Assembly (NCBI RefSeq): GCF_029338395.1
Contig: NZ_CP119809.1
Coordinates: 2,232,001 to 2,296,000 of the forward strand
From: Halorussus caseinilyticus
Lineage (GTDB): Archaea; Halobacteriota; Halobacteria; Halobacteriales; Haladaptataceae
Direction: 5' to 3'
DNA length: 64,000 nt
In this document: one piece after another, positions 1 through 64,000 of the stretch
Numbering within the stretch: position 1 is the stretch's first letter
Layout of the letters: every line of letters starts with the position of its first letter
The notes under the pieces: model-generated
What the model was told of the DNA's origin: nothing
The model's database searches: none
What the model saw: the letters and a program-made list of their open reading frames with translations, nothing else
Translations under genes and position numbers: made by a program

Positions 1-471
1 AACCGACTCGACGCACACACCGGCGACGGCATCCGTCACCGAGCGTTCACCTCGCTGGTGTTCGACGGCGACGGCAACATCCTGCTGGCCCAGCGCGCGC
101 CCGACAAGCGCCTGTGGGGAACGTGGTGGGACGGCACCGTCGCCTCCCATCCGGTGGAAGGACAGAGCCAAGAGGAAGCGACCCGCCAGCGCCTCGAAGA
201 AGAGTTGGGCATCACGCCCGACCAGTACGACGACCTGCGCGTGACCGACCGCTTCGAGTACAAGCGCTACTTCGAGAACGCGGGCGTCGAACACGAGGTC
301 TGTGCCGTGCTGAAACTGACCTTGGACGACCTGTCGCTCGACCCCGACGAGGAGGAGGTCGCGGGTCTGATGTGGGTCCCCTACGAGCGACTCCACGAAC
401 ACCCCGAGTGGTACCGCCAGTTGCGCCTCTGCCCGTGGTTCGAGATTGCGATGCGGCGGGACTTCGAGTAG
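1..471 (+). CDS. idi: Type 1 isopentenyl-diphosphate delta-isomerase-like Nudix protein (5' end cut by window)
   Basis: The reading frame is open from the first base, so the N-terminus lies outside the window. Family role: IPP/DMAPP interconversion for isoprenoid (archaeal lipid, carotenoid) synthesis. The visible part starts at NRLDAHTGDGIRHRAF, typical of the region before the Nudix fold. It contains the ASHP turn (nt 142-153), a Nudix-box helix with RLEEELG (nt 187-210), the EHEVC segment around nt 286-303 that carries metal/catalytic Glu residues, and the C-terminal WFEIAMRRDFE. Oddity: in E. coli Idi the residue before Gly-His-Pro is the catalytic Cys67; here the aligned residue is Ala (codon 142-144). 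It may therefore be a Nudix relative rather than an active isomerase. The convergent moaB ends 7 bp away. Confidence 0.75.
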   Translation, partial: NRLDAHTGDGIRHRAFTSLVFDGDGNILLAQRAPDKRLWGTWWDGTVASHPVEGQSQEEATRQRLEEELGITPDQYDDLRVTDRFEYKRYFENAGVEHEVCAVLKLTLDDLSLDPDEEEVAGLMWVPYERLHEHPEWYRQLRLCPWFEIAMRRDFE

Positions 472-478
472 GCCGACC

Positions 479-1132
479 CTATTCTTCGCGCGAGGCGAGA
501 CCGGCGAGGTGGCCCGCCTCCTCCACGATTATCTGCTCGACGCCGAGTCTCGCGGCGTTCTCGCTCCCCGGCAGACAGAAGACGACCACGCCGTCCACGA
601 CGCCCGCGGTGGCGCGCGTGCCGACGACTCGCGTGCCGATTTCGTCGTGAGAGAGCAGTCGGAACAGTTCGCCGAATCCGGGGAGTTCCTTGTCGAAGAG
701 GGGTTCGACCGCCTCGATGGTCACGTCGTCGGGCGTCACGCCGGTTCCGCCGGTCGTGACCACCACGTCAACGTCGCCGCGGCCGACTAGGGCGTCGATA
801 GACCCCTGCACGCCGTCGTAACTGTCGTCGATGAGGTCGCGGCTAACCACCTTGTGCCCGGCGTCTTCGAGTCCGGCGACGATGGCGTCCCCTGCGGGGT
901 CCTCGGAGAGACTCCGCGAGGAGGAGACGGTGACGACCGCCGCGCCGAGCGAATCCACGTCGTGGGCGTGGTGGCCGTGGTCGGCGTGCTGGTGGTCGTC
1001 GCTCCCGTCGTGACCTGTGGAGTCGTCGTGGCCCCCGCCGTCGTCGCTGTCGGACGGTGGCGAGTCTCGGTCGTCCTCGTCGTCCTCGTCGTCACGTCCG
1101 CGCCGCGTGTCGCGCGATTGGAAATCGACCAT
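479..1132 (-). CDS. moaB: MoaB/MogA-family molybdopterin adenylyltransferase with acidic, His-rich N-terminal extension
   Basis: 217 aa. Family role: binds molybdopterin and adenylates it before Mo insertion by MoeA. The conserved core begins near residue 62 (AAVVTVSSSRS) and holds the pterin-binding TTGGTGVTPDDVT motif near residues 126-138 and the VVFCLPGSENAA motif near 185-196. Its roughly 165-aa core is the usual family length. The first 60 residues are extra: Asp/Glu runs followed by a His/Asp-rich stretch (about residues 36-60), probably disordered and possibly metal-binding. ATG at 1130-1132. Two MoeA genes lie at 57-60 kb in the same window, but this copy is not in an operon with them. 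Confidence 0.85.
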   Translation of the reverse strand: MVDFQSRDTRRGRDDEDDEDDRDSPPSDSDDGGGHDDSTGHDGSDDHQHADHGHHAHDVDSLGAAVVTVSSSRSLSEDPAGDAIVAGLEDAGHKVVSRDLIDDSYDGVQGSIDALVGRGDVDVVVTTGGTGVTPDDVTIEAVEPLFDKELPGFGELFRLLSHDEIGTRVVGTRATAGVVDGVVVFCLPGSENAARLGVEQIIVEEAGHLAGLASREE

Positions 1133-1257
1133 ACGCGAGTATTCGGTAGACAGGGCCTTAAATCAACGCCGCGGAGAGCCGCTTCCGTAAGCGTCGTTGT
1201 CCCGTAGAAAAGCTGACTGCTCTCGGGCCTTCCGCCGCAAGAGTGGCCGCGTTGGGA

Positions 1258-1267
1258 TATAGTTTTA
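1258..1267 (+). promoter_or_regulatory. TATA-like box of the MDR dehydrogenase gene
   Basis: TATAGTTTTA is centred about 29 bp before the ATG at 1292, the spacing of a haloarchaeal leaderless promoter. Assigned by position and composition only. Confidence 0.45.
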
Positions 1268-1291
1268 CCCCGCGAAACCGACGGTGAAGGT

Positions 1292-2338
1292 ATGAAAGCC
1301 GTCCAGTTCAGCGAACACGGGGACCGAAGCGTCATCGACTACGACGAGTTTCCGGACCCGTCGCCGGACCGCGACGAAGTACTGGTAGACGTGAAGGCGG
1401 GCGCACTCAACCACCTCGACGTGTGGACTCGGAAGGGACTGCCGGGAGTGAACCTCGACATGCCTCACATCCCCGGAAGCGACGGGGCGGGCGTCGTCCT
1501 CGAAGTCGGCGAGGACGTGACCCGGTTCGAACCCGGCGACCGGGTGGCGGTATCGGCGGGCGTCTACTGCGGCAAGTGCGAGTACTGTCGCCACGGCGAG
1601 TACTCGATGTGCGTCAACTACCACATCATCGGCGAACACGTCAGGGGCGTCCACAGCGAACGCGCCGCGGTTCCGGAGGACAATCTGGTCGAAGTGCCGT
1701 CGAGCGTCGAGTTCGAAACCGCCGCGGCCGCACCGCTGGTCTTCCAGACCGCGTGGCGGATGCTCCTCAACCGGGGCGGTCTCGACTCCGGTGAGTCGGT
1801 GCTGGTCCTCGGGGCCTCGGGCGGCGTCGGCCACGCCGCGGTCCAAATCGCCGACCACGCTGGCGCGGAGGTGTACGCCACCGCCTCGACCGACGAGAAA
1901 CTGGAGTACGCCGAGGAGGTGGGTGCCGACCACGTTATCAACTACGCCGACGACGACTTCGCCGCCGAGATACGCGAGATGACCGGCAAGCGCGGCGTCG
2001 ATATGGTGGTAGACCACATCGGCGAGGCCACTTACCCCGACTCGCTCAAGAGTCTCGCCAAGGGCGGCCGGGTCGTCACCTGCGGGGCGACCACCGGGCC
2101 GAACCCCGGCGCGGGCCTGAACCGCATCTTCTGGAATCAACTGTCGGTCGTCGGGTCCACGATGGGGAACCCCGGCGAGGTGGACGACGTTCTCGAACTC
2201 GTCTGGGACGGCACCTTCGAACCTCGAATCCGGGACGTACTGCCGATGAGCGAGGCGGCCCGCGCCCACGAGATGCTCGAAGAGCGCGAGGGCTTCGGGA
2301 AAGTCGTGGTCGTCCCCGACAGCGAGTACGACGGATGA
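1292..2338 (+). CDS. Zinc-binding medium-chain dehydrogenase/reductase (alcohol dehydrogenase or quinone reductase type)
   Basis: 348 aa, full length for the MDR family. The N-terminal GroES-like domain (about 1-125) has the structural-zinc cysteine cluster CGKCEYC plus a fourth Cys 8 residues on (nt about 1570-1611). The Rossmann domain (about 150-290) carries the GASGGVGHAAVQIA nucleotide-binding loop. The usual first catalytic-zinc Cys position reads Leu-Asn-His-Leu-Asp, so the catalytic metal site is atypical and resembles quinone-reductase-like members. Substrate cannot be read from the sequence. The TGA overlaps the ATG of the next small gene (ATGA), so the two are probably co-translated. 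Confidence 0.85.
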   Translation: MKAVQFSEHGDRSVIDYDEFPDPSPDRDEVLVDVKAGALNHLDVWTRKGLPGVNLDMPHIPGSDGAGVVLEVGEDVTRFEPGDRVAVSAGVYCGKCEYCRHGEYSMCVNYHIIGEHVRGVHSERAAVPEDNLVEVPSSVEFETAAAAPLVFQTAWRMLLNRGGLDSGESVLVLGASGGVGHAAVQIADHAGAEVYATASTDEKLEYAEEVGADHVINYADDDFAAEIREMTGKRGVDMVVDHIGEATYPDSLKSLAKGGRVVTCGATTGPNPGAGLNRIFWNQLSVVGSTMGNPGEVDDVLELVWDGTFEPRIRDVLPMSEAARAHEMLEEREGFGKVVVVPDSEYDG

Positions 2339-2631
2339 CCGAAGACACCTACACCCACCGGCCCGGACAGGTCGAAGACGGCCGCGAGAGCGACGGCGAC
2401 GACGAGACGGTCGCCAACCCCGGCGCACCCATCGAACGCGGACGCGAGGAGTGGGACTGGCGCGGATGGGTGCTGGTCGGCGTCATCGTCACCTGCTTTC
2501 TGGTCGTCCCGGCGACGATTCTGTTCCTCCCGCCGGTCCGCCCGTTCAAGTTCGCCTACCTCGTCCTGCCGATGATTCCGGCGATTCTGCTGGGCGCGAC
2601 CGCGGTGTGGTCGGCACAGCGGAGCGAGTGA
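2335..2631 (+). CDS. Small conserved membrane protein
   Basis: 98 aa. The first 40 residues are acidic and polar. After a Trp-rich approach (REEWDWRGW) come two hydrophobic segments: about 43-63 (VLVGVIVTCFLVVPATILFL) and about 70-92 (AYLVLPMIPAILLGATAVW). This fits a two-helix inner-membrane protein with a cytoplasmic acidic tail. The start overlaps the stop of the dehydrogenase gene by 4 bp, indicating an operon. No functional family recognised. Confidence 0.7.
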   Translation: MTEDTYTHRPGQVEDGRESDGDDETVANPGAPIERGREEWDWRGWVLVGVIVTCFLVVPATILFLPPVRPFKFAYLVLPMIPAILLGATAVWSAQRSE

Positions 2632-2739
2632 GCGGTCGGATTCAGGAATTTTTGAACGTGTCTAAACACCGTATAGCTGGCTAAGAGAATTGAAAATGAT
2701 TCTATAACGTGCCTCTACCTGTCTTCCCGCGGTCGCTCT

Positions 2740-3066
2740 CTGTCTCTCTTCGTGCAGTCGGCGCGCGCGGGTGCGCCCTCCGTGGCGCGCCATCGTCGCG
2801 CGAGGTCATCGAGAGCGGGGCGACCGATGGCTCGGCAGACGCGGTTTGTCTGCCGGTGTCTTCGGGAGCGGGGCGACCGAAGTCCTCGAAAATCGAAGAT
2901 TTTCGGGATGGAGCGAATCAGTGATTCCCAACAGCTCGTCGGAACTCGCTTCCGACGGTGGATGAGCATCGAGCGACCGAAAGGGAGCGAGACGCGAAAT
3001 CGGTTGGGGAGGGTGTGGCCCGCGGTGGCGGTGCCGTGCGGTCCTCACTGGTTCGAGCCTGAAGCT
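2740..3066 (+). repeat. Dispersed repeat R1, copy a (forward)
   Basis: Fills most of the gene-free gap 2632-3149. It is the inverted counterpart of 3765-4005. Matching blocks are GCGCCCTCCGTGGCGCGCC (2771-2790 region, reverse complement at 3910-3930), CGGTTGGGGAGG (3001 region) and GGTTCGAGCCTGAAGC (3051 region). An AT-containing hairpin, CGAAAATC-GAA-GATTTTCG at 2887-2905, sits in the middle and is absent from copy b. No transposase is encoded. It lies at the 3' side of the minus-strand JAMM gene. Confidence 0.65.
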
Positions 3067-3149
3067 ATCCCTCTGTCTCTTCCGTCTCGGGTCGAACCTC
3101 ACGCTAACCTTTCCCGTCGTCGTTCTGACCCTCCTGTCTCTCTCGACTC

Positions 3150-3713
3150 TCACGTCGCATCCTCGTCTACGAACTGCACCGTCTCCGCGACGAACTCCTC
3201 GCCGGTCCAGCGCCACGACCCGACCGAAACTTCCTCACCGCCGAGCGAGACGATGACGTACGACCGGCCGGGCCACGTCGCCTGCGCCGCGTCGGTGGCG
3301 CTCGGTCCCGGCGGACCCGCCGGGTGGGAGTGGTAGAACCCGACCACCTCCCGACCCGACTCCTCGATTCGCTCCAGCAGGGCCAACTGCTCGCGCGGGT
3401 CGATTTCGTAGCGCGTCCGCGGCGTCTCGGCGGCGTTCTCGGCGGGATGGTGGGCTTCGACGCGGTGGTCGGAGTCGTCGGTGTCGTCGCGGTGGTCGGA
3501 GTCGTCGGTGTCGTCGCGGTGGTCGGAGTCGTCGTGGTGGTCGGTCTCGGGGCCGCGTTCGCCGCGACTCCCCGCGAGGATGCCACAGATTTCCTCGGGC
3601 GCGCCCTCGCGGGCGTGCGCGAGGATTTCCTCGCGGACGGACTCGGGCACGACGAGGGTCGGCGCGTCGGTGTCGTCGGTCGCCACGGTCCCGAGTTGGT
3701 CGTCGGGCGACAA
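3150..3713 (-). CDS. JAMM/MPN+ metalloprotease (SAMP desampylase-like)
   Basis: 187 aa. Family role: zinc isopeptidase; haloarchaeal relatives remove ubiquitin-like SAMP proteins from targets. The MPN fold begins with VPESVREEILAHAREG and EICGILAG (catalytic Glu near residues 42-43). The JAMM zinc motif is HSHPAGPPGPSATD (His-x-His, then Ser-x-x-Asp), around residues 128-141. Between them is an Asp/His/Arg-rich linker built from a 9-residue tandem repeat that is absent from compact family members. The gene is bracketed by inverted copies of repeat R1. It could act on substrates other than SAMPs. Confidence 0.82.
   Translation of the reverse strand: MSPDDQLGTVATDDTDAPTLVVPESVREEILAHAREGAPEEICGILAGSRGERGPETDHHDDSDHRDDTDDSDHRDDTDDSDHRVEAHHPAENAAETPRTRYEIDPREQLALLERIEESGREVVGFYHSHPAGPPGPSATDAAQATWPGRSYVIVSLGGEEVSVGSWRWTGEEFVAETVQFVDEDAT
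3465..3540 (-). repeat. 27-nt in-frame tandem repeat inside the JAMM gene
   Basis: Unit GTGGTCGGAGTCGTCGGTG plus TCGTCGCG occurs at 3465-3491 and 3492-3518, with a partial third copy from 3519. It encodes repeated Asp/Ser/His/Arg/Thr linker units and is a likely site of copy-number variation. Confidence 0.8.
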
Positions 3714-3764
3714 AAGTGCTGGTCGTCGGTTCGGGGTTTGGGATGAGGTGAAGCCGAGAAGACG

Positions 3765-4005
3765 CTAGCTTCAGGCTTGAACCAATCAGGACCGCACCGC
3801 CCCGCACCGCGACCGGGGGCCTCACGCCTCCCCAACCGACTGCGCGTCTCGGTCGTCACTCCCTCCGGTCGTTCCTCCCTGCGATGCTCGTCCCCTCGCG
3901 CGACGATGGCGCGCCACGGAGGGCGCGCCAGCGCGCGCCGACTGTCGGAGACGAAACCAGTGCGCGCCAACTGTCGGAGGCTTCACCGAGCGCCGAAGCC
4001 GGAGG
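3765..4005 (-). repeat. Dispersed repeat R1, copy b (inverted)
   Basis: Fills the gap 3714-4052 upstream of the JAMM gene. Shares AGCTTCAGGCTTGAACCAAT, CCTCCCCAACCGACTGCGCG and the GGCGCGCCACGGAGGGCGCG block with copies a (inverted) and d (59.2 kb). A short internal duplication (CTGTCGGAG and GCTTCACCGA repeats) follows at 3945-4015. Confidence 0.65.
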
Positions 4006-4052
4006 CTTCACCGAACACCTGTTTCAGACACGTACAGCCCCGAAAACGCCGC

Positions 4053-5126
4053 TCACTCGATGTCGAGGTCGTCGCTCCGGTCAACGTTCCGGAGGACGAA
4101 CGCCCCGATTGAGAGCGTCCGCTTGGCGACCGTCGCAATCCGGAGCATGAACGACAGCAGGAGCATGAACGGGACCGTCGAAATCGTGACCGCGAGGGCG
4201 GTCACCAGCACGTCGTTGCTCACGCCGAACGTCGCGCCCGGAAGCGCCCTCGCGTCGTAGTAGACAATCATCGAAGAGGCGACGACCAGCGCCGGGACCG
4301 CCGAGTAGAGCATCGCCCGCGAGAGGTCCACCAACTCCCACTGGAAGTACAGCGTTTTGAAGTGTTCGCGCGCCGGACCGAAGAACTTCAGCACCTCTTC
4401 GAGGTCGTCGAACGAGTCTTGGGCGTCGTCGGTCAGCGCGTCCCGGTGGCGGTTGCGGATGCGCCGCGCGAGGAAAATTTTCCACGAGTAGTTGAAGTCG
4501 AGTACCGCCGACAGCATGTCGTAGCTCCCGAACTCGGCGTCGTCCAGTCGGTCGCTGACCGCGTTGGCGTTGTCCCGGAGTCCGCTCACGTAGTCGTCGA
4601 TTTGGTCTTTCAACTCCTCGTCGCGGTCCTGCTCTACGTCGTCTTGGAGCGCGTTGGCCCGCGAGCAGGTCTCGTCGATTAGTTCCCGGAGGAACGACGA
4701 GGGTTCGGGCGGACTCACCGGCGCGTCGAGTACGTCCTCCACGTCCTCGCGGAACTGCATCGCGTCCTCCATCCGACTCCGCTGGTCGCCGACCGGACCG
4801 AGTTCCTGAGAGAGGACCAACTGGTTCAGCGTCACGACCAGCGTCACCCCGGTCACGATGGCCGTGACGTACGCCTGAAACAGCGTCTCGTTGGGGTCGG
4901 AGGCCGCCACCGACTGCTGGAGCGGCGAGGGGTCGAGGACGCCGAGCGCGACCATAGCGACGAACACGCCCGCGAGCAGTGCCGCCGCGACGACCCATCG
5001 GTTGGCCTCCAGTAGCAACCAGAGCTTCACCCGACTCTCGCCCGCTCGCTCGCGCATCGTGTCGTTGGGCTGTGACCCGTCGTCGGAATCGCTCGACTCC
5101 CGGCCGTCCCCCGCGCTCTCCGACAT
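4053..5126 (-). CDS. Multi-pass membrane protein of unknown function
   Basis: 357 aa from the ATG at 5124-5126 (MSESAGDGRES); an upstream extension is open but lies in the divergent promoter region. An acidic N-terminus (1-40) is followed by hydrophobic segments near 47-67 (WVVAAALLAGVFVAMVAL) and 82-108 (AYVTAIVTGVTLVVTLNQL). A polar, charged middle (about 110-260, helical, probably cytoplasmic) follows, then two further helices near 266-290 and 305-330. A topology of four helices with a large soluble loop is inferred. Divergent from the surface-protein gene at 5198. No family recognised. Confidence 0.75.
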   Translation of the reverse strand: MSESAGDGRESSDSDDGSQPNDTMRERAGESRVKLWLLLEANRWVVAAALLAGVFVAMVALGVLDPSPLQQSVAASDPNETLFQAYVTAIVTGVTLVVTLNQLVLSQELGPVGDQRSRMEDAMQFREDVEDVLDAPVSPPEPSSFLRELIDETCSRANALQDDVEQDRDEELKDQIDDYVSGLRDNANAVSDRLDDAEFGSYDMLSAVLDFNYSWKIFLARRIRNRHRDALTDDAQDSFDDLEEVLKFFGPAREHFKTLYFQWELVDLSRAMLYSAVPALVVASSMIVYYDARALPGATFGVSNDVLVTALAVTISTVPFMLLLSFMLRIATVAKRTLSIGAFVLRNVDRSDDLDIE

Positions 5127-5197
5127 ATGCGTCGGCGTACACCGCGCCGACGGAAATACCCGCGGGCCTTTTGGCGCTCCGGCTCGTGCGCCAATAC

Positions 5198-6580
5198 ATG
5201 TCACGGGGGACGAAACGGGGGACGCGGGTCGCCCTCGCGCTGGCGGTCCTGCTCGCGCTCGCGAGCGCGACCCCGGCGGTGGGAACCGCGACGATTGACG
5301 ACCGCCCGGCGACCCAGACGACTACCGAACAACAGACCACCGAGCAACAGACCACCGAGGCGGACGGCGACCAGTCCGACGACGAGTCGAGCGACCAGTC
5401 GGTCGCAATCGAGACCGAGGGGTTCGACCCGGACTACGACCCGGCCACGGTGCTGAACCGAGTCGAGAAACTCCGGGGACGCTCGGCGTTGCAGGGCATC
5501 ACGCTCCACGAGTACGACGACGAGGCGGGCGAACCCTACGACGTGCGCGACGAGTTCGCGGCCATCCGACCCGCGGGTGCCGAGACGCTCCAGTTGTACT
5601 CGAACGCCTCGACCGAGCGCCGCCAACCGCTGGGCTACACCGTCGAGCGACAGGCCGCGGTCCACATCTACCTGCTGAACGACTCGGACCTCGAAGACTA
5701 CGGCGTCTCCCAAGAGGTGGTGTTGGCCCACGAGTTCGTCCACGCGCTTCAGTTCCAGCACGAACTGCTGACGCCCTCGCGCACCCAGTTCCGGTCGCAG
5801 TTCCCGCGCTGGACGACCGACTCCCGACTCGTGACCACCGCGATGGTCGAAGGTGACGCCATGTGGGTCACCGAGCAGTACGTCAGGCGCTACGGCGACG
5901 GAGACTACTCGGTCACGGAGTACAACCGGACGCTGGCGCGGGCGGCGTGGCCCCACAGCGTCGCCGGGACGCCCTACTACTACGGCTACGAGTTCTACGA
6001 GGCGGCCGGGAGTTCGCCCGCCGAGCGGTCCGCCGCAATCGAGGGACCGCCCAACTCGACGGCCGAACTGCTCCACCCGACCGAACCGAGGGCGAACGTC
6101 CCGGTCCCCGACGCCCCAGAGATTCCGGACTCCGAGAAACTGACGCGCTATCACACCGACACCGTGGGCGAGTTGGTCATCCGCCACTCGCTCCGGATGA
6201 ACGGCCTGTCGTTCCAGCGTGCGGCCGACGCCGCCGACGGGTGGGCCGCCGACCGGATGTACTACTACGCCGCCGCGGGCGCGGCGGGACCGGCGACTCA
6301 CTGGGTGACGGCGTGGGAAGACGAGCGCGAGGCCCGCGAGTTCGCCGCCGCGTGGCGGTCGATGCTGGACGCTCGCGGCGCGCGCTCGGCCGGTGACACC
6401 GTGTTCGTCCCGGCGAGCGACCACGCGTCCGGCATCCACTACGTCGTCTCCCGCGAGGGCGCGACGGTCCGAATCACGGCGGCGGAGATGGCCGACACCG
6501 CCGAGCGACTCGCCGCGGTGACGGATTCCGCGGCGTCGTCCGAGGACGACGCCGCGGAACCGAACGAGAGCGACCCTTAG
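5198..6580 (+). CDS. Secreted Hvo_1808-type surface protein with HExxH motif
   Basis: 460 aa from the ATG at 5198, chosen because it gives a clean signal peptide (RTK-rich n-region, then VALALAVLLALASATPAVG). A Thr/Gln/Glu-rich linker (about 35-65) precedes the globular domain. HEFVHALQFQHE near residues 184-195 is an HExxH zinc-protease-like motif, in the sequence style of the haloarchaeal Hvo_1808 surface family. The acidic C-terminal tail lacks a PGF-CTERM anchor, so release or another anchor is expected. Protease activity is an inference from the motif alone. Its last 4 bp overlap the convergent pspA-like gene. Confidence 0.75.
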   Translation: MSRGTKRGTRVALALAVLLALASATPAVGTATIDDRPATQTTTEQQTTEQQTTEADGDQSDDESSDQSVAIETEGFDPDYDPATVLNRVEKLRGRSALQGITLHEYDDEAGEPYDVRDEFAAIRPAGAETLQLYSNASTERRQPLGYTVERQAAVHIYLLNDSDLEDYGVSQEVVLAHEFVHALQFQHELLTPSRTQFRSQFPRWTTDSRLVTTAMVEGDAMWVTEQYVRRYGDGDYSVTEYNRTLARAAWPHSVAGTPYYYGYEFYEAAGSSPAERSAAIEGPPNSTAELLHPTEPRANVPVPDAPEIPDSEKLTRYHTDTVGELVIRHSLRMNGLSFQRAADAADGWAADRMYYYAAAGAAGPATHWVTAWEDEREAREFAAAWRSMLDARGARSAGDTVFVPASDHASGIHYVVSREGATVRITAAEMADTAERLAAVTDSAASSEDDAAEPNESDP

Positions 6581-7398
6581 CTCTCGTCGTCGTCTTTGAG
6601 TTCCTCTAACTCGGCTTCGATGTCCTCGTCCGCGGTCTCGGTCTCGACTTCGGTTTCGAGGTCCGCGGGTTCGGCCTCGGTTTCGTCGGAGTCGGCCGAC
6701 CCCTTGCCCATCTCGGCTTTCAGGGTTTCGAGTTCGGCGTCCACTTCACCGGAGGTCCGGACCTCTTCGAGTTCGCGGTCGAGGCTGTCCTTGTCCGAGA
6801 GCGCGTCCTCGAAGACGCCCGTGTCCTGCAACTCGTCCATCGCTTCGGCGCGGGCCTCCATGTCCTCGGTGCGCTCCTCGGCGCGTTCGATTGCCCGGCC
6901 AACGTCCTCCATCTCGTCGCCAGCGCCGGTCATGGCCTCCGAGACCCGGCTCTGGGCTTCGGCGGCCTCGTAGCGGGCTTTCATGCTCTCCTTTTTGGTC
7001 CGGAACTCCTCGATGCGGTTCTGGAGTTCGTCTTTCTTCTCGACGAGGTTGTCTTGGGTGTTCTGGAGGCTGGCGATTTGGCCTTCGAGGTCCTCGATTT
7101 GGTTCATCTTCTGCTTTTTCTTCTCCAGCGCGCGCCGCGCGAGGTCCTCTCGGTCCTGATTGACGGCTTCGCGGGCCTGCTCGTTGTGCTTCTCGACGTT
7201 CTCTTCGAGTTTGCGCTTCTGCATTTCGAGGCGCTTTTTCTGGGTGGTCAGGTCCGCGATACCCTGTTTGACCTCCTGCAACTCGTCGCGCATCTGCTCG
7301 TAGGAGTAATCGAGCGTCTCCGAGGGGTCCTCGGCCCGATTGAGGGCGGCGTTTATCTTCGACCGAACGACGTACGACAGGCGTGAAAGTACTCCCAT
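6577..7398 (-). CDS. pspA: PspA/IM30 (Vipp1)-family membrane-stress protein
   Basis: 273 aa. Family role: peripheral membrane protein that polymerises on damaged membranes. The N-terminus (MGVLSRLSYVVRSKINAALN) is the usual amphipathic membrane-binding helix. It is followed by the typical NRAEDPSETLDYSYEQM segment and about 170 residues of continuous charged coiled coil with Gln/Glu/Lys heptads. The last 60 residues are very acidic, a haloarchaeal tail not needed for the fold. The 3' end overlaps the convergent surface-protein gene by 4 bp. Confidence 0.88.
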   Translation of the reverse strand: MGVLSRLSYVVRSKINAALNRAEDPSETLDYSYEQMRDELQEVKQGIADLTTQKKRLEMQKRKLEENVEKHNEQAREAVNQDREDLARRALEKKKQKMNQIEDLEGQIASLQNTQDNLVEKKDELQNRIEEFRTKKESMKARYEAAEAQSRVSEAMTGAGDEMEDVGRAIERAEERTEDMEARAEAMDELQDTGVFEDALSDKDSLDRELEEVRTSGEVDAELETLKAEMGKGSADSDETEAEPADLETEVETETADEDIEAELEELKDDDES

Positions 7399-7498
7399 AC
7401 CCCCTCTTTCGTGACCTGACCCTTAAAATCCTCACCTCCCCTACAGTCGTCAGACGCTCGTCGGAGGATAGTTTACCTCGGCGCAGGCGTGTCCGCCC

Positions 7499-7697
7499 CC
7501 GGACGCGCTCGGCCGACCAACCACCGGGAGGGATAAAGGGGCCGCGCGCTCGCGGGTCGCAGACCCGTGGTCGTCTCAGCGACCCCTCTCGGAGGTGAGC
7601 GAAGCGAACCGGAGAGATGTCGCTGAGCGACCGCGAGCGGGCGGGGGCTTTCGAGGCATTCGTCGTCGTGGCCTCCGCGGTCACGTAGCGGTCGGCT
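7499..7697 (-). repeat. Structured dispersed repeat R2, copy A
   Basis: Occupies most of the gene-free gap 7399-7760. On the minus strand it reads GAAAGCCCCCGCCCGCTCGC (outer-stem 5' arm), then an inner hairpin at 7569-7632, then a GGCCCCTTTATCCCTCCC 3' arm, and ends in TTGGTCGGCCGAGCG. Inner stem arms are CTCAGCGAC and GTCGCTGAG with ACATCTC on the 5' side and a lone A before CGACC. Copies B and D have different but equally complementary arms. See findings. Confidence 0.75.
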
Positions 7698-7760
7698 TCG
7701 ACAGAAACCGTACCGACAAATCGACCTCACAGACAGAACAGCGGACGAACGGAACCGACG

Positions 7761-8111
7761 TTACTGCGGTTCGGCAGTCTCGGCTTCCTGTTTCTCGACC
7801 GTAATCGCAACGTCCTCGGGGTCGATGCCGATGCGGGCGAACTGCGTCCGAATGTGTTCGCGGGCGGCACCGGTCGCCTGCTCGCGGGTGTCGAACCCGC
7901 GGGGCATCGGCGACTCGAAGGCGACGTTGACCTCCTCGCCGTCCACCTTCTGGACGGTGCCGCCGCTCTCAACCTGATAGAACTCGTCGCAGACCCACAC
8001 GTAGGGGGCGTCCTCGTCGGGTGCGCCCTTGAACCGCGGCGCTCGCTCCCCTCGCTCGTACAGCGTGCCGGTGAGCGTAGTGCCCCCTGCTTCGCCACGG
8101 ATGAGTAGCAT
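7761..8111 (-). CDS. Conserved haloarchaeal hypothetical protein (DUF7113-like)
   Basis: 116 aa from the ATG at 8109-8111. The much longer open frame upstream is antisense to the HerA gene. MLLIRGEAGGTTLTGTLYERGERAPRFKGAP is followed by a small beta-rich domain with YVWVCDEFYQVESGG, and a C-terminal helix with AREHIRTQFARIGIDPED. No signal or membrane segment. Divergent from the HerA-like ATPase, a pairing that may be functional. Function unknown. Confidence 0.7.
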   Translation of the reverse strand: MLLIRGEAGGTTLTGTLYERGERAPRFKGAPDEDAPYVWVCDEFYQVESGGTVQKVDGEEVNVAFESPMPRGFDTREQATGAAREHIRTQFARIGIDPEDVAITVEKQEAETAEPQ

Positions 8112-8198
8112 AGACGGGCGTAGGGCGCGGGGAGGTAAAAGGGGTGCGACCGAACAGAGGGAAACCGGTTTGTCCCATGCGCGCATTGCCGGGGAACG

Positions 8199-10082
8199 AT
8201 GACTGAACGCGACCCCGGCGATTTCACCCGGCCCAGTGCTGACGACGACTCGGAGACCATCGAGTCGTCGGCCTCCGGGACCGACGATTTCGACGCCGAC
8301 GACTCGGGCCTCGACACCTCCTCTGACCCCGGTGACTTCGAGACATCTTCGAGTTCCGGCACACGGGAGAAGAATTTCGACTCGATGGGGACCGACCCCC
8401 GCGGAACCGACCGGGGCATCGGCACCCTCTCGGCGGCCGAGGGACTCCGAATCGGCGAGCAAGAGGACGAGACCCACCTGCAAGCGTACGTCACCGCGGA
8501 CAACCGCGAGGACGTGCGGGTCGGCAAGTACCTGCTGGTGGGCTACCCAGACGGCGAGAAACTCTTCTGTCGAATCTGCGCGCTGGAGTACCGCCAAGAG
8601 TACCGGGTGGACGACGCGACCGAAATCCACTCCAAGCGCGCGATGCGCCGCGAGGACATCGACGAGGCGGACTACAAACTCATGGCCGACCTCAAGCCAG
8701 TGGCGGTCCTCTACGAGGACGGCGGGGAGTTGAAACGTCGGATGACCGACCGGGTGCCCAAACCCAAGTCGGTCGTCCGCGAGGCCAGCGACAAGGCCGA
8801 AATCAAGACCGGTCTCAAGATGCCCGCCGAGGGCGTGTTCCTCGGCCACCTCTCGGTCGGCGGGGAGAAGGTTCGGACCGCCGCCGAACCGCCGACCATC
8901 GACTACCGACTGAAGGACGACTACGATGACGGCGACCCCCTCGTCTTCCGGCACACCCTCGTCGCCGGGGGCACGGGGTCCGGCAAGACCCACGGCGCGA
9001 AGAACATGCTCCGGCAGTTCCTCTCGGCGGAACGACGCTACGAGATGGACGACGGCGCGTCCCGGCGGGCCGCCGTCGTCCAGTTCGACCCGCAGGACGA
9101 GTACGCCCAGATGCACGACGACAACCCCGACGTGACCGCCGAAGACGAGCGCCGGTGGGAGTCGGAGGGCGTCGCCCACGGCGGCCACGACGAGACGAAG
9201 GCGTTCGTGCCGAAAGTGAAGGAGAGTAGTTACGCCGCCGACCACCACCGGGCCGAGCAGGTCGAGTTCACGATTCCGTTCTCGATGGTGAAGCGCCGCC
9301 CGTGGCTGGTCGCGGGCGCGAGTCTCAACGACAACCAGTACAACGCGCTCCGTCACCTGCTCGACCGCTTCTTCGAGCAGTACGGCGACGCTGGCACCTA
9401 CGAGCAGTTCGTGAACTACATCGACGACCCCGCGCTCCGCGAGGAGTTGGACGAGAACGGCCGGGTCCACGAGGCGACCTACGACGCCGTGAAGCGCCGG
9501 GCAATCAGTTCGGCGTTCTACAGCGTCTTCGACCGAGACGCCCGGCCAATCACCGACCAAATCGAGTCGTTCGTCAGGTCCGGCCAGTTGAGCGTCGTGC
9601 CGACCTACCACCTCAACGACTCGCGGGCGACGGAAGTCGTCGTGCTGGCGCTGGCGAGTCTGCTGGTGGACGAGAAACTCTCGAACGACCCCGAACACAC
9701 CCGAATCAAGGAGACGCCGCTGGTCGTCGGGATGGACGAGGCCCACAACTTCCTGACCGACGCCGAGAGCGTGCAGGCCCGGAAGGTCATCACCAAGTTC
9801 ACCGAGGCCGCCAAGCAGGGCCGCAAGGAGCGTCTGGGCCTGTTCCTCATCACCCAAGACCCACAGGACATCGCCGAACCCGTCTTCAAGCAGGTCAACA
9901 CCACCGTCGTCCTGAATCTGGGCGACGAGGACGCCATCAAGAGCGTCAACATCCCCTCGGAGTTGGAGGGGAAGGTCCCTTACATGGAGAAGGGTCAGAT
10001 GGTCGTCTACTCGCCCGACAACTCCGAACCCGTCGAAATTATCGGTCTCTCGAAGTGCGTGACCAAGCACGGTCGGGAGTGA
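8199..10082 (+). CDS. herA: HerA-like (DUF87) hexameric ATPase
   Basis: 627 aa. Family role: FtsK/HerA-superfamily DNA translocase or helicase; archaeal HerA works with NurA in end resection. The first 75 residues are acidic and low-complexity. The HAS-barrel-like region (about 85-235) precedes Walker A, AGGTGSGKTH (about 256-265). Walker B is VVGMDEAHNF (about 507-516). A conserved ITQDPQDIAEPVFKQVNT segment follows, resembling the sensor region. No nurA neighbour is seen here, so this may be one of several haloarchaeal HerA paralogues rather than the NurA partner. Confidence 0.83.
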   Translation: MTERDPGDFTRPSADDDSETIESSASGTDDFDADDSGLDTSSDPGDFETSSSSGTREKNFDSMGTDPRGTDRGIGTLSAAEGLRIGEQEDETHLQAYVTADNREDVRVGKYLLVGYPDGEKLFCRICALEYRQEYRVDDATEIHSKRAMRREDIDEADYKLMADLKPVAVLYEDGGELKRRMTDRVPKPKSVVREASDKAEIKTGLKMPAEGVFLGHLSVGGEKVRTAAEPPTIDYRLKDDYDDGDPLVFRHTLVAGGTGSGKTHGAKNMLRQFLSAERRYEMDDGASRRAAVVQFDPQDEYAQMHDDNPDVTAEDERRWESEGVAHGGHDETKAFVPKVKESSYAADHHRAEQVEFTIPFSMVKRRPWLVAGASLNDNQYNALRHLLDRFFEQYGDAGTYEQFVNYIDDPALREELDENGRVHEATYDAVKRRAISSAFYSVFDRDARPITDQIESFVRSGQLSVVPTYHLNDSRATEVVVLALASLLVDEKLSNDPEHTRIKETPLVVGMDEAHNFLTDAESVQARKVITKFTEAAKQGRKERLGLFLITQDPQDIAEPVFKQVNTTVVLNLGDEDAIKSVNIPSELEGKVPYMEKGQMVVYSPDNSEPVEIIGLSKCVTKHGRE

Positions 10083-10110
10083 CCGACGGGTCGAATCGTT
10101 CGACCTACCT

Positions 10111-10117
10111 TTTTATC
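10111..10117 (+). promoter_or_regulatory. TATA-like box of the histidine-kinase gene
   Basis: TTTTATC lies 26-32 bp before the ATG at 10143, consistent with a leaderless transcript. Confidence 0.4.
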
Positions 10118-10142
10118 TGTTGAGACGTTTACTCCGGACGAA

Positions 10143-11921
10143 ATGAACCTCGACCCGACGTGGTTGGCGCTCGGTCCGCTGACGGCGTTCGCCATGTCGC
10201 TGTACTTTATCCGGCACCTCTGGCCCTACCGGGACGAACCCGGCGGATGGCTGTTCATCGCTACCATCGTCTGCGAGGCCGTCTGGACCGGCGCGTACGG
10301 TCTGGCGCTGATGGTCCACGACCCCGCGGTCCGGTGGCTGTTCGAGATTCCGATTTGGCTCGGCAAGAGCTTCATCACCGTGTTCTTCCTCGCGTTCGTC
10401 CTCGAATACACCGGGCGCGGACGACTCGTGCGCTCGAAGTGGATGGGACTGGTCGCGGCGATACAGGCCGTGTCGGTCCTGCTGGTGGCGACCAACCCGC
10501 TTCATCGAATCGCGTGGAGCAACTACCGCGTCGAACCCGTGTGGGGCGCGGCGACGGTCGCCTACACACACCAACCGTGGCTGTTCGCCACCACCCTGAT
10601 GTTCTACTTCCTCGCCGGGATTGCGATGGTCGTTCTCGTGGACGCGTTCGTGAGTTACGGCGAACTCTACCGGGGCCAGACCATCGCGGTCGCGCTCTCG
10701 CTGGTCGCGCCGTTCGCGGCGAGCGTGGCGTGGTTGTTCGAGGTCGGACCCACGAAGTCGCTCAACCTCACCACGACCGCGCTGGCGATTCACCTCGCGT
10801 TCGACTTCTACGCGTTCTTCCACCGGAACATGTTCGAACAGACCCCGGCGGCGCGTCGAATCGGCGAACGCGCCGCCATCCACGACCTCGGGACCCCGGT
10901 GGTCATCGTGGACAGCAAGCGCCGGGTCATCGACGCCAACGAGGAGGCCGAACGCGTGTTCGACCTCGACGCGACCGACGACGCGGGCGACACCCTCGAC
11001 GACCTCGTGGACGCGACAATCGACGTGTCGGCGAGCGAGCAGGCCGTGACGGTCCGGACCGACGGCGAACGACGTGAGTACAGCGTCGCCAGTTCCGCGG
11101 TGTCGGATTCGAGGGGGACACACGTCGGCCACACGCTGGTCTTTCAGGACGTGACCGCCGACAGGCGGCGCAAACAGCGCCTCGAAGTTCTGAACCGCGT
11201 CCTGCGCCACAACCTCCGCAACGACATGACCAAGATAACCGGATACACCGAGTTGATTCGGGACGGTGCGGACGACCCCGCAATCGAGCGCCACGCCGAG
11301 ACGGTACTCGAAAACGGCCGGGGGTTGGTCGCCCTCGGCGAGAAAGCCCGCGAGTTCGAGCGCGCGATGGACGACGAGACCGACCGCCAGCGCGTCGAAG
11401 TCGCCTCGCTCGCCGAGGACGTGGCCGCCGACCTCCGGTCGGCGTACCCCGACGGCCGGGTCGAAGTCCGCGTGCCGGAGAATCTCGAACTCCACACCGA
11501 CCCCGCGGTCCTCCGACTCCTACTGGCGAACCTCGCGGAGAACGGTCTCGAACACGGCACCGACGCGCCGCGGGTCGAAATCCGCCTCGCCGAACTCGAC
11601 GACGACTCGCGGTCGGCGGTCCTCGAAGTCCGCGACGACGGGCCGGGCATCCCCGACCACGAAGTCGAAGTCGTCACCGGCGGCGAGGAGGGGGACCTCC
11701 AACACGGGAGCGGTCTCGGTCTCTGGGTCGTCAAGTGGAGCGCGAGCGCCCTCGGCGGCGACGTGTCGTTCGACCGCGACGACGGCACCACCGTCTCGGT
11801 TCGGTTGCCGGGGGTGGTCTCGCGTCCGTCGCCGACGACGCCGATTGAATCGGCGTCGTCGGCCCCGCGTGACCCGGAACGGTCGGGAGATGAGACACCA
11901 AAACGTACGGTAGACGATTGA
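10143..11921 (+). CDS. Sensor histidine kinase with N-terminal 7TM sensor, PAS and HATPase domains
   Basis: 592 aa. Residues 1-230 form about seven hydrophobic helices of the haloarchaeal 7TM sensor type. A PAS-like domain follows (about 240-345; DLGTPVVIVDSKRRVIDANEEAE). The HisKA helix has the haloarchaeal signature VLRHNLRNDMTKITGY with the phospho-acceptor His356. The HATPase domain shows the N box (LANLAENGLEHG), G1 box (DDGPGIPDHE) and G2 box (GSGLGLWVVKW), so it is intact. No receiver gene is adjacent, typical of orphan haloarchaeal kinases. The ligand is unknown. Confidence 0.88.
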   Translation: MNLDPTWLALGPLTAFAMSLYFIRHLWPYRDEPGGWLFIATIVCEAVWTGAYGLALMVHDPAVRWLFEIPIWLGKSFITVFFLAFVLEYTGRGRLVRSKWMGLVAAIQAVSVLLVATNPLHRIAWSNYRVEPVWGAATVAYTHQPWLFATTLMFYFLAGIAMVVLVDAFVSYGELYRGQTIAVALSLVAPFAASVAWLFEVGPTKSLNLTTTALAIHLAFDFYAFFHRNMFEQTPAARRIGERAAIHDLGTPVVIVDSKRRVIDANEEAERVFDLDATDDAGDTLDDLVDATIDVSASEQAVTVRTDGERREYSVASSAVSDSRGTHVGHTLVFQDVTADRRRKQRLEVLNRVLRHNLRNDMTKITGYTELIRDGADDPAIERHAETVLENGRGLVALGEKAREFERAMDDETDRQRVEVASLAEDVAADLRSAYPDGRVEVRVPENLELHTDPAVLRLLLANLAENGLEHGTDAPRVEIRLAELDDDSRSAVLEVRDDGPGIPDHEVEVVTGGEEGDLQHGSGLGLWVVKWSASALGGDVSFDRDDGTTVSVRLPGVVSRPSPTTPIESASSAPRDPERSGDETPKRTVDD

Positions 11922-12040
11922 AAATATTTGCTAGGAAATTCGTCACGATTGTTTTACACGCTTAGAGATGTCTCCGAACGTCGGAGACGAGCGCGCGGTC
12001 GGAGTTCGACGGAGTTCTCACGGAACGGGAATTGCCTGAA

Positions 12041-12050
12041 AGGTTAAACG
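12041..12050 (+). promoter_or_regulatory. TATA-like box of the universal stress protein gene
   Basis: AGGTTAAACG is centred about 27 bp before the ATG at 12073. Leaderless promoter inferred. Confidence 0.4.
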
Positions 12051-12072
12051 ACTACCCGACGTAGGTTCGAGT

Positions 12073-12501
12073 ATGACCAAGCAGATTCTCGTGCCCATCG
12101 ACGGGTCGCCCCAATCGGACGACGCGCTGACCCACGCGCTCGAAGAGTTCGCGGACGCCGACATCACCGTTCTCCACGTCATCGACCCCATCGACGCCGG
12201 GTACAGCGCGCCGGTCGGCGTCCCCGGCGGGTCCGAAGAGTGGTACGAGAACGCCGAACGCGAGAGCGAGACGCTGTTCGAGGACGCCCAGAACGTCGCC
12301 GACGACTACGGCGTCACCCTCGACAGCGCGACCGAACTCGGCCGACCCTCCCGGACCATCGTGGGGTACGCCGACGACGAGGGCTTCGACCACATCGTGA
12401 TGGGTAGCCACGGACGCTCGGGCGTCTCGCGCATCCTGCTCGGGAGCGTGGCCGAGACGGTGGTCCGGCGCGCGACGATTCCGGTGACTGTGGTGCGGTG
12501 A
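12073..12501 (+). CDS. Universal stress protein (UspA family)
   Basis: 142 aa, a single USP domain. It starts with KQILVPIDGSPQSDDALTHA and ends with the ATP-binding signature GSHGRSGVSRILLGSVAETV (Gly-x2-Gly-x9-Gly-Ser pattern), then the terminal strand IPVTVVR. It is a soluble, cytoplasmic, ATP-binding stress-resistance protein. A monocistronic unit with its own TATA-like box. Confidence 0.9.
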   Translation: MTKQILVPIDGSPQSDDALTHALEEFADADITVLHVIDPIDAGYSAPVGVPGGSEEWYENAERESETLFEDAQNVADDYGVTLDSATELGRPSRTIVGYADDEGFDHIVMGSHGRSGVSRILLGSVAETVVRRATIPVTVVR

Positions 12502-12552
12502 ACCGGCGATTCGACCGCGAGCGAACGACCGGAGGGAGTGAGCGAGCGGCCT

Positions 12553-12642
12553 TTTGGTGCAGATTTTTTCGAGGAGTGGTGACCGCAACGAGCGACCGAA
12601 GGGAGCGAGTGAGGACACCCGACGAAGAAAAAAGGTGCTAGA
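12553..12642 (+). repeat. Dispersed repeat R3, copy a (forward)
   Basis: Located between uspA and the convergent KaiC-like gene. GGTGCAGATTTTTTCGAGGA, then a charged-codon-like GAGCGACCGAAGGGAGCGAG stretch, then TGAGGACACCCGACGAAGAA and an A-run. The reverse complement is found at 34672-34765 with the same block order. The T-run and A-run ends are complementary, so the element can fold back. Confidence 0.6.
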
Positions 12643-14032
12643 AGATGTTCGCCTGCCGGTAGACGCTGATGCCCTCGTTCGTGATGGAGTAGGGCTTTAT
12701 CTCGCGGGAGTGGTTCGCGTCCCGAATCTTCTGGATTTCGACCGCGAGTCGGGTCTCCCGGAAGTCGTCGGTACTCCGGATGTACCGCAGGATGAACACG
12801 GCGTCCACGAGGTACTCGATGATGCCGTGCCGGGAGGCGTAGGCGTTGTCCTCGCTGGCCTCGCTGGTGAGCATGGTCGTCACCCCGGCCTCTTTCAGAC
12901 TCTTGGTGAAGTCGTAGACCTCGTTGCGGCGGGTCGATTGGTCGTCGTACATCATCTCCAACAGCGACACCGAGTCCAGCACGAGGCGGGTCGCGCCGAA
13001 CTGCTCGACCAGTCGCGGCAGGTCGTTGCGGATGGAGGTGAGGCTGTTGGCCATCTCGATGGGGTCCAAGTCGATGACCGCGAGTTGGCCCTTTTCCTCG
13101 TACTCGTCGAAGTCCCAGCCTTTCTCGGTCGCGGTGTTGACGATGCGGTCGTGGCTCTCTTCGAGGGTGATGAACACCGCGTTCTCGCCCTGTTCGAGGG
13201 CCTCGTGGAGGAACTGGAGACCGAACGTCGTCTTGCCGGTCCCGGCCGACCCGATGGTCGTGACGAGCGACCGGCGGGGGACCCCGCCCTGAATCATGTC
13301 GTCGAGACCCTCGATTCCGAGGTCGATGCGCGGAATCGACGACTCGAACTCCTCGTCGTCGAACTCCTCGCTCTCGAACGATTCGCCGCCGAACCCGCCG
13401 AAGCCCTCGTCGCCACCCATGCCGAACTCGCCGCCGCCCGCGTCGAAGCCACCGCCCGAGTCGCCGCCCGGTCCGTCGCCGGACGCTGGTCCCGCCCCGC
13501 CGCCCGGTGCGCTCTCGAAGGCGCTGGCGAAGTCCTCATCGAAGAGGTCCTCGTCGTCCTCGTCGGCGTCGTAGGGGTCGGCGTCGGCGAAGCCACCGGT
13601 CTGTGAGGCATCCGCCGACGAGTCGTCGCCCGACGACTCGTCGGCCGGGTCGCTCGTCGGCGAGTCGCCCGCGGGCGACTCGCCGGACTCGCTCGGAGGG
13701 GCGGCGTCGGTTCCATCCATGCCGAACTCCCCGGAGTCGTTCGCCGTGTCGAAGCCATCGGGTCCCTCGGCGGAATCGAAGCCTCCGCTCTCGCCTTCGG
13801 AATCGACGCCCTCGGCGTCGGCTTCAGCGGTGAACTCCGGTGCGTCCGCGAAACCCTCGGAGTCGGCCGGTTCGGTCCCGGCGAGTTCGAGGTCGGCCAC
13901 CTCCGGGTCCTGCCGCGCTTGTTCGGTCTCCGGGTCGGTCGCGGACGACGAGTCCGCGGACTCGTCGTCCGCGCCATCGCTCTCTCTCTCGTCCTCCCGG
14001 AGCGCGCGCTCGAACCAGTCGTCGTCGGTCAC
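12638..14032 (-). CDS. RecA-superfamily (KaiC/RAD55-like) ATPase with long acidic N-terminal region
   Basis: 464 aa using the GTG at 14030-14032 ([15 protein letters not shown], the usual haloarchaeal N-terminus). An in-frame ATG at 14087-14089 would add 19 atypical residues. Residues 20-235 are low-complexity Asp/Ser/Gly/Glu, likely disordered. The ATPase domain begins at [15 protein letters not shown]. Walker A is [10 protein letters not shown], a Walker-B-like strand is [11 protein letters not shown], and the C-terminus is [17 protein letters not shown]. Single RecA domain, unlike the double domain of KaiC. Probably signalling or regulatory; a precise role is not deducible. Confidence 0.8.
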
Positions 14033-14185
14033 GGAAGCCACCCCCTCGGTCGAGCGCGATGCATGTCGGGCACCTCGGACCGGCCACATTTCAATGTTTC
14101 TTGCGTCGGCGAGCGGTCCCGCGTCGGTCGGAGTGATAGTTCGGCGGTCGGCGGACTTTTCACGGGCGGGCGAGAAGCACCACCG

Positions 14186-15004
14186 ATGAGAGTCGGCATC
14201 GTTGCCCAGAAGGGGAACGCCCGCGCCGCGTTTCTGGCCGAACAGATACGCGAAACGTTACCCGACGAGGTGACGGTTCGACTGGACGCCGCGACCGCCG
14301 AGCGGTTGGACGGCGGGGGCTACCCCGTCGAGGAGATGGACGCCTGCGACCTCGTGGTCTCCATCGGCGGCGACGGCACCTTCCTCTTCGCGGCCCGCGG
14401 CGCGGAGGCGACGCCGATTTTGGGCGTCAACCTCGGCGAGGTCGGCTTCCTCAACGGCGTCGCACCCGACGATGCGGTCGAGACGGTCGAAGCGGTCGTC
14501 GCGGGCTATCGGGAGACCGATACGATTCCCTCGCGGGAGGTGCCCAGACTCCGGGCCGACGGCGGCGACTGGTCGGTCCACCCGGCGCTGAACGAAATCG
14601 TCGTCCAAGGGCCACAGCGAGGCCACGGCAAGGGACTCGACTACGAGGTCCGCGTGGGCGGCCGGGTCTTCACCTCGGGACGCGGCGACGGCGTGTTGGT
14701 CTCGACCCCCACCGGAAGCACGGCGTACAACTTGAGTGAGGGCGGTCCTCTCGTCCATCCCGAGACCGACGCGCTCGTCGTCACGGAGATGTGTGCCGCC
14801 GAGTCGATGCCGCCGCTGGCGATTCCGGGCGACAGCGAAGTCGAGATTCGGGCGACGGGCGCTGAGTTCGGCTACGTCAGCGCCGACAGCACCCGAGAGC
14901 GATTCGAGATGCCCGAGACGGTCCGGGTGCGCCCGGCCGAGGAACCCACTCGCATCGCCGAACCCTCTAGCGACTTCTTCCGGGCGCTCGGAAAGCTGGA
15001 CTGA
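14186..15004 (+). CDS. nadK: NAD kinase
   Basis: 272 aa from the ATG at 14186 ([20 protein letters not shown]); the open frame upstream is an artefact of the divergent gene. Reaction: ATP (or polyphosphate) + NAD to NADP. The GGDGT motif is at about residues 61-65 ([14 protein letters not shown]). The NE-x-short-chain-kinase motif is LNEIVVQGP, and the glycine-rich [20 protein letters not shown] lies at about 170-189. Complete and of normal length for archaeal NadK. Confidence 0.92.
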
Positions 15005-15054
15005 TTCTGCCGAAAGGGAAAGTCCTAATCCCGCGGATTCGCTACGCTCCGGTA

Positions 15055-15984
15055 ATGGAAGAGCAACTGCCGGACGTACAAGCCTCCGAACCGGACGTGA
15101 CCGTGGGGCTGAACCGCGTCGGCGTGACCGGCGTCAAGAAGCTAGTCGAACTCGCCCGCCCCGACAAGCGCCCAATCGTGCTGACCGCGGAGTTCGAGGT
15201 GCTGGTGGACCTCCCGAGTTGGCGCAAGGGCGCGGACATGAGTCGGAACATGGAGGTCATCGACGAGATTCTCGAAGACGCGGTGAGCGAACCAACCTAC
15301 CGCGTCGAGGACGTGTGCGGCGACGCCGCCGAGCGACTCCTCGACAAGCACGACTACACCTCGAAGGCGGAGGTCCGGATGGAAGCCGAGTACATGATAA
15401 AGGACCGCACGCCCGAGAGCGACCGGCCCACCCAAGCCACCGCCGACATCATCGCCGGAGCGACGGCGACGGACGAGGGGACCCGCGAGGAAATCGGTGC
15501 CCGCGTCACCGGCATGACGGTGTGTCCCTGCTCGCAGGGGATGATGGGCCAGACCGCCCGCGAGAAACTGGAGGACCTCGGCGTCGGCGAGGAGGAGGTC
15601 CGGGAGTTCCTGCAGGAGGTCCCGCAGGCGGGCCACTCCCAGCGAGGCCACGCCACCCTCACCGTCGAGAGCGACGGCGCGCCCGAGGCGAACCTGAACG
15701 AACTCATCGAAATCGCCCGCGACTCGATGAGCGCCCGCATCTACAACCTCGCCAAGCGCCCCGACGAAGACCACATGACCTTCGAGGCCCACGCCAACGC
15801 GAAGTTCGTGGAGGACTGCGTGCGCGACATGGCCGAGGGCGTGGTCTCGGAGTTCACCGACCTGCCCGACGACGCCGTGGTGACGATGAAACAGAGCAAC
15901 GACGAGTCCATCCACCAGCACAACGCCCACGCCGAGCGAGTCGCCGAGATGGAGACGCTCCGCGAGGAACTCGACGACGACTGA
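15055..15984 (+). CDS. mptA: GTP cyclohydrolase MptA (GTP cyclohydrolase IV/FolE2 family)
   Basis: 309 aa. Family role: Fe(II)-dependent conversion of GTP to 7,8-dihydroneopterin 2',3'-cyclic phosphate, the first step of archaeal pterin/folate synthesis. The N-terminus ([20 protein letters not shown]) and the [13 protein letters not shown] segment (Cys metal-ligand region, about residues 160-172) are characteristic. The [15 protein letters not shown] segment and a C-terminal [10 protein letters not shown] follow. ATG at 15055, 50 bp after nadK. A pterin dehydratase gene sits elsewhere in the window. Confidence 0.88.
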
Positions 15985-16038
15985 CTTCGAGAAATCTTTT
16001 CTCCTGTTTTTGGCCTTCTGAGGTCTTCCCGACGCCGC

Positions 16039-16069
16039 CCGCGCCGCGCGGCGCGCTCGCGCGGCGCGG
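16039..16069. terminator. GC-rich 12-bp hairpin between convergent genes
   Basis: CCGCGCCGCGCG (16039-16050) pairs with CGCGCGGCGCGG (16058-16069) across a 7-nt loop. It lies between the ends of mptA and the minus-strand gene at 16095. A bidirectional transcription end is inferred from position. Confidence 0.5.
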
Positions 16070-16094
16070 ACGACGACCACGACTCACGTCCGAC

Positions 16095-16418
16095 TCACGA
16101 CTCGTCGTCCCACGGGTAGGACTGGCCGCCGTCCTCGTAGGAGGCGTCCTTTGGGTGGGTCGGGCCGCTACTCCCCTCGTCGGCGAGTCGCTTGTCGGTC
16201 CAGAAGTAGAACCCGAGCGACGCGACCATCAGGCCGGTTCCGACGGTCGGAAAGCCGAGCTCGGCGACGCCGCCGATGCCCGAAAAGAGCAGGAAGTCGC
16301 CAGCCAAGTCCTGCCACTTCCGCGGCGTCCCCACGCCGCGGACGAAGAACGCGACGAGGACGACTCCGAACGGGAGGAGGACGGTTAGCAAGTCGATTGC
16401 CTGCCGGAACTCGCCCAT
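16095..16418 (-). CDS. Small membrane protein
   Basis: 107 aa. Helix 1 is about 9-28 (LLTVLLPFGVVLVAFFVRGV) and helix 2 about 40-72 (LLFSGIGGVAELGFPTVGTG and the following residues up to FYFW). The C-terminal 35 residues are polar and acidic (Ser/Gly/Pro/Asp). The next gene upstream (16469) is on the same strand, 50 bp away, so co-transcription is possible. No family recognised. Confidence 0.65.
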   Translation of the reverse strand: MGEFRQAIDLLTVLLPFGVVLVAFFVRGVGTPRKWQDLAGDFLLFSGIGGVAELGFPTVGTGLMVASLGFYFWTDKRLADEGSSGPTHPKDASYEDGGQSYPWDDES

Positions 16419-16468
16419 ACCCGAACGTGATAGCCACCGGAAATATTTCTATCGCTCGCCGAAACTTC

Positions 16469-17617
16469 TCAGAGCGGTGCCGGAAGCGAAACCAGTCCGG
16501 CTTTGTAGGCCGCAATCGCGGCGGAACTGCCCGCGCTGAAGGCGAGGCGGGCGAACGACGCCAGATTGATGGGCCACAGTTCCATGCTGTAGAGTTGGTC
16601 GAACATCGTCTGCATCGTCTGGATGTGGTCGGACTCGGGGTCCGGCGGGTCGCCGTCCCTCAGTTTTTTCCAGTATCTGGCTTCGACCGTCTCGAACTGC
16701 TCGCGCATGAAGTCGGTCTTTCGTTCCCGGATGGTGAGCAACCGCTTGCGGAGCGAGTAGACGCCGAACACCGTCAGACCGAGCAGGAACGCGAGCATCC
16801 CGGCGTAGAGCGTGAAGACCGCGACCTGAAACACCGGGCGTCCAGTGAACGACACGCTCGACAGAATCACGAAGTCCAGCGTCACGAGGAAGATGCCGTA
16901 GATGATAAGCGAGATAATCGCGTCGCCGATGTCCCGATAGCCGCCCACGCCGTCGGGGTCCAACACGTCGATGTCCACGATGTACTCGTTGGAAATTCGC
17001 TTGATGAGGACGACAGAGCCGATAAATGGGGCATAGAAGAACCCGTGACCCGCGCCGTAAGCGTAGTTCAGCAGGAGGTACGGATACGAGTCGAACACGT
17101 CGAGTCCCCACATCACGGCGAGCGCGAACACGCCGCCAATCAGTCCGCCGAAAAAGACGAAGTAGGGGTGGAACGCGTAGTTCATGATGCGGTTTATCTC
17201 TCGTCGCATCTCGTCGCCGGTGATGTCCGAATCGCGCTCGAAGACGATTTCGCCCTCCGTGGTTCGCTCGAAGATGTCCACGAGTTCGGTCTTGGTCTCG
17301 TCGAAGATACCGTGGAACCGCCGGAGGACGAAAATGACCGCGACGACGTAGACGAACCCGACGAACACCGGGTAGTTGTACGGAATCCCGGTGTCGGGAT
17401 TCCCGACTCGGAACAGACTCGCGGCGGTCGCCAGAAACGCGAGCAGGACGAATAGCCGGGTGAACGAGACCAGACGGTATCGGTCGAAAAACTCGTCCGG
17501 CGGGTAGTCGTGGTCCACTTCTTCGAGATTCGGGTCTACCGGCTCGGGTAGCCAGTCGAGAACTGCGGCCTTCCAGTCCGGAAACCACTTCCGAACGAAC
17601 TCGGTCCGCGTACTCAT
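16469..17617 (-). CDS. Polytopic membrane protein of unknown function
   Basis: 382 aa, ATG at 17615-17617. A soluble, Trp/Pro-rich N-terminus (1-45) is followed by about six hydrophobic segments: near 50-67, 83-98, 150-170, 178-205, 232-252 and 262-285. A charged C-terminal helix region (RKRLLTIRERKTDFMREQFE) and a Met-rich amphipathic tail follow. Aromatic YAYGAGHGFFYAPF in the middle suggests a buried pore or lipid-facing turn. I do not recognise the family. Confidence 0.72.
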   Translation of the reverse strand: MSTRTEFVRKWFPDWKAAVLDWLPEPVDPNLEEVDHDYPPDEFFDRYRLVSFTRLFVLLAFLATAASLFRVGNPDTGIPYNYPVFVGFVYVVAVIFVLRRFHGIFDETKTELVDIFERTTEGEIVFERDSDITGDEMRREINRIMNYAFHPYFVFFGGLIGGVFALAVMWGLDVFDSYPYLLLNYAYGAGHGFFYAPFIGSVVLIKRISNEYIVDIDVLDPDGVGGYRDIGDAIISLIIYGIFLVTLDFVILSSVSFTGRPVFQVAVFTLYAGMLAFLLGLTVFGVYSLRKRLLTIRERKTDFMREQFETVEARYWKKLRDGDPPDPESDHIQTMQTMFDQLYSMELWPINLASFARLAFSAGSSAAIAAYKAGLVSLPAPL

Positions 17618-17681
17618 ATCTCTGCGTGACTGTTTAATTTACTAATAAGTGTCGGAGCGATTTCCCGAGTTCGAGAGTTCT

Positions 17682-18290
17682 CTACCGCAGGTTCTTCACC
17701 AAGAACCGACCGACCGAATCGGCGACTTTCCCGTGCTGACCGACGAAGAAGTGGTCGGCGCTCATCTCGACCGTCTCGTGGCCCAACTCGTCGGCGCGTT
17801 CGACCAGCGGTCGCCAGTCGGCGGTGTCGTCGCGGGTGCCGTAGACGACCTGCACCGGGGCCGTCACGTCCGCGAGCGCCGCCGCCGCGTCGAGGTCCGC
17901 CGTCAACCGGGACGCTGGCGCGAGCAGAGCGAGGGCGTCGGGTTGCGGGTCCACCGTGGCCGCCGCGAGGGTCCCAATCGCGCCGCCGAAACTGAACCCG
18001 AAGACGCCCACGCGGTCGTACCGGTCGCGCGCCCACCGGAGGGCGTTGCGGGCGTCCTCGCGTTCGCCGTACCCCTCGTCCCAGTCGCCGTAGTCGAACC
18101 GGAGGCAGGCGACTCCCGACTCGACCAGCGCCTCGCTCACGGCCGTCAGGCGCGGGTCGCCGCGATGTCCTCGGTGTTGAGGGTGAGGCGGGCAGGCGAC
18201 CACTGCGGCGTCCGGGTCGGCGTCGTCGGGCGCGTCGAGGGTCGCTCGCACGTCTCTGGTTCCGGGGAGCGGCAGGTCTTCGGAGTGCAT
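17682..18290 (-). CDS. Alpha/beta hydrolase (dienelactone-hydrolase-like)
   Basis: 202 aa from the ATG at 18288-18290; the longer upstream frame overlaps phoU and is rejected. Catalytic triad candidates: nucleophile Ser in GFSFGG (about residue 112), Asp in VYGTRDDT (about 165), His in MSADHFFVG (about 187). The oxyanion segment CPPHPQHRGHRGDPR matches the HPH-x-x-x-GG pattern of the family that includes archaeal CocE/NonD-like esterases. Full length and soluble. Substrate unknown. Confidence 0.82.
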   Translation of the reverse strand: MHSEDLPLPGTRDVRATLDAPDDADPDAAVVACPPHPQHRGHRGDPRLTAVSEALVESGVACLRFDYGDWDEGYGEREDARNALRWARDRYDRVGVFGFSFGGAIGTLAAATVDPQPDALALLAPASRLTADLDAAAALADVTAPVQVVYGTRDDTADWRPLVERADELGHETVEMSADHFFVGQHGKVADSVGRFLVKNLR

Positions 18291-18353
18291 GCCCGTTCGT
18301 TGGGAGAGAATCCGGATAAGCGTTGCAAATCGTCGGTCCGGGCGCGAGAGAAC

Positions 18354-18407
18354 GAAATATATTGCTTTTAGAATGAAATCGAAGTTCCTCAGAATTAAAT
18401 ATATTTC
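18354..18407. promoter_or_regulatory. 10-bp inverted AT-rich repeat upstream of the hydrolase gene
   Basis: GAAATATATT (18354-18363) and its exact reverse complement AATATATTTC (18398-18407) are separated by 34 bp, in the 127-bp gap between phoU and the hydrolase start. Candidate promoter/operator, unproven. Confidence 0.4.
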
Positions 18408-18417
18408 TTCGACGGCC

Positions 18418-19098
18418 TCACCCGATGAGTCGGTCGTCGCTCTCGGCCATGTAGAGCGTTCGGGCCGCGACGTTGACCGCGTGGTCACCGACGCGCTCCA
18501 AGTCCCGGACCGTGAGCAACACCCGCGACACGTCCTGTAAGAGCAGTTCGACTTCCTCGTCGTCGGCCCCGTCGGGGAGTTCGGTCTCGATGAGGTGGCG
18601 GACGACGGTTTCGCTCGCGCGCTCGCACGCCGCGTCGAGGTCCGCGTCACGGTCGGCCAGCGCGACACAGGCCTCGGTGTCGGCGTCGGCGTAGGCCGCC
18701 AGCGCCGTCTCGACCATCTCGACGGCTCGCTCGCCGAGCGCGCGAACGTCCACCTCGGCGAACACCTCCCGGTCGGCGTACAGGGCGTACTCGCCGATGT
18801 TGACCGCCAAGTCGCCGACGCGTTCGAGATCGGTCGTTATTTTGAACGACGCCGCGACGAACCGCAGGTCGCCCGCGACGGGTTGCTGGAGCGCCAGCAA
18901 GTCGATGCACTCGCCCTCCAGTTCGAGGTACCGCCGGTTTATCTCCTCGTCGCCGTCGATAACGTCCCACGCGAGTTCGTGGTCCTGCCGGTCTAGGGCT
19001 TCGAGCGCGAACCGCAGACGGGAGACGACGCGCTCGCCCATCCGGAGGATGCTCTCGCGGAGCGATTCGAGTTGGTTCTGGTAGTCGGTTCGAGCCAT
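18418..19098 (-). CDS. phoU: PhoU phosphate-signalling protein
   Basis: 226 aa. Two PhoU three-helix repeats. The first has GDLRFVAASFKITTDLERVG (about 73-92) and the second LLTVRDLERVGDHAVNVA (about 197-214); each carries the conserved acidic E/D-R-x-x-D metal-binding signature. Family role: negative regulator linking the Pst transporter to phosphate control. It lies downstream of pstSCAB on the same strand, after a strong hairpin, so it may be transcribed with pst at a lower level or from its own promoter. Confidence 0.9.
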   Translation of the reverse strand: MARTDYQNQLESLRESILRMGERVVSRLRFALEALDRQDHELAWDVIDGDEEINRRYLELEGECIDLLALQQPVAGDLRFVAASFKITTDLERVGDLAVNIGEYALYADREVFAEVDVRALGERAVEMVETALAAYADADTEACVALADRDADLDAACERASETVVRHLIETELPDGADDEEVELLLQDVSRVLLTVRDLERVGDHAVNVAARTLYMAESDDRLIG

Positions 19099-19208
19099 GA
19101 AGTCGGCCGTCGAAAGGAGTTCGTTCGCTGTCGGGATTAGTCTACCGTGGGTGGCGGTACCTCACCGACGTACCGAGCGCGAACGCCCGGCACGCGAAGG
19201 CGAACGGC

Positions 19209-19245
19209 CTGCGGGAGAGCGCGCCGTAAGCGCGCTCTCCCGCAG
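19209..19245 (-). terminator. 15-bp perfect hairpin between pstB and phoU
   Basis: CTGCGGGAGAGCGCG (19209-19223) pairs with CGCGCTCTCCCGCAG (19231-19245) across a 7-nt loop, starting 9 bp past the pstB stop in the transcription direction. Terminator, attenuator or mRNA-stabilising stem within the pst-phoU unit. Confidence 0.55.
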
Positions 19246-19253
19246 TAAACGTT

Positions 19254-20171
19254 TCATCCGAACTTGCCCGTGATGTAGTCTTCGACGCGCTGGCTGTTGG
19301 GGTTCTCGAAGATTTGGTCGGTCTCGCCGTACTCCACGAGGTCCCCGCCGGTGAGGAAGACGGCGGTCTGGTCGGAGATGCGGGCGGCCTGTTGCATGTT
19401 GTGGGTGACGACGACCACGGTGTAGTCCTTCGAGAGTTCCTCGATGAGGTCCTCGATTTTGGCGGTGGCGATGGGGTCGAGCGCGGAGGCGGGCTCGTCC
19501 ATCAGGATGACTTCGGGGTCAACCGCGAGACACCGCCCGATGCACAGACGCTGTTGTTGGCCTCCGGACAGGCCGAGGGCGTTGTCGTCGAGTCGGTCGC
19601 TGACCTCTTCCCAGAGCGCCGCCTGCTTCAGCGAGCGTTCGACCAGTTCGTCTTCCTTCTCGGAGTCGGCCCGTCCGAGCAGTCTGTCGAGCAGGCCGTC
19701 GTTGATGTCGCCGTGCTTGCGCGGGCCGTAGGCGATGTTGTCCCGAATCGACTTCGGGAAGGGATTCGGGGCCTGAAACACCATGCCGACGCGCTTGCGC
19801 AGTTCCACGAGGTTCACGCCGTCCTGATAGATTTCCTCGTTGTCGATTTCGACCGAGCCATCGACCCGCGCCGAGTTGATGCGGTCGTTCATCCGGTTGA
19901 GACACCGCAGGAAGGTGGACTTCCCGCACCCCGACGGACCGATGAGCGCGGTCACGCTGTTCTCGGGGATGTCCATCGACACCGAGTGGATGGCGTGGTC
20001 GTCGCCGTAGAACACGTCCAAGTCCTCGACCGAAATCTTGGGCGCGCCCGCGAAGTCGTACTCCACCCACTCGTCTTCGAGTTGCTCTTGACTCTCGCCG
20101 CTGACGGTGGTCTGTTGGCTCTCGGCCTGTTCGCCCGCTTGCTCGCTCCGTTTGAATTCTGCGTTGCTCAT
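19254..20171 (-). CDS. pstB: Phosphate ABC transporter ATP-binding protein PstB
   Basis: 305 aa from the ATG at 20169-20171, which overlaps the pstA stop by 4 bp. About 45 extra Glu/Gln-rich residues precede the ABC domain. Walker A is GPSGCGKST, followed by the PstB-typical [12 protein letters not shown]. The Q-loop region is [14 protein letters not shown], the signature LSGGQQQR, Walker [13 protein letters not shown] and the switch His is in VTHNMQQ. Drives high-affinity phosphate import. Confidence 0.95.
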
Positions 20172-21790
20172 TGTTCGAGTTTCCTCCGGAAGTAGATTCG
20201 AGACGCGATGCCGACCGCGTAGAACGACAGCACGACCACCAGAAGCACCAGCGCGGTGGCCCACCCGAACGCCGGGTCCGAACTCACGACGCCCGCGGTG
20301 ATGGTCGCGTAGAGTTTGTACGGCAGGGCGCTGATGCTGTCCAACAGCGCCGGGTTCGCCACGAACGGCGGACTCGACGTGAACCGGAACGACGACAGCA
20401 CCTGCGGGCCGCCGCTGGCCCGCAGGTTCCCGGTCGCCACCAGCAGAATCGGGGCCGTCTCGCCCGCGATGCGGCCGACGCCGAGGATGACGCCCGTGAT
20501 GACGCCGGGCATCGCCGCCGGGACGACGACGCTCTTTATCGTCTCCCACTGGCTGACGCCGAGCGCCGCGCTCGCGTCCCGGTACTCGTCGGGCACCGTC
20601 TTGATGGCCTCACGACTGGTGATGAGGACCAGCGGAAGGAGCATGAAGCCAAGCACCAACTGACCCGCCATCAGCGACGTGGTGTTGCCGAGGCGCGGGA
20701 CGAGGAAGGCGTACCCGAACAGGCCGTAGACGATGCTCGGCGTACTCCACAGGCCGTTGGTCGCAATCTCGACCGCTCGGGTGAATCCGCCCTGTTCGGC
20801 GTACTCGGTGAGGAACACCGCCGCGCCGACGCCCAGCGGAACCGCGAACAGCACCGCGCCGACGACCAGCCACACCGTGCCGACGATGGAGGGCAGGACG
20901 CCGTTCATCACGTCGCTCGACAGCGAGTAGCCGTTCATGGTGAACGGCCAGTAGAACCAGACGCCGGGAATCTCGAAGATGAGATACTGGTCGAGACCGG
21001 GGACGTGGAACCAGAAGGCGGGTTCGCTGAACAGGCCGATTTCGACGCCTTCGACCATCCGCGACCAGCCTTTGCCGACGACGAAGACGATGAGCAAGAG
21101 CAGGACGCCGAGCATCCCGAAGGCGTTCAGGCCGACGAGCAGGTAGGCCCCGGCCTGTCGCCCGCGGGTCCCGAACCCCTCGTGGGCCTTCGCGGCCGCC
21201 CACGCGCAGACGAGTCCCGCGAAGATTGTCAACACCGGGCCGACGACGGGACCGGTGAAGGTGGCCGAGAAGCCCTCGGGTGCCCACTCCCACTCGGTGG
21301 TGAACACGTCGAGCAGAAACAGCGCGCCGACGAGGACCGACAGCGCGCCCACGGGGAGCGTCGAACCCACGTCTTCACGGGGCAGGACCGTCACCGCGCC
21401 GACGCCGACGCCGACGACCAGCGCCGCGGGAAGCCACCCGACGGCGCCGAGACCGAGCGTCTGGGACGCGAAGAGACCGCCCGCCACGACGCCGACGAGA
21501 CCGAACAGCGCGCCGGTGAGCAGTCCGGCGCTCCGGTCGGGCGTCGTCTCCACGAGGTCGGCACGCGACGCGAACCCGAGGGCGACGACGCCGAGACCCG
21601 TCAGGACGAGACTCGCGCCGTAGAGGTTGAACAGCGTCACGCCGAAGAACTCGCTCTCGACTTCGGTCCACTGGAAGATGGCCGCGAAGCCCAGAATCAC
21701 CGACAGGACGTTGAGACCGACGACGCCCGCGGCGACTCGTTCGGCGAGCGACGATTCGTCGGCGACTAGTTCGCTGGTCTCGTAGCTCAT
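20168..21790 (-). CDS. pstA: Phosphate ABC transporter permease PstA
   Basis: 540 aa, much longer than bacterial PstA (about 290). The N-terminal half (1-230) has about six extra hydrophobic helices. The C-terminal half has the BPD-transport permease domain with the PstA features GIFxxPS-like SMxxGxxxx and the EAA loop region [20 protein letters not shown]. The membrane channel is formed with PstC. ATGA overlaps at both ends show translational coupling within pstSCAB. Confidence 0.92.
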
Positions 21791-22860
21791 TGGCTCCCTC
21801 CGAGTTTACGCTCCATGTGCGCTTCCACCAGTTGCGAGGCGATACTGAGTCCGAGGACGGTCACGAACAGGACGACCCCGGCCGCGAACAGCGCCGACAT
21901 CTGGTTGCCCGAGGCGACACCGTACTGGCCCGCGATGACGCTGGTGAGCGTCTCGGTCCCCTTGAACACGTCGTAGATGGGGTCGGGGAGAATCTGCTGG
22001 TGGGGCAACATCACGGTCACGGCCATCGTCTCGCCGACTGCCCGGCCGACCCCGAGCAGAACCGCGGCCGAGACGCCCGAGAACGACGCCGGAATGGTGA
22101 CGCTCTTGATGGTCTGCCAGTCGGTCGCGCCGAGCGCCAGCGACCCGCTTTTCATCGACTCGGGCACGCTCCCGATGGCGTCCTCGGCGACCGAAACAAC
22201 GGTCGGCAGGGCCATCACGCCGATGACCAGCGCCGCCGCGAACAGGCTTCCGAAGTTCGCCAACTCGAATTCCTCCATCATGTACGTGTTGATGATGACG
22301 TAGCCGATGAACCCGTAGACGATGGACGGGACGCCCGCCAGAATCTCGATGCCGGGTTTGATGACCTCGCGCGCCCACCCCGGTGCGATTTCGCTGATGA
22401 ACAGCGCTCCGGCCACGCCGAGGGGTCCGGCGATGGCCATCGCCAGTATCGTCGTCACGAGCGTCCCCCACATCATCGGCACCAGCGAGTAGACGCCCTC
22501 GCTGGTACTCCACAGGGGCTGTTCGGTGCGGAGAATCAGGTCGAGTCCCATCGCCTGAAACACCGGGACCGAACGCAGGATGAGGTAGACGGAGATGAGA
22601 CCGAGGATGACGATAGTCGAAGCCGTCATCAGGAACATCAGCAGTTTCGCGGTGTTGGCCTGATGGGACTTCCACCCGTAGGTGACGACGGCGAAGAACG
22701 TCACGAGTGGGAACACCGTGTACGCGGGCGCGACGAGGAACGTCAGCAGTGCGCCGAGGACGGAGGCGACGGCTACACCGTCTACGAACTGCGCCCCGCG
22801 GTCCATGTCCTCTACGGTGGTGCGAGCGGACCGAACGCGGGTGGCGACGCTTCCTATCAT
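21787..22860 (-). CDS. pstC: Phosphate ABC transporter permease PstC
   Basis: 357 aa. Six or more hydrophobic helices, with permease-domain motifs VPSIVYGFIGYVIIN and EDAIGSVPESMKSGSLALGA (EAA loop). PAYTVFPLVTFF occurs in the early helices. It overlaps pstA at its 3' end and pstS at its 5' end by 4 bp each. Confidence 0.92.
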   Translation of the reverse strand: MIGSVATRVRSARTTVEDMDRGAQFVDGVAVASVLGALLTFLVAPAYTVFPLVTFFAVVTYGWKSHQANTAKLLMFLMTASTIVILGLISVYLILRSVPVFQAMGLDLILRTEQPLWSTSEGVYSLVPMMWGTLVTTILAMAIAGPLGVAGALFISEIAPGWAREVIKPGIEILAGVPSIVYGFIGYVIINTYMMEEFELANFGSLFAAALVIGVMALPTVVSVAEDAIGSVPESMKSGSLALGATDWQTIKSVTIPASFSGVSAAVLLGVGRAVGETMAVTVMLPHQQILPDPIYDVFKGTETLTSVIAGQYGVASGNQMSALFAAGVVLFVTVLGLSIASQLVEAHMERKLGGSQ

Positions 22861-23954
22861 TTGGGGTCGGGAAGCTTTCCGAGTTGGTTCTCGCGGCGTT
22901 TCTGGGTGAGTTTCGCGTAGCCCGACGGTTTGACGAAGCTCTCCTGTCCGAACTCGCTGACGAGCATCCGAAGGAACGCGGCCTCCATCTCCGAGGTGCC
23001 GTCGTAGGTGTAACAGTGGAGGTCACGCGACAGCGGATAGTTCTCGTCCGCGAGGTTCTTTCCGGGTTCGTACACTTTGCCGTCGAACTCCAGTTTGACG
23101 GCCGCAACTTCGTCCGTGACGAACGCCAGTGCCATGTACGCGACGGCGTTGTTCGACCGGGAGACGATGGTCTTGACCTGCTGGTTCTGGCCCTTGCGCA
23201 CGTCCACGCCGGACATCGACGCGTCGGGACCGCCGAGCATGTTGGTCCGAAACGCGGTGTCGGTACCCGAACCTTCGGCGCGACCCACCGCCTGAATCTC
23301 CTTGTCTTCGCCAGTGTAAGCGTCGATTTCCGACCAGTTCTCGATTTCACCAGTGTATATCTTCCGGACCTGTTCGGCGGTCAGCTTCTCGACGCCCGCC
23401 TCGTAGACCTCCTTACTGAGGACGATGGGTTGGGCGTCTACTCCCACGACGTGATTGGTGAACTTCTCTAGTTCCTCCTCGCTCAGGTCCGGGAGTTCCG
23501 CCGAGACGGGCGCGCTCGCGTTGCCGATGTCCACGAGACCGTTTTTCAGCTTTTCGAGACCAGTTCCCGAGTGGCTCAGACCGACGGTGACTTTGAACGG
23601 CGGGGCGGTCCCGTCGCCCTCGAACCCGTACTTGCTGGCCCAGTAGGTAGCCAGTCGCTCGTCGGTCTGGATGCCGTACTCGTTCGGACCCCAGTACTCT
23701 TCGTCGTCGGCGGGTGGGTTGGAACTCCACACCGACGCGGCTTTGCTCGTTATCGGATACACCGTCGAGGAACCGCCCGCTTTCAACTGGTCGGAAGACG
23801 AGTCGTCGGAACCCGAATCGTCGGACGCGGCAGTCGTCTCCCCCCGATTACCGGGTGGCGTCGGACTCGTGCTGATACAACCAGCTAGCGATGCGATGGC
23901 GGTACCCCCTCCGAGGAGAACGGTGCGACGGTCTACAGAGGGTCTTTCCCGCAT
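22857..23954 (-). CDS. pstS: Phosphate-binding Tat lipoprotein PstS
   Basis: 365 aa from the ATG at 23952-23954; a TTG six codons upstream is a weaker choice. The signal VDRRTVLLGGGTAIASLAGC has the twin-Arg motif and a lipobox ending at Cys (about residue 26), so it is a Tat-exported lipid-anchored protein, usual for haloarchaea. The PBP domain begins LKAGGSSTVYPIT (phosphate-contact Ser/Thr) and contains VGRAEGSGTDTAF. First gene of pstSCAB and the likely site of phosphate control. Confidence 0.92.
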   Translation of the reverse strand: MRERPSVDRRTVLLGGGTAIASLAGCISTSPTPPGNRGETTAASDDSGSDDSSSDQLKAGGSSTVYPITSKAASVWSSNPPADDEEYWGPNEYGIQTDERLATYWASKYGFEGDGTAPPFKVTVGLSHSGTGLEKLKNGLVDIGNASAPVSAELPDLSEEELEKFTNHVVGVDAQPIVLSKEVYEAGVEKLTAEQVRKIYTGEIENWSEIDAYTGEDKEIQAVGRAEGSGTDTAFRTNMLGGPDASMSGVDVRKGQNQQVKTIVSRSNNAVAYMALAFVTDEVAAVKLEFDGKVYEPGKNLADENYPLSRDLHCYTYDGTSEMEAAFLRMLVSEFGQESFVKPSGYAKLTQKRRENQLGKLPDPK

Positions 23955-23978
23955 TACGATTGCTTTGCCCAAGACGAA

Positions 23979-24017
23979 GTAAATACCCTTCTATTACAAC
24001 TATATAGAAGTATTTAC
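23979..24017. promoter_or_regulatory. Inverted repeat in the pstS / AbrB-PhoU divergent promoter region
   Basis: GTAAATACCCTTCTAT (23979-23994) and ATAGAAGTATTTAC (24004-24017) form a near-perfect dyad with a 2-nt length difference, 25 bp upstream of the pstS ATG. AT-rich in a GC-rich background. Candidate operator or TATA/BRE region for phosphate-dependent control. Confidence 0.5.
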
Positions 24018-24176
24018 CCATAGATATTCGGGTTCGAGTACGAACGGAGGCTGTCACGAAATCCCACAATTGCCCGCATCCGGCCGAGAGAGGGGCGGGA
24101 AACCAAACAGACAGCTGATGATTCTTGGAAAATTTCCCGCGGCTGGTCGCCGCAGATTGTCGCCGAGGACAGCCTG

Positions 24177-24200
24177 TATATAGATTTGAATAGATTTATT
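24177..24200 (+). promoter_or_regulatory. Candidate promoter of the AbrB-PhoU fusion gene
   Basis: TATATA at 24177-24182, with a second AT-rich block TAGATTTATT at 24191-24200. The first is about 45 bp before the ATG at 24225, implying a short 5' UTR. Confidence 0.4.
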
Positions 24201-24224
24201 GTGCGGTGGTACCCCCGTTGGGAC

Positions 24225-25226
24225 ATGGAAACGCGGAAAGTGCAGGTGACGGGTGGTTCCACGTTCACAGTCTCCATTCCGAAGGGGTGGGCGACCGAGA
24301 ACGGCATCGAAGCGGGCGACCGCGTCGAGTTTCATCCGGAAGGTGATTCGCTGTTGCTCTCGCCGCGAACGACCGACGACGCCGTGGAGGGGACCGTGGA
24401 CATCACGGACCTCGAAGGACCGGAGCTCATGCGAACGGTGTTCACGCTGTACGTCAGCGGCTTCGACCTCATCAACCTCGAAGCGACCCGCGTGACCCCC
24501 GACCAGCGCCGGACGGTCCGGGACGCCACGCAGGGTCTGGTCGGACTGGAAGTCATAGAGGAGACCGGCGACCGAGTGGTGTTGCAGGACCTGCTCGACT
24601 CGTCGGAACTGTCGATTCACAACGCCATCACGCGGATGCGTCTGGTCTCGGTGACGATGCTCCAAGACGCTGTGACCGCGCTGGTCGAGAACGACGACGA
24701 CCTCGCAACCGACGTTATCGAGCGCGACGACGACGTGGACCGCCTCTGGTTCATGATTTCACGGGTGTTCCGGTCGGCGCTCCGGAACCCGAGCACCGCC
24801 GCCGACATCGGACTACCCCGCGAGACGTGTTTCGACTACCACTCCAGCGCCCGCCAACTGGAACGCATCGCGGACCACGCCGCCAAAATCGGCCAACTCT
24901 CGCTCAAACTCGGCGACGTTCCCGAGGAGGTGGCCGACGCGCTCGAAGACCTGCACCGCGAAGCGGCCGAAATCGTGGACATGTCGATGGACGCCCTGCT
25001 GGAAGAGGAGGGGTCGGAAGCCACCAGACTCGGCAACCAGACCCGCGAGCGCGTCCGCAACGTGGACGAACACACGCGCGCGGTGGACGACCTCATCCGC
25101 GAGATGGACGCCGAGCGCGCCCAACACCTCAGTCTCGTGGTGGACTCGCTGTCCCGGAGCGCCGACTACGGCGGCAACATCGCCGAAACTGCGCTTCAGA
25201 AAGCCGCACCGCGCCCCGAGAACTGA
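24225..25226 (+). CDS. AbrB/SpoVT-domain plus PhoU-domain regulator
   Basis: 333 aa from the ATG at 24225 (METRKVQVTGGSTFTVSIPK). Residues 1-45 are a swapped-hairpin AbrB DNA-binding domain (GGSTFTVSIPKGWATENGIE, GDRVEF). Residues from about 120 form PhoU-like helical repeats with ARQLERIADHAAKIGQ and LSRSADYGGNIAETAL. Transcribed away from pstSCAB, it is a good candidate for the DNA-binding phosphate regulator of the locus. Family architecture known; target operator inferred. Confidence 0.88.
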   Translation: METRKVQVTGGSTFTVSIPKGWATENGIEAGDRVEFHPEGDSLLLSPRTTDDAVEGTVDITDLEGPELMRTVFTLYVSGFDLINLEATRVTPDQRRTVRDATQGLVGLEVIEETGDRVVLQDLLDSSELSIHNAITRMRLVSVTMLQDAVTALVENDDDLATDVIERDDDVDRLWFMISRVFRSALRNPSTAADIGLPRETCFDYHSSARQLERIADHAAKIGQLSLKLGDVPEEVADALEDLHREAAEIVDMSMDALLEEEGSEATRLGNQTRERVRNVDEHTRAVDDLIREMDAERAQHLSLVVDSLSRSADYGGNIAETALQKAAPRPEN

Positions 25227-25360
25227 GTCCGGTCGGACTCAGTTTTCGCGGCCCTCGGAACAACCCGTAGCAACTTCTTCCGTTCTTTAAGACATGTATC
25301 TAATTAGTAGGGGCAACTATAGATTGCCGAAAGCGCCACGCGCCGAGTACCGAGCTACGG

Positions 25361-25392
25361 CCGGGCGCGTCCGGCACGCCGGACGCGCCCGG
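25361..25392. terminator. 14-bp perfect hairpin between convergent genes
   Basis: CCGGGCGCGTCCGG (25361-25374), loop CACG, CCGGACGCGCCCGG (25379-25392), between the AbrB-PhoU gene and the CBS gene ends. Bidirectional terminator-like by position. Confidence 0.5.
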
Positions 25393-25439
25393 TCAGAGGT
25401 AGCGAATCCGGGCGACCTGTCTACTCGGTAGCGACCCCC

Positions 25440-26582
25440 TCAGAGTTCGCCGAGTTTCCGCAGGAGTTGTCCTTCGTACTCCCGGTCGCTCTCGACGCCC
25501 TTCACTTCGAGGACGTTACGCTCTAGCTTGTCGCGCGCGACGCTGAAGGCCTGTTCCGCACCGTAGCCTTCGCCCGACCCCGCGACCTGTCCGCGGTTGG
25601 TTCGGAGTCGAATCTTGCACTGAATCAGCGGCGTACCGCGGAGTTTCTCCTTGTGTTCGTGGAACCGGACGTGGGCGTGGCGGACCCGCATCTTGCCGTA
25701 CTTCTCGGCGATTTCCTCGATGGACGACCGAATCGACTCCCGCGAGAGGGTGTCGAGCAGGTTCACGTTGGTAATCTGCACGTCCATCACGTCCTCCTCG
25801 GTGTACGACAGCGCGCGAAGCACGTCGGTCTTCGTGACGACGCCGCCGACCACCCGGTCGTCGTCTTCGGGCGTGACGACGAGTCCGGAGTAGTCCTTCT
25901 CGAACATGCGTTCAACCGCGTCTCGGACGCTCTCGTCGAGCGTCGTCGTCGCCGCGGGACTCGACATCACGTCGTACACCGGCAGGTCGAGCAGTCTGTC
26001 GCCCTCGCCCGACCGGTCGCCGCGGGTGGTCTTCTCGACGTTCCGGGTAGCGAACTCCACCACGTCGTGGGTGGTGACGACGCCGGTGAGGAAGCCGTCC
26101 TCGTCCACGACGGGAAGACGGGAGACGCCGTGTTCGCGCAGGCGGTTGATGGCCTGCCCGAGCGTCGCGTCCTCGGCGATGGAAATCGGGTTCTCCGTGT
26201 AAATCTGCTCGACGGTCAGCGTGTCGAGATTCTCCAGCACCGCTTCGAGGATGAGGTCCTGACTGATGACGCCCCAGAGCGACCCCGACTCGAAGACGGG
26301 CGCGACTTTGGTGCCGCCCTCCACGAGCGCACGCGCGACATCCCGAACGTTGTCGGTTCGTTCGACTTTCGGTGCGGATTTTGTCAGCGTCTCGACTTTG
26401 GTGTGGTCCTCTATGTGTGAGCGAAGCAGTTGCTTCTGGGTGATGACCCCCTCGTATTCGCCAGCCTTGGTCACGATGATGCCCTTCGGGTTCTCCTCTT
26501 CGAAGACGGAACGAGCTTTGCCGAGGTTCGATTCGGCCTCTAACTCGGTGTAGTCCGTCGTTGCAATATCAGCGATGTCCAT
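25440..26582 (-). CDS. Four-CBS-domain protein with C-terminal HPF/S30AE-like domain
   Basis: 380 aa from the ATG at 26580-26582. Four CBS motifs in two Bateman pairs span about residues 1-270, with repeated strand-turn patterns such as GVSRLPVVDEDGFLTGVVTT and SGLVVTPEDD. CBS pairs usually bind adenosine nucleotides. The last 115 residues, with MDVQITNVNL at the start and AEQAFSVARDKLERNV near the end, resemble the ribosome-hibernation HPF/S30AE fold. The nucleotide-sensing link to ribosomes is an inference. Next to the phosphate locus, convergent with it. Confidence 0.8.
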   Translation of the reverse strand: MDIADIATTDYTELEAESNLGKARSVFEEENPKGIIVTKAGEYEGVITQKQLLRSHIEDHTKVETLTKSAPKVERTDNVRDVARALVEGGTKVAPVFESGSLWGVISQDLILEAVLENLDTLTVEQIYTENPISIAEDATLGQAINRLREHGVSRLPVVDEDGFLTGVVTTHDVVEFATRNVEKTTRGDRSGEGDRLLDLPVYDVMSSPAATTTLDESVRDAVERMFEKDYSGLVVTPEDDDRVVGGVVTKTDVLRALSYTEEDVMDVQITNVNLLDTLSRESIRSSIEEIAEKYGKMRVRHAHVRFHEHKEKLRGTPLIQCKIRLRTNRGQVAGSGEGYGAEQAFSVARDKLERNVLEVKGVESDREYEGQLLRKLGEL

Positions 26583-26697
26583 CGTCACCTGAACGTACGC
26601 CGCCAGCGATAATGAAACTTAGCCGGGTTCCAGAAATTTGAGAACTGAACGCGGTCCCGACGGGGGATTTTTGCCGATTCCCGTCGAAGTACCCCGA

Positions 26698-27003
26698 GTG
26701 ATACCCGACATCGGCGCGGCGTTCGGCGAGTACACCTACCTCGTGACCGAAGTCGTCTGGGGGACCGTCGCGGTAGGACTCCTCTATCGGGCCGGGGCGA
26801 TAGTTCAAGCCGCCCGAACTATCGCCGTCCTCTACCCAATCGCCTATTTGTGGGACTGGTACACACTCCGTATCGGCGTCTTTGCCATCCCCCTTCGGAC
26901 TGGAATAGAGTTCCTCGGGATACCAATCGAGGAACATATCTTCATGGTGGTAGTCCCGGCGCTCGTCCTCGGAATTCACGAGAACTTGGTCACTCGGGGA
27001 TGA
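26698..27003 (+). CDS. Small lycopene-cyclase-domain membrane protein
   Basis: 101 aa from the GTG at 26698; a TTG at 26638 would add 20 polar residues. Three hydrophobic segments: about 13-30, 38-52 and 78-95. AYLWDWYTLRIGVFAIPL and LGIPIEEHIFMVVVPALVLG are the paired motifs of one CrtYcd-type lycopene cyclase repeat (Trp-Asp, then Pro-x-Glu-Glu). Haloarchaeal full cyclases carry two such repeats, so this is a half-size paralogue that may dimerise. No carotenoid genes are adjacent. Confidence 0.65.
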   Translation: MIPDIGAAFGEYTYLVTEVVWGTVAVGLLYRAGAIVQAARTIAVLYPIAYLWDWYTLRIGVFAIPLRTGIEFLGIPIEEHIFMVVVPALVLGIHENLVTRG

Positions 27004-27205
27004 ACGACCCCGCCGTCCGAGACTCTCGAAATCGGGGAGTAAGTGACAATTACCGCAGGACGGGAGCGGGTTGGAACGGACGTGCAACTGTTCGTAAGGA
27101 ACGGTTTCCACCGGGTAAATGGTGAATAACAAAGACTAATCCGGGCGATGTGTTCTATCCATGCTGGGTTACGACCAAGGGGTGGCTTAGTAATGAGCAC
27201 CATTG

Positions 27206-27847
27206 GTGACTCATCCGGAACCGGAGGAGACTCCGAACCAGCAGGACTCGGCCGTCGCGGAAACGCAGGTCTCCGGCGTCGTCGATTCCGAGGACGAAGA
27301 GGAAGTCGAGGAGGAACTCTCGCGGGACCTCGTCTTCGACGTTCTGAAGAATCGGCGACGACGATACGCTCTCCACTACCTCCGACGTGCGGACGGGTCG
27401 GTCCAGTTGTCCGAACTGGCCGAACAGGTGGCGGCGTGGGAGAACGACATCACCGTCGATACGATTTCCGCGGCCGAACGAAAACGGGTATACACTGCGT
27501 TATACCAGTCTCACCTGCCAAAGTTAGACGACGCGGGCATCGTGGAGTACAACCAAAATCGCGGAATCGTAGAGCTGTCGGGTGCCGCCGAACAACTCGA
27601 CGTGTATCTGGACCTCGAATCCCGACCCGACATCCCGTGGTGCAACTGGTATCTCGGACTCGCAGTCGGCGGTCTCGGCGTTCTCACGGGTGCGTGGCTC
27701 GGTCTCCCGCCGTTCTCGCTCGTCGCGGACGTTCTCCTCGCGACGGTCATCGTCGTCGCCTACGGCTCGGTGGCGGTCGCACACACGTACTTCTCGCGGC
27801 ACGCGAGCGGGGCTGGTGAAACACCACCAGAGATTCAGGAGTCCTGA
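27206..27847 (+). CDS. HTH-domain membrane protein (DUF7344-like)
   Basis: 213 aa from the GTG at 27206, the most plausible of several weak starts. Acidic N-terminus (1-35). Winged-helix-like domain about 36-125 with LVFDVLKNRRRRYALHYLRR, LSELAEQVAAWEN and KRVYTALYQSHLPKLDDAGI, the layout of haloarchaeal DUF7344 regulators. Two hydrophobic helices near 145-190 anchor it in the membrane. The stop is 2 bp before the next ATG, so the two form an operon. Membrane-tethered transcription regulator is an inference. Confidence 0.75.
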   Translation: MTHPEPEETPNQQDSAVAETQVSGVVDSEDEEEVEEELSRDLVFDVLKNRRRRYALHYLRRADGSVQLSELAEQVAAWENDITVDTISAAERKRVYTALYQSHLPKLDDAGIVEYNQNRGIVELSGAAEQLDVYLDLESRPDIPWCNWYLGLAVGGLGVLTGAWLGLPPFSLVADVLLATVIVVAYGSVAVAHTYFSRHASGAGETPPEIQES

Positions 27848-27849
27848 CC

Positions 27850-28404
27850 ATGGAAGAGGCAGTGCGGTCCGGGCAAGTCCCGGTCGGCGACGGGGCGGAC
27901 GCGATCGCACGAGGAGTACAGACGCTCGTCCGAGCGCCGACCGACGCCGACCCGCTCTCCGTCCTGCCCGAACGCGCGTTCGACAACCTCCTCGTGGTCT
28001 CGGCGCGCGACCATCCGAACCGACTCCAGACGCACCTCGAACGCGCGGGCCACGACCCCGCTACCGTCGGCGTCGTGCCGGTAATTCCCGCGGCCGAAGC
28101 GTACGACGGCGACCTCTGGACGACCGACCCCGTTAACCCCGACGACCTGACGGGACTGGCGATGCGGTTCTCCGACGCTATGGAGTACGTCGAACCCGGC
28201 AACGGGTGGGTGTTAGTAGACGGTCTCGGCGTACTTCTGGTCTACGCCGACGACGTGCGAGTGTGTCGCTTCTTCCAGACGCTCACCAACCGAATTCGCG
28301 CGCGGGACGTGCCCGGCGTCTACCGCGCCAACCCCGACGTGATAGCCGACGAGACGTACGAACGACTCCGGACGATGTGTGACGTGGAGTACGAATCGGA
28401 GTGA
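27850..28404 (+). CDS. Haloarchaeal RecA-like protein without Walker A (DUF7504-like)
   Basis: 184 aa. Alternating strands (DNLLVVSARDHPNRLQTHLE, GNGWVLVDGLGVLLVYAD) suggest a degenerate P-loop/KaiC-like fold that lacks a Walker A loop. Follows the HTH membrane gene after 2 bp. Such pairs are common in haloarchaea and are thought to be regulatory. No catalytic residues visible. Confidence 0.7.
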   Translation: MEEAVRSGQVPVGDGADAIARGVQTLVRAPTDADPLSVLPERAFDNLLVVSARDHPNRLQTHLERAGHDPATVGVVPVIPAAEAYDGDLWTTDPVNPDDLTGLAMRFSDAMEYVEPGNGWVLVDGLGVLLVYADDVRVCRFFQTLTNRIRARDVPGVYRANPDVIADETYERLRTMCDVEYESE

Positions 28405-28509
28405 ACTCGGGGTTCCGGTCCCGTCGGTAGTTCCCTATTCGGTCGGGAGTCCCGACTGTGGACTCGGAAATACTTCTCGAATAAACGGAGGGGTCTCGAC
28501 TCGTCCGAC

Positions 28510-28845
28510 TCAGGCACAGCAGTCGCCGGTCGAGCGCCAGTCCTCACAGATGTAGTCGCCACCCTGCTGACAGCACTGGCGACTGTACCACGTCTGGTCG
28601 TAGTCACCGCACGAGTCCGCGAAACACGAGTACTCGGTCTTACAGTCGGCGTCGGTACCGACTTCCGAGATGTCTCGGACTACCCGGTCGGGTTCGGTTC
28701 GGTCTTCCGGCGCGACGACGTTCTTCGAATCGACACTTTCGGGGGTCGCGCTCGCCGTGCCGAGTAGCGTTCCGGCGGCGAGACTACTGCTGGCGACCAT
28801 CTTGAGGACCGTTCGCCGACTTCGGTCGGTACGTTCCGAAGACAT
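28510..28845 (-). CDS. Tat-exported small cysteine-rich protein (possible microhalocin-like peptide)
   Basis: 111 aa. The N-terminal DRSRRTVLKMVASSSLAAG is a twin-arginine signal, with likely cleavage after TASA near residue 33. A Ser/Val/Asp-rich propeptide-like section (34-65) leads to a compact C-terminal region (about 66-111) with eight cysteines, including two Cys-Cys pairs (QCCQQ and DCCA). No lipobox or membrane anchor, so a secreted, disulfide-bonded peptide is expected. The layout resembles halocin C8-type precursors, but the sequence is not that of C8. Function unproven. Confidence 0.72.
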   Translation of the reverse strand: MSSERTDRSRRTVLKMVASSSLAAGTLLGTASATPESVDSKNVVAPEDRTEPDRVVRDISEVGTDADCKTEYSCFADSCGDYDQTWYSRQCCQQGGDYICEDWRSTGDCCA

Positions 28846-29160
28846 GCGATAGTTAATAATATTTCAACGACATTATTTCTTGTGGCTAGATTTAAATTAG
28901 TTATCTCACACGATTTGGTGCCGAACCAGACGACGAGCCGTCGAAGAGCGACTCACCGGCCGCTCTCGGCGGTCGAAAGTCGTTCGACGCCTTCCCGCGG
29001 CCGGAGTAATTCACCGCAGCAACCCGACGCAAGCGAGGAACGCCGAAGCCGTGGCTTCGGCGTTCTGAAACGCGAGAAACAGTCGTCGGGGAGTCAGGTG
29101 TCGGACCACGGCGTGCCAAGTAGAAAAACTACTCGCCGTATTACTCGTGGGAAAAGTTAG
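28846..29160. other. Gene-free 315 bp with AT-rich promoter and a perfect hairpin
   Basis: 28850-28910 is AT-rich, with likely promoter elements for the minus-strand Cys-rich gene. At 29038-29065, GAACGCCGAAGCC and GGCTTCGGCGTTC form a perfect 13-bp dyad with an almost absent loop. No ORF with haloarchaeal codon character. Confidence 0.6.
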
Positions 29161-29234
29161 TGGGTTTGGGCAGATTTGAACTGCCGACCTCCTCCATGTC
29201 AAGGAGGTGTCATAACCAACTAGACCACAAACCC
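29161..29234 (-). tRNA. tRNA-Val (anticodon GAC)
   Basis: 74 nt on the minus strand. Acceptor GGGTTTG pairs with CAAACCC (29162-29168); discriminator A. Anticodon stem CCTCC/GGAGG encloses loop TTGACAT, anticodon GAC. T-arm GGCAG-TTCAAAT-CTGCC. D-arm with GGTCTAGTTGGTTATGACACC. No intron and no encoded CCA. Confidence 0.95.
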
Positions 29235-29373
29235 ATGTTGGTGCGGCCTTTGTCGGACGCATTTCTGCGTTTGTCCGGGGGATAATTGAACCTTTCGATT
29301 CGGTCGCAGTCCGGTGATTTCCATGAGGGTCGTTTCCCGAGAGAGTCGGGACGGGCCGGACACGCCGCGCCGC

Positions 29374-29382
29374 GTTTAATAT
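29374..29382 (+). promoter_or_regulatory. TATA-like box of the PAC2 gene
   Basis: GTTTAATAT lies about 29 bp before the ATG at 29407; leaderless promoter by spacing. Confidence 0.4.
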
Positions 29383-29406
29383 CGCGCGGAGCTTCTGTTT
29401 GGTAAC

Positions 29407-30147
29407 ATGGGGCACGTAGAGATACACGACGACCTAACGTTCGAGAGTCCGACGCTGATAGAGGGTCTGCTCGGGGTCGGATTAGTGGGGAAGATTGCGG
29501 CCGACCACGTTATCGACGCGGTAGACGCGACCTACTTCGGGACCGTCCGGTGTCCGGGCCTGCCCCGAGTCGCCGTCTACGAGTCGGGGTCCTACGAGAC
29601 GTACCCACCGGTTCGACTGTACGGGAGCGAAGAACACGGTCTCGTCGTCCTCCGGAGCGACGTGCCGGTGTCGCCGTCGGAAGTCGCTGACTTCGCGTCG
29701 TGCGTGACGCGGTGGGTGGCCGACGAGGGCGGGATGGCGATGTACGTCAGCGGTCTCCCCGCCGAAGTCGAACCCGACGGCGAGCGGTCACTCCGCGGCG
29801 TGGCGACCGGCGACGGCGAGCGACTACTGGCCGACCACGACATCGACCCGCCCGCGACCGACGGCGTGTGGAGCGGTCCGACCGGCGCGCTTCTCGCGCG
29901 CGCCAGCGAAGTCGAACTCGACGCCGTTGGACTCGTTGTCGAGACCGACCCGGAGTTTCCCGACCCCGAAGCGGCCTGCGCGTACATCAACCGGGCCGTC
30001 AACCCCATCGCGGGCCTGAGCGTGGACGACGCGGACCTGCGCGCCCACGTCGAGGAAATCCGCGCCGAGAAAGAGCAACTCGCCCACCAGATGAACGAGT
30101 CGGGCGACGACAGTTCGCGGGCCGAACCGGTCGGGATGTACCAGTAA
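29407..30147 (+). CDS. PAC2-family (proteasome assembly chaperone-like) protein
   Basis: 246 aa. PAC2 core about 1-205 with the N-terminal ESPTLIEGLLGVGLVGKIAA motif and the PxxRLYG-like PPVRLYGSEEHGLVVLRSD. An internal GPTGALLAR and a C-terminal PEAACAYINRAVNPIAGLSV, then a charged coiled helix (VEEIRAEKEQLAHQM), complete the usual archaeal layout. Family members are linked by homology to proteasome assembly factors; the archaeal substrate is not established. Monocistronic. Confidence 0.82.
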   Translation: MGHVEIHDDLTFESPTLIEGLLGVGLVGKIAADHVIDAVDATYFGTVRCPGLPRVAVYESGSYETYPPVRLYGSEEHGLVVLRSDVPVSPSEVADFASCVTRWVADEGGMAMYVSGLPAEVEPDGERSLRGVATGDGERLLADHDIDPPATDGVWSGPTGALLARASEVELDAVGLVVETDPEFPDPEAACAYINRAVNPIAGLSVDDADLRAHVEEIRAEKEQLAHQMNESGDDSSRAEPVGMYQ

Positions 30148-30377
30148 CCGTGCCGGAACTGTCTCGGTTTCTTTAGACCCTACGACTAATTGTTTAGGAC
30201 TTATTTTTATTGCTGAAGAAATTGTTTTCCCGTCCCACGTCGTAGTCGTTCGCGGAGTCGTCGCCGGAGGCTATCGGCGCGTTCGCGTATCGAGTTTCGG
30301 GCGTCCGGGGAGTTGGCGGCGTCTGTCCAGACTGCGACCGCACAGCACTGCGACGGCGACTGTGAGAGGAGTGAAAA

Positions 30378-30500
30378 GCTAGCGGCGTGGACCAATCAGG
30401 ACCACACGGCACCGCCCCGCACGGCTAACACGTCGCAACTGCTCCGCACCGCCACCGTGGGCTACAAGCCCAACTGATTCCGTCGCTTCGCTCCCGACGA
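30378..30500 (-). repeat. Dispersed repeat R1, copy c
   Basis: Lies in the gene-free gap 30148-30677. Shares GCTAGC, ACCAATCAGGACC, ACCGCCCCGCAC and the following CCGCACCGCCACCGTGGGC block with copy b, in the same orientation. The rest of the gap holds AT-rich sequence at 30180-30230 and the trp promoter. Confidence 0.6.
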
Positions 30501-30615
30501 CGCCGCGCCCGCACGCGACGGGGTTCCATCGGGTCTCTTCCTCGGTTGGTACCGAGAAACGTCGCTCGCGTACCCCGAACCGAGATGTCACTCCGTCGTT
30601 CCCCATCTCCCCGAC

Positions 30616-30664
30616 ACCTTTAAGTCGATGTACGATTGTGTTCATTGTAAGACGAAGACGTACA
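30616..30664 (+). promoter_or_regulatory. trp operon promoter and candidate operator
   Basis: TATA-like CCTTTAAGT at 30618-30626 predicts a start near 30648. TGTACG (30629-30634) and its inverted match CGTACA (30659-30664) flank that start, 24 bp apart. The half-sites resemble the TGTACA boxes of archaeal TrpY operators, but the regulator is not in this window. The transcript would have a leader of about 30 nt before the trpD ATG. Confidence 0.45.
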
Positions 30665-30677
30665 TTGGTGATTTCAA

Positions 30678-31682
30678 ATGCAGGATTACATCGAACGCGT
30701 CACCGACGGCGAGGACCTCACACTCGACGAAGCACGCGAGGCGGCCACGGCCGTCTTCGACGGTGCGACAGAAGCACAAATCGGGTCGTTGCTCACCGCC
30801 CTCCGCGCGAAAGGCGAGACCGAGACCGAAATCGCCGGGTTCGCTCAAGGGATGCGCGACGCCGCGCGGACCATCGACCCCGACCGGTCGCCGCTGGTAG
30901 ACACTTGCGGGACCGGCGGCGACGACTACGACACCATCAACGTCTCGACCACGAGCGCCGTCGTCGCCAGTGGCGCGGGCGTCCCCGTCGCCAAGCACGG
31001 CAACTACTCGGTCTCCTCGTCGTCGGGAAGCGCGGACGTACTCGACGTGGTCGGGGTCGAAATCGACGCCGAACCCCCGGCAGTCGAGGAGGCCATCGAA
31101 GAAGACGGCATCGGGTTCATGCTCGCGCCCGTCTTCCACCCCGCGATGAAGGCCGTCATCGGTCCCCGGAAGGAACTCGGCATGCGGACCGTCTTCAACG
31201 TCCTCGGCCCCCTGACCAACCCTGCGGGTGCCGACGCCCAAATCGTCGGCGTCTACGACCCCGACCTCGTGCCCGTCCTCGCCCGGTCGCTCGCTCGGAT
31301 GAACGTCGAACGCGCGCTGGTCGTCCACGGGTCGGGCATGGACGAAATCGCCATCCACGACGAGACCACCGTCGCGGAAGTCCGGGGCGACGACATCGAG
31401 GAGTACACGCTCACCCCCGAGGACATCGGACTCGAACGCCACGACGTGGCCGACGTGTCGGGCGGCACCCCCGAAGAGAACGCCGCCGACCTCCGGGGTA
31501 TCGTGGAGGGCGACGTGACCGGCGCGAAACGCGACATCATCCTCGCCAACGCCGGGGCCGCCATCTACGTCGCCGGAGAAGCCGACTCGCTCGAAGACGG
31601 TGCCGAACGCGCCGCGAAAGCCATCGACGACGGCGACGCGGCCGACCAACTCGAAGAACTCTGCCGCGCCGTGAAAGCATGA
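30678..31682 (+). CDS. trpD: Anthranilate phosphoribosyltransferase
   Basis: 334 aa. Reaction: anthranilate + PRPP to phosphoribosylanthranilate. PRPP-binding DTCGTGGDDYDTINVST lies at about 75-91, KHGNYSVSS-like at about 106-114 (the K-H-G-N anthranilate site) and FNVLGPLTNPA at about 173-183. Complete length. First gene of a trpD-F-E-G operon; the stop overlaps trpF by 4 bp. Confidence 0.95.
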   Translation: MQDYIERVTDGEDLTLDEAREAATAVFDGATEAQIGSLLTALRAKGETETEIAGFAQGMRDAARTIDPDRSPLVDTCGTGGDDYDTINVSTTSAVVASGAGVPVAKHGNYSVSSSSGSADVLDVVGVEIDAEPPAVEEAIEEDGIGFMLAPVFHPAMKAVIGPRKELGMRTVFNVLGPLTNPAGADAQIVGVYDPDLVPVLARSLARMNVERALVVHGSGMDEIAIHDETTVAEVRGDDIEEYTLTPEDIGLERHDVADVSGGTPEENAADLRGIVEGDVTGAKRDIILANAGAAIYVAGEADSLEDGAERAAKAIDDGDAADQLEELCRAVKA

Positions 31683-32341
31683 CGCGGGTGAAAATCTGCG
31701 GTCTCACCTGCGACGAGGACCTCCGAGTCGCCGTCGAAGCGGGCGCGGACGCCGTGGGTCTGCTCGTGGACGTGCCGGTCGATTCCCCGCGGGAAATCGA
31801 CCCCGAACGGGCGGCCGAACTCGCCGACGCCGCGCCGCCGTTCGTCACGACCGTACTGGTGACGATGCCCGCCACGCCCGAGCGAACGGTCGAACTCGCC
31901 CGGACAGTCGAACCCGACGCGGTTCAGATTCACGGCGAAGTGGGCGCGGGCGACCTCGCCTACCTGACCGCCAGCGTCCAAGCGCAGGTCCTGAAAGTCG
32001 TGGACGCCGCCGACCCCGAACAGGCCCGTCGCTACGACGAGTTGGCCGACGGCCTGCTGGTCGATTCCGTGGACGACGACGGCGCTGGCGGCACCGGCCG
32101 AACCCACGACTGGGAGCGCACGGCCGAACTCGCCGCCGAACTCGACTCGCCGGTCGTCCTCGCCGGAGGGCTGACTCCCGACAACGTGGACGCCGCCGTG
32201 CGCGCGGTCGAACCGTTCGCCGTGGACGTAGCCAGCGGCGTCGAAGACGCCGCGGCCGCGGGCGACGGCCGAAAAGACCCGGAAGCGGTCGCCGAGTTCG
32301 TGGCGAACGCGAAACGCTCCCGGACGGTTCCGACGCCATGA
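31679..32341 (+). CDS. trpF: Phosphoribosylanthranilate isomerase
   Basis: 220 aa from the ATG at 31679. TIM barrel starting TRVKICGLTCDEDL (catalytic Cys7-type position), with general-acid Asp in LLVDSVDDDG and phosphate-binding VLAGGLTPDNV and VDVASGVE near the C-terminus. Amadori rearrangement step of tryptophan synthesis. ATGA overlaps on both sides. Confidence 0.94.
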   Translation: MTRVKICGLTCDEDLRVAVEAGADAVGLLVDVPVDSPREIDPERAAELADAAPPFVTTVLVTMPATPERTVELARTVEPDAVQIHGEVGAGDLAYLTASVQAQVLKVVDAADPEQARRYDELADGLLVDSVDDDGAGGTGRTHDWERTAELAAELDSPVVLAGGLTPDNVDAAVRAVEPFAVDVASGVEDAAAAGDGRKDPEAVAEFVANAKRSRTVPTP

Positions 32342-33975
32342 ATCCCGAACGCGAGCAGTTCGTGGACCTCGCCGGGCGCGACGACCCTGCGGTGATTCGG
32401 GTCGAGACCGAACTCGACGTTGACGCCGCGCCGCTTTCGGCGTACGCGGCGCTGACCGGGCGTTCGACCGAGACCGAACCCTCGGAGTACGCCTTCCTGC
32501 TGGAGAGCGCCGAGAAAACCGCCTCCAGCGACCCGGACGGCGCGTTTTCGCCGGACGCGTCGGGCGACCGCCACGCCCGATACTCCTACGTTGGCTACGA
32601 CCCCGACGCGGTGGTGACGGCCGACCCCGACGACGTGCGAGTCGAGTCGCTCGGCGGTCCAGCGGCGCGGTACCTCTCGGCCGACGCCGAAAGCGAGTCG
32701 AGCGACGCTCTCGACACCCTCCGGTCGGTGATGCCCGACGCCGAACAGCGCGGGTTCCCCGACGAGGACCGCCAGCACTTCGAGGGCGGACTGGTCGGCT
32801 TTCTGGCCTACGACGCGGTGTACGACTTCTGGCTGGACGAGGTGGGCGTCGAGCGACCGGAATCGCGGTTCCCCGACGCGCAGTTCGTCCTGAACACCAA
32901 GACCGTGGCGTTCGACCACCTCGAAGGGACCGTCTCGCTGGTGTTCACGCCGCTGGTCGGGCGCGACGACGACCCGGGGGCGGTGTACGACGAACTCCGT
33001 GCGGAGTCCGACCGAGTGGCCGACCTGCTCGATGCGGCGGACGCGCCGGAGACGGGCGGGTTCGTCCGCGAGAGCGAAACCGCCGGGCCGCGCGACGAGT
33101 ACGAGGAGGCTGTCCGAATCGCCAAGGAACACGTCCTCGACGGCGACATCTATCAGGGAGTCATCTCCCGGACGCGCGAACTCCGCGGCGACATCGACTC
33201 GCTGGGGTTCTACGAGGCGCTCCGGGACGTGAACCCCTCGCCGTACATGTATCTGCTCGGCTACGACGACCTGACCGTGGTCGGCGCGAGTCCCGAGACG
33301 CTGGTCTCGGTTCGAGGCCGCGAAGTGATGGCCAACCCCATCGCCGGGACCTGCTCGCGGGGGTCGAGTCCGGTCGAGGACCGCCGACTCGCGGGCGAGA
33401 TGCTGGCGGACGGCAAGGAACGCGCCGAACACACGATGCTGGTGGACCTCGCGCGCAACGACGTGCGCCGGGTCGCTACCCCCGGAAGCGTCGAAGTCGA
33501 AGAGTTCATGAACGTCCTCAAGTACAGCCACGTCCAGCACATCGAGAGTACCGTGACCGGCCGACTCGCCGAGGACTCGGACCCCTTCGACGCCACCAGA
33601 GCCGCGTTCCCCGCGGGGACGCTCTCGGGCGCGCCCAAGATTCGCGCGATGGAGATTATCGACGACCTCGAACTGACCCCGCGGGGTCTCTACGGCGGCG
33701 GCGTCGGCTACTACTCGTGGTCGGGTGACGCAGACTTCGCCATCGTCATCCGGACCGCGACGGTCGAGTCCGAGACGGACGCCTCGCCGCCCGACCGGAT
33801 TACGGTGCAGGCGGGCGCGGGCATCGTCGCCGACAGCGACCCCGCGGCCGAGTACGACGAGACCGAGAAGAAGATGGACGGCGTGCTGACCGCCCTCGAA
33901 CGAATCGAGGACGAGTCGGCCCCCGAGACGGCGGACGCGGACCTCGGCCCGGACACGCCGGAGGTGGGGCGATGA
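32338..33975 (+). CDS. trpE: Anthranilate synthase component I
   Basis: 545 aa. Chorismate-binding domain in the C-terminal two-thirds. Signature pieces: IAGTCSRGSSPVEDRRL, KERAEHTMLVDLARNDVRRV, HIESTVTGRL, FPAGTLSGAPKIRAMEII and a C-terminal VQAGAGIVADSDP. The N-terminal domain has the LLES-type feedback site (YAFLLESAEK at about 58), so tryptophan inhibition is likely. Works with TrpG, whose gene overlaps by 4 bp. Confidence 0.95.
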   Translation: MNPEREQFVDLAGRDDPAVIRVETELDVDAAPLSAYAALTGRSTETEPSEYAFLLESAEKTASSDPDGAFSPDASGDRHARYSYVGYDPDAVVTADPDDVRVESLGGPAARYLSADAESESSDALDTLRSVMPDAEQRGFPDEDRQHFEGGLVGFLAYDAVYDFWLDEVGVERPESRFPDAQFVLNTKTVAFDHLEGTVSLVFTPLVGRDDDPGAVYDELRAESDRVADLLDAADAPETGGFVRESETAGPRDEYEEAVRIAKEHVLDGDIYQGVISRTRELRGDIDSLGFYEALRDVNPSPYMYLLGYDDLTVVGASPETLVSVRGREVMANPIAGTCSRGSSPVEDRRLAGEMLADGKERAEHTMLVDLARNDVRRVATPGSVEVEEFMNVLKYSHVQHIESTVTGRLAEDSDPFDATRAAFPAGTLSGAPKIRAMEIIDDLELTPRGLYGGGVGYYSWSGDADFAIVIRTATVESETDASPPDRITVQAGAGIVADSDPAAEYDETEKKMDGVLTALERIEDESAPETADADLGPDTPEVGR

Positions 33976-34589
33976 CCGCGAGCGCCGGGGGCGAGGCGGC
34001 GACGACCGACCGGCAGGTCCTCTTCGTGGACAACTTCGACTCGTTCACGTACAATCTCGTCGAGTACACCAGCGAACACGCCGAGACCGAAGTCGTCCGA
34101 AACACCGCCTCCCTCGCGGACGTGCGCGAGGCCGACCCCGACGCAATCGTCGTCTCGCCGGGACCGGGCCACCCCGAGAACGAGCGAGACGTAGGTGTCA
34201 CTCTCGACGTGTTCCGCGAGGTGAGTCCCGAAGTGCCGACGCTCGGGGTCTGTCTCGGACTGGAATCGGCCGTCTACGCTTACGGCGGGTCGGTGGGCCG
34301 TGCGCCAGACCCGATTCACGGCAAGGCGTTCCCAGTCTCTCACGACGGACGCGGCGTGTACGCGGGACTCGAACAGGGGTTCCGCGCCGGGCGCTACCAC
34401 TCGCTGGTGGCGACCGACGTGCCCGACTGCTTCGAGGTGACGGCGACGACCGACCACGACGGCCACGAGTTGGTGATGGGCGTCCGCCACCGCGAGTACC
34501 CCATCGAGTGCGTCCAGTTCCACCCCGAGAGCGTGCTGACGGCCGTCGGCCACGACGTGATTCGGAACTTCCTCACCGAAGTCGTCTGA
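33972..34589 (+). CDS. trpG: Anthranilate synthase component II (glutamine amidotransferase)
   Basis: 205 aa. Class I GATase: VDNFDSFTYNLVEY at the N-terminus, nucleophile Cys in LGVCLGLESA (about residue 90) and catalytic His-x-Glu in VQFHPESVLT (about 180). The usual Gly-His-Gln after the nucleophile reads Gly-Leu-Glu, a haloarchaeal-type variant that leaves the triad intact. Last gene of the operon. Confidence 0.92.
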   Translation: MTASAGGEAATTDRQVLFVDNFDSFTYNLVEYTSEHAETEVVRNTASLADVREADPDAIVVSPGPGHPENERDVGVTLDVFREVSPEVPTLGVCLGLESAVYAYGGSVGRAPDPIHGKAFPVSHDGRGVYAGLEQGFRAGRYHSLVATDVPDCFEVTATTDHDGHELVMGVRHREYPIECVQFHPESVLTAVGHDVIRNFLTEVV

Positions 34590-34671
34590 GTCGTCCGCTC
34601 GCTCGTCGCGTCGCTCCTCGCTCGCGGCCGGTCCGGAGAGTCTCGGCTCAGCCGTCTCCGGTTAGTCGAGC

Positions 34672-34765
34672 TAACCCACCTTTCTTTCTCGTCGGGTGTC
34701 CTCACGCCCTCACTTCGTTCGGACGTTACGGCCACCGCTCCTCGAAAAATCTGGACCAAAAACCC
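34672..34765 (-). repeat. Dispersed repeat R3, copy b (inverted)
   Basis: The reverse complement reads GGTCCAGATTTTTCGAGGAG, then GCGGTGGCCGTAACG, then GTGAGGACACCCGACGAGAA, matching R3a at 12.55 kb in block order. Bounded by the direct repeats described for this gap. Confidence 0.6.
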
Positions 34766-34853
34766 CTGCTCGCTCGTCGCTCCGCTCCTCGCTCGCAGTC
34801 GTTCACGGACAGTAGGGACTCAGCCGTTTCCGGTTAGTCGGACTGGCGGTCCC

Positions 34854-34882
34854 GCGGCGCGCGGGCAGTGCCCGCGCGCCGC
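34854..34882. terminator. 13-bp perfect GC hairpin downstream of trpG
   Basis: GCGGCGCGCGGGC (34854-34866), loop AGT, GCCCGCGCGCCGC (34870-34882). Could end trp transcripts that read through the repeats. Confidence 0.4.
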
Positions 34883-35085
34883 CCGCGCCCGGAACCGCGC
34901 GAGGCGTCCGCGCCGGGTTCGGCGCGCCCTCGTACTTGAAAGTCGGGTTTCGGACAGCTATCTACTGCTTAAATATCTTGAAACCGTTTCTTGGGAAATG
35001 TTTTTATTTGTCTGAGAATCCAAAAACAGTCCGGCTTCGGCCGACTGTCGGACGCTCGGCGAACCGTCCGCCGGGGTAGCGCCGA

Positions 35086-35116
35086 GCGCGCGACGGCGCG
35101 ACGCGCCGTCGCGCGC
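35086..35116 (-). terminator. GC hairpin directly after the small membrane gene
   Basis: GCGCGCGACGGCGCG (35086-35100) and CGCGCCGTCGCGCGC (35102-35116), separated by 1 nt, end 5 bp from the stop of the minus-strand gene at 35121. Confidence 0.45.
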
Positions 35117-35120
35117 GGAC

Positions 35121-35312
35121 TCACAACAGGACGCCCGCGGTGTAAAGCGCGCCGACCACCACGATGGCGACCAGCAGGAGTCGCCACGCGAGATTCAACA
35201 GGATTCGGCCGACGAGTACGACGGCGGCGAGTCCGACGAGGGCGACGAGCAACGTGCCGAGCGGAGTTCCGAGCAATCCGGTGGCGAGCGGCGTGGCGAG
35301 CGAGGCACTCAT
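35121..35312 (-). CDS. Small two-helix membrane protein
   Basis: 63 aa from the ATG at 35310-35312 (MSASLATPLATGLLGTP). Hydrophobic segments at about 16-34 (LLVALVGLAAVVLVGRILL) and 40-62 (RLLLVAIVVVGALYTAGVLL). The longer upstream frame is polar and atypical. Function unknown; similar short membrane proteins are common in haloarchaea. Confidence 0.6.
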   Translation of the reverse strand: MSASLATPLATGLLGTPLGTLLVALVGLAAVVLVGRILLNLAWRLLLVAIVVVGALYTAGVLL

Positions 35313-35626
35313 GCTAAAATCAACGCGAGTCGGGCATCGTAAACGTATCGGCCCTTCAACACCGGCCGCGAAATCCGAATCGCCCGACATCGGCGTGGTA
35401 AGCTATCGTTACTCAAGTATTCGTCCGGTCGGCTGACCACTTTCGCCGCGGTCTGGGTACTCTTATTAGGGTGCGGGTGTTACCTTTGAGCGACCACTCA
35501 TAGCCGTGAATCCACCTTTTGTACGGTCGGATTCCGGCGTGACTAATTTCCGACAGAGGCATCAAAGTACAAATAAATTTGGAGTAGTCCAACTGAGACA
35601 GTAAGGACTAAAGAGGAGGACTCAGA
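35313..35626. other. Gene-free region with the nrdJ promoter
   Basis: AT-rich AAATAAATTT at 35571-35580 is a TATA-like box placing the transcript start near 35602, just before the leader ORF. Upstream is unstructured intergenic sequence. No cobalamin-riboswitch-like B12-box was seen. Confidence 0.5.
35614..35620 (+). promoter_or_regulatory. Strong Shine-Dalgarno site before the nrdJ leader ORF
   Basis: AGGAGGA ends 6 nt before the ATG at 35627. A near-perfect SD is unusual in a genome where most starts look leaderless, and it supports translation of the leader ORF. Confidence 0.65.
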
Positions 35627-35713
35627 ATGAAATCGTCGTCACGAATGAAACGAACTACGCCACTCGCAGTACCCGGAATCGCCGGACAGACGGGCGAGGT
35701 GAGCCACGCATGA
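35627..35713 (+). CDS. 28-codon leader ORF overlapping the nrdJ start
   Basis: Encodes MKSSSRMKRTTPLAVPGIAG and eight more residues (ending SHA); its TGA overlaps the nrdJ ATG (ATGA). Preceded by an AGGAGGA site, while GAGGTGAG inside its last codons can serve as the nrdJ SD. Basic and not acidic, so unlike a normal haloarchaeal protein. Likely a translational-coupling leader for the reductase; a true functional peptide is possible. Confidence 0.55.
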   Translation: MKSSSRMKRTTPLAVPGIAGQTGEVSHA

Positions 35714-38700
35714 CCGATGCGGGCGAACCCACGGCCGACGAACTCACGCTGCCTATCAAGCGGACCGAGGGGGAGACGCTCGAAGACCGCCTGACGAGCA
35801 ACGCCTATCACAACATCCTTCCGGCGCGCTACCTCCGGAAGAACGCCGACGGAAACCACATCGAGGAACAGGAAGACCTCTTCGTGCGAGTCGCCGAGAA
35901 CATCGCGCTGGCCGAAGCCGTCTACGAGGCCGAAAAGCGCGACGAGGAAGTCACGGTCACGCCCGACCAACTCAAGCCCGACCACCCCCGGCGCGACGAA
36001 CTCGCCGCGGAAGTGTTCGGCAAGGGAACCGCGGCCGACGACGACGCCGAAACCGCGCTCTCCATCTACAACGTCAACAAGTTCTCCTACGAAACGGTCG
36101 TCCCCGAACTCCCCGACGAGATTCGCGCCCACGTCGAGGACGTGCGCGAGGAGTTCCAGACTCTGATGGAAGACCTCTCGTTCATGCCTAACTCCCCGAC
36201 TCTGATGAACGCCGGGGACGAACTCCAACAGCTCTCGGCCTGTTTCGTGGACTCGCCGGACGACGACATCGACGACATCCACCAGACCGCGAAAGAGGCC
36301 GCACAGGTCTTCCAGTCGGGGGGCGGAATGGGGTACGCCTTCTGGAAACTCCGACCCTACGGCGACGCGGTGGGGAGTACGGGCGGCATCGCTTCGGGTC
36401 CCATCACCTTCATGCGCACGTACGACCAGATGTGCTTCCCACCCGGAACGAAAGTACTCACTCCGGATGGTCAGCAGAACGTCGAAGACCTCGGCGAAGA
36501 CGATTTCGTCATCGACGAGAACGGTGACGAGCAACCTGTCGTCGAAACGATGGAGCGCCACGTTGACGAGGAAATCGTCGAGATAACGCCGGAGCGCATC
36601 AACAAACCCATCCGAGCGACTGGGGAGCACCCGTTCAAGGTCGTGCGCAACGACGGCTTCGAGTGGGTTGATGCGAGCGACCTAGAAGAAGACGACCTGC
36701 TCGTTCTCGGCCACGCCACGCAGGAGAGTGACCTGTCGCTCGACGACTCCCTCGACCTGTCTAACGTCGCTACAGGCCCGCTCGTTTTCGCTGACGGCGG
36801 AACTACCATCAACCGTGAGTACTACGGGGCATCGAAGGGACCGAATCCCGAATCGTTCGAGACAGAAGTACCAGTAGCTGACTTTGCGACAATCGCTGGC
36901 TGGTATCTCGCAGAGGGTTGTGTCGTGTATCGACGCGGTATCCCGAACGAGGTCACGTTCACGCTCCACAACGACGAGCGGGACGCGGCATCCGAAATAC
37001 AAGCCGCGCTCGAGTCGTTCGGCCTGTCTGCCCGTCTCGAACCAGTCGAAGACCGAAATACACTCCACCTCCACGTCGAGAACGCGAGTTTCGCGCAGTT
37101 CGTTGACGAACTCTTCGGTACTGGAGCGTCGGAAAAGTCCGTCCCAGACGTACTCTGGCAGGCACCACCTAACGTACAGGCGAGGGTGCTGGAGTCCCTC
37201 TTCGAGGGCGACGGTAAATTGGAAAAGCGCGGGAAGAGCCAGCGTGTACAGCTAAAGCTGACGAGCGAAGATGTTGTAGACTTCGTGTTTCAGGCCGGGC
37301 TACGTTGTGGCGTGCAGTTCTCACGGCACAACCGGGAACCGGACGGTCGAAAACGGACGTACGGTGTAAGTGCAAGTGTCAGTACCGCACTCGGGACACC
37401 GCTCGAACGCCTGTTCGACGAGGTTCCCGACGACTTCAGGGCGACCGACCGAACGAAACAGGCAAACGGTCGAGAAGTCGTTGCCGTCGATTCCGTCGAA
37501 ACCGTCGAGTACGATGGACCGGTCTACAATGCAGAAGTCGCAGGGACCCATACCTACGTTGCGGAGGACATCGTTGTCCATAACTGCGAAACCATCGCAC
37601 AGGGTGGTGCCCGACGCGGTGCCCAGATGGGCGTCATGCGCATCTCCCACCCCGACGTGATTCAGTTCATCCACGCCAAGAACAAGGACGTGAGCCTCGC
37701 CGAGACCCTGCGACTGAACGACCCCGACGACTACACCCACAACTCGTTCAAGGACGCGCTCGGAGAGGCCCGCGAACTCATCGACGACGAAGGGCGGGTT
37801 CCCAAGCACCTTCGGAACGCCGCCGAGGGCCACCTCTCGAACTTCAACATCTCGGTGGGCGTCACCGACGACTTCATGGAGGCTCTCCAGAACGACGAGG
37901 AGTTCACCTTCACCAACCCCCGAACCGAGGAGCCACACGTCGCCACCGAACACACCAAGGAACTCTACGAGATGTTCGGTCTCGGCGAGTACGTGGAAGT
38001 CGGCGAGGAACTGTCGATTCCGGCCGACCTCATCTGGGACCGCATCGTTGACGGTGCCCACGAGAACGGCGAACCCGGCGTCATCTATCTGGAACGGGTG
38101 AACAAGGAACACTCGTTCGACGTGGAGGAGCATCCCGACCACCGGATTCTGGCTACTAACCCCTGTCTAACGGCTGACATGGAAGTCCAGTTAGCCAACG
38201 GAACCACTCAGCCAATCGGTGAGCTGGCTACCAGCGACGAATCGGTAAGCGTCCACACGCTCAACGACGGTGAACTCGTTACGCGGTCGGCGAGCGCGTT
38301 CAAAACGAAGGAGGATGTCGATGTCGTCCGTATCACTACGGAGTCCGGTCTCTCCATTCGCGTCACCCCGGACCACGAAATCCGCGCAGAAAACGGCGAG
38401 TGGGTCGAAGCTTCCCACCTCTCAGCCGGTGACGAAATCATCGGTCTCTCCAAACCTCTCGCAACACCACACGGAACCGAACACGAGATGACCGTCGAGA
38501 CCGTCGCAAACGTCGAAACGGACGGCACCGAAGACGTGTACGACTTGACGGTCGAAGACACGCACAATTTCTTCGCAAGCGAATCAGGCAAAGAGGCTCT
38601 GAACGTTCACAACTGCGGCGAACAGCCGCTCGAAGAGTACGAGGCCTGCAACCTCGGCCACATCAACCTCTCGACGCTGGCCGACCACGACGCCCCCGAC

Positions 38701-40455
38701 TGGCGCGTCTGGTACGACGAACACGGCGACGAGTACGACGACTTCGCGGAGGCCGTGGACGCCTTCCTCGCCGACGCGATGGCGTGGGACGAGTTCGACC
38801 ACCGCATCGAGTACGGCACGCGCTTCCTCGAAAACGTCGTCACGATGTCGGATTTCCCGGTCGAGAAGATAGAACAGAAGGTCCGGGAGATGCGTAAAAT
38901 CGGTCTCGGCGTCATGGGGCTGGCCCAACTATACATCCAGTTGGGCGTCGAGTACGGGAGCGAGGCAGGAAACGAAATCGCGCGCCAGTTGATGCGCTAC
39001 ATCAACCACGAGTCGAAGTGGGCGTCCCACGAACTCGCCGAGGAGCGCGGGTCGTTCGACGAGTGGGGCAAGTCGAAGTACGCCGACCCCACCGAGTACC
39101 GCGAGTGGTTCGAGAAGCAGACCGGACTCAACGCCGACGACTGGGCCGAGGGCTTCCCGGTCCGGAACCACAACACGACGACCATCGCGCCGACCGGAAC
39201 CACCTCGATGGTCGGCAACACCACGGGCGGGTGTGAACCCATCTACAACGTCGCCTACTACAAGAACGTCTCCGACGACGTGCAGGGCGACGAGATGCTC
39301 GTGGAATTCGACGACTACTTCCTCCGCGTGCTGGAGGACAACGACATCGACGTAGAGGAGGTCAAGCGCGAGGCCCAAGACCAGATGGCGAACAACGTTT
39401 TCGACGGCGTGGAGGGCTTAGAGACCGTCCCGGACGCCATCGGCGAGTTGTTCGTCGTGACTTCGGACCTCTCGGGCAAGGAACACGCCGCGGTCCAGTG
39501 CGCCTGTCAGGAGGGCGTGGACTCGGCCATCAGCAAGACCTGCAACTTCCCGAACGACGCCAGCAAGGACGACATGCGGGAGGTCTACGAGTACATCTAC
39601 GAGAACGGCGGGAAGGGCGTGACCGTCTACCGCGACGGCACGCGCTCCAAGCAGGTGCTGACGACCCGCGCGGACAACAAGGAGTTCGCCGACGAGTCCG
39701 AGGCCGCCGGGAAACTCGTCGAGCAGATTCAGGAGGTCTTCGGCGGCATCGAGGGCTTCCTCGACAACGAGGACGTGCAGGCCGCGCTCGACCGAGAAGT
39801 CTCGTCCATCCTCGAAGTCGCCGACGGCGAGGACGCCGACAGTCCCTACGCCAGCAAGCGACCCCGGCCGGACGTGCTTCACGGCATCACCCAGCGCATC
39901 GACACGGGGTACGGAAAGCTCTACGTCAACATCAACGAGGACGACGAGGGCCGACCGTTCGAGCTGTTCGCCAACATCGGCAACTCCGGTGGGTTCACCG
40001 CCTCGTTCACCGAGGCGCTGGCCAAGACCATCTCGACGGCGCTCCGGTCGGGCGTGGACCCCGAGGAGATAGCCGACGAACTGCAGGGCATCCGGAGTCC
40101 GAAGGTGGCGTGGGACAAGGGCGAGCAGATTAACTCCATCCCCGACGCCATCGGCACCGCGATGCGCCGGTATCTCGACGGCGAAGTCGAGAAGGCCTAC
40201 CCCCAACAGCAGAACCTCACCGAAGTCGAGTCCGACGAGACCGACGCCGGGACGCAGACCGACGGCGGCGAGCGTGCGGGCGCGTCTGCGGACCTCGGGT
40301 CCGCCGCGGATGCGGTCTCCGCCAGCAAGGAGGCCGACCAACAGGACATCATCGACTCGGGTGAGAGTCCGGAGTGTCCGAGTTGCGGGTCGCTGTCGCT
40401 GTACTACTCCGAAGGGTGCAAGACCTGCGAGTCGTGCGGTTGGAGCGAGTGCTGA
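35710..40455 (+). CDS. nrdJ: Class II (adenosylcobalamin-dependent) ribonucleotide reductase with two inteins
   Basis: 1581 aa precursor; exteins sum to 1047 aa. Reduces ribonucleotides to deoxyribonucleotides using a B12-generated thiyl radical. Exteins: 1-241, 626-818 and 969-1581. Active-site Cys of the redox pair is at residue 178 (LSACFVDSP). The radical-site motif NP-CGEQPL is split by intein 2, so Cys969 is both the splicing +1 residue and the radical cysteine. NLGHINLS, PTGTTSMVGNTTGGCEP and the QCACQEG segment follow. The C-terminus is a zinc-ribbon-like CPSCGS...CKTCESCGW. No nrdB is adjacent, as expected for class II. Confidence 0.93.
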   Translation: MTDAGEPTADELTLPIKRTEGETLEDRLTSNAYHNILPARYLRKNADGNHIEEQEDLFVRVAENIALAEAVYEAEKRDEEVTVTPDQLKPDHPRRDELAAEVFGKGTAADDDAETALSIYNVNKFSYETVVPELPDEIRAHVEDVREEFQTLMEDLSFMPNSPTLMNAGDELQQLSACFVDSPDDDIDDIHQTAKEAAQVFQSGGGMGYAFWKLRPYGDAVGSTGGIASGPITFMRTYDQMCFPPGTKVLTPDGQQNVEDLGEDDFVIDENGDEQPVVETMERHVDEEIVEITPERINKPIRATGEHPFKVVRNDGFEWVDASDLEEDDLLVLGHATQESDLSLDDSLDLSNVATGPLVFADGGTTINREYYGASKGPNPESFETEVPVADFATIAGWYLAEGCVVYRRGIPNEVTFTLHNDERDAASEIQAALESFGLSARLEPVEDRNTLHLHVENASFAQFVDELFGTGASEKSVPDVLWQAPPNVQARVLESLFEGDGKLEKRGKSQRVQLKLTSEDVVDFVFQAGLRCGVQFSRHNREPDGRKRTYGVSASVSTALGTPLERLFDEVPDDFRATDRTKQANGREVVAVDSVETVEYDGPVYNAEVAGTHTYVAEDIVVHNCETIAQGGARRGAQMGVMRISHPDVIQFIHAKNKDVSLAETLRLNDPDDYTHNSFKDALGEARELIDDEGRVPKHLRNAAEGHLSNFNISVGVTDDFMEALQNDEEFTFTNPRTEEPHVATEHTKELYEMFGLGEYVEVGEELSIPADLIWDRIVDGAHENGEPGVIYLERVNKEHSFDVEEHPDHRILATNPCLTADMEVQLANGTTQPIGELATSDESVSVHTLNDGELVTRSASAFKTKEDVDVVRITTESGLSIRVTPDHEIRAENGEWVEASHLSAGDEIIGLSKPLATPHGTEHEMTVETVANVETDGTEDVYDLTVEDTHNFFASESGKEALNVHNCGEQPLEEYEACNLGHINLSTLADHDAPDWRVWYDEHGDEYDDFAEAVDAFLADAMAWDEFDHRIEYGTRFLENVVTMSDFPVEKIEQKVREMRKIGLGVMGLAQLYIQLGVEYGSEAGNEIARQLMRYINHESKWASHELAEERGSFDEWGKSKYADPTEYREWFEKQTGLNADDWAEGFPVRNHNTTTIAPTGTTSMVGNTTGGCEPIYNVAYYKNVSDDVQGDEMLVEFDDYFLRVLEDNDIDVEEVKREAQDQMANNVFDGVEGLETVPDAIGELFVVTSDLSGKEHAAVQCACQEGVDSAISKTCNFPNDASKDDMREVYEYIYENGGKGVTVYRDGTRSKQVLTTRADNKEFADESEAAGKLVEQIQEVFGGIEGFLDNEDVQAALDREVSSILEVADGEDADSPYASKRPRPDVLHGITQRIDTGYGKLYVNINEDDEGRPFELFANIGNSGGFTASFTEALAKTISTALRSGVDPEEIADELQGIRSPKVAWDKGEQINSIPDAIGTAMRRYLDGEVEKAYPQQQNLTEVESDETDAGTQTDGGERAGASADLGSAADAVSASKEADQQDIIDSGESPECPSCGSLSLYYSEGCKTCESCGWSEC
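36433..37584 (+). mobile_element. Intein 1 of nrdJ with LAGLIDADG-type endonuclease domain
   Basis: 384 aa (residues 242-625). N-terminal block A is CFPPGTKVLTPDG and block B ATGEHPFKVV. Dodecapeptide-like endonuclease motifs are FATIAGWYLAEGCV and ARVLESLFEGDGKL. The C-terminal blocks end EVAGTHTYVAEDIVVHN (His-Asn) before Cys626. All splicing residues (Cys1, His-Asn, +1 Cys) are present, so it should be active. Codon use looks less GC-biased than the exteins, in keeping with a mobile origin. Confidence 0.92.
38164..38613 (+). mobile_element. Intein 2 (mini-intein) of nrdJ
   Basis: 150 aa (residues 819-968). Starts CLTADMEVQLANGTTQPIGE (block A) and has VTPDHEIRAENGEW (block B); ends VEDTHNFFASESGKEALNVHN-like, closing in His-Asn before Cys969. 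No endonuclease motifs, so it is a minimal splicing domain. It interrupts the conserved Asn-Pro-Cys-Gly-Glu of the thiyl-radical site. Confidence 0.92.
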
Positions 40456-40587
40456 CCCGGTAAGCTGACGACCACTCTTTTCCGGCGGCCAGAGACGTTA
40501 GGTGGGTGAACGCCATACCCAACTGTCCGTCGTGACCCCGAACGAACGGTCCCGAGAACCGACTGTATCTGGCGCGGGGCAGTCGCC

Positions 40588-41814
40588 GTGAGCGCTTCGA
40601 GCGACCCGCTTCGGCGAGGACTCGCGTACCTCGGCGTCGGTCTGTTGCTCGTCGTCGGAGCCTTCGGCGGGAGTTGGGCGCTCGCGCCCGACGCCAGCGT
40701 CGGCGGTCTCGACTCGAACGAGACCACGCTGGTCGGCGTGCAGGGACCGGGACCGAACGGAAACGTGACCGCGTTAGACGGCACGGGCGACGTGCTGTGG
40801 AGCGTCGGCGACATCATCAGCTATCAGGACGTGTCGGCGCTCGACAACGGGTCGGTACTGGCGACGTTCGCCGCCGGAGGCTACTGGAGTTGCGGGCCGT
40901 ACGACCCGCCGTGCAAGCGGACCGGGGTCCGCATCATCGACCCCGGACCCGCGCCGGAGGTAATCTGGGAGTGGAGCTATCCGGTCCGGACTCGGAAGGA
41001 CAGCGAGGTCCACGACGCCGAGATGCTCCCCTCCGGTAACGTCCTCGTCGCAGATATGGAGTACGAGAGCGTCTTCGCGCTGAACCCGAAGACCGGCGAG
41101 CGAGTCTGGACGTGGAACGCCAGCGACTACTACGACGCGCCCGCCGACCCCACCCGGTCCGACTGGCTTCACCTCAACGACGCCGACCGAATCGGCGAGG
41201 GCCGGTATCTCGTCTCGATTCGCAACGAGAACCACCTCCTCGTCGTCGAGCGCGGGGAGGGTGTCGTCGAGGTGGTGAACGAAGACGGCGACTCGGACGT
41301 GTTGAACCGCCAGCACAACCCCCACTGGCTCGGGGAGGGCGCGGTTCTCGTCGCCGACTCCGAGAACCACCGCGTGGTCGAACTCCACGAGAACGAGACC
41401 ACCGGCCGGTGGGAAGTCGCGTGGTCGGTGTCGGAGGCGGGCGGGATTCCGTTCGACTGGCCGCGGGACGCCGACCGACTGCCGAACGGCCACACGCTCG
41501 TCACCGATAGCCGGAACAACCGCGTGGTCGAGATGCGCCGGAACGGGAGCGTCGTGGCGAGTTACGTCGTCCCGTCGCTCCCCTACGAGGCAGACCGGGT
41601 ACCGTACGGCGAGCGCCGGGGGTCGCCCTACGGCGTCGAACGCCGCGGGAGCGACTCGCCGGACCGCGGAATTCCGGGCGTCTCGACTCTCCTCGCTGGC
41701 GCGCGCCACGTCGTCCCGATTCCCTACTGGGTGTCGGAGATACATCTTCTCGCGGTCGGAGTCGCCCTCGCGCTCTGGGTTCGCGGCGGGTACCTGCTGG
41801 TCTGCGGACGATGA
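40588..41814 (+). CDS. Membrane-anchored arylsulfotransferase (ASST)-like beta-propeller protein
   Basis: 408 aa, GTG start at 40588. An N-terminal helix (about 10-32, LAYLGVGLLLVVGAFGGSWA) acts as signal/anchor. The body has repeated blades with WSVGDIISYQDVSALDNGSV, HDAEMLPSGNVLVAD and HNPHWLGEGAVLVADSENHR motifs, the pattern of the arylsulfotransferase family. A C-terminal helix (about 380-402) is a second anchor. Outward-facing propeller inferred; sulfotransferase activity not shown. Confidence 0.75.
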   Translation: MSASSDPLRRGLAYLGVGLLLVVGAFGGSWALAPDASVGGLDSNETTLVGVQGPGPNGNVTALDGTGDVLWSVGDIISYQDVSALDNGSVLATFAAGGYWSCGPYDPPCKRTGVRIIDPGPAPEVIWEWSYPVRTRKDSEVHDAEMLPSGNVLVADMEYESVFALNPKTGERVWTWNASDYYDAPADPTRSDWLHLNDADRIGEGRYLVSIRNENHLLVVERGEGVVEVVNEDGDSDVLNRQHNPHWLGEGAVLVADSENHRVVELHENETTGRWEVAWSVSEAGGIPFDWPRDADRLPNGHTLVTDSRNNRVVEMRRNGSVVASYVVPSLPYEADRVPYGERRGSPYGVERRGSDSPDRGIPGVSTLLAGARHVVPIPYWVSEIHLLAVGVALALWVRGGYLLVCGR

Positions 41815-41854
41815 GAGGACAATAGTGATTGGGCTGGCCGACCCTCTTGGGAAC

Positions 41855-41977
41855 ATGAGCGACGACCGAGGCGGTCGGCCGTGTCCCGTCTGCGAGGAAC
41901 CGATGTACTCCCGCCACTGCAAGTACGTCTGTCCGCGACACGGCGTGATGTACGACTGTTCGGATACGTTTTACTGA
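41855..41977 (+). CDS. Small CPxC zinc-finger protein (HVO_2523-like)
   Basis: 40 aa, ATG at 41855. MSDDRGGRPCPVCEEPMYSR is followed by a His-Cys-x3-Cys-Pro-x-His segment and ends with a Cys-containing SDTFY tail. The CPxC plus spaced Cys/His residues can ligate zinc. Short zinc-finger micro-proteins of this kind are conserved in haloarchaea. Its shortness would make most gene callers miss it. Confidence 0.7.
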   Translation: MSDDRGGRPCPVCEEPMYSRHCKYVCPRHGVMYDCSDTFY

Positions 41978-42084
41978 CGAGATTCGTTCTTTGGGACGTG
42001 TTTTTGATTTTCTACAGTGTATTTTTATTGCTTTAGAACTACTTTAGAATGCTTTCGCCGGGTACGTTCTGTCCCTCGGCAGTC

Positions 42085-42375
42085 GTCGCGGAAACCGTAG
42101 CGACGACGAACGTCTCGAAAGCCCCCGCCCGCTCGCCACCGGCAGACGTTCCTGCTCGCTTCGCTGTGCGGGCGTGCGACTTCCGAGGTCTGCGTCGCTT
42201 CGCTCCGCAGACGGTCGCTGGCCGACATATCCTCGCTCACTGCGTTCGCTCGGATAGGGGTCGGCCAGACGACCAAGCGGTGCGCGAGCGGGCGGCCCCT
42301 TTACCCCACCCGTGGCGGCTGGTCGGCCGAGCGTTCGCTGGTGGTTGGTTCGGCCGGGCGCGTCCGGGCGGATTG
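42085..42375 (+). repeat. Structured dispersed repeat R2, copy B (longest)
   Basis: Fills most of the gene-free gap 41978-42475. Outer stem 5' arm GAAAGCCCCCGCCCGCTCG at 42117-42135 pairs with CGAGCGGGCGGCCCC near 42283-42297. A variable arm follows (42136-42211), then an inner hairpin at 42213-42274: GGTCGCTGGCCGACATATCC on the 5' side and GGGGTCGGCCAGACGACC on the 3' side. Ends CTTTACCCCACCC and CTGGTCGGCCGAGCG. An AT-rich stretch just upstream (42000-42050) could be its promoter. Confidence 0.78.
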
Positions 42376-42475
42376 CGTCCTCGGCCGTTTCCCGGCGGCC
42401 GATTCACCGAGCGCGAGCGGTCACGGAGAAGTTGCCCGAATCCACCCCTAAATCGACGCTCGCCGTCCGCCGACC

Positions 42476-42763
42476 CTACTTCATCGTGACCCACGTCAGG
42501 AAGGCGACCGCGACGAACTGGAGACCGCGAAGCACCAGCACGGCCCGTTGGACCGTCGGGTCGCCCGAGTAGAGCATCTTCATGCTGAAAAAGAAGTAGA
42601 GTGCAACCACGTTCTCGGCGAGCATGACGCTCCCGAACGCGACCAGTCCGAGCAGTAGCGAGGTGCGGAACTTCCGGTAGTTGCGGACCCAGACGGTCGT
42701 GAGCAGGCCGAGCAGGAGGATGTTCACGACCGCTATTCCGCTGGCGAACTGTATCGTACTCAT
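42476..42763 (-). CDS. Small three-helix membrane protein
   Basis: 95 aa. Hydrophobic segments at about 7-26 (ASGIAVVNILLLGLLTTVWV), 33-58 (TSLLLGLVAFGSVMLAENVV and on) and 73-92. The start is 12 bp after the stop of the winged-helix gene on the same strand, so they form an operon. Similar regulator-plus-membrane-protein pairs occur widely in haloarchaea; function unknown. Confidence 0.7.
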   Translation of the reverse strand: MSTIQFASGIAVVNILLLGLLTTVWVRNYRKFRTSLLLGLVAFGSVMLAENVVALYFFFSMKMLYSGDPTVQRAVLVLRGLQFVAVAFLTWVTMK

Positions 42764-42775
42764 ATCATTTCACTC

Positions 42776-43051
42776 TCATTCGATGTGTTCCGTGATTTCC
42801 TCGAACGCTTCGCGGTGCTGTTCGAACTGGTCGGTGAGGAAGTAGAGTTTGCCGTACTCGTTGTCGCCGGGTTCGACCACGCCGTGGTCTTCGAGCATGT
42901 CGAGGTGGTGGCGAACCGTCTTGTAGCGCACGTCCAGCGCGTCCGCGAGTTGGTTGGCGTTCCGTGGACGCTCGGAGAGTTCGCGGATGAGCCGCGCGCG
43001 GTTCTCGCCGCCGCGGGTCGCCGTGAGCAGGTACCAGAGCGCCTTGTCCAT
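42776..43051 (-). CDS. Winged-helix (ArsR-like) transcription regulator
   Basis: 91 aa, a stand-alone winged helix: LTATRGGENRARLIRELSER (first helix), ANQLADALDVRYKTVRHHLD (recognition helix with the typical Arg-His-His) and MLEDHGVVEPGDNEYGKLYFL (wing). No metal-binding cysteines, so not a metal sensor. Encoded upstream of the small membrane gene; it may regulate that gene and the nearby Mo-enzyme operon (38 bp upstream on the same strand). Confidence 0.8.
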   Translation of the reverse strand: MDKALWYLLTATRGGENRARLIRELSERPRNANQLADALDVRYKTVRHHLDMLEDHGVVEPGDNEYGKLYFLTDQFEQHREAFEEITEHIE

Positions 43052-43088
43052 CGCGCTGTCCCTCGATTCTCAGTCACGAACCTTATAC

Positions 43089-44588
43089 CTACGGCTCCAC
43101 GCGCTTGGCGACCCACCCGGTCGGCCCGCTCGGGAAGGGGTTTCTCTCTGCCTTCGGTTGGAGAGTCCCCTCGCCGTCCGTCGCCCGGACGACGACTTCG
43201 TGCGGGTCGGTGGCCTCGTAGGTGTACTCCCACTGGCGCCACACGTCCTCGCCGGGAAGCGGGTCCGAGAGGGTGGCCTCGGTCCACGTCTCGCCGCCGT
43301 CGGTCGAGACTTCTACTTTTCGAACGTCTCGCGTGCCCGCGTAGGCGTGACCGCCGACCTGAATCTCCTCGCCTTCCAGACGGTTCACGGCGTGGAGTTT
43401 GGCGACGGTGTTGACCGGGCCGGTGCCGTGCCACCCGCGCTTCTCCCAGTAGCCCTTTGCCTCTTCCTCCAGCACTTCGATTTCGGTGAGCCACTTGACG
43501 TTTATCTCCCCCCAGTGACCCGGAATCAGCGCCCGGACCGGGTGGCCGTGACCCCGTGGAAGCGGTTGGCCGTTCATCTCGAAGGCCAGAAAGCCCTCGC
43601 GGAGGGCCGACAGCGGGAACTCCTCGAAGTAGTCGTCGGCCGCCCGGAGCATGACACAGCAGTTCTCGCCCGCGTCGATGCCCGCCGAATCGAGCAGGTC
43701 GGTCACGGGCACGCCGGTCCAGAGCGCAGTGTCCATCTTCCTGCCGTTCAATCTCTCGCCGACGCACCGCAGGGTGACGAATCGGTGTTCGACCGAACCC
43801 GTCGTCCCGGCAATCTCGTCGTAGTCGAACTCGACTTCCTCCTCGACCGCGCCGGTCACGGAGAGCGTCCAGTCCTCGCGGTCCACGGTCGGGTCCACGC
43901 TGTTTATATCGACTTGATAGAACTGCTCGCTGACGAGGGGTTCGATGCCGTCCACGTCGAGGGACTTCTCGTCGGCCTCCGCGAGCAGGGACCCGACGCC
44001 CGCCGAGACTGGACCGTCGTCGGTCGAAATCCCGCCGCCCTTCCGCGACCCGAGGACGGCACCGACCCCGCCGAACGCGAACGCGCCCGCGAGGGCTTGG
44101 AGGACGCGCCGCCGGGCCGCGACGGGCGAGACCGACCCCGAGCCGTCGGTTTCGCGGCCGAGAGACGCCAGACCGACGACCACGCCCGCGCTCGCGCCCG
44201 CCGCAAGCGCGGGCACGAGTGCCCCCGTGAGCGCGAGCGCCACGGCGACGCAGACCACGGCGGCGACCGGCGCGGCCGGGACCGCGAACCGGTCGGCGAG
44301 CGCGGCACCCGCCGCGCTCGCCAGCGCGAACCCGCCCACGGCGAGCGCGAGCGCCAACAGGAATCCTAGTTGGCCACCCACGTCGCCGAGGGTCTGGATG
44401 GACCACGTAATCACCGCGTCGGGGGTCGAAGCCACCACGAAGTCCGAGACCGGCGCGGCCACGAACGCGGGCGTGAGTCCAGTCACGGCGTAGGACCCCG
44501 CGACCGCCGCGACTCCGGCCGCGGCCGCCACGACGCCCGATTCGAACAGGTCACGCGCGTCGGCGCGACCGCTCGCGCGGTCGCTCAC
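43089..44588 (-). CDS. Molybdopterin-dependent oxidoreductase of the sulfite oxidase family, membrane-anchored
   Basis: 499 aa. The N-terminal 165 residues hold about four to five hydrophobic helices, followed by an RRRVLQALAGAFAFG twin-Arg-like segment. The Mo domain (about 215-400) includes VTGAVEEEVEFDYDEIA and the Mo-ligand Cys in LRCVGERLNG (about 271). RGHGHPVRALIPGHWGEINV lies at about 340-360 and a C-terminal Mo-co dimerisation domain has EVSTDGGETWTEA. The topology puts the Mo site on the outside. Redox partner unknown. Its ATG overlaps the stop of the upstream gene by 4 bp. Confidence 0.85.
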   Translation of the reverse strand: MSDRASGRADARDLFESGVVAAAAGVAAVAGSYAVTGLTPAFVAAPVSDFVVASTPDAVITWSIQTLGDVGGQLGFLLALALAVGGFALASAAGAALADRFAVPAAPVAAVVCVAVALALTGALVPALAAGASAGVVVGLASLGRETDGSGSVSPVAARRRVLQALAGAFAFGGVGAVLGSRKGGGISTDDGPVSAGVGSLLAEADEKSLDVDGIEPLVSEQFYQVDINSVDPTVDREDWTLSVTGAVEEEVEFDYDEIAGTTGSVEHRFVTLRCVGERLNGRKMDTALWTGVPVTDLLDSAGIDAGENCCVMLRAADDYFEEFPLSALREGFLAFEMNGQPLPRGHGHPVRALIPGHWGEINVKWLTEIEVLEEEAKGYWEKRGWHGTGPVNTVAKLHAVNRLEGEEIQVGGHAYAGTRDVRKVEVSTDGGETWTEATLSDPLPGEDVWRQWEYTYEATDPHEVVVRATDGEGTLQPKAERNPFPSGPTGWVAKRVEP

Positions 44589-44947
44589 GGTCGCCTCCGC
44601 GCGACGTAGAGCGCCGCGACCAGCGCGACGACTGCCGCGCCGACGCCGAATCCGGGCGCGAACGCGCTCGACCCGCTCTCGGTCGCGTCGGTGGTGTCGG
44701 CCATCGAGTCGTCGGCCATCGCGCTGGTCGTCCCGGCCATCGAGTCGTCGGCCATGCAGGTGGTCGTCTCGCTCATCATCCCGGTCGTCGTCTCGTCGCC
44801 CATCATCTCGGTCGTCTCACCCATCGACTCGTTCATCGTCGCCGTCGTCTTCGGCTCGCACTCGGTCGTGGTCCGTTCGGCCGCAATCGGCGCGGCGAAG
44901 GCAGTCAGCACGACCAGTGCGACCGTAATCGGAGTTGCAAATCGCAT
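44585..44947 (-). CDS. Secreted Met/Thr-rich PGF-CTERM surface protein
   Basis: 120 aa from the ATG at 44945-44947. Signal peptide MRFATPITVALVVLTAFAAP; a mature linker (about 27-95) rich in Met, Thr, Asp and Ser, with repeated Ala-Asp-Asp-Ser-Met units and two Cys. The C-terminus is the PGF-CTERM signal (PGFGVGAAVVALVAALYVAR-type) for archaeosortase anchoring. The next gene, the sulfite oxidase-like enzyme, overlaps by 4 bp, so the two are translationally coupled. Met clusters could bind copper or be methionine sulfoxide targets; both are speculative. Confidence 0.75.
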   Translation of the reverse strand: MRFATPITVALVVLTAFAAPIAAERTTTECEPKTTATMNESMGETTEMMGDETTTGMMSETTTCMADDSMAGTTSAMADDSMADTTDATESGSSAFAPGFGVGAAVVALVAALYVARRRP

Positions 44948-45103
44948 GATTCTACCCGCGAGAGCCGTCCTAAAAGGAGTTTTTCGAACTCTCGCCCACT
45001 TCGTTCGGGGTCCGGTAGCACTCTCTTCCAATTTCGTTCCAACTTCGACCGCGGCCGCGGGGTCGCGGTCGGTCCGGTCGGGGTCGAGTCCCGAATCCTC
45101 CGA

Positions 45104-45751
45104 CTACCGCCGGGCGCTCGCGGCGCGGTAGGCCGGGCCAGCGAGCAGTGCGACCGCTACCGCGGCCGCCGCCGCGAGCAGTTCCCACCCGATTGCGTTC
45201 AGGCCAGCGGTCGAGAGGCGGTCTAACGAACTCCCCGCGAGGACGGCCGCGACGGTCCACGGCACCTCGCCGACCGCGGTCCCGGCGACGAACGCGCCGG
45301 TCGAGACGCCCGAGAGACCCGCCGCGGCCGAAACCGGGTCGGAGGGTGCGGGCGCGAGTCGGGAGGCGACCATCCCCCGAAGGTCGCCCGTCGCGGCGAA
45401 GAACCGCTCGCCCGAGTCGCCGAGGCGCGCGACCAGTCCCGACCCCGCGCCGACGTAGCGCGCGACGAGAAACGGCAGGAGCGCGCTCGCCGTCGTTCCG
45501 GCGAGCGCGACCGGAAATCCGGCGACGGGACCGTAGGCGTACCCCGCGAGGACCGCGACGAGCGTGGTCGGCCACGCCAACAGGGGCCGGACGAGGTAGA
45601 CTCCGACCAGAAGGACGCCGAAGACGACGGGTCGGTCGGCGAGTCGGCGCGCGAGACCGAGGAGGTGTTCCGGCCCGGCGAGGACGCTGGCGGCCGCGAC
45701 GACGGCGAGAAGGGCGAGTCCGGCGGTCTGTCGGCGCGCGAACGCGGTCAT
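45104..45751 (-). CDS. TVP38/TMEM64-family (VTT domain) membrane protein
   Basis: 215 aa. About five or six hydrophobic helices. The VTT/DedA-like core spans about 55-165 with LLAWPTTLVAVLAGYAYGPVAGF and a VARYVGAGSG-type turn, then SRLAPAPSDPVSAAAGLSGV matching the family's re-entrant Pro-x-Pro motif. Family role: lipid or ion handling in the membrane, substrate unclear. Divergent from the secreted DUF2341 gene at 45886. Confidence 0.8.
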   Translation of the reverse strand: MTAFARRQTAGLALLAVVAAASVLAGPEHLLGLARRLADRPVVFGVLLVGVYLVRPLLAWPTTLVAVLAGYAYGPVAGFPVALAGTTASALLPFLVARYVGAGSGLVARLGDSGERFFAATGDLRGMVASRLAPAPSDPVSAAAGLSGVSTGAFVAGTAVGEVPWTVAAVLAGSSLDRLSTAGLNAIGWELLAAAAAVAVALLAGPAYRAASARR

Positions 45752-45885
45752 CGCGGAGGGGTTTTCGTTCGGCGGGTAACTTCTTTTTGGGTCGGGACGC
45801 GGGTCTCGGCGGTCGTCGAGACCCGCAGGAAGTGAAATTATTCCTACTATTAGTAGTACCTAACGAATTAAGTATCCGGTGCGGT

Positions 45886-47724
45886 ATGTACGATTCGAAG
45901 ATGACTCTCTTGCGTTCGACGCTGGCAGTTCTCGCCGCGATAGCAGTCGTCTCCTCGGGGGCCTCGGCGCTGGCCCTGCAAGACGCTCCGGCGGTAGACG
46001 GTCCGACACCGGCGGACGGACCGGAGGCGACTGGGGCGACGGCGACGACGGCGACGACGTGGTGGAACGCCGACTGGCAGTACAAGCGACCCATCGACGT
46101 GACCGAACAGTCGGGGACCGACCTGCGAAACTACCCCGTCGTGACGCCGACCATCGACATCGGTTCGGCGTCCCCAGCCTCGATTCGCGTCGTGGACGAA
46201 GCGACCGGTGAAGTCCTCGACTTCGGCGTGAGAGAGACCGGAGACGGGTACCGACTCGCTTTTCAGGTGAACGTCGGTGCGCGACAGACGCGCTCGGACA
46301 TCGCCGTCTACTACGGCAACCCGGCGGCGTCCTCGGCGACCGTCCCGTGGAATCAGGCCCGGTACAACGTCTACGACGGATTCGACGACGGTAGTCTCGA
46401 CTCGAAGTGGACCGTCGAGTCGGGGCAGTGGACCGAATCCGGCGGCGCGCTGAAACCCCGCGGCGACGGCGTTCGAATCCACCGGAACCTGAGCCAGTCG
46501 CTCGTGCAGTCGAACGTGCCTATCTACTGGGAGACGCGGGTTATCTCGCGTTCGACCGGCGGCGGGACCGACCAGCGCCGGGCGTGGTTGGTCAACGAGA
46601 ACGGTGAAGGCCACCGATTGCTCTTCGTGCGGACCTACCAGAACGGCGACGACGGCGTGGGCGTCAACATCGGGTGGAACTCGCCCGACCGCCGAAAACT
46701 GCTGGCCGCGGGCCAGTTCGCGGTGGACCAACCGATTCGGGAGGAAGTCGTCCTCCGACCCAACGGCGACATCGAGGCGTACGCCGAGAACGAGGCGAAC
46801 GGCGAGACGGGGAGCAAGGTGTACGACGCCGAGGAGACCTACCGCTACTCCCGAATCGTCTTCCGGGACCACGGCGGGGACCCCGGCGCGGAGTGGGACT
46901 ACGTGAAGATTCGCTACCGACTCGACTCGGAACCGGCGGTGAGTGTCGGGGACCGGCGGACGCGTTCGCCGACCCGGACGACCACCGTGACGACTGCGAC
47001 CACGACGACCACGGCCGCGACGACCACGACCACGGCCGCGACGACCACGACCACGGCCGCGCCGACTACGACCACAGTCACGCCGACCACGACGCCCGCG
47101 GAGTCAGAGCCACCGGCGACGACTGCCGAGGGGTGTCGGCCCTCGAACGGGGAACCGCGGATGCAGGCGGTGCAGTTGCACACCGACGACACGACGGTCA
47201 GGCCAGACGACCCCGGCCAAATCTCGGGCGCGATTGCCAGCGACATCACCAACGACTGCCCGGTCAAAGTCCAGATTACGCTCCAAGTGCCAAACGGCGT
47301 TCGGGTCAGCGGCGGGAGCAACATCCAGAGCAGTGGTGGGGGTCTCAGCACCTCCACGTTCGTCGTCGAACCCGGCGAAATCAAGAACGTCCGCGCCGAG
47401 GTGTACGGGAGCGACCCCGGACCGAAGACGGTGCAGGCGTCTATCACCTACTTCCCGGTCGGCCACCAGAACATGGCCAAGCAGGAAGACGGTCTCTCGC
47501 TCCAGTTCGAAGTCGAAGAGGTGCCCGACGAGGGCGAGACGACCACCGACGCCGAAGCGCGAGACTCCGACGGCGACGGCGTGCCCGACGACGTGGACTA
47601 CGCGCCCAACGACCCGTCGGTTCAGTCGAAGTCGGACCTCGACACCGGTCTCCCCGGATTCTCGCTGTCGGCCGGGGTCGTCGCGCTCGCGCTGGCCGCG
47701 CTGGTCGCCGCGCGCAGGCGCTGA
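45886..47724 (+). CDS. Large secreted DUF2341/concanavalin-like PGF-CTERM surface protein
   Basis: 612 aa from the ATG at 45886 (a second ATG at 45901 is equally possible). Signal peptide LLRSTLAVLAAIAVVSSGAS; a DUF2341 domain starting WWNADWQYKRPIDVTEQSG (about 62); a lectin-like domain (about 160-350); a Thr-rich linker with tandem repeats (about 365-405, likely O-glycosylated). A CARDB-like domain with Cys pair follows (about 412-555). DSDGDGVPDDVDYAPNDPS is a thrombospondin-type-3 calcium repeat, and LPGFSLSAGVVALALAALVA the PGF-CTERM anchor. Probable cell-surface, sugar-binding protein. Confidence 0.82.
   Translation: MYDSKMTLLRSTLAVLAAIAVVSSGASALALQDAPAVDGPTPADGPEATGATATTATTWWNADWQYKRPIDVTEQSGTDLRNYPVVTPTIDIGSASPASIRVVDEATGEVLDFGVRETGDGYRLAFQVNVGARQTRSDIAVYYGNPAASSATVPWNQARYNVYDGFDDGSLDSKWTVESGQWTESGGALKPRGDGVRIHRNLSQSLVQSNVPIYWETRVISRSTGGGTDQRRAWLVNENGEGHRLLFVRTYQNGDDGVGVNIGWNSPDRRKLLAAGQFAVDQPIREEVVLRPNGDIEAYAENEANGETGSKVYDAEETYRYSRIVFRDHGGDPGAEWDYVKIRYRLDSEPAVSVGDRRTRSPTRTTTVTTATTTTTAATTTTTAATTTTTAAPTTTTVTPTTTPAESEPPATTAEGCRPSNGEPRMQAVQLHTDDTTVRPDDPGQISGAIASDITNDCPVKVQITLQVPNGVRVSGGSNIQSSGGGLSTSTFVVEPGEIKNVRAEVYGSDPGPKTVQASITYFPVGHQNMAKQEDGLSLQFEVEEVPDEGETTTDAEARDSDGDGVPDDVDYAPNDPSVQSKSDLDTGLPGFSLSAGVVALALAALVAARRR
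46990..47062 (+). repeat. 21-nt in-frame tandem repeat encoding the Thr/Ala linker
   Basis: Three near-identical units of ACGACCACGACCACGGCCGC encode Thr-Thr-Thr-Thr-Thr-Ala-Ala-type units in the surface protein. Likely length-variable between strains. Confidence 0.75.
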
Positions 47725-47864
47725 GCGACCGTCGGGAAACCCGACGGTCGCGCTGACGGGAGGGCATTTTCGACGTTTCCAAAAGAAATTTTTCTGTTGC
47801 TTTTAGCAATGTATAGTTAGTCAATGGCGTCCGTTCTGCCCGAGTCGGCGGCGAACCGACCGGT

Positions 47865-47995
47865 CGGACGCGCCCGGCCGACCAATCGACAGGGTGAGAT
47901 AAAGGGGCCGCCCGGTCGCGTGACCGCGACCGGGCGGGGGCTTTCTGGGACTTCTTCCCGACGATTCCGGCGGTAGCTGTCACGAGACGAGGCGA
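47865..47995 (-). repeat. Structured dispersed repeat R2, copy C (minimal)
   Basis: Lies in the gene-free gap 47725-48074. On the minus strand, GCCCCCGCCCGGTCGCG pairs with CGCGACCGGGCGGCCCC around a GTCA loop (47902-47941 on +), followed by CTTTATCTCACCC and TTGGTCGGCCGGGCG. It lacks the inner hairpin of the other copies. An AT-rich stretch (47775-47820) fills the rest of the gap. Confidence 0.72.
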
Positions 47996-48074
47996 ACGAG
48001 GGACTCCCGAAACGGTCCCGTTCCCCCGGCGACTCGCGCAACCTTTAATCCCGGCCGGGAGCGACTTGGAAGCG

Positions 48075-48482
48075 ATGAGCGAAGACGCCGAGTCCGCGGG
48101 CGAGGGGACGCGCGCAGACTCCGCCGACGACGCCGACCCCGTAGCTGTCGGCGTCGAACTCCTCTCGAAAGTCGAACACCCCGAGTTGACGGTCGCGGAG
48201 GCGGTAGACCGCATCGAAACCGTCACGACCCACCCGGCGACGACGCGCAAGATTCTGGACGAGGCCGAGAAGCGCGGCGTCATCGAGCGCGAGAACGGTA
48301 TCGTCAAGACCACTGGCGGCGGCTACGTCAGCTTCCAGAGCGAAGTCGTCACGAAGGAGGGCGACTTCTCGTGTCGGCGGTGCGGCGCGAGCATCTCGAC
48401 GGGACACTTCATCAAACTCGATGCGGGCGAACACGGCGCGTTCGGTCCCGAGTGCATCCGGAAGGTCACCGGTCGGGACTGA
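48075..48482 (+). CDS. Winged-helix protein with treble-clef-like Cys ligands (DUF5830-like)
   Basis: 135 aa from the ATG at 48075. Acidic N-terminus; helix-turn-helix about 30-75 (LTVAEAVDRIETVTTHPATT, KILDEAEKRGVIERENGIV); then a small zinc-binding tail with SCRRCGASIS and a His plus a second Cys in GPECIRK. The Cys-x2-Cys...Cys set is complete enough to bind zinc. Conserved haloarchaeal family; DNA-binding role inferred from the fold. Confidence 0.72.
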   Translation: MSEDAESAGEGTRADSADDADPVAVGVELLSKVEHPELTVAEAVDRIETVTTHPATTRKILDEAEKRGVIERENGIVKTTGGGYVSFQSEVVTKEGDFSCRRCGASISTGHFIKLDAGEHGAFGPECIRKVTGRD

Positions 48483-48525
48483 CGCCCGCCACTGACCCCC
48501 CGACGACGGATTCACCGACCCCCGC

Positions 48526-49794
48526 TCACCGACCGCGACTCAACTCGTCGATGAGCTTCTGTAGCGTGCGCTGTTGCTCGGCCAGCAGTTCGTTCTGGTG
48601 CTGGACCGCCTCGGTCAGCGCCTCCAGTTGGGCCTCGGTGGTGTCGCGCTCCAACTCCGAACTCGCCGGTTCGAAGCCCGAGTCGGCGAACCCGTCCGAA
48701 TCGGTGGTCTCGGCGCTCGCGTTCGCGGCGGTGGCGGCCCCGCTCGCGTCGGCGGCGTCCGCGGTGTCTTCGGTGTCCGTGGTGTCGGCGGCGTCCGCGG
48801 TCAGCGCCGCCTCGTCGGAGTCGCCAGACTGGTCCGTCTGCGAACGCGCCGACTCGGAGTCGGCGCGTTCGGCTCGCTCGGCGCTCTCGGTGGATTCTGG
48901 GGCGCTCGCGCTCGCCGCGGCCGCTTTCGCCGCCGCGTCGCTCGCTTCGGCGGCGCTCACGGATTCGGCGTCGTCGGGTCGGTCGGCCGTCGTGACGCTG
49001 GCTTCCTCCTCCACGATGGCACCGTTCTCGTCGAGTTCCGGCGGGTTGGCGTCGATGGGGTCCACGCCGCCACCGGCCAGCGGGTCGGCCTCCTCGTCGG
49101 CGTCGGGGTCGGAGTCGGCGGACGCCTCGCCCTCGGCGTCGGCGTGGTCGTCCGGGTCGGCGTGTTCCCGCGCGAACTCCTCGTAGGAACTCGCGCCGTG
49201 GTACTCAAGCAGTGCGCGCTCGATGCGCTCGCGGACCTCGCGGGTCTGGTCGCTCGGGGTCTTGATGCGCTGGGGTCGGCCCGCGCTCTCGATGATAATC
49301 TGGGAGGAGACGCTCCCTTCCTCCACGTCGAGGGCGGTCACGTCGGCAAAGTGGAACTCCTCGTAGTCCTCGTCCCACACCGCCGCGCCGACGTGCTTGA
49401 CGACGCGTTCGCTGGTGATGACCAGCGTGAGTTCGCTGAACTGGTAGGTCTGTTTGACCGTCTCGTCGGGTCCGGTCACGTCGGCGGCGTTCAACACGCC
49501 CGCCAGCACGGGGTGAAGCGCCTCGTAGAGGCGGTTCGACGGCACTTTGAACTTCTCTTGGCCGTCGATGCCGTAGTCGAGGGTGACAGACGACTTGCGC
49601 CGCCCCTCCGAAATCTCGATTCGCTCGGCGTCGTGAGAGTACTCCTCGACGGACTCGTCGCTCAGGAGTCCGTCCGCGCGATAGATGAGGGTCCGCGTCT
49701 TGGTCACGTAGAGACCGTCTTCGCCTCCGAGGGAGACTCGTGCGGCGACCTGTTCGCCGTTCAACCGGGACTGTACGATGGCGGGAACGCTCAT
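48526..49794 (-). CDS. PH-like-domain protein with long acidic tail and coiled-coil end (DUF7115-like)
   Basis: 422 aa. Two related beta-rich PH-like halves cover 1-190 (VSLGGEDGLYVTKTRTLIYR and YQFSELTLVITSERVVKHVG are equivalent strands). Residues 200-385 are low-complexity Asp/Ala/Glu/Ser, and the last 35 form a coiled coil (LEALTEAVQHQNELLAEQQR). No signal or membrane helix. A TATA-like TTTAA lies about 25 bp before its ATG. Function unknown. Confidence 0.72.
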   Translation of the reverse strand: MSVPAIVQSRLNGEQVAARVSLGGEDGLYVTKTRTLIYRADGLLSDESVEEYSHDAERIEISEGRRKSSVTLDYGIDGQEKFKVPSNRLYEALHPVLAGVLNAADVTGPDETVKQTYQFSELTLVITSERVVKHVGAAVWDEDYEEFHFADVTALDVEEGSVSSQIIIESAGRPQRIKTPSDQTREVRERIERALLEYHGASSYEEFAREHADPDDHADAEGEASADSDPDADEEADPLAGGGVDPIDANPPELDENGAIVEEEASVTTADRPDDAESVSAAEASDAAAKAAAASASAPESTESAERAERADSESARSQTDQSGDSDEAALTADAADTTDTEDTADAADASGAATAANASAETTDSDGFADSGFEPASSELERDTTEAQLEALTEAVQHQNELLAEQQRTLQKLIDELSRGR

Positions 49795-49907
49795 GAAGTG
49801 GTATGATTAGCCCCCCGGCTTAAATCCGCCGGGTGAGTAGCGCGACGTATTTACTGGCGCTCGGACGACACGAAACCACCGTAACCCAGTCCGTGACGTT
49901 TAGGACG

Positions 49908-50537
49908 ATGGCCCGCGAACTACGGTCTGTGGGAGTGTACGACCGGTATCTCGCCGCCCGCCTCCGGAGACACGACGCCGACCCGCCGAGTCACGTCGCG
50001 GTCAACATCACCGAACGCGACTTGCTCGAACAGGGCGCGTACGCCACCCTCGAAGCCTTCTTCGAGTGGGCCTTCGAGTACGATGTCGAACGAATCACCG
50101 TCTACGCCAGCGTCTTGGACCCCGAAGCGGCCCCGACGCTCCAGCGCGAACTCGAAGGGGTGTCGGCCCCGCGCAAGTTGGCGGTCCGCGGCCCCGACGA
50201 CACCCAACGCGCCGACGCGCCGATTCAGGTCTCCATCGGTCTCGGTGGCAAACACGAGTTCGCTGGCGCGGTCCGGAAAATCGCCGAAAACGTGCGGGAC
50301 GGCGAGTTGACCGCCGAGGAGGTGGGCGAGAGCGAAGTCGAGGAGCATCTGGTGTTCCCCGAGAACCCGGACCTCGTTATCAAGACGGGCGCGGAACGAC
50401 TCTCGGACTTCATGATTTGGCAGTCGGTGTACTCGGAACTCTACTTCACCGACGTGAACTGGCGGGACTTCCGGAAGCGCGACTACCTCCGTGCGCTGTT
50501 GGACTACAAGAATCGCCAGCGGCGGTTCGGGCGATAG
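49908..50537 (+). CDS. Cis-prenyltransferase paralogue lacking the catalytic DGNRR motif
   Basis: 209 aa from the ATG at 49908, which aligns with the start of UppS downstream; a GTG at 49833 would add 25 residues. HVAVNITERDLLEQGAYATL occupies the place where active enzymes have HVAVIxDGNRR, so the catalytic Asp is missing. The C-terminus keeps the pyrophosphate-binding region, KTGAERLSDFMIWQSVYSEL. This is the layout of the non-catalytic NgBR/Nus1-type subunit of heteromeric enzymes. The intact uppS lies 0.6 kb away in convergent orientation. Confidence 0.75.
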   Translation: MARELRSVGVYDRYLAARLRRHDADPPSHVAVNITERDLLEQGAYATLEAFFEWAFEYDVERITVYASVLDPEAAPTLQRELEGVSAPRKLAVRGPDDTQRADAPIQVSIGLGGKHEFAGAVRKIAENVRDGELTAEEVGESEVEEHLVFPENPDLVIKTGAERLSDFMIWQSVYSELYFTDVNWRDFRKRDYLRALLDYKNRQRRFGR

Positions 50538-50540
50538 GCG

Positions 50541-51111
50541 ACGACCTAATTATATTCCCCACCACCTGCGGGGAGAAATCTTTTCAAGAGCAACTTTTGA
50601 CTTCTCCTGAATTCTTTTGGCAATCTCTCTTTCCTTCATATGTGTTCCATCTTTCCCCAAATCCCTATTTATATATTCGAATTGCTTGAAAACCTCGGTT
50701 ACTGACTCTTTTTCTTCTGCATTTAGGGAAGCGTGTGAAGTTACTCTAATTTCGAGTAATCGCTCCCGTAGAAACCAAATATCTGTCATTTTCTTATCTG
50801 TCAATTGTTTCTCAATATCTTTTTTAGCCCGGATTACATCATTGACATCCATATCTTCGAATCTTTTTAATATAGACCTAATTTCATTTACTGCTTCAAT
50901 TTTACGTCGTCTATAAACGAACCACTGAGTGGCTAAAGCACTGATAATACCTGCAAACCCTGCGATAAACGCGCTTTCTGCAACCATGTATTGAAAATAC
51001 GAGTAAATATGAGAAGACTGTTTCGGCGAAATTTACCAACAACATACATACACACAACCAACAACTCTGGAGAACTAAATCCATCAAGAATGAGTCTGTA
51101 TTTATAGTAGC
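50541..51111. other. AT-rich islet between the two cis-prenyltransferase genes
   Basis: A sharp drop in GC relative to both flanks. It encloses the gene at 50550-50987 and an AT-rich leader (50988-51105). No transposase, tRNA end or direct-repeat boundary found. Looks like recently acquired DNA. Confidence 0.65.
50550..50987 (-). CDS. AT-rich orphan gene: membrane-anchored coiled-coil protein
   Basis: 145 aa. An N-terminal helix (about 5-24, AFIAGFAGIISALATQWFVY) followed by Arg/Lys-rich residues fixes a cytoplasmic tail. The rest is charged helix (RKIEAVNEIRSILKRFEDMD and on) without the acidic bias of the other proteins. Codon use is AT-rich (AAA, ATT, GAA), unlike the neighbours, indicating horizontal acquisition. 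No family recognised. Confidence 0.6.
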   Translation of the reverse strand: MVAESAFIAGFAGIISALATQWFVYRRRKIEAVNEIRSILKRFEDMDVNDVIRAKKDIEKQLTDKKMTDIWFLRERLLEIRVTSHASLNAEEKESVTEVFKQFEYINRDLGKDGTHMKEREIAKRIQEKSKVALEKISPRRWWGI

Positions 51112-52062
51112 TCACGCCTCCGACGACTCGCCGTCCGCCTCGAACTCCTCGATACCCAACTCCTCCGCGCCCATCTCTTCGACGCTCGACTCGTCGGGCA
51201 GACTCCCGCGGAACCGGTCGATGACGCCGCGGGCCTCGGCCAACTCCACGCCGCCGAGGGCCTTCACCAGCGCCAGCGCGCGCTTGGCCTTCGCGCGCCG
51301 CCACGACTCCTCGCGGGACTCGTAGGTCCGAATCCCCCGGAGGAAGTCCACCTTCGAGAACTCCGGCCAGTAGGGAGTGCAGAAGAACACCGCCGCCTCG
51401 TTGCCGTTGGCGTGCCACGGCAGGAAGTTCGAGGTGCGCTCGTCCCCGCCGGTCCGGATGATGAGGTCCACGTCGCGGAGCGGCCGGTCGTAGATTCGCT
51501 CTTCGATTTCGGCCACGTCGATGTCCTCGGGGTCCAACTCGCCGTCTTCGACCGCACCGGCCACGTCGCGGGCGGCCCCGAGAAGTTCGTTCCGGCCGCC
51601 GTAGGCAAGCGCGACGTTGAGCGTGAACGAGTCGTAGTCGGCGGTCCGGCGCTCGGCGTAGTCGATGGCCTCCTGTACTCGTCCGGGGAGTCGGTCCCTA
51701 TCGCCGATAGCTTGGATGCACACCTCGTCGTCGTGAACCCGGTCGTTGTCGCCGAACTCGTAGAGTTTCTCTTCGAGCAGGTCGAACAGCACCGCTTGCT
51801 CGTGGTCGGGTCGTTCGAAGTTCTCGGTCGAGAAGGCGTACAGGGTCAACTCCTCGACTCCCATCTCCTTACACCAGTTCAGCACGCGCTCGGTGGTCTT
51901 TGCACCCGCGCGGTAGCCGTCGGGAGTGTCCTCGCCCTGCTTGTCGGCGTACCGCCGATTCCCGTCTTGGATGACGGCGACGTGCGTCGGTGCGCCGGAA
52001 ATCTCCCGTCTCAGAAGTCGCTCGTAGGCGGCCCCAACTCGCCGCCGTGCCCACTGGAACAT
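51112..52062 (-). CDS. uppS: Polyprenyl (undecaprenyl-type) diphosphate synthase
   Basis: 316 aa. Cis-prenyltransferase making long-chain polyprenyl diphosphate from IPP, the glycosyl carrier for archaeal N-glycosylation. Catalytic HVAVIQDGNRRYA (Asp near residue 34), YAFSTENFERP and the C-terminal IIRTGGDERTSNFLPW are present. After that the usual Gln-Ser-x-Tyr-x-Glu-Leu-Tyr-Phe stretch is replaced by HANGNEAAVFF. The 60-residue tail is acidic. A catalytically inactive-looking paralogue sits nearby. Confidence 0.9.
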   Translation of the reverse strand: MFQWARRRVGAAYERLLRREISGAPTHVAVIQDGNRRYADKQGEDTPDGYRAGAKTTERVLNWCKEMGVEELTLYAFSTENFERPDHEQAVLFDLLEEKLYEFGDNDRVHDDEVCIQAIGDRDRLPGRVQEAIDYAERRTADYDSFTLNVALAYGGRNELLGAARDVAGAVEDGELDPEDIDVAEIEERIYDRPLRDVDLIIRTGGDERTSNFLPWHANGNEAAVFFCTPYWPEFSKVDFLRGIRTYESREESWRRAKAKRALALVKALGGVELAEARGVIDRFRGSLPDESSVEEMGAEELGIEEFEADGESSEA

Positions 52063-52163
52063 CCGTTACTGGCTTCGTCACCGCCGAGAGCAATTAGCCT
52101 TTTGACCCTGTACCGTTCGGTTCGGCGACCTGTCGGCCCACCAGCTTCAGCTAGTTGCATACC

Positions 52164-52172
52164 TTTTTAAGC
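52164..52172 (+). promoter_or_regulatory. TATA-like box of the cold-shock gene
   Basis: TTTTTAAGC is centred about 30 bp before the ATG at 52198; strong leaderless-type spacing. Confidence 0.45.
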
Positions 52173-52197
52173 GTGGAGGGACTTTAGACAGAACGCA

Positions 52198-52392
52198 ATG
52201 GCGAAAGGTACGGTTGATTTCTTCAACGACACTGGCGGTTACGGTTTCATCGACACCGAGGATGCTGACGAAGACGTGTTCTTCCACATGGAGGACATCG
52301 GCGGTCCCGACCTCGAAGAGGGGCAGGAAGTCGAGTTCGAAATAGAGCAGGCGGACAAGGGTCCGCGCGCGAAGAACCTCAAACGTCTGTAA
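52198..52392 (+). CDS. cspA: Cold-shock domain protein
   Basis: 64 aa, a single OB-fold. RNP1-like [10 protein letters not shown] and RNP2-like DVFFHMEDI motifs (canonical Lys-Gly-Phe-Gly-Phe-Ile is changed to Thr-Gly-Gly-Tyr-Gly-Phe). Binds single-stranded RNA/DNA, RNA chaperone. Monocistronic with a strong TATA-like box. Confidence 0.93.
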
Positions 52393-52493
52393 ACGTATCG
52401 CGTCGAACTGAGCTTTTATTGGCGCCGACCCGGTAGCGGCGGCTATCCTCGCAAACCGTAGGGCGTTTAACCGGTGGTCGGCTTGCTTCGAGT

Positions 52494-52895
52494 ATGGAAG
52501 ACGCACTCGACGAGGACCTCTATCGCAGGACGAAGCAACTGCTCGAACCCGGCGACATCGAACTCAACGGGGCCATCGTCCGCACCGACCTCGGGAGCGA
52601 CGAGGACATCGAGATGCATCAGGCAACCGTAGACATCGGCGAAATCATCGCCGAACGCGCGGGTCACGACCCGAAAGACACCTTCGTCTACTCGGGCACC
52701 GACGACACCGACTTCGCCTCGAACCAGCATCAAGGTCTGACCTTAGACGACGAGTCGTTCGTCTGGGAGTGCCAGCAACTCCTGCGGGAGGGCACCTTCG
52801 ACGTGGTGTTCTACTACGAGGCCACCGCCGACCACGAGACCATCCTCGAAGACGTTCGTGACCTCGGATTCGACGTGACCGGCGTCGAGGGGTGA
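52494..52895 (+). CDS. Conserved haloarchaeal protein (DUF5778-like)
   Basis: 133 aa, soluble and acidic. Predicted alpha/beta fold: LYRRTKQLLEPGDIELNGAI at the start and LREGTFDVVFYYEATADHET near the end. No catalytic motif recognised. A TTTAA box lies about 27 bp before the ATG. Next is hemA 160 bp downstream on the same strand. Confidence 0.65.
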   Translation: MEDALDEDLYRRTKQLLEPGDIELNGAIVRTDLGSDEDIEMHQATVDIGEIIAERAGHDPKDTFVYSGTDDTDFASNQHQGLTLDDESFVWECQQLLREGTFDVVFYYEATADHETILEDVRDLGFDVTGVEG

Positions 52896-52904
52896 ACCGA
52901 CGCT

Positions 52905-52918
52905 TGCAGGTACCTGCA
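52905..52918. promoter_or_regulatory. Perfect 14-bp palindrome upstream of hemA
   Basis: TGCAGGTACCTGCA lies 10 bp after the previous stop and about 150 bp before hemA. Size and symmetry fit a dimeric repressor site; no direct evidence. Confidence 0.35.
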
Positions 52919-53007
52919 CGATGTGTCGCGTTTGGAAGGGTTTACGTACCGGCCGACCCAAGCCTCCGACAAGAACGGTGCGACGGGTGCAGACACAGGG
53001 TGAAAAC

Positions 53008-53061
53008 ATGACTCTCGAAATCTCTCTCTCTGGCACGCAACTCGGGGGGCGATTCCCGTGA
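53008..53061 (+). CDS. 17-codon leader ORF overlapping the hemA start
   Basis: ATG at 53008, encoding MTLEISLSGTQLGGRFP, with its TGA overlapping the hemA GTG (GTGA). A weak SD-like GGTGA ends 4 nt before the ATG. Probably translational coupling; a chance ORF cannot be excluded. Confidence 0.35.
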   Translation: MTLEISLSGTQLGGRFP

Positions 53062-54425
53062 CCGCGGCGACGGGCGTCGTCTCGGGCGTTCGGGTCAGTC
53101 ACGACCACGCGGGACTGGACGAGGTTGAGGCCGCCTGCCACGCCGACGAAAAGATGGTTCTCCGGCGACTGCTCGACGCGCCGGGCGTCAACGAAGCGTT
53201 CACGCTCCAGACGTGCAACCGCTTCGAGGCCTACGTCGTCACCGACGCCGATACCGCCGGACGTGCGACGTTGGCCGACTTCGCGCCCGACGTGGGCGGA
53301 CACTCCGTCGTAGAGATGGGCCACGAACAGAGCCTGCGCCACTTGCTCCGGGTGGCGGCCGGACTCGAATCGCTCGTCCTCGGCGAGGACCAGATTCTCG
53401 GGCAGATTCGGGACGCCTACGAGTCGGCCCGCGAGGTGGGTGCGCTCGGCCCGATGTTGGACGCGGCGGTGACGAAAGCCATCCACGTCGGGGAACGCGC
53501 CCGGACCGAGACCGACATCAACGACGGCGCGGTGTCGGTCGGGAGCGCGGCGGTCAGACTGCTCGGCGACCACACCGACCTCACCGACGCCACCGCGTTG
53601 GTCGTCGGCGCGGGAGAGATGGGAACCATCGCGGCCCACGCCCTCGCTGACGCCGACGTTCACACGCTCTACGTCGCCAACCGGTCGCTCGACGGCGCGG
53701 CCGAAGTCGCTCGGGCTGTGGACCACGACGACGTACACACGGTCGCACTCGACGAACTCGCCTCGACGCTCAACTTCGCGGACGTGGTAGTCAGCGCCAC
53801 GGGAAGCGACACACACGTCCTCACCGCCGACGACTTCCGCGGGTCCGGCGAGATGGAAGTCGTGGACATCGCCCAACCGCGGGACGTGTCGCCCGCCGCG
53901 GAGACGCTGAACGGCGTGCGCGTCCACGGCATGTCGGCGCTGGAGTCGGTCACGGACGAGACCGAGCGCCGACGCCGGGCCGCCGCCGAATCGGTAGAGG
54001 CGATGATAGACCGGGAGTTCGACCACCTGCTCGAGAGTTACAAGCGCAAGCGCGCCGACGAGGTGATTTCGGCGATGTACGAGAGCGCCGAGCGCGCCAA
54101 GGAGCGCGAACTCTCGGAGGCGCTCACGAAACTTGACGCCCACGGCGGACTCACCGACGACCAACGCGAAATCGTCTCGTCGCTGGCCGACGCGCTGGTC
54201 TCGCAACTGCTCGCGCCGCCGACCAAGAGTCTGCGGGACGCCGCCGCCGAGGACGACTGGGCGACCATCAACACGGCGCTTCAACTGTTCGACCCCGACT
54301 TCGGCGGGAGCGACCGGCCACCGGCGTTCGTCCGCGAGCAGTTCGCCGACGGCGAGGTTCCCGACGACGTGGCCGAACGGATGCCCGACGACGTTCGGGC
54401 GATGATTGCGAGCGACGACGACTGA
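53058..54425 (+). CDS. hemA: Glutamyl-tRNA reductase
   Basis: 455 aa, GTG start. NADPH-dependent reduction of glutamyl-tRNA(Glu) to glutamate-1-semialdehyde, the first step of tetrapyrrole synthesis. Catalytic Cys is in LQTCNRFEAY (about residue 54), with LRVAAGLESLVLGEDQILGQ (about 100-119). The NADPH-binding ALVVGAGEMGTIAAHALADA lies at about 180-199 and a C-terminal dimerisation helix follows. Usual haloarchaeal length. Confidence 0.93.
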   Translation: MTAATGVVSGVRVSHDHAGLDEVEAACHADEKMVLRRLLDAPGVNEAFTLQTCNRFEAYVVTDADTAGRATLADFAPDVGGHSVVEMGHEQSLRHLLRVAAGLESLVLGEDQILGQIRDAYESAREVGALGPMLDAAVTKAIHVGERARTETDINDGAVSVGSAAVRLLGDHTDLTDATALVVGAGEMGTIAAHALADADVHTLYVANRSLDGAAEVARAVDHDDVHTVALDELASTLNFADVVVSATGSDTHVLTADDFRGSGEMEVVDIAQPRDVSPAAETLNGVRVHGMSALESVTDETERRRRAAAESVEAMIDREFDHLLESYKRKRADEVISAMYESAERAKERELSEALTKLDAHGGLTDDQREIVSSLADALVSQLLAPPTKSLRDAAAEDDWATINTALQLFDPDFGGSDRPPAFVREQFADGEVPDDVAERMPDDVRAMIASDDD

Positions 54426-54450
54426 CTCGCACAGCTATCGGTCGCTATAG

Positions 54451-54666
54451 TTACTTCACTAGAAGATAACCTGCAAGCCCGACGACAGCAATCAGCGCGA
54501 CCAACGCCGAGATAAAGACGAGTCCAGCGAGCGAGCCTACGACTCCGACGTTAGTGATGTTTGCAAGCGAATCTAAGGCGACCCACGCGATGGCGAGTGT
54601 GGCAAACGCGCCGAGGGACTTCAGAATGTAATCAACGATTTCGTTGATTTCCTGTCTAGTTGCCAT
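54451..54666 (-). CDS. Small membrane protein
   Basis: 71 aa from the ATG at 54664-54666. MATRQEINEIVDYILKSLGA then two hydrophobic segments (about 19-36 and 42-69, ending AVVGLAGYLLVK). An upstream ATG would overlap the next gene. Runs on the same strand 50 bp downstream of the larger membrane gene and may be co-transcribed with it. Confidence 0.6.
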   Translation of the reverse strand: MATRQEINEIVDYILKSLGAFATLAIAWVALDSLANITNVGVVGSLAGLVFISALVALIAVVGLAGYLLVK

Positions 54667-54718
54667 TGTTATAGCCCCGTCTCCACTTGTGTTCTTGTTT
54701 GAAGTTCGGTTTCCATCA

Positions 54719-55378
54719 TCATAACTGTTCACTTCCATCTCCTATCGTAGAGTCACTCCCGCCATCTGCCTCATCAGTCTGTTCTGACCCCGCTTCTGGC
54801 CCGTCGGATTCCGTCGTGGTTTTCTTCGGTTCGTCGCACTCCGGAGTCCCCTCCTCGGAGTCGTCTCCTACTCCTTCGTCATCCACTGTCTGTCCGCCTT
54901 CGTAGTCTCCTGTTTCCCCGGTCGTCCTATCCGTGGATGCCGTTTCGGTAGGTATCTTCGTGAACATCATTCCTGCAACGACAGCAATCATAACGAACGT
55001 AAGGAGGACAAAGACCAGAGCAAGCCTCAGAACTCCGGCCATATCTGCCGTCAATCCTCCAGCAACAGCGATAATTCCACCGACGACGAGAAGGAGAATC
55101 CCGGTGAACAGAAATTTGTTGATGTTCTGTCCAACCCTAGCATAGTCGCTCGTCGTAAGTCGTAGCAGTCCCGTAAAGAGCGGGAGCAAGATTCCGATAG
55201 CTTGGATGAGACGAAGCGTATATTCCGGATTGGAACCCGAGACGCCCATCGGAGCGTTTCCGACACCCTGTGGCAAACCCACGGAGAGACCGAGTATCGT
55301 TAGAAAAACGCCGACTAACCAACCGGCTAGAAAGACTACCTTCCAATCCATTTCTCGAAATGAATGCGCTTTGGGCAT
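54719..55378 (-). CDS. Membrane protein with acidic cytoplasmic tail
   Basis: 219 aa. Four hydrophobic segments near 14-33, 55-72, 87-105 and 117-140, then 75 residues of Glu/Asp/Thr/Ser-rich tail. MPKAHSFREMDWKVVFLAGW is a plausible start. Codon usage is slightly less GC-rich than the neighbours. Function unknown. Confidence 0.65.
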   Translation of the reverse strand: MPKAHSFREMDWKVVFLAGWLVGVFLTILGLSVGLPQGVGNAPMGVSGSNPEYTLRLIQAIGILLPLFTGLLRLTTSDYARVGQNINKFLFTGILLLVVGGIIAVAGGLTADMAGVLRLALVFVLLTFVMIAVVAGMMFTKIPTETASTDRTTGETGDYEGGQTVDDEGVGDDSEEGTPECDEPKKTTTESDGPEAGSEQTDEADGGSDSTIGDGSEQL

Positions 55379-55544
55379 GAGGGAATTCTCTCTGAAATTC
55401 GTAGTCGAATACGACTATAGTATGGATTCGTATAAATTTTATTCTCCCGTCCAGACAGCAACGAAAGACCACCGCCCGGAGAATCGGCTCCGACTTCCCA
55501 CTCTGTCACCGGACTTTATCAGCCAGAACGCCGAACAGCCACGC

Positions 55545-55820
55545 ATGGCAGATTTGCTTTCCGACGACGAGATTCAGGCCCGACTCCCCGACGGATGGGA
55601 GCGCGTAGGCGACGAAATCCTCCGGGTCTTCGAGTTCGACGACTACCTCGAAGGCGTGGCGTTCGCCACCGAGGTCGGCGAACTCGCCGAAGAGGAGTTT
55701 CACCACCCGACGATGAAAATCGGCTACGAGGAGGTCGAAGTCCGGTTCACTAGCCACGAGGAGGGTGGCATCACCGACGCCGACGTGGACATGGCCGAAC
55801 TCACCAACGACCTGCGCTGA
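55545..55820 (+). CDS. phhB: Pterin-4a-carbinolamine dehydratase
   Basis: 91 aa from the ATG at 55545. Recycles 4a-hydroxytetrahydropterin after aromatic amino acid hydroxylation. The family signature is complete: EFHHPTMKIGYEEVEV (catalytic His-His-Pro) then SHEEGGITDADVDMAEL. Length is standard. Next gene 14 bp away on the same strand. Confidence 0.9.
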   Translation: MADLLSDDEIQARLPDGWERVGDEILRVFEFDDYLEGVAFATEVGELAEEEFHHPTMKIGYEEVEVRFTSHEEGGITDADVDMAELTNDLR

Positions 55821-55834
55821 CTCGGAGTCGGACG

Positions 55835-56206
55835 ATGGACGCCAGATACGTCTTCGCGGTCCGGTTCCGCCTCGAACCCGCGACCGAAGGCGTCTCGGTC
55901 GCTCCCGACGAGTTCGAGACCCGACTCTCCCGCGGGGCCGACCCGCCGGGCGAGGACGGGTGGTTGTTCTTCCGTGACAACCTCTGGCGTGGGGAAATCA
56001 ACGACGAGCGCCACTTCCGGCGGTTGACCGAGCAAGCGCTCGGCGCGACGGTAGTGTCGGTCGAGTACCGGGCACTGGAGACCGACGAGGAGTATCTGGC
56101 GGCGTTGAGAGACGAGATTCGGGACGACCTCGGGACGTTCAGGGCCGATTCGGTCTCCGAGGTGTTGAACAAGTACCTCGGGAGTTCTATCGAGGTCCAA
56201 AAGTAG
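55835..56206 (+). CDS. LWR-salt family protein
   Basis: 123 aa. Named for the LWR motif, here FRDNLWRGEINDE (about 48-60). A ferredoxin-like alternation (YVFAVRFRLEPATEGVS at the start) and acidic C-terminal half. Haloarchaea-restricted family without known function. Follows phhB by 14 bp, an operon. Confidence 0.8.
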   Translation: MDARYVFAVRFRLEPATEGVSVAPDEFETRLSRGADPPGEDGWLFFRDNLWRGEINDERHFRRLTEQALGATVVSVEYRALETDEEYLAALRDEIRDDLGTFRADSVSEVLNKYLGSSIEVQK

Positions 56207-56303
56207 GACGTTCTCGGGCCGTCGCGTCCCCGACCGTTCCGGTCGCTCGCCGGTCTCGACCGGAAAACGTTTATTTTGCCGGAGTACCTACACGTCTGTC
56301 CCT

Positions 56304-56954
56304 ATGGTCGCCCGTGAGTACGATTACTGGTTGCTCGACTTGGACGGCACCCTCATCGACGTGGACTGGTCGTATCCGCGTTCGGTGTTCGACCGGGTAG
56401 GCGACCGACTCGGCCGGGAGTTCTCCGACCGCGAGGCCGAGATTCTCTGGCACGGGCTCGGCGGCAACCGCAACGACCAGTTGCGCGAGTGGGGAATCGA
56501 CCCCGAGGACTTCTGGCCGGAGTTCCACGACGTGGAGGACCCACAGCGCCGGGCCGAAGAGACGTTTCTCTACGACGATGCGGCGTTCGTCGGCGAGTTG
56601 GACTGTCCGGTCGGACTCGTCACCCACTGCCAGCCGTTTCTCACCAACCCCGTGTTGGACGAACTCGACATCCGCGACTGGTTCGACACCGTTATCTGCT
56701 GTGACGAGGAGTTAGGCTGGAAACCCGACCCCGCGCCGATGCACCACGCGATGGAGCGACTCAGTGTCCGAGAGAACGGTCACGACGGCGTGTACGCGGG
56801 CGACGGCGCGAGCGACGTTGGCGCGGCGTGGAACGCCGGACTCGACGCGATTCACGTCGAGCGCCACGGCCACCACCGACGCGAGCAGTGCGTCTTGGGC
56901 GATTATCGCGTGGAGGGCTTCGACGAGTTGCTGACGACGCCGAACTCGAAGTGA
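56304..56954 (+). CDS. HAD-superfamily phosphatase (phosphoglycolate phosphatase-like)
   Basis: 216 aa. Motif I LLDLDGTLIDVD (nucleophile Asp about residue 11), motif II Thr in VGLVTHCQPF (about 108), Lys in LGWKPDPAP (about 135) and motif III acidic pair in GVYAGDGASDVGAA (about 158). Cap domain between motifs I and II. A soluble small-molecule phosphatase; substrate not assignable. Confidence 0.85.
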   Translation: MVAREYDYWLLDLDGTLIDVDWSYPRSVFDRVGDRLGREFSDREAEILWHGLGGNRNDQLREWGIDPEDFWPEFHDVEDPQRRAEETFLYDDAAFVGELDCPVGLVTHCQPFLTNPVLDELDIRDWFDTVICCDEELGWKPDPAPMHHAMERLSVRENGHDGVYAGDGASDVGAAWNAGLDAIHVERHGHHRREQCVLGDYRVEGFDELLTTPNSK

Positions 56955-57093
56955 GCCGGGAGAGGAAAACATAATTATTTCTTTTGGCAATAATTTTGAT
57001 TGTATAGGGACTAAAGACGTTTCTCTATTCGACTATCGAAGACTTACGAGTCGGTAGAGTCACCGCGACCCCCCGTGGACGTTCCACCGGGCG

Positions 57094-59004
57094 CTACCGC
57101 CCGAACCCCGGCAGTTCGGAGAGTACGGCGTCCAACTCCTCGTCCAGCGCACGCCGGAGTTCCCGGACGCCGGACTTCTCGGTGCGGTCGGGGTTCGCCA
57201 GCACGCGGACCGTCTCGGAGCCGACCGGGACGAACCCGAGACCGAGTTTCTCTGCGGTCGCTCGCAGGCCGAGTCCGGCGTCGGCCTGCTCGCCCGCGAC
57301 CTTTCTGGCGGGACTCTCGTGTGCCTTCGCCGCGAGTCCGAAACCGTCGATGGACTCTACGAGGTCGTGGCGCGAGACTCCCCGGTCGTCCGCGAGGTCC
57401 GCGACGGCGTTCCCGAGGGAGGTCCGCAGGCCCGAGTCCGACCCCCGGTTGACGAACCGCAGGTCTCGGTCCACGAGGTCCACGAGACCCGCGACTTCTT
57501 CCGGGTTCCCGGCGGGCACGACCAGTCCCCACTCGCGGTCGTAGGCCGCGAGTTCGGTCGCTTCCACCCCGCGGTCGTCGGCGGACCCGCCGCTCGTGAC
57601 CGCGAAGTCCGGCACGCCGTCGCGGAGTCGGCGCAGGCCCTCGCGCGACCCGACAGAGAGGTAGCGCGGTCGTTCGAGCGCGTCGAGCAGGCGGGCCAGC
57701 GCGGGGTCGTCCTCGCCGACACCCAACGCCGTCGGCGGGCGCACCTCCGGCGAGAACAACTGGACTTCGACCGACTCGCCCTCGGCGACGTAGGCGGTGT
57801 CGGCCGGAACTTCGACCACGCCGTCGGCCTCCACGAGACTGGTGGTTGCACCGCTCCCCTTGTCGGTCGTGTAGGCCAGCAGGTCGCCCGGCCCGTCGCT
57901 CCCGGCGTCCTCGACCAGTCCGACGGGCATCATCCGCATCCGACCCTCGCCGTATCGCTCCTCGGCGGCCATTCGCGCCTCGACTGTCGCAGTGGCGGGT
58001 TCGGGGACTCCGGCCGCCTCGCGGACGGCGGGCGCGACGAACGTCCGGAAGATGGTGAGCGCCGAGACGGGGTATCCGGGGAGTCCGACGTAGGCGGACT
58101 CCCCGACGCGTCCGATTAGCATCGGCTTGCCGGGTTTGACCGCCACGCCGTGCAGGAGAAGTTCGCCGCGCTCTTCGATGACGCGGTAGATTACGTCCAC
58201 GGCGCTTGCGCTCGTGGACCCCGACGACAGCACGAGGTCGCACTCGTCTGCGGCCTCTCGCAGAATCGCCTCCATCTCGTCGTAGTCGTCGCCAGCGTGG
58301 GGGTAGAGTTTCGGCTCTCCGCCCGCCTCTTCGACCGCTGTGGCGACGGTGTAGCTGTTCACGTCGTAGATTTGGCCCGCCGCGCTGTCCACTTCCTCGC
58401 CGGGCCGGACCAACTCGTCGCCGGTCGAGACGATGCCGACCGTCGGCTTGCCTCCGACAGGCACTGACTCGACGCCGAGCGCGGACAGCAGGCCGATTTC
58501 CCGCGCGGTCAGGCGCGTTCCCGGTCCGAGCGCACGCTCACCCGCGGCCACGTCCGCGCCCGCGAGCATCACGTGGTCGCCGGGCGCGACGGCGGTCCGG
58601 ACCAGTACCGTCTCGCCGTCGTCCGACTCTTCGGTGCGCTCTACCATCACAACGGCGTCCGCGCCCTCGGGCATCACCGCGCCGGTCGAGATTTCGACGG
58701 CGTGGCCCTCTTCGACCGCTACGTCGGGTTCCTCGCCCGCGTGGACCGCACCGGCGAGTTCGAGGCTCGCGGGGTCGGATTCGTCCGCGCCGAAGGTGTC
58801 GCGGGCGCGCACCGCGTAGCCGTCCATGCTCGCGCGGTCGAACCCCGGCACGTCGAGCGCCGCGTCGATTCGCTCCGCGAGGACGCGGCCGCGGGCCTCC
58901 GCGAGGGGGACCTGTTCCGGGTCGGGCGTTAGGTCGAGGCTAGCGATTGCTTGCCGGGCGTCTTCGGGGTCCGCGAGGTCTCTGAACTCCTTTCTATCTG
59001 TCAT
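57094..59004 (-). CDS. MoeA-type molybdopterin protein fused to a periplasmic-binding-like domain
   Basis: 636 aa. N-terminal MoeA about 1-400: AALDVPGFDRASMDGYAVRA (Mo-binding loop), IVSTGDELVRPGEEV and VLSSGSTSASAVDV (MPT-binding GGxS-like). The C-terminal 220 residues are a substrate-binding (LysR/PBP-II-like) domain starting PPTALGVGEDDPALARLLDA and including RFVNRGSDSGLRTSLG. Haloarchaea carry this fusion next to a plain MoeA. It may sense molybdate or tungstate and gate metal insertion. Downstream of moeA, same strand, with repeat R2 between. Confidence 0.85.
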   Translation of the reverse strand: MTDRKEFRDLADPEDARQAIASLDLTPDPEQVPLAEARGRVLAERIDAALDVPGFDRASMDGYAVRARDTFGADESDPASLELAGAVHAGEEPDVAVEEGHAVEISTGAVMPEGADAVVMVERTEESDDGETVLVRTAVAPGDHVMLAGADVAAGERALGPGTRLTAREIGLLSALGVESVPVGGKPTVGIVSTGDELVRPGEEVDSAAGQIYDVNSYTVATAVEEAGGEPKLYPHAGDDYDEMEAILREAADECDLVLSSGSTSASAVDVIYRVIEERGELLLHGVAVKPGKPMLIGRVGESAYVGLPGYPVSALTIFRTFVAPAVREAAGVPEPATATVEARMAAEERYGEGRMRMMPVGLVEDAGSDGPGDLLAYTTDKGSGATTSLVEADGVVEVPADTAYVAEGESVEVQLFSPEVRPPTALGVGEDDPALARLLDALERPRYLSVGSREGLRRLRDGVPDFAVTSGGSADDRGVEATELAAYDREWGLVVPAGNPEEVAGLVDLVDRDLRFVNRGSDSGLRTSLGNAVADLADDRGVSRHDLVESIDGFGLAAKAHESPARKVAGEQADAGLGLRATAEKLGLGFVPVGSETVRVLANPDRTEKSGVRELRRALDEELDAVLSELPGFGR

Positions 59005-59084
59005 TTTTCATCATCTCCTTGTGGTGTTTGGCGGTTGGGTGTTGTTTTCAGGGTTCTACGTAGAAGAAACGGGCCAGAAGCGAC

Positions 59085-59240
59085 GGCAGAGGATTCGGGG
59101 GTGAACGCCTCTGAAGCCCCCGCCCGGTCGCGGTCGCTGGCCGACATATCCGCGCCTCTCCGCACCGCCCGGCGCGGATAGGGGTCGGCCAGACGACCAC
59201 GCCTTCGGCGCGACCGGGCGGCCCCTTCATCCACCCGAAC
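59085..59240 (+). repeat. Structured dispersed repeat R2, copy D
   Basis: In the gap 59005-59470 between the two moeA genes. AAGCCCCCGCCCGGTCGCG (5' outer arm, 59114-59132) and CGCGACCGGGCGGCCCC (3' arm). Inner hairpin 59132-59198 has the same arms as copy B. Joins directly to repeat R1 copy d at its 3' end. Confidence 0.75.
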
Positions 59241-59385
59241 CGCACCGCGACCGCGGGCCACGGGCCTCCCCAACCGACTGCGCGTCTCGGCCTCCGCTTC
59301 GCTCCGGCCTACGATGCTCGTCCCTCGCGCGGGGAGGGCGCGGCGCACGAGAGCGCCGCGCCAGCGCGCGCCGACCGCAGAGCAA
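59236..59385 (-). repeat. Dispersed repeat R1, copy d
   Basis: Shares ACCGCACCGCGACCGCGGGC, CCTCCCCAACCGACTGCGCG and the ATGCTCGTCCCTCGCGCG block with copy b (3.8 kb). It begins where R2 copy D ends, so the two families are physically joined. Confidence 0.6.
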
Positions 59386-59470
59386 TGAAATTGATTGTTT
59401 AAAAGTCTATTTCCTTCCCGAAAGACTTGTAGAGGTTGCTCTAGCGTCCGTCCACGTTCGCCGTTCCGTT

Positions 59471-60697
59471 TCACGCCGACCACTCCCAGTCCTGCACGCT
59501 CACGGTCTCGCCCTCCGGAATCCCCTCGCGGCCCTCGGGCACTTCGACCCACCCGTCCGCGAGCGCCACGCTGGAGAGGACGCCCGACCCCGAAGCTCTG
59601 GTGGGGGTCGCCGTCGCCTCGCCGTCGTCGTCCTCGCCGAGTTGCACCCGAGCGAACGTCCGGATGCCCGGTTCGCTCCGAATCTTCCGGTCGAGTCGGG
59701 CCTCGGTCGTCGGGAAGCCGTTTCGGGGTAGCCCTCCGACCGCCTTCAGCGCGGGCCGGAGGAACTGGACCGCGTTGATGATGCACGCGACTGGGTAGCC
59801 GGGGAGCATCACGACCGGCGTCTCTTCGACCACGCCGACAGCGACGGGGTGGCCGGGCTTGAGCGCGACCCCGTGGAACAGGATTTCGCCGAGGTCGGCC
59901 ACGACTTCGGGGAGCAGGTCGCGCTCGCCCACCGACGACCCGCCGGTGGTGACCACCACGTCTTTCGTCAGGTCGCGCTGGATGGCCGCCCGGAGCGCGT
60001 CGGGGTCGTCGGTCACCACGTCGCGGTAGGTCGCTCGGCCGGCCCACCGCTCGACGTAGCGCGAGACCGTCAGGCCGTTGGTCTCCACGACTTCGCCGGA
60101 GTCGGGGTCGGACTGGACCAACTCCTCGCCGGTCGGAACCACCCCGACCGTGGGTCGCTCGCGGACCGCCACGGTATCGACGCCGACCGACTTGAGCAGG
60201 CCCAAATCGGAGGGCCGCAGGCGGTGGCCCGCATCGTAGAGGTGCTGGCCCTCTTCCACGTCCTCGCCGACCGGCGCGACGTTCTCGCCTTCGGCCACGG
60301 CGTCGAAAACCTCCACGTCGTCTCCGAACTCGTCTACCTGCTCTATCATCACCACGGCGTCCGCGCCCGCGGGGAGTTCGCTCCCGGTGTGGACCCTGAC
60401 GGCACTCCGGGGTGCCATCTCCCGGGCGCGTCCAAGCACCTCGGGCGACCGGTCGCTCGCGCCGAAGGTGTCCTCGGCCCGGACCGCGTAGCCGTCCATC
60501 GCGGCCCGCGGGTAATGGGGCACGTTTCGCGCCGCGACGACCTCCTCGGCGAGGACTCGGCCGTCTGCGGAGGCGAGGGGCACCTCCTCGGTCCGGTCGT
60601 GAGGAGCCACCGCGTCGAGGAGGCGCTCGCGGGCCTCGCCGACGCGAGTCTTGTCCTTGAACCCGGACTGTTTCCGGTCCGGTTGGTCTTCGCTCAT
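59471..60697 (-). CDS. moeA: Molybdopterin molybdotransferase MoeA
   Basis: 408 aa from the ATG at 60695-60697; the upstream open frame is not conserved. Inserts Mo into MPT-AMP made by MoaB/MogA. VPHYPRAAMDGYAVRAEDTF, the VVPTGEELV and VTTGGSSVGERDL (MPT-binding) motifs, and ALKPGHPVAVGV. LPGYPVACIINAVQFLRP precedes the C-terminal beta domain. Complete. Confidence 0.92.
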   Translation of the reverse strand: MSEDQPDRKQSGFKDKTRVGEARERLLDAVAPHDRTEEVPLASADGRVLAEEVVAARNVPHYPRAAMDGYAVRAEDTFGASDRSPEVLGRAREMAPRSAVRVHTGSELPAGADAVVMIEQVDEFGDDVEVFDAVAEGENVAPVGEDVEEGQHLYDAGHRLRPSDLGLLKSVGVDTVAVRERPTVGVVPTGEELVQSDPDSGEVVETNGLTVSRYVERWAGRATYRDVVTDDPDALRAAIQRDLTKDVVVTTGGSSVGERDLLPEVVADLGEILFHGVALKPGHPVAVGVVEETPVVMLPGYPVACIINAVQFLRPALKAVGGLPRNGFPTTEARLDRKIRSEPGIRTFARVQLGEDDDGEATATPTRASGSGVLSSVALADGWVEVPEGREGIPEGETVSVQDWEWSA

Positions 60698-60791
60698 GGG
60701 TTGAAATCGGCCGCCCGCGGGCAAAAACGTGTGGGAAAGCCCCGCAGACCGGACCACACCCTTTTTCGCCCCGCCGTCCTAAGACGCAGGT

Positions 60792-61148
60792 ATGTCAGCG
60801 CTTCGTGAGGCCATGCGGGAGTTGCCGGACGCGGTGTTCGCCGACTTGCTGGAGAGCGACGACGCCTACCTGCTGGTCATCGACCTGCCGGGTGCCAACG
60901 AGAAGACGGTGGACGTGGGTGTCACGGACGGACGACTCGAAATCGAGGCGCGCCGCGAGAAGGACGTGCCGATGGACTTCTCGTACCTCCAAGAGGAGCG
61001 GTCGCTGTTCCTCGACGCCGACCTCCCCCTGCCGCCGGACGCCACCGGTGCGGACGCGGAGGCGACCATCGACCGGGGAGTGCTGGAGCTTCGCCTGCCC
61101 AAGCGCGAGGCCACCCCGGAACAGGAAATTCCCATCGAGAGCCGGTGA
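60792..61148 (+). CDS. Hsp20/alpha-crystallin small heat-shock protein
   Basis: 118 aa. Alpha-crystallin domain about 20-110: VIDLPGANEKTVDVGVTDGR, then DRGVLELRLPKRE with the beta-strand G-V-L motif. The C-terminal extension carries an IPI motif (EIPIES), used in oligomer assembly. Cytoplasmic holdase chaperone. Starts 95 bp from the divergent moeA; next gene 9 bp after the stop. Confidence 0.87.
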   Translation: MSALREAMRELPDAVFADLLESDDAYLLVIDLPGANEKTVDVGVTDGRLEIEARREKDVPMDFSYLQEERSLFLDADLPLPPDATGADAEATIDRGVLELRLPKREATPEQEIPIESR

Positions 61149-61157
61149 CCCCGCGGG

Positions 61158-62831
61158 GTGGTCACACTGGCTAACCTCCGTGCGTACCGGCGGTTCTTCG
61201 TGGTCGCGTACCACTTCCTGCCGCTACTGCTGAGTTACGCCCGCGACAGACGCCGGTACCTGCTGTTCGGCGGACCTCGCCGCGTCGATAGCGGGATGCG
61301 CGTCGAGCGAGCCAACACCCTGCTGGAGTCGTTGCTGACGCTCGGCCCGACGTTCATCAAACTCGGCCAGTTGCTCTCGACTCGGCCGGACATCCTGCCC
61401 CCCGAGTACGTGGACGTGCTGTCGAAGCTACAGGACGAGGTGCCGCCAGCGCCGTGGGCCGAGGCGCGGGCCGTCCTCGAAGACGAACTCGGGTCAGTCG
61501 AAGACCGGTTCGACGAGTTCGACTCGGAGGCCATCTCCGGGGCGAGTCTCGGGCAGGTCTACACCGCCGAAGTCGACGGCGAAGAAGTGGCGGTGAAGAT
61601 TCGGCGGCCCAACATCGAGGAACTGGTGAACGCCGACCTGCGCGTGATTCGGTGGTCGCTCCCGATTCTGCTCCGGTTCATCGGACAGGCCCGCGCGTTC
61701 TCGCTTGAGAACCTCGCCGACGAGTTCGCCCGGACGATTCGCCAAGAGATGGACTACGGCCGGGAGGCCGCGATGCTCGAAGAGATTCGGTCGAACTTCG
61801 AGGGCAACGACGACGTGGCGATTCCGTCGGTCCTCGATTCGCACTCCGGGCCGCGGGTACTGACGATGGAGTACATCACCGGCACGAAAATCAACGACGT
61901 GGAGGAACTCGACGCGACGGGTCTCGACCGCCACCAACTCGCGGTCAACTTACAGGAGGCCTACCTCCAGATGCTACTGGAGGACGGGGTGTTCCACGCC
62001 GACCCGCACCCCGGAAACCTCGCGGTGCGCGAGGACGGGACCATCGTCTTCTACGACTTCGGCATGTCCGGTCGAGTGGACGAGTTCATCCAGAACAAAA
62101 TCGTGGACTTCTATATCGCGGTGGCAAATCAGGACATCGACGGGATTCTCGACGCCCTCGTGGAGATGGGGACGCTCAGCCCCGAGGCCGACCGAGCGAC
62201 GATGGGACAGGTGATGGAACTCGCAATCGAGGACGCCCGCGGCGAGGACATCGAGACCTACCGGGTCCAGCAAATCGTCGAGCAGGTCGAGGACACCATC
62301 TACGAGTTCCCCCTGCGTCTGCCCTCGAACCTCGCGCTGGTTCTGCGGGTCGCTACCGTGGTCGAGGGGGTCTGCGTCACGCTCGACCCCGACTTCGACT
62401 TCATCTCGGTTGCGACCGACTACCTGACCGAACAGGGCTACCGCGAGGAGTCGATAAAGCAGTTCGCCGCCGAGACGGGCGACCAGATTCAGCGGTCGAT
62501 TCAGTCGTCGGTCCGGGTCCCGCCGAAACTGGAGAACGCGCTGGACCGAATCGAGCGAGACGACTTCTACGTCCGGGCGGACGTTGAAGACGGCAACGAC
62601 GTGTTCGAGGACCTCGCCAAGCGCCTCGTCTACGGCATGTTGCTCGCCTCGGGCGCGTTCTCGACGGCGTTCCTCTACGCGCTGACCACCGTGGAAGCGG
62701 CGGCAGTCGCGGGCGTCTTCTCGGCGGGGGTCGCGTTCCTGCTCTACCGGACGTTCCGCGGGCGAAAGGGTATCCGGGCGACGCCGCAGTTCACCCGTCA
62801 CGAGATGCGCCAGCGCCGCGGCGGGAAGTGA
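61158..62831 (+). CDS. ABC1/UbiB-family atypical protein kinase
   Basis: 557 aa, GTG start. The family KxGQ motif lies in FIKLGQLLSTRPDILP (about 57-72). Next are the ATP-binding SGASLGQVYTAEVDGE, QEMDYGREAAMLEEI, HADPHPGNLAVREDG (catalytic Asp and Asn) and YDFGMSGRV. Two C-terminal hydrophobic helices (about 490-530) anchor it. Family members support quinone biosynthesis or lipid homeostasis. Clustered 9 bp after Hsp20. Confidence 0.87.
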   Translation: MVTLANLRAYRRFFVVAYHFLPLLLSYARDRRRYLLFGGPRRVDSGMRVERANTLLESLLTLGPTFIKLGQLLSTRPDILPPEYVDVLSKLQDEVPPAPWAEARAVLEDELGSVEDRFDEFDSEAISGASLGQVYTAEVDGEEVAVKIRRPNIEELVNADLRVIRWSLPILLRFIGQARAFSLENLADEFARTIRQEMDYGREAAMLEEIRSNFEGNDDVAIPSVLDSHSGPRVLTMEYITGTKINDVEELDATGLDRHQLAVNLQEAYLQMLLEDGVFHADPHPGNLAVREDGTIVFYDFGMSGRVDEFIQNKIVDFYIAVANQDIDGILDALVEMGTLSPEADRATMGQVMELAIEDARGEDIETYRVQQIVEQVEDTIYEFPLRLPSNLALVLRVATVVEGVCVTLDPDFDFISVATDYLTEQGYREESIKQFAAETGDQIQRSIQSSVRVPPKLENALDRIERDDFYVRADVEDGNDVFEDLAKRLVYGMLLASGAFSTAFLYALTTVEAAAVAGVFSAGVAFLLYRTFRGRKGIRATPQFTRHEMRQRRGGK

Positions 62832-62902
62832 GTTTTAGGATAGCCAAAAACTACTTTGCGTTTTGGAAAACTCTTTTCGGGTAGTAGCGAGAAGGGTCGA
62901 AC

Positions 62903-63805
62903 ATGGGACTACTGGAGAACCTCGTGCTGGTGTTCGTCGCGGGTCTCGTGACGGCGCTGGCGACGGGACTCGGCGCGCTTCCCTTCTTCGTCGTGGACGA
63001 CTTCAGCGACCGGTGGAACGTCGCGTTGTGGGGGTTGGCGTCGGGCATCATGGTGTCGGCGTCGCTGTTCGGTCTCGTCAACGAGGGGTTGGCGTACGCG
63101 GAGGGCGGCTTTCCGGTGTTGATGGTCGGGGGTCTCCTCGCGGGCGTCGTACTGGTGGAAGCGGCAGACTGGGCGCTCGACGCCATCGACATCGAAGGCG
63201 GCGACGAGAGCGAGGCGAGTCACGACCATCACGGTGAGGACGACCACGCTCACGCCGACGGCGGCCATAGCCACGGCGAACACGCGATGGAGGCCGAGGC
63301 GTTCGCCGAGGGCGACCTCCGGAAACTCGTCCTCATCCTCGGCATCCTGACGGTCCACAGTTTCCCGGAGGGGGTCGCGGTCGGCGTCTCGTTCGCGGAG
63401 TTGGGCTTCGCGGGGGGCATCCCGATTCTCGGCTTTTCGGTGCCCCTGCTCGCGGTGTTCATGACCGTCGCCATCTCCATCCACAACGTCCCGGAGGGAT
63501 TGGCCATCTCCATCCCGATGCGCGCGATGGACGTGAGCAAGTGGCGGATGGTGGGCGCGGCGGTGTTTTCGAGTCTCCCCCAACCCATCGGTGCAGTCAT
63601 CGCCTTCGCGTTCGTCCGGTGGGCCAAGGAGTTCCTCCCCTTCGGGTTCGGGTTCGCCGCGGGCGCGATGATTTATCTGGTCGTCACCGAGTTCATCCCC
63701 GAGGCGTTGGAGACCGGCGAGACGCTTTCGGGAGACGGCTACCGGGAACTGCTCGCGGGTCTCGGGGTCGGCGTCGCCGCGATGGTTCCGCTGATGTACG
63801 TGTAG
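62903..63805 (+). CDS. ZIP-family divalent metal transporter
   Basis: 300 aa. Eight predicted helices with a His-rich cytoplasmic loop (about 108-130, DHHGEDDHAHADGGHSHGEH), typical of ZIP3-like transporters. Signature helices: LTVHSFPEGVAVGVSFAEL and ISIHNVPEGLAISIPMRAM (His-x3-Glu-Gly pair forming the metal site). Imports Zn2+ or Fe2+; specificity unknown. Confidence 0.9.
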   Translation: MGLLENLVLVFVAGLVTALATGLGALPFFVVDDFSDRWNVALWGLASGIMVSASLFGLVNEGLAYAEGGFPVLMVGGLLAGVVLVEAADWALDAIDIEGGDESEASHDHHGEDDHAHADGGHSHGEHAMEAEAFAEGDLRKLVLILGILTVHSFPEGVAVGVSFAELGFAGGIPILGFSVPLLAVFMTVAISIHNVPEGLAISIPMRAMDVSKWRMVGAAVFSSLPQPIGAVIAFAFVRWAKEFLPFGFGFAAGAMIYLVVTEFIPEALETGETLSGDGYRELLAGLGVGVAAMVPLMYV

Positions 63806-63844
63806 TCCGGTAGGCAGATACCGCCGTGGTTACTTCCTGCCGAC

Positions 63845-64000
63845 GTGAACAGTTCGATTCGGAAAGACGAACTCGCCGTGGCACTGCTCTCGTCGGCGTT
63901 CGTCGGTCTCGGGGTCGCTCTCACGACGCGGGCGCTGGTCTCGTGGAAGTGCCTGCCGTCGGTTCCGCCCGACACCTACCGCGTGATGTCGGTCGATTTC
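63845..64000 (+). CDS. Membrane-protein gene cut by the window end
   Basis: 52 codons from a GTG at 63845; open to the last base. Predicted NSSIRKDELAVALLSSAFVG and a hydrophobic stretch (LGVALTTRALV) suggest an N-terminal membrane helix. The antisense frame is also open but has no conserved features. Too short to assign. Confidence 0.4.
   Translation, partial: MNSSIRKDELAVALLSSAFVGLGVALTTRALVSWKCLPSVPPDTYRVMSVDF

What the first reader, a model, noticed from the sequence alone, without database searches (positions are those of the whole stretch)
7499..7697. R2 copy A keeps the fold but not the sequence of the inner stem
At 7569-7632 the inner stem is CTCAGCGAC/GTCGCTGAG, fully paired though three of nine pairs differ from copies B and D. 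The flanking GGTCG/CGACC stem and bulges are unchanged. This is the key evidence for structural rather than sequence constraint. The 3' outer arm has one mismatch (GAGCGCGCGG), suggesting a tolerated G-G pair or decay.
Basis: seen in the sequence. Interest (0 to 1): 0.7.

Follow-up and report, generated by a model that had tools for sequence, protein, structure and literature searches.

The report
Dispersed folding repeat in haloarchaeal genomes
The sequence is one of about a hundred copies of an unannotated, roughly 120-base folding repeat scattered between genes in a salt-loving archaeon and its relatives; the fold is kept while the letters are swapped, which suggests a selected DNA (or RNA) structure rather than random debris.

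Summary
Copy A is real. Its core is at 7531-7651 and its inner stem at 7569-7632 pairs as described. It belongs to a dispersed family: 109 covariance-model matches in this Halorussus genome, 0-143 per genome across 18 Halorussus genomes, and matches in 75 of 243 genomes of the order. A wider 196-genome sample gave 6 matching genomes, all inside the order. Nothing matches Rfam here.

The fold is preserved across copies: 98.1% of cells paired, 13 of 40 pairs changed on both sides. Its imperfections persist too, which argues against simple arm-to-arm repair. At shared sites cores usually differ as much as random copies, so whole cores seem to be exchanged; covariation is not stepwise evidence. 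Where a core was inherited unswapped it changes far less than its flanks (3 of 238 against 74 of 396 aligned positions), so sequence is constrained as well.

Best reading: a REP/SMR-like non-coding palindromic repeat whose + strand folds as single-stranded DNA (C-GNA-G loops), spread and homogenised by copying between loci, partly under selection. A structured RNA is not excluded. No handling enzyme was found; IS200-type transposase is absent here.

The parts
7531..7651 (+). Copy A, whole core of the element (model R1 positions 1-121)
   Evidence: R1 match G000:C1:2239531-2239651, 134.3 bits; sequence
7499..7530 (+). 5' flank: one unit of the Halorussus ~26-bp repeat (CGCTCGGCCGACCAACC..) and GGGAGG before the core
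   Evidence: G-rich GGGTGG-like motif conserved just upstream of the core
7535..7538 (+). P0 5' strand AAAG (pairs with 7648-7651 CTTT); ends of the inverted repeat
7542..7553 (+). P1 outer stem, 5' arm CCGCGCGCTCGC; G7546 opposes G7640
7554..7566 (+). P2 hairpin GGGTC-GCA-GACCC (C-GNA-G triloop); optional in the family
7569..7583 (+). P3 5' strand: GGTCG, bulged T at 7574, CTCAGCGAC
7584..7618 (+). Internal loop (CCC / T7618), P4 and apical hairpin GGT-GA-GC-GAA-GC-GA-ACC with tandem GA pairs and GNA loop
   Evidence: GA pairing read from sequence
7619..7632 (+). P3 3' strand: GTCGCTGAG + CGACC
7633..7644 (+). P1 outer stem, 3' arm GCGAGCGGGCGG (family consensus)
7645..7651 (+). GGG internal loop and CTTT end
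42118..42306 (-). Second copy, with an extra hairpin module between P3 and the P1 3' arm
   Evidence: R1 match 42197-42306, full extent read
47897..47944 (+). Short copy: outer stem only
   Evidence: R1 match, 44.1 bits; sequence
59113..59232 (-). Copy with inner stem CTGGCCGAC/GTCGGCCAG
   Evidence: R1 match, 99.9 bits; sequence

Best explanation
Copy A is one copy of a non-coding, extragenic, imperfectly palindromic repeat family of the haloarchaeal order. The unit is a ~110-200 nt core closed by AAAG...CTTT inverted ends. Its + strand folds into an outer stem, an optional GNA-loop hairpin and a long arm with a fixed bulge and internal loop. Shown: about 100 copies in this genome, intergenic placement, large copy-number differences between congeners, presence/absence at shared sites, cores identical at unrelated loci with identity ending at the core edges, a persistent fold with persistent imperfections, and slower change of inherited cores than of their flanks. 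Inferred: the folded + strand acts as single-stranded DNA (exposed in replication or as a cruciform) that a hairpin-recognising enzyme handles, and copies are spread and homogenised by copying of one core over another, probably break-induced gene conversion between copies. The enzyme is unknown.
For: 109 R1 matches in G000; 0-143 per genome in the genus; 89 of 90 copies examined lie between called genes. Identical cores at unrelated loci, with identity ending at the core edges; <=2-edit pairs are 4 of 33 pairs under 15 kb apart but 1 of 3543 more distant same-replicon pairs. Element present in G002 and missing in G016 with a gap of element size. G016's core at the L166 site is 7 edits from a copy elsewhere in G000 but 26 from its ortholog in G002. 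Bulge kept in 131 of 133 cores, single T in the internal loop in 127 of 133. The + strand folds better than the - strand in 130 of 133 (RNA parameters) and 115 against 14 (DNA parameters). Terminal loop C-GNA-G in 59 of 88 and 21 of 45 cores; GNA loops with G-C stems are described as extraordinarily stable DNA mini-hairpins (PMC4686876, passages). DNA-type events: spacer inversion in L265 and a bulge filled by A in L182. Inherited cores: 3 of 238 against 74 of 396 changed positions. AT-rich promoter-like 8-mer in the 60 nt upstream of 3% of 133 cores, against 25% of 40 gene upstream regions and 8.9% of random stretches.
Against: No handling enzyme was found and Y1 transposase is absent from this genome. 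No target duplication or precise insertion point could be read. GNA loops and tandem GA pairs also occur in RNA; stem wobbles lean to G-T over A-C (54:32, p = 0.023; by distinct kinds 25:16), which favours RNA on the + strand, if anything. No orientation clustering along the chromosome (runs z = -0.69), so no sign of replication-strand preference. The constraint evidence rests on two inherited pairs from one genome pair.
Confidence: 0.5

Rival explanations
1. A structured RNA family: the + strand is transcribed (alone or in leaders) and the RNA fold works as a regulator, an sRNA or a protein-binding RNA.
For: Strand-specific fold, conserved internal loops, paired changes, G-T over A-C wobbles. 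The 3' end faces a gene start in 58 of 88 copies (p = 0.0037).
Against: No promoter-like AT-rich stretch upstream; no Rfam match; loops are GNA triloops, with no GNRA tetraloop in the terminal-loop tally; orientation to neighbours is only mildly biased (+E+ 33, -E- 18); copy number 0-143 between congeners is odd for an RNA gene.
Confidence: 0.22
2. A non-autonomous transposon of a known haloarchaeal kind (MITE, PATE or SMR), mobilised in trans.
For: Inverted ends, ~110-130 nt, about 100 copies, presence/absence between relatives; on plasmids too. SMR-A elements of Haloquadratum are ~110 bp with prominent inverted ends and no target duplication (PMC3119063, passages).
Against: No target duplication seen; no Y1 transposase in G000 and no relation of Y1 count to copy number by eye; orthologous sites and orientation are often kept (24 of 29 pairs) while the core changes, which is not what fresh insertion gives; the fold is far richer than terminal repeats need.
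Confidence: 0.17
3. No selected function: palindromes arise and are kept symmetric by template switching and gene conversion alone.
For: Template switching can create and maintain paired changes (PMC8794818, abstract and passages); L182 shows a bulge filled by the templated base and L265 an inverted spacer; copies are lost wholesale in G006 and G008.
Against: Symmetric repair would erase the bulge, the CNC/T loop and the GGG/GGG loop, yet these persist in most of 133 cores. Inherited cores evolve much more slowly than their flanks. Tandem GA and GNA features are strand-specific.
Confidence: 0.11

Closest known systems
SMR-A small mobile repeats of Haloquadratum walsbyi (PMC3119063)
   Same: About 110 bp, prominent inverted ends, tens of copies per genome, no transposase, intergenic mobile repeat of a haloarchaeon (passages read).
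   Different: SMR-A are very uniform within a type and target palindromes of PATEs/IS605 elements; here copies diverge strongly, sit in ordinary gene gaps and keep a complex multi-stem fold. Their letters were not available to compare.
REP / BIME / REPIN extragenic palindromes of bacteria (GTAG and CGTC superfamilies, PMC3733652)
   Same: Extragenic, palindromic, high copy, compensated stem variants, pairs in inverted arrangement.
   Different: REPs are 20-40 bp single hairpins with an unpaired GTAG or CGTC tag; this is ~120 nt, multi-stem, with a GA(C)TGAAAG-type end and no RAYT in this genome.
PATEs and IS605-type elements
   Same: Imperfect hairpins with an extrahelical base as possible recognition signals (the extrahelical-base feature of IS608 is recalled).
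   Different: PATEs have no terminal inverted repeats; this element has them, and Y1 transposase is absent from G000.

Membership tests
REP (GTAG/CGTC) | 20-40 bp palindrome with unpaired GTAG or CGTC tag | tested here: not met
   Core 121 model positions, multi-stem; conserved ends are GGGTGG-GA(T/CTG)AAAG and CTTTCGAGG
REP (GTAG/CGTC) | Extragenic, many copies | tested here: met
   89 of 90 copies intergenic; 109 matches
REP (GTAG) | RAYT/Y1 transposase in the genome | tested here: not met
   PF01797: 0 matches in G000; 10 of 18 genus genomes have it, without relation to copy number
MITE | Terminal inverted repeats | tested here: met
   AAAG(3 mismatches)CCGCCCGCTCGC arms
MITE | Target-site duplication and ends shared with a transposon | tested here: inconclusive
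   No duplication legible at the G002/G016 empty site because the near flanks are diverged; no search for transposons with these ends was made
PATE | No terminal inverted repeats, near-terminal palindromes related to IS605 | tested here: not met
   Has terminal inverted repeats; Y1 absent
SMR-A | ~110 bp, prominent inverted ends, no target duplication | tested here: inconclusive
   Size and ends fit; absence of duplication not established
SMR-A | Inserts into palindromes of PATEs/IS605 elements | not tested
   Flanks were not screened for TnpB/IS605 remnants
Rfam RNA family | Covariance-model match | tested here: not met
   Whole window at gathering: only a tRNA at 29161-29234; 7399-7760 at E<=5: none

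The most novel reading that the evidence does not exclude
A haloarchaea-wide system in which a folded single-stranded DNA module, handled by an unidentified hairpin-specific enzyme, is kept at fixed intergenic sites and in fixed orientation under selection while its sequence is replaced wholesale by cores from other loci: a dispersed set of structure-addressed cassettes.
Probability: 0.25. Interest if true: 0.85.

Novelty: new variant of a known kind. Interest (0 to 1): 0.6.

Why it matters
A multi-stem element occurs about 100 times in one archaeal chromosome and in 24 of 77 sampled genera of its order, yet the literature searches made here returned no description of it, and none is annotated at the three plasmid hits inspected. 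If selected, it points to an unknown structure-reading protein or RNA in haloarchaea. It also shows how covariation between dispersed copies can be produced by block exchange, a trap for RNA-discovery pipelines.

Tried and rejected
Rejected or weakened: (1) IS200/REP-RAYT mobilisation: no Y1_Tnp in G000 and no relation of Y1 counts to copy number by eye. (2) Carriage by viruses: two pattern scans of viral contigs fetched 72 stretches, none with an R1 match. (3) A known RNA: Rfam negative. (4) A replication-strand effect: no orientation clustering over 103 chromosomal copies. (5) Recombination between two elements as the cause of the inversion beside copy A: the other breakpoint region (18291-18417) shows no element by eye. 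(6) Energy support for special DNA triloops: the DNA parameter set at hand gave no bonus to GNA loops, so that point rests on loop counts and the cited paper. (7) Motif letters as search terms in papers gave only unrelated hits (listing only).

Limits: R1 was built from 24 of the 30 blastn loci. Dropped: L003, L015 and L024, which my pattern missed, and L012, L022 and L028, which carry inserts or exceed 150 nt. 90 of the 109 G000 matches were read in detail. In one search at most 14 candidates per genome were scored, so those copy numbers are floors. Five rows were dropped from the wobble test, as were P2 and the first P3a pair. In one search, 31 pairs were listed and 2 lacked an extracted core; pairs share members, so they are not independent. 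Gene calls are from my own codon-usage script. At the L166 site the near 5' flank of G002/G016 is also diverged (44% over 88 positions), so the replaced tract there may be larger than the core.

Full report
WHAT IS THERE. The window is from a Halorussus genome: its PspA matches named Halorussus at 83-94% (best eight records) and all 18 genomes of the genus sample. Copy A lies in the gap between the PspA gene (6577-7398, minus) and a DUF7113 gene (7761-8111, minus); both names are Pfam hits. The core is 7531-7651. The one slip concerns the outer stem: the 3' arm GAGCGGGCGG is the family consensus and the odd base is G7546 in the 5' arm.

A LARGE FAMILY. A blastn search of the genome found 52 pieces, among them 40 long matches. 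A covariance model (R1) made from 24 of the 30 fetched copies finds 109 matches at E <= 0.01. Counts at E <= 0.001 in the genus run from 0 (G008) and 1 (G006) to 143 (G011). In the order, 75 of 243 genomes and 24 of 77 genera have at least one match. In a sample of the phylum, 6 of 196 genomes match, all in the same order, which also serves as a negative control for the model. Seven plasmid records of Halorussus, Haladaptatus, Haloarcula and strain DL31 hold partial matches; the three inspected are unannotated gene gaps.

ANATOMY. The + strand reads GGGTGG-GA(T/CTG)AAAG-GGG-[P1 5' arm]-[P2 hairpin, optional]-GGTCG-Y-[inner stem]-CNC-[P4 and apical hairpin]-T-[inner stem']-CGACC-[P1 3' arm]-GGG-CTTT-CGAGG. 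Sequence conservation falls off within about 10 nt of either end in other genera. In Halorussus the core is usually preceded by ~26-bp tandem units (CGCTCGGCCGACCAACC...) and often followed by ~66-bp units that repeat the P1 3' arm. Some copies carry further hairpin modules, as at 42118-42306, and some are reduced to the outer stem, as at 47897-47944.

THE FOLD IS KEPT, IMPERFECTIONS INCLUDED. On 24 copies, 98.1% of cells pair, 13 of 40 pairs have changes on both sides (shuffled mean 6.1) and the covariation score is 0.169 against 0.059; the slid controls fall to 37-46% paired. On 133 distinct cores (88 from G000, 45 from other genomes) the inner stem has 33 different 5' sequences; 104 are 9/9 Watson-Crick, 25 are 8/9, 3 are 7/9 and 1 fails. 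The bulge between P3a and P3b is present in 131 of 133 (T 99, C 26, G 6). The single unpaired T opposite the CNC loop is present in 127, and GGG faces GGG in about 117. Symmetric copying of one arm onto the other would remove these features.

WHICH STRAND, WHICH POLYMER. The + strand folds better than the - strand in 130 of 133 cores with RNA parameters and in 115 against 14 with DNA parameters. Terminal loops are C-GNA-G in 59 of 88 G000 cores and 21 of 45 others. P2 loops, where my pattern recognised one, are mostly GNA (33 of 36 and 21 of 26), and no GNRA tetraloop appears in the terminal-loop tally. Many apical stems read as alternating Watson-Crick and tandem GA pairs, for example CC-GA-GC-GA-AC-GCA-GT-GA-GC-GA-GG (read). 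GNA loops closed by G-C pairs are known as extraordinarily stable DNA mini-hairpins (PMC4686876, passages). Only 3% of 133 cores have a promoter-like AT-rich 8-mer in the 60 nt upstream, against 25% of 40 gene upstream regions and 8.9% of random stretches. Against this, stem wobbles are G-T 54 and A-C 32 (p = 0.023, but copies are related; by distinct kinds 25 and 16), which leans to RNA on the + strand. I favour single-stranded DNA, without excluding RNA.

PLACEMENT. 89 of 90 G000 copies lie between called genes. Orientation is mixed (+E+ 33, -E+ 25, -E- 18, +E- 12). The 3' end faces a gene start in 58 of 88 (p = 0.0037), and same-direction against opposite-direction copies are 33 and 18 (p = 0.049).

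HOW IT EVOLVES. (a) Copies come and go: the element is present at one site in G002 and missing in G016 with a gap of element size; at another site G002 has an additional inverted copy. At the pspA gap R1 matches a full-length copy in 4 of 18 genomes and a short one in a fifth. (b) Copies at unrelated loci can be identical with identity ending at the core edges: three within 7.1 kb and two 8.4 kb apart. Pairs with at most 2 edits are 4 of 33 pairs closer than 15 kb and 1 of 3543 farther ones. (c) Sites and orientation persist: at the L166 site the element stands in the same orientation in 8 of 18 genomes, and 24 of 29 computed shared-site pairs agree in orientation. (d) The cores at shared sites are mostly as different as random pairs (15-41 edits for most, random 30.5 +- 8.0). 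G016's core at the L166 site is 7 edits from a copy at another locus in G000 but 26 from its ortholog. So cores appear to be replaced as blocks, probably by conversion between copies. A genome-specific variant fits this: cores beginning ATAAAG are 47 of 88 in G000, 6 of 32 in other Halorussus and 0 of 13 in other genera. (e) Where a core was inherited without swapping it hardly changes. L177/L182 (G002/G016) differ by one inserted base over 123 nt, with flanks at 85% and 78%, and the next most similar copy in those genomes is 78% identical. L414/L416 differ at 3 of 115, with flanks at 84% and 79%. Pooled: 3 of 238 against 74 of 396, Fisher p = 3.5e-13. This is the best evidence for selection, but it is two sites in one genome pair.

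The fold is conserved and the would-refute result was not seen. But covariation between dispersed copies is not in itself decisive, because blocks are exchanged and because template switching can create paired changes (PMC8794818, abstract and passages). Footprints of such DNA-level events exist: in L182 an A is inserted opposite the bulged T, and in L265 the inner hairpin is inverted between perfect arms. The argument for constraint rests on the persistent imperfections and on the slow change of inherited cores.

LIKELY WORKING. Shown: a strand-specific fold, dispersal, block exchange, slow change when inherited. Inferred: the + strand fold forms in single-stranded DNA, attracts a structure-specific enzyme or repair, and copies act as donors for one another. 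Whether the host gains anything is open; wholesale absence in G006 and G008 shows that the element is dispensable for a species.

COMPARISON. Nearest in kind are the SMR-A repeats of Haloquadratum (PMC3119063, passages) and bacterial REP/BIME repeats (PMC3733652, passages). REP membership fails on size, tag and RAYT; PATE membership fails on inverted ends and Y1; SMR-A and MITE membership are undecided because no target duplication could be read. A 2025 survey of REPs in bacteria and archaea does not mention 'Halo' or 'halophil' anywhere in its text (PMC12306157, term search). Searches gave no paper on this element among the listings seen; subscription papers are not in that library.

Noticed in passing
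window 7457-7760 and 18328: Relative to G002, G006 and G016, where an alpha/beta-hydrolase gene is divergent from pspA, this genome has that gene at 17.7-18.3 kb in inverted orientation; one breakpoint of the rearrangement is in the gap that holds copy A.
   Followed up: partly
window 59235-59290 and 3797-3852: Another dispersed repeat (CCGCACCGCGACCG...CCTCCCCAACCGACTGCG), 89% between two places, stands directly 5' of the copy at 59113-59232; similar GGTTGGGGAGG stretches occur beside elements in other genomes.
   Followed up: no
G000 copies such as L009, L011, L019 (3' side): Long runs of CGACTC and CGACGACAGAGAC-type tandem repeats follow many elements.
   Followed up: no
L265:1501-1622: Copy whose inner hairpin is inverted between perfect P3 arms, detected on both strands by the model.
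   Followed up: partly
L229, L233, L048 and L243, L260-L264: Shared extra hairpin modules (..GCGAGCGAAGCGAG.. and CCTCGGAAGTCGC..) sit in place of P2 or after P3, as if modules were exchanged too.
   Followed up: partly
G006 and G008: Halorussus genomes with 1 and 0 R1 matches while congeners have 6-143; G006 has the PspA closest to this genome (96%).
   Followed up: no
G002: Its contig C1 has the length (3,588,463) of Halorussus aquaticus XZYJ18 NZ_CP100400.1, so it is probably that genome.
   Followed up: no

Follow-up and report, generated by a model that had tools for sequence, protein, structure and literature searches.

A dispersed haloarchaeal hairpin element and its link to SSB genes on plasmids

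Structure of the element in the window

The window is a 64,000-nucleotide stretch of Halorussus caseinilyticus DNA, in which an earlier note had described four copies (A-D) of one repeat. A covariance model recovered all four, two on each strand and all intergenic. Copies A, B, and D are the same element, whereas copy C proved to be a 54-nt stub that consists of the outer stem only. As delimited by the model, the copies are:

7525-7651, minus strand: copy A, full core
42118-42312, plus strand: copy B, core
47891-47944, minus strand: copy C, outer-stem stub with a short loop, the inner hairpins lost
59113-59238, plus strand: copy D, full core whose apical loop is degenerate

Copy B is built, in order, from AAAGCCC, the stems P1, P2a, P2b, and P2c, an apical loop, CCCCTTT, and a CCCAC tail. 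Its parts and immediate surroundings are:

41979-42475: gap of 497 bp between two convergent genes, holding copy B and missing from relatives
42080-42117, plus strand: 5' flanking unit, a hairpin GTCGTCGC/GCGACGAC plus GAACGTCTCG
42118-42121, plus strand: AAAG of the closing stem P0 (GAAAG/CTTTC pairing in relatives)
42125-42136, plus strand: outer stem P1, 5' arm CCGCCCGCTCGC
42137-42212, plus strand: optional extra branch, itself composed of hairpins whose minus strand shows GCGAAGC-type loops
42213-42217, plus strand: P2a 5' arm GGTCG
42218-42226, plus strand: P2b 5' arm CTGGCCGAC, with the strongest covariation
42227-42232, plus strand: unpaired A and P2c 5' arm TATCC
42233-42251, minus strand: apical loop, GAGCGAACGCAGTGAGCGA on this strand, equivalent to two tandem sheared G.A steps and a GCA triloop
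42252-42259, plus strand: P2c 3' arm GGATA and GGG internal loop (GGG opposite A)
42260-42268, plus strand: P2b 3' arm GTCGGCCAG
42269-42274, plus strand: bulged A and P2a 3' arm CGACC
42275-42283, plus strand: junction linker AAGCGGTGC
42284-42295, plus strand: outer stem P1, 3' arm GCGAGCGGGCGG
42296-42309, plus strand: 3' signature CCCCTTTACCCCAC (CCCCTTTCAGTCCCACC in other genera)
42313-42369, plus strand: degenerate tandem units of ~30 bp, consensus GGCGGTTGGTCGGCCGAGCGTTCGCTGG, which follow most Halorussus copies

The element represents a haloarchaeal non-coding DNA family of ~105-125 nt, longer where branches are inserted. Its fold comprises a closing stem (P0/P1), a CCCC/CCCC internal loop, the P2 stem, interrupted by a bulge and an internal loop, and an apical hairpin that can be swapped. 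The most conserved positions include the unpaired ACAT, GGGG, the bulged A, CCCC/CCCC, and CTTTC-GTCC. The P0 closing pairs, GAAAG...CTTTC outside Halorussus, are weaker in copy B. The 76-nt branch between P1 and P2 of copy B (42137-42212) is absent from copies A and D and is also found in ~12 other genomic copies, some with further nested hairpins. Where copy B has the junction linker, other copies carry a P3 hairpin, such as CGGGTC-TGC-GACCCG. The 5' flanking unit is degenerate at other copies and often tandemly duplicated (~66 bp, left outer arm included).

Most of the base-pairing detail in the earlier note was borne out. The inner arms are CTGGCCGAC/GTCGGCCAG in copies B and D and CTCAGCGAC/GTCGCTGAG in copy A, the outer-stem switch GCTCG/GGTCG is compensated between copies B and D, and ACATNTC, GGGG, and the bulged A preceding CGACC are invariant. 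The outer-stem ends are shared in general, with the exception of the 3' outer arm of copy A, which reads GCGAGCGCGCGG, lacks GGGCGG, and has one C-C mismatch.

The window contains other repeats. A 51-nt inverted repeat at 2755-2805 and 3894-3944 (CAGTCGGCGCGCGCGGGTGCGCC...), 96% complementary with its arms 1.1 kb apart, belongs to a second dispersed family rich in GCGCGC. A further repeat family lies at 3028-3067, 3766-3805, and 30377-30416 (GCGGTGCCGTGCGGTCCTCACTGGTTCGAGCC / TAGCTTCAGGCTTGAACCAATCAGGACCGCACC), and a motif similar to it recurs upstream of element copies, for example at G000:C1:2299504.

Family size, conservation of the fold, and the folding strand

With copy B as query, BLAST returned 71 matching pieces from its own genome. 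A covariance model (R1) based on 29 short cores of this genome identified ~95 good copies as well as stubs, spread over the chromosome and smaller replicons in both orientations, which puts the family at ~95-100 copies here. Congeneric Halorussus genomes carry from 0 (G008) or 1 (G013) up to at least 61 copies, with about 100 at the top. When haloarchaeal genomes were searched with covariance models, as the earlier note had proposed, R1 matched 129 of 391 Halobacteria genomes, and a broader model (R2) found relatives in 194 of the 391, spanning 64 of 86 genera. Carriers among the named records are Halorussus amylolyticus, halobius, litoreus, ruber, salinisoli, and aquaticus, together with Haladaptatus, Haloarcula salina, and one MAG; phage records gave no match. 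With the Rfam 15 covariance models, only a tRNA exceeded the gathering threshold in the window (RF00005, 68 bits, at 29161-29234 on the minus strand). The element itself had no match, in line with the note, whose author recognised no named family, and a literature search by sequence motif returned nothing in haloarchaea. The family is larger and older than first described, and although four copies alone might be coincidence, the wider family is not. No comparable element is present in Rfam or in the literature searched.

Compensatory change was evident throughout the larger alignments. In the 29 copies taken from this genome, pairing covers 98.7% of cells and falls to 31-45% when the partners are slid, with double changes at 12 pairs; among 47 diverse sequences the values are 95.4% and 26-41%, with double changes in 25 of 31 pairs, all absolute pairing percentages being biased upward because the alignment was fitted to the model. 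We also applied a tree-aware test of our own, in which column substitutions were re-placed randomly on the branches of a FastTree topology and evaluated by a G statistic with average-product correction. In this test of 100 sequences, six pairs reached E<0.05, all within the structure and none outside it, and with 100 null alignments the ten top-scoring column pairs were all structure pairs. Branches with simultaneous compensatory changes averaged 4.35 per structure pair versus 0.09 for other column pairs. Given the tree-aware test and the slide controls, fitting bias is an unlikely explanation of these results. On either strand, the predicted fold also exceeds shuffles in stability (z of -4.1 and -3.4). 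Significant covariation thus supports the helices, and the claim that the fold is real and maintained by compensatory change is upheld. A lack of covariation over a larger alignment, which the note had named as a refuting outcome, was not what we observed.

Several features bear on which strand folds. The plus strand of the apical loop is rich in pyrimidines, whereas the minus strand reads as a ladder of GC/AT pairs and tandem G.A steps, the latter in PyGAPu context, that ends in a GNA triloop. Under strict scoring, 53 of the 160 copies have at least one G.A step and a GNA triloop on the minus strand, and none has a G.A ladder on the plus strand. The wobble pairs, with 88 A.C on the plus strand (equal to G.T on the minus strand) versus 84 G.T on the plus strand, or 17 versus 7 by pair columns, give a weak asymmetry that is suggestive only and that reaches 88 versus 36 only when one junction pair, itself G.T in 48 copies, is removed. 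Judged by these sequence patterns, folding on the minus strand is likely. The GCGAAGC mini-hairpin is exceptionally stable in DNA and is used as such (PMC4686876), which would favour DNA over RNA, and we infer that the element acts as single-stranded DNA, in the form of its minus strand.

Chromosomal dispersal and plasmid SSB genes

The gap that holds copy B differs among relatives. In four of them (G006, G012, G013, and G016) the stop codons of the neighbouring genes abut, TGA directly followed by CTA with 0 bp between; in five others 28-57 bp separate the genes, and in three the gap holds unrelated DNA. The whole 497-bp gap may therefore have been gained in this lineage, or else lost in those four relatives. 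A MITE would have terminal inverted repeats and a target-site duplication; the GAAAG...CTTTC ends of the element pair, but no target duplication is visible at this single resolved empty site. Copy A was uninformative as an empty site because its flanking genes are non-adjacent in the relatives examined. It lies at a synteny junction (window 7456-7753) whose left and right neighbour genes are far apart in those Halorussus relatives, as expected if dispersed copies recombine.

The copies lie between tandem genes on the opposite strand (32), divergent genes (24), convergent genes (20), and tandem genes on the same strand (15), so that Halorussus chromosomal copies, if anything, favour opposite-strand neighbours (32 versus 15 tandem cases). 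On the basis of these contexts, a terminator or 3'-UTR element was rejected. Across ~180 loci we found no recurrent neighbour protein family, transposase, or autonomous partner gene. A few gaps are occupied in two species (L066/L154, L104/L217, L121/L185, and L129/L196), with the element sequence turned over. Positional orthology was rejected as a sign of vertical inheritance, since by a rough estimate such shared gaps occur at about the chance rate and their sequences have turned over. Halorussus copies are flanked by degenerate tandem units, of 66 bp on the left and ~30 bp on the right, and by GT-rich minisatellites. The minisatellites that directly abut copies include (GTCGGA)n, (GTTGTC)n, and 36-bp GTCGCTGTCGGTGCGGTCTCTGTCGTTGGA units, and examples are located upstream of copies at L060 before 1501, L103 beyond 2624, and L093 beyond 2627.

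On plasmids the element has a fixed position and orientation. Haloarcula plasmids (pNG500, pHH126, and sister plasmids) usually carry one conserved copy, ~500 bp upstream of and codirectional with a gene for an OB-fold "SOSS complex subunit B family" protein. Homologues of this SSB protein are encoded in 110 of the 194 genomes. We surveyed 54 plasmid SSB loci with >700 bp of upstream sequence and found the end-motif pair GAAAGCCC...CCCTTTC-GTCC[AGC]CC at about -700 to -350, codirectional in 29 and reversed in none; the 29 represent few independent lineages, namely the Haloarcula plasmids, a single large plasmid family in which the element is divergent, and isolated cases. One locus of that family lies on contig C5 of this genome (L335). 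The divergent version has weak covariance scores (E 0.002-0.14), and its assignment rests on position and end motifs. In G389 (L299), a canonical element lies 0.35-0.45 kb upstream of the SSB gene, before the same conserved leader that elsewhere follows the divergent version, which argues that the two versions are positional equivalents. The SSB homologue is ~2 kb downstream of the element in G316 and G386. In pNG500 the neighbours of the element include a pilin, a conjugal transfer protein, and a type IV secretion DNA-binding protein, forming a conjugal transfer/T4SS cluster. Among ~130 Halorussus loci scanned, none has an SSB homologue nearby.

Candidate function and alternative readings

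The earlier observation is sound, and we place the family among dispersed hairpin elements, with a specific candidate link to plasmid single-strand biology that can be tested. The closest functional parallel we considered is provided by Frpo1 and Frpo2 of the F plasmid, non-coding hairpins that serve as single-stranded DNA promoters and precede ssb and further leading genes (PMC9849209). The Frpo hairpins form on the incoming strand and are shut off once the plasmid becomes double-stranded (PMC9849209). Like Frpo/ssi of F and ColIb-P9, the element is a non-coding hairpin that precedes an SSB gene by a few hundred bp and has the same orientation as that gene (29 of 54 loci, in a leading region that is itself putative). 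Its folded strand would be the template strand of the gene; the GA/GNA loops of the minus strand speak for this assignment, and the wobble asymmetry is weak. More than one copy is possible in the bacterial systems (PMC9849209), and the element is present twice in L299 and once in pNG500. Unlike Frpo/ssi, it is archaeal, lacks bacterial -10/-35 sequences, is unrelated in sequence, and has ~100 chromosomal relatives in Halorussus. No TATA/BRE promoter is recognisable in the hairpin.

Our preferred reading, which we hold as possible and still short of probable, is a strand-folding element that is Frpo-like on plasmids and has spread as a non-autonomous chromosomal repeat in Halorussus. The minus strand would act as single-stranded DNA and would be the template strand of the downstream SSB gene. 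On plasmids that enter or replicate in single-stranded form, the hairpin could serve as a landing site at the head of the putative leading region, by analogy most likely as a Frpo-type single-strand promoter or primer site, and possibly as part of an origin of transfer. Position, orientation, and strand would fit the Frpo model, and they would suit a primer site or a portion of a transfer origin almost equally well. In Halorussus and some other genera, the module would have proliferated on the chromosome as a solitary repeat that is non-autonomous and in which swapped and nested hairpins are tolerated because only the folded strand is recognised. Copies A-D would be such dispersed copies, either derived from the plasmid module or ancestral to it. 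We regard as doubtful the more specific proposal of an archaeal equivalent of Frpo/ssi, a single-stranded-DNA promoter or priming site found across the class Halobacteria, with a folded strand that is recognised when plasmids conjugate and with ~100 chromosomal copies in Halorussus.

The earlier note had proposed a selected RNA fold. Selection on the fold is supported by the covariation; RNA is not established, given dispersed solitary copies, empty sites, and mixed gene context, and compensatory base changes in repeats alone do not prove RNA. The signs of DNA spread that the note had set against an RNA are largely present, with ~100 solitary copies, a range of 0 to ~100 per congener, empty sites, and turnover. 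A structured non-coding RNA made from dispersed copies, such as an antisense-strand regulatory RNA or a 3'-end or antiterminator element, is rather unlikely. It would account for the strong covariation and for a fold that beats shuffles on either strand, and GA tandems occur in RNA too, but the copies show no consistent promoter, gene context, or strand relative to neighbours, and the high copy number and empty sites also speak against it. Moreover, the loops are GNA triloops, as in very stable DNA mini-hairpins (PMC4686876), and not GNRA or UUCG tetraloops. With minus-strand loops, and with the minus strand being the template of the plasmid SSB gene, the fold-bearing strand would be antisense to that gene, unlike an mRNA leader. 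Passive palindromic DNA, whose arms are matched by replication template switching and which spreads by recombination with no selected function, is highly improbable. Strand switching can homogenise hairpin arms, and Halorussus intergenic DNA near copies is full of tandem duplications and microsatellites. This reading is already strained by the conservation of unpaired positions and of the non-Watson-Crick GA/GNA loops, by persistence over 64 genera, and by the fixed position and orientation on plasmids.

An improbable alternative is that the element is a transposon-end repeat, a PATE- or REP-like non-autonomous element moved on folded single-stranded DNA by an IS200/IS605-type (Y1/HUH) or other transposase. 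Solitary dispersed hairpins, one-strand asymmetry, nested hairpins, and empty sites are also seen in the PATEs and SMRs of Haloquadratum walsbyi, the former having near-terminal palindromes related to IS605 ends and the latter being ~110 bp long, >95% identical, and bounded by terminal inverted repeats (PMC3119063). Both resemble the element in being haloarchaeal, non-coding, transposase-free, palindromic, present in many copies, and subject to nested insertion into palindromes. The element differs from them as one compound covarying hairpin, highly divergent in sequence and found in 64 genera; PATEs of the IS200/IS605 type have two sub-terminal palindromes and no TIR. The Y1 transposase domain PF01797 gave 0 hits in this genome and in the copy-rich congeners G001, G002, G009, G010, and G016, although other Halorussus genomes have 1-7, and a Y1 transposase (IS200/IS605 or RAYT) was rejected as the present mover in this genome. 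Neither a recurring transposase gene beside copies nor a flanking tetranucleotide or target duplication was found. REP/BIME sequences with their RAYTs are likewise extragenic dispersed hairpins recognised on one strand, but REPs are shorter, at 20-40 bp, and carry a GTAG/CGTC tag (PMC3733652), and this genome has no Y1 enzyme.

Another comparison is with integron attC sites, which are ~60-150 nt long, conserve structure over sequence, have an extrahelical base and a variable terminal hairpin, and are recognised on the bottom strand. The element shares this size range, structural conservation, extrahelical base, variable terminal hairpin, and probable one-strand recognition. It differs from attC in being solitary, in both orientations, without a cassette array or an integrase association among its neighbours, and the absence of a recurrent neighbour gene also argues against this identity.

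The element would be a class-wide structured intergenic element of haloarchaea, in abundance comparable to bacterial REP/BIME. If it is indeed a Frpo/ssi counterpart, the Halorussus chromosome may contain many single-strand entry or priming sites. The link to SSB genes and a conjugation cluster opens two questions to experiment, namely the means by which archaeal plasmids express and prime incoming single-stranded DNA and the location of leading regions or transfer origins in haloarchaea.

Two minor observations concern the plasmid loci. Between the element and plasmid SSB genes lies a highly conserved non-coding leader of ~500-600 bp, conserved across genera (seen at L324, L319, L325, L329-L332, and L335) and containing several hairpins, such as GCGCTCTCGCTCGCGCCC...GGGCGCTCGCGAAGGCGCGAGCGAGAGCGC. 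In G389, a TFB (TFIIB) gene is located ~2 kb past the plasmid SSB gene (L299:10911-11849).
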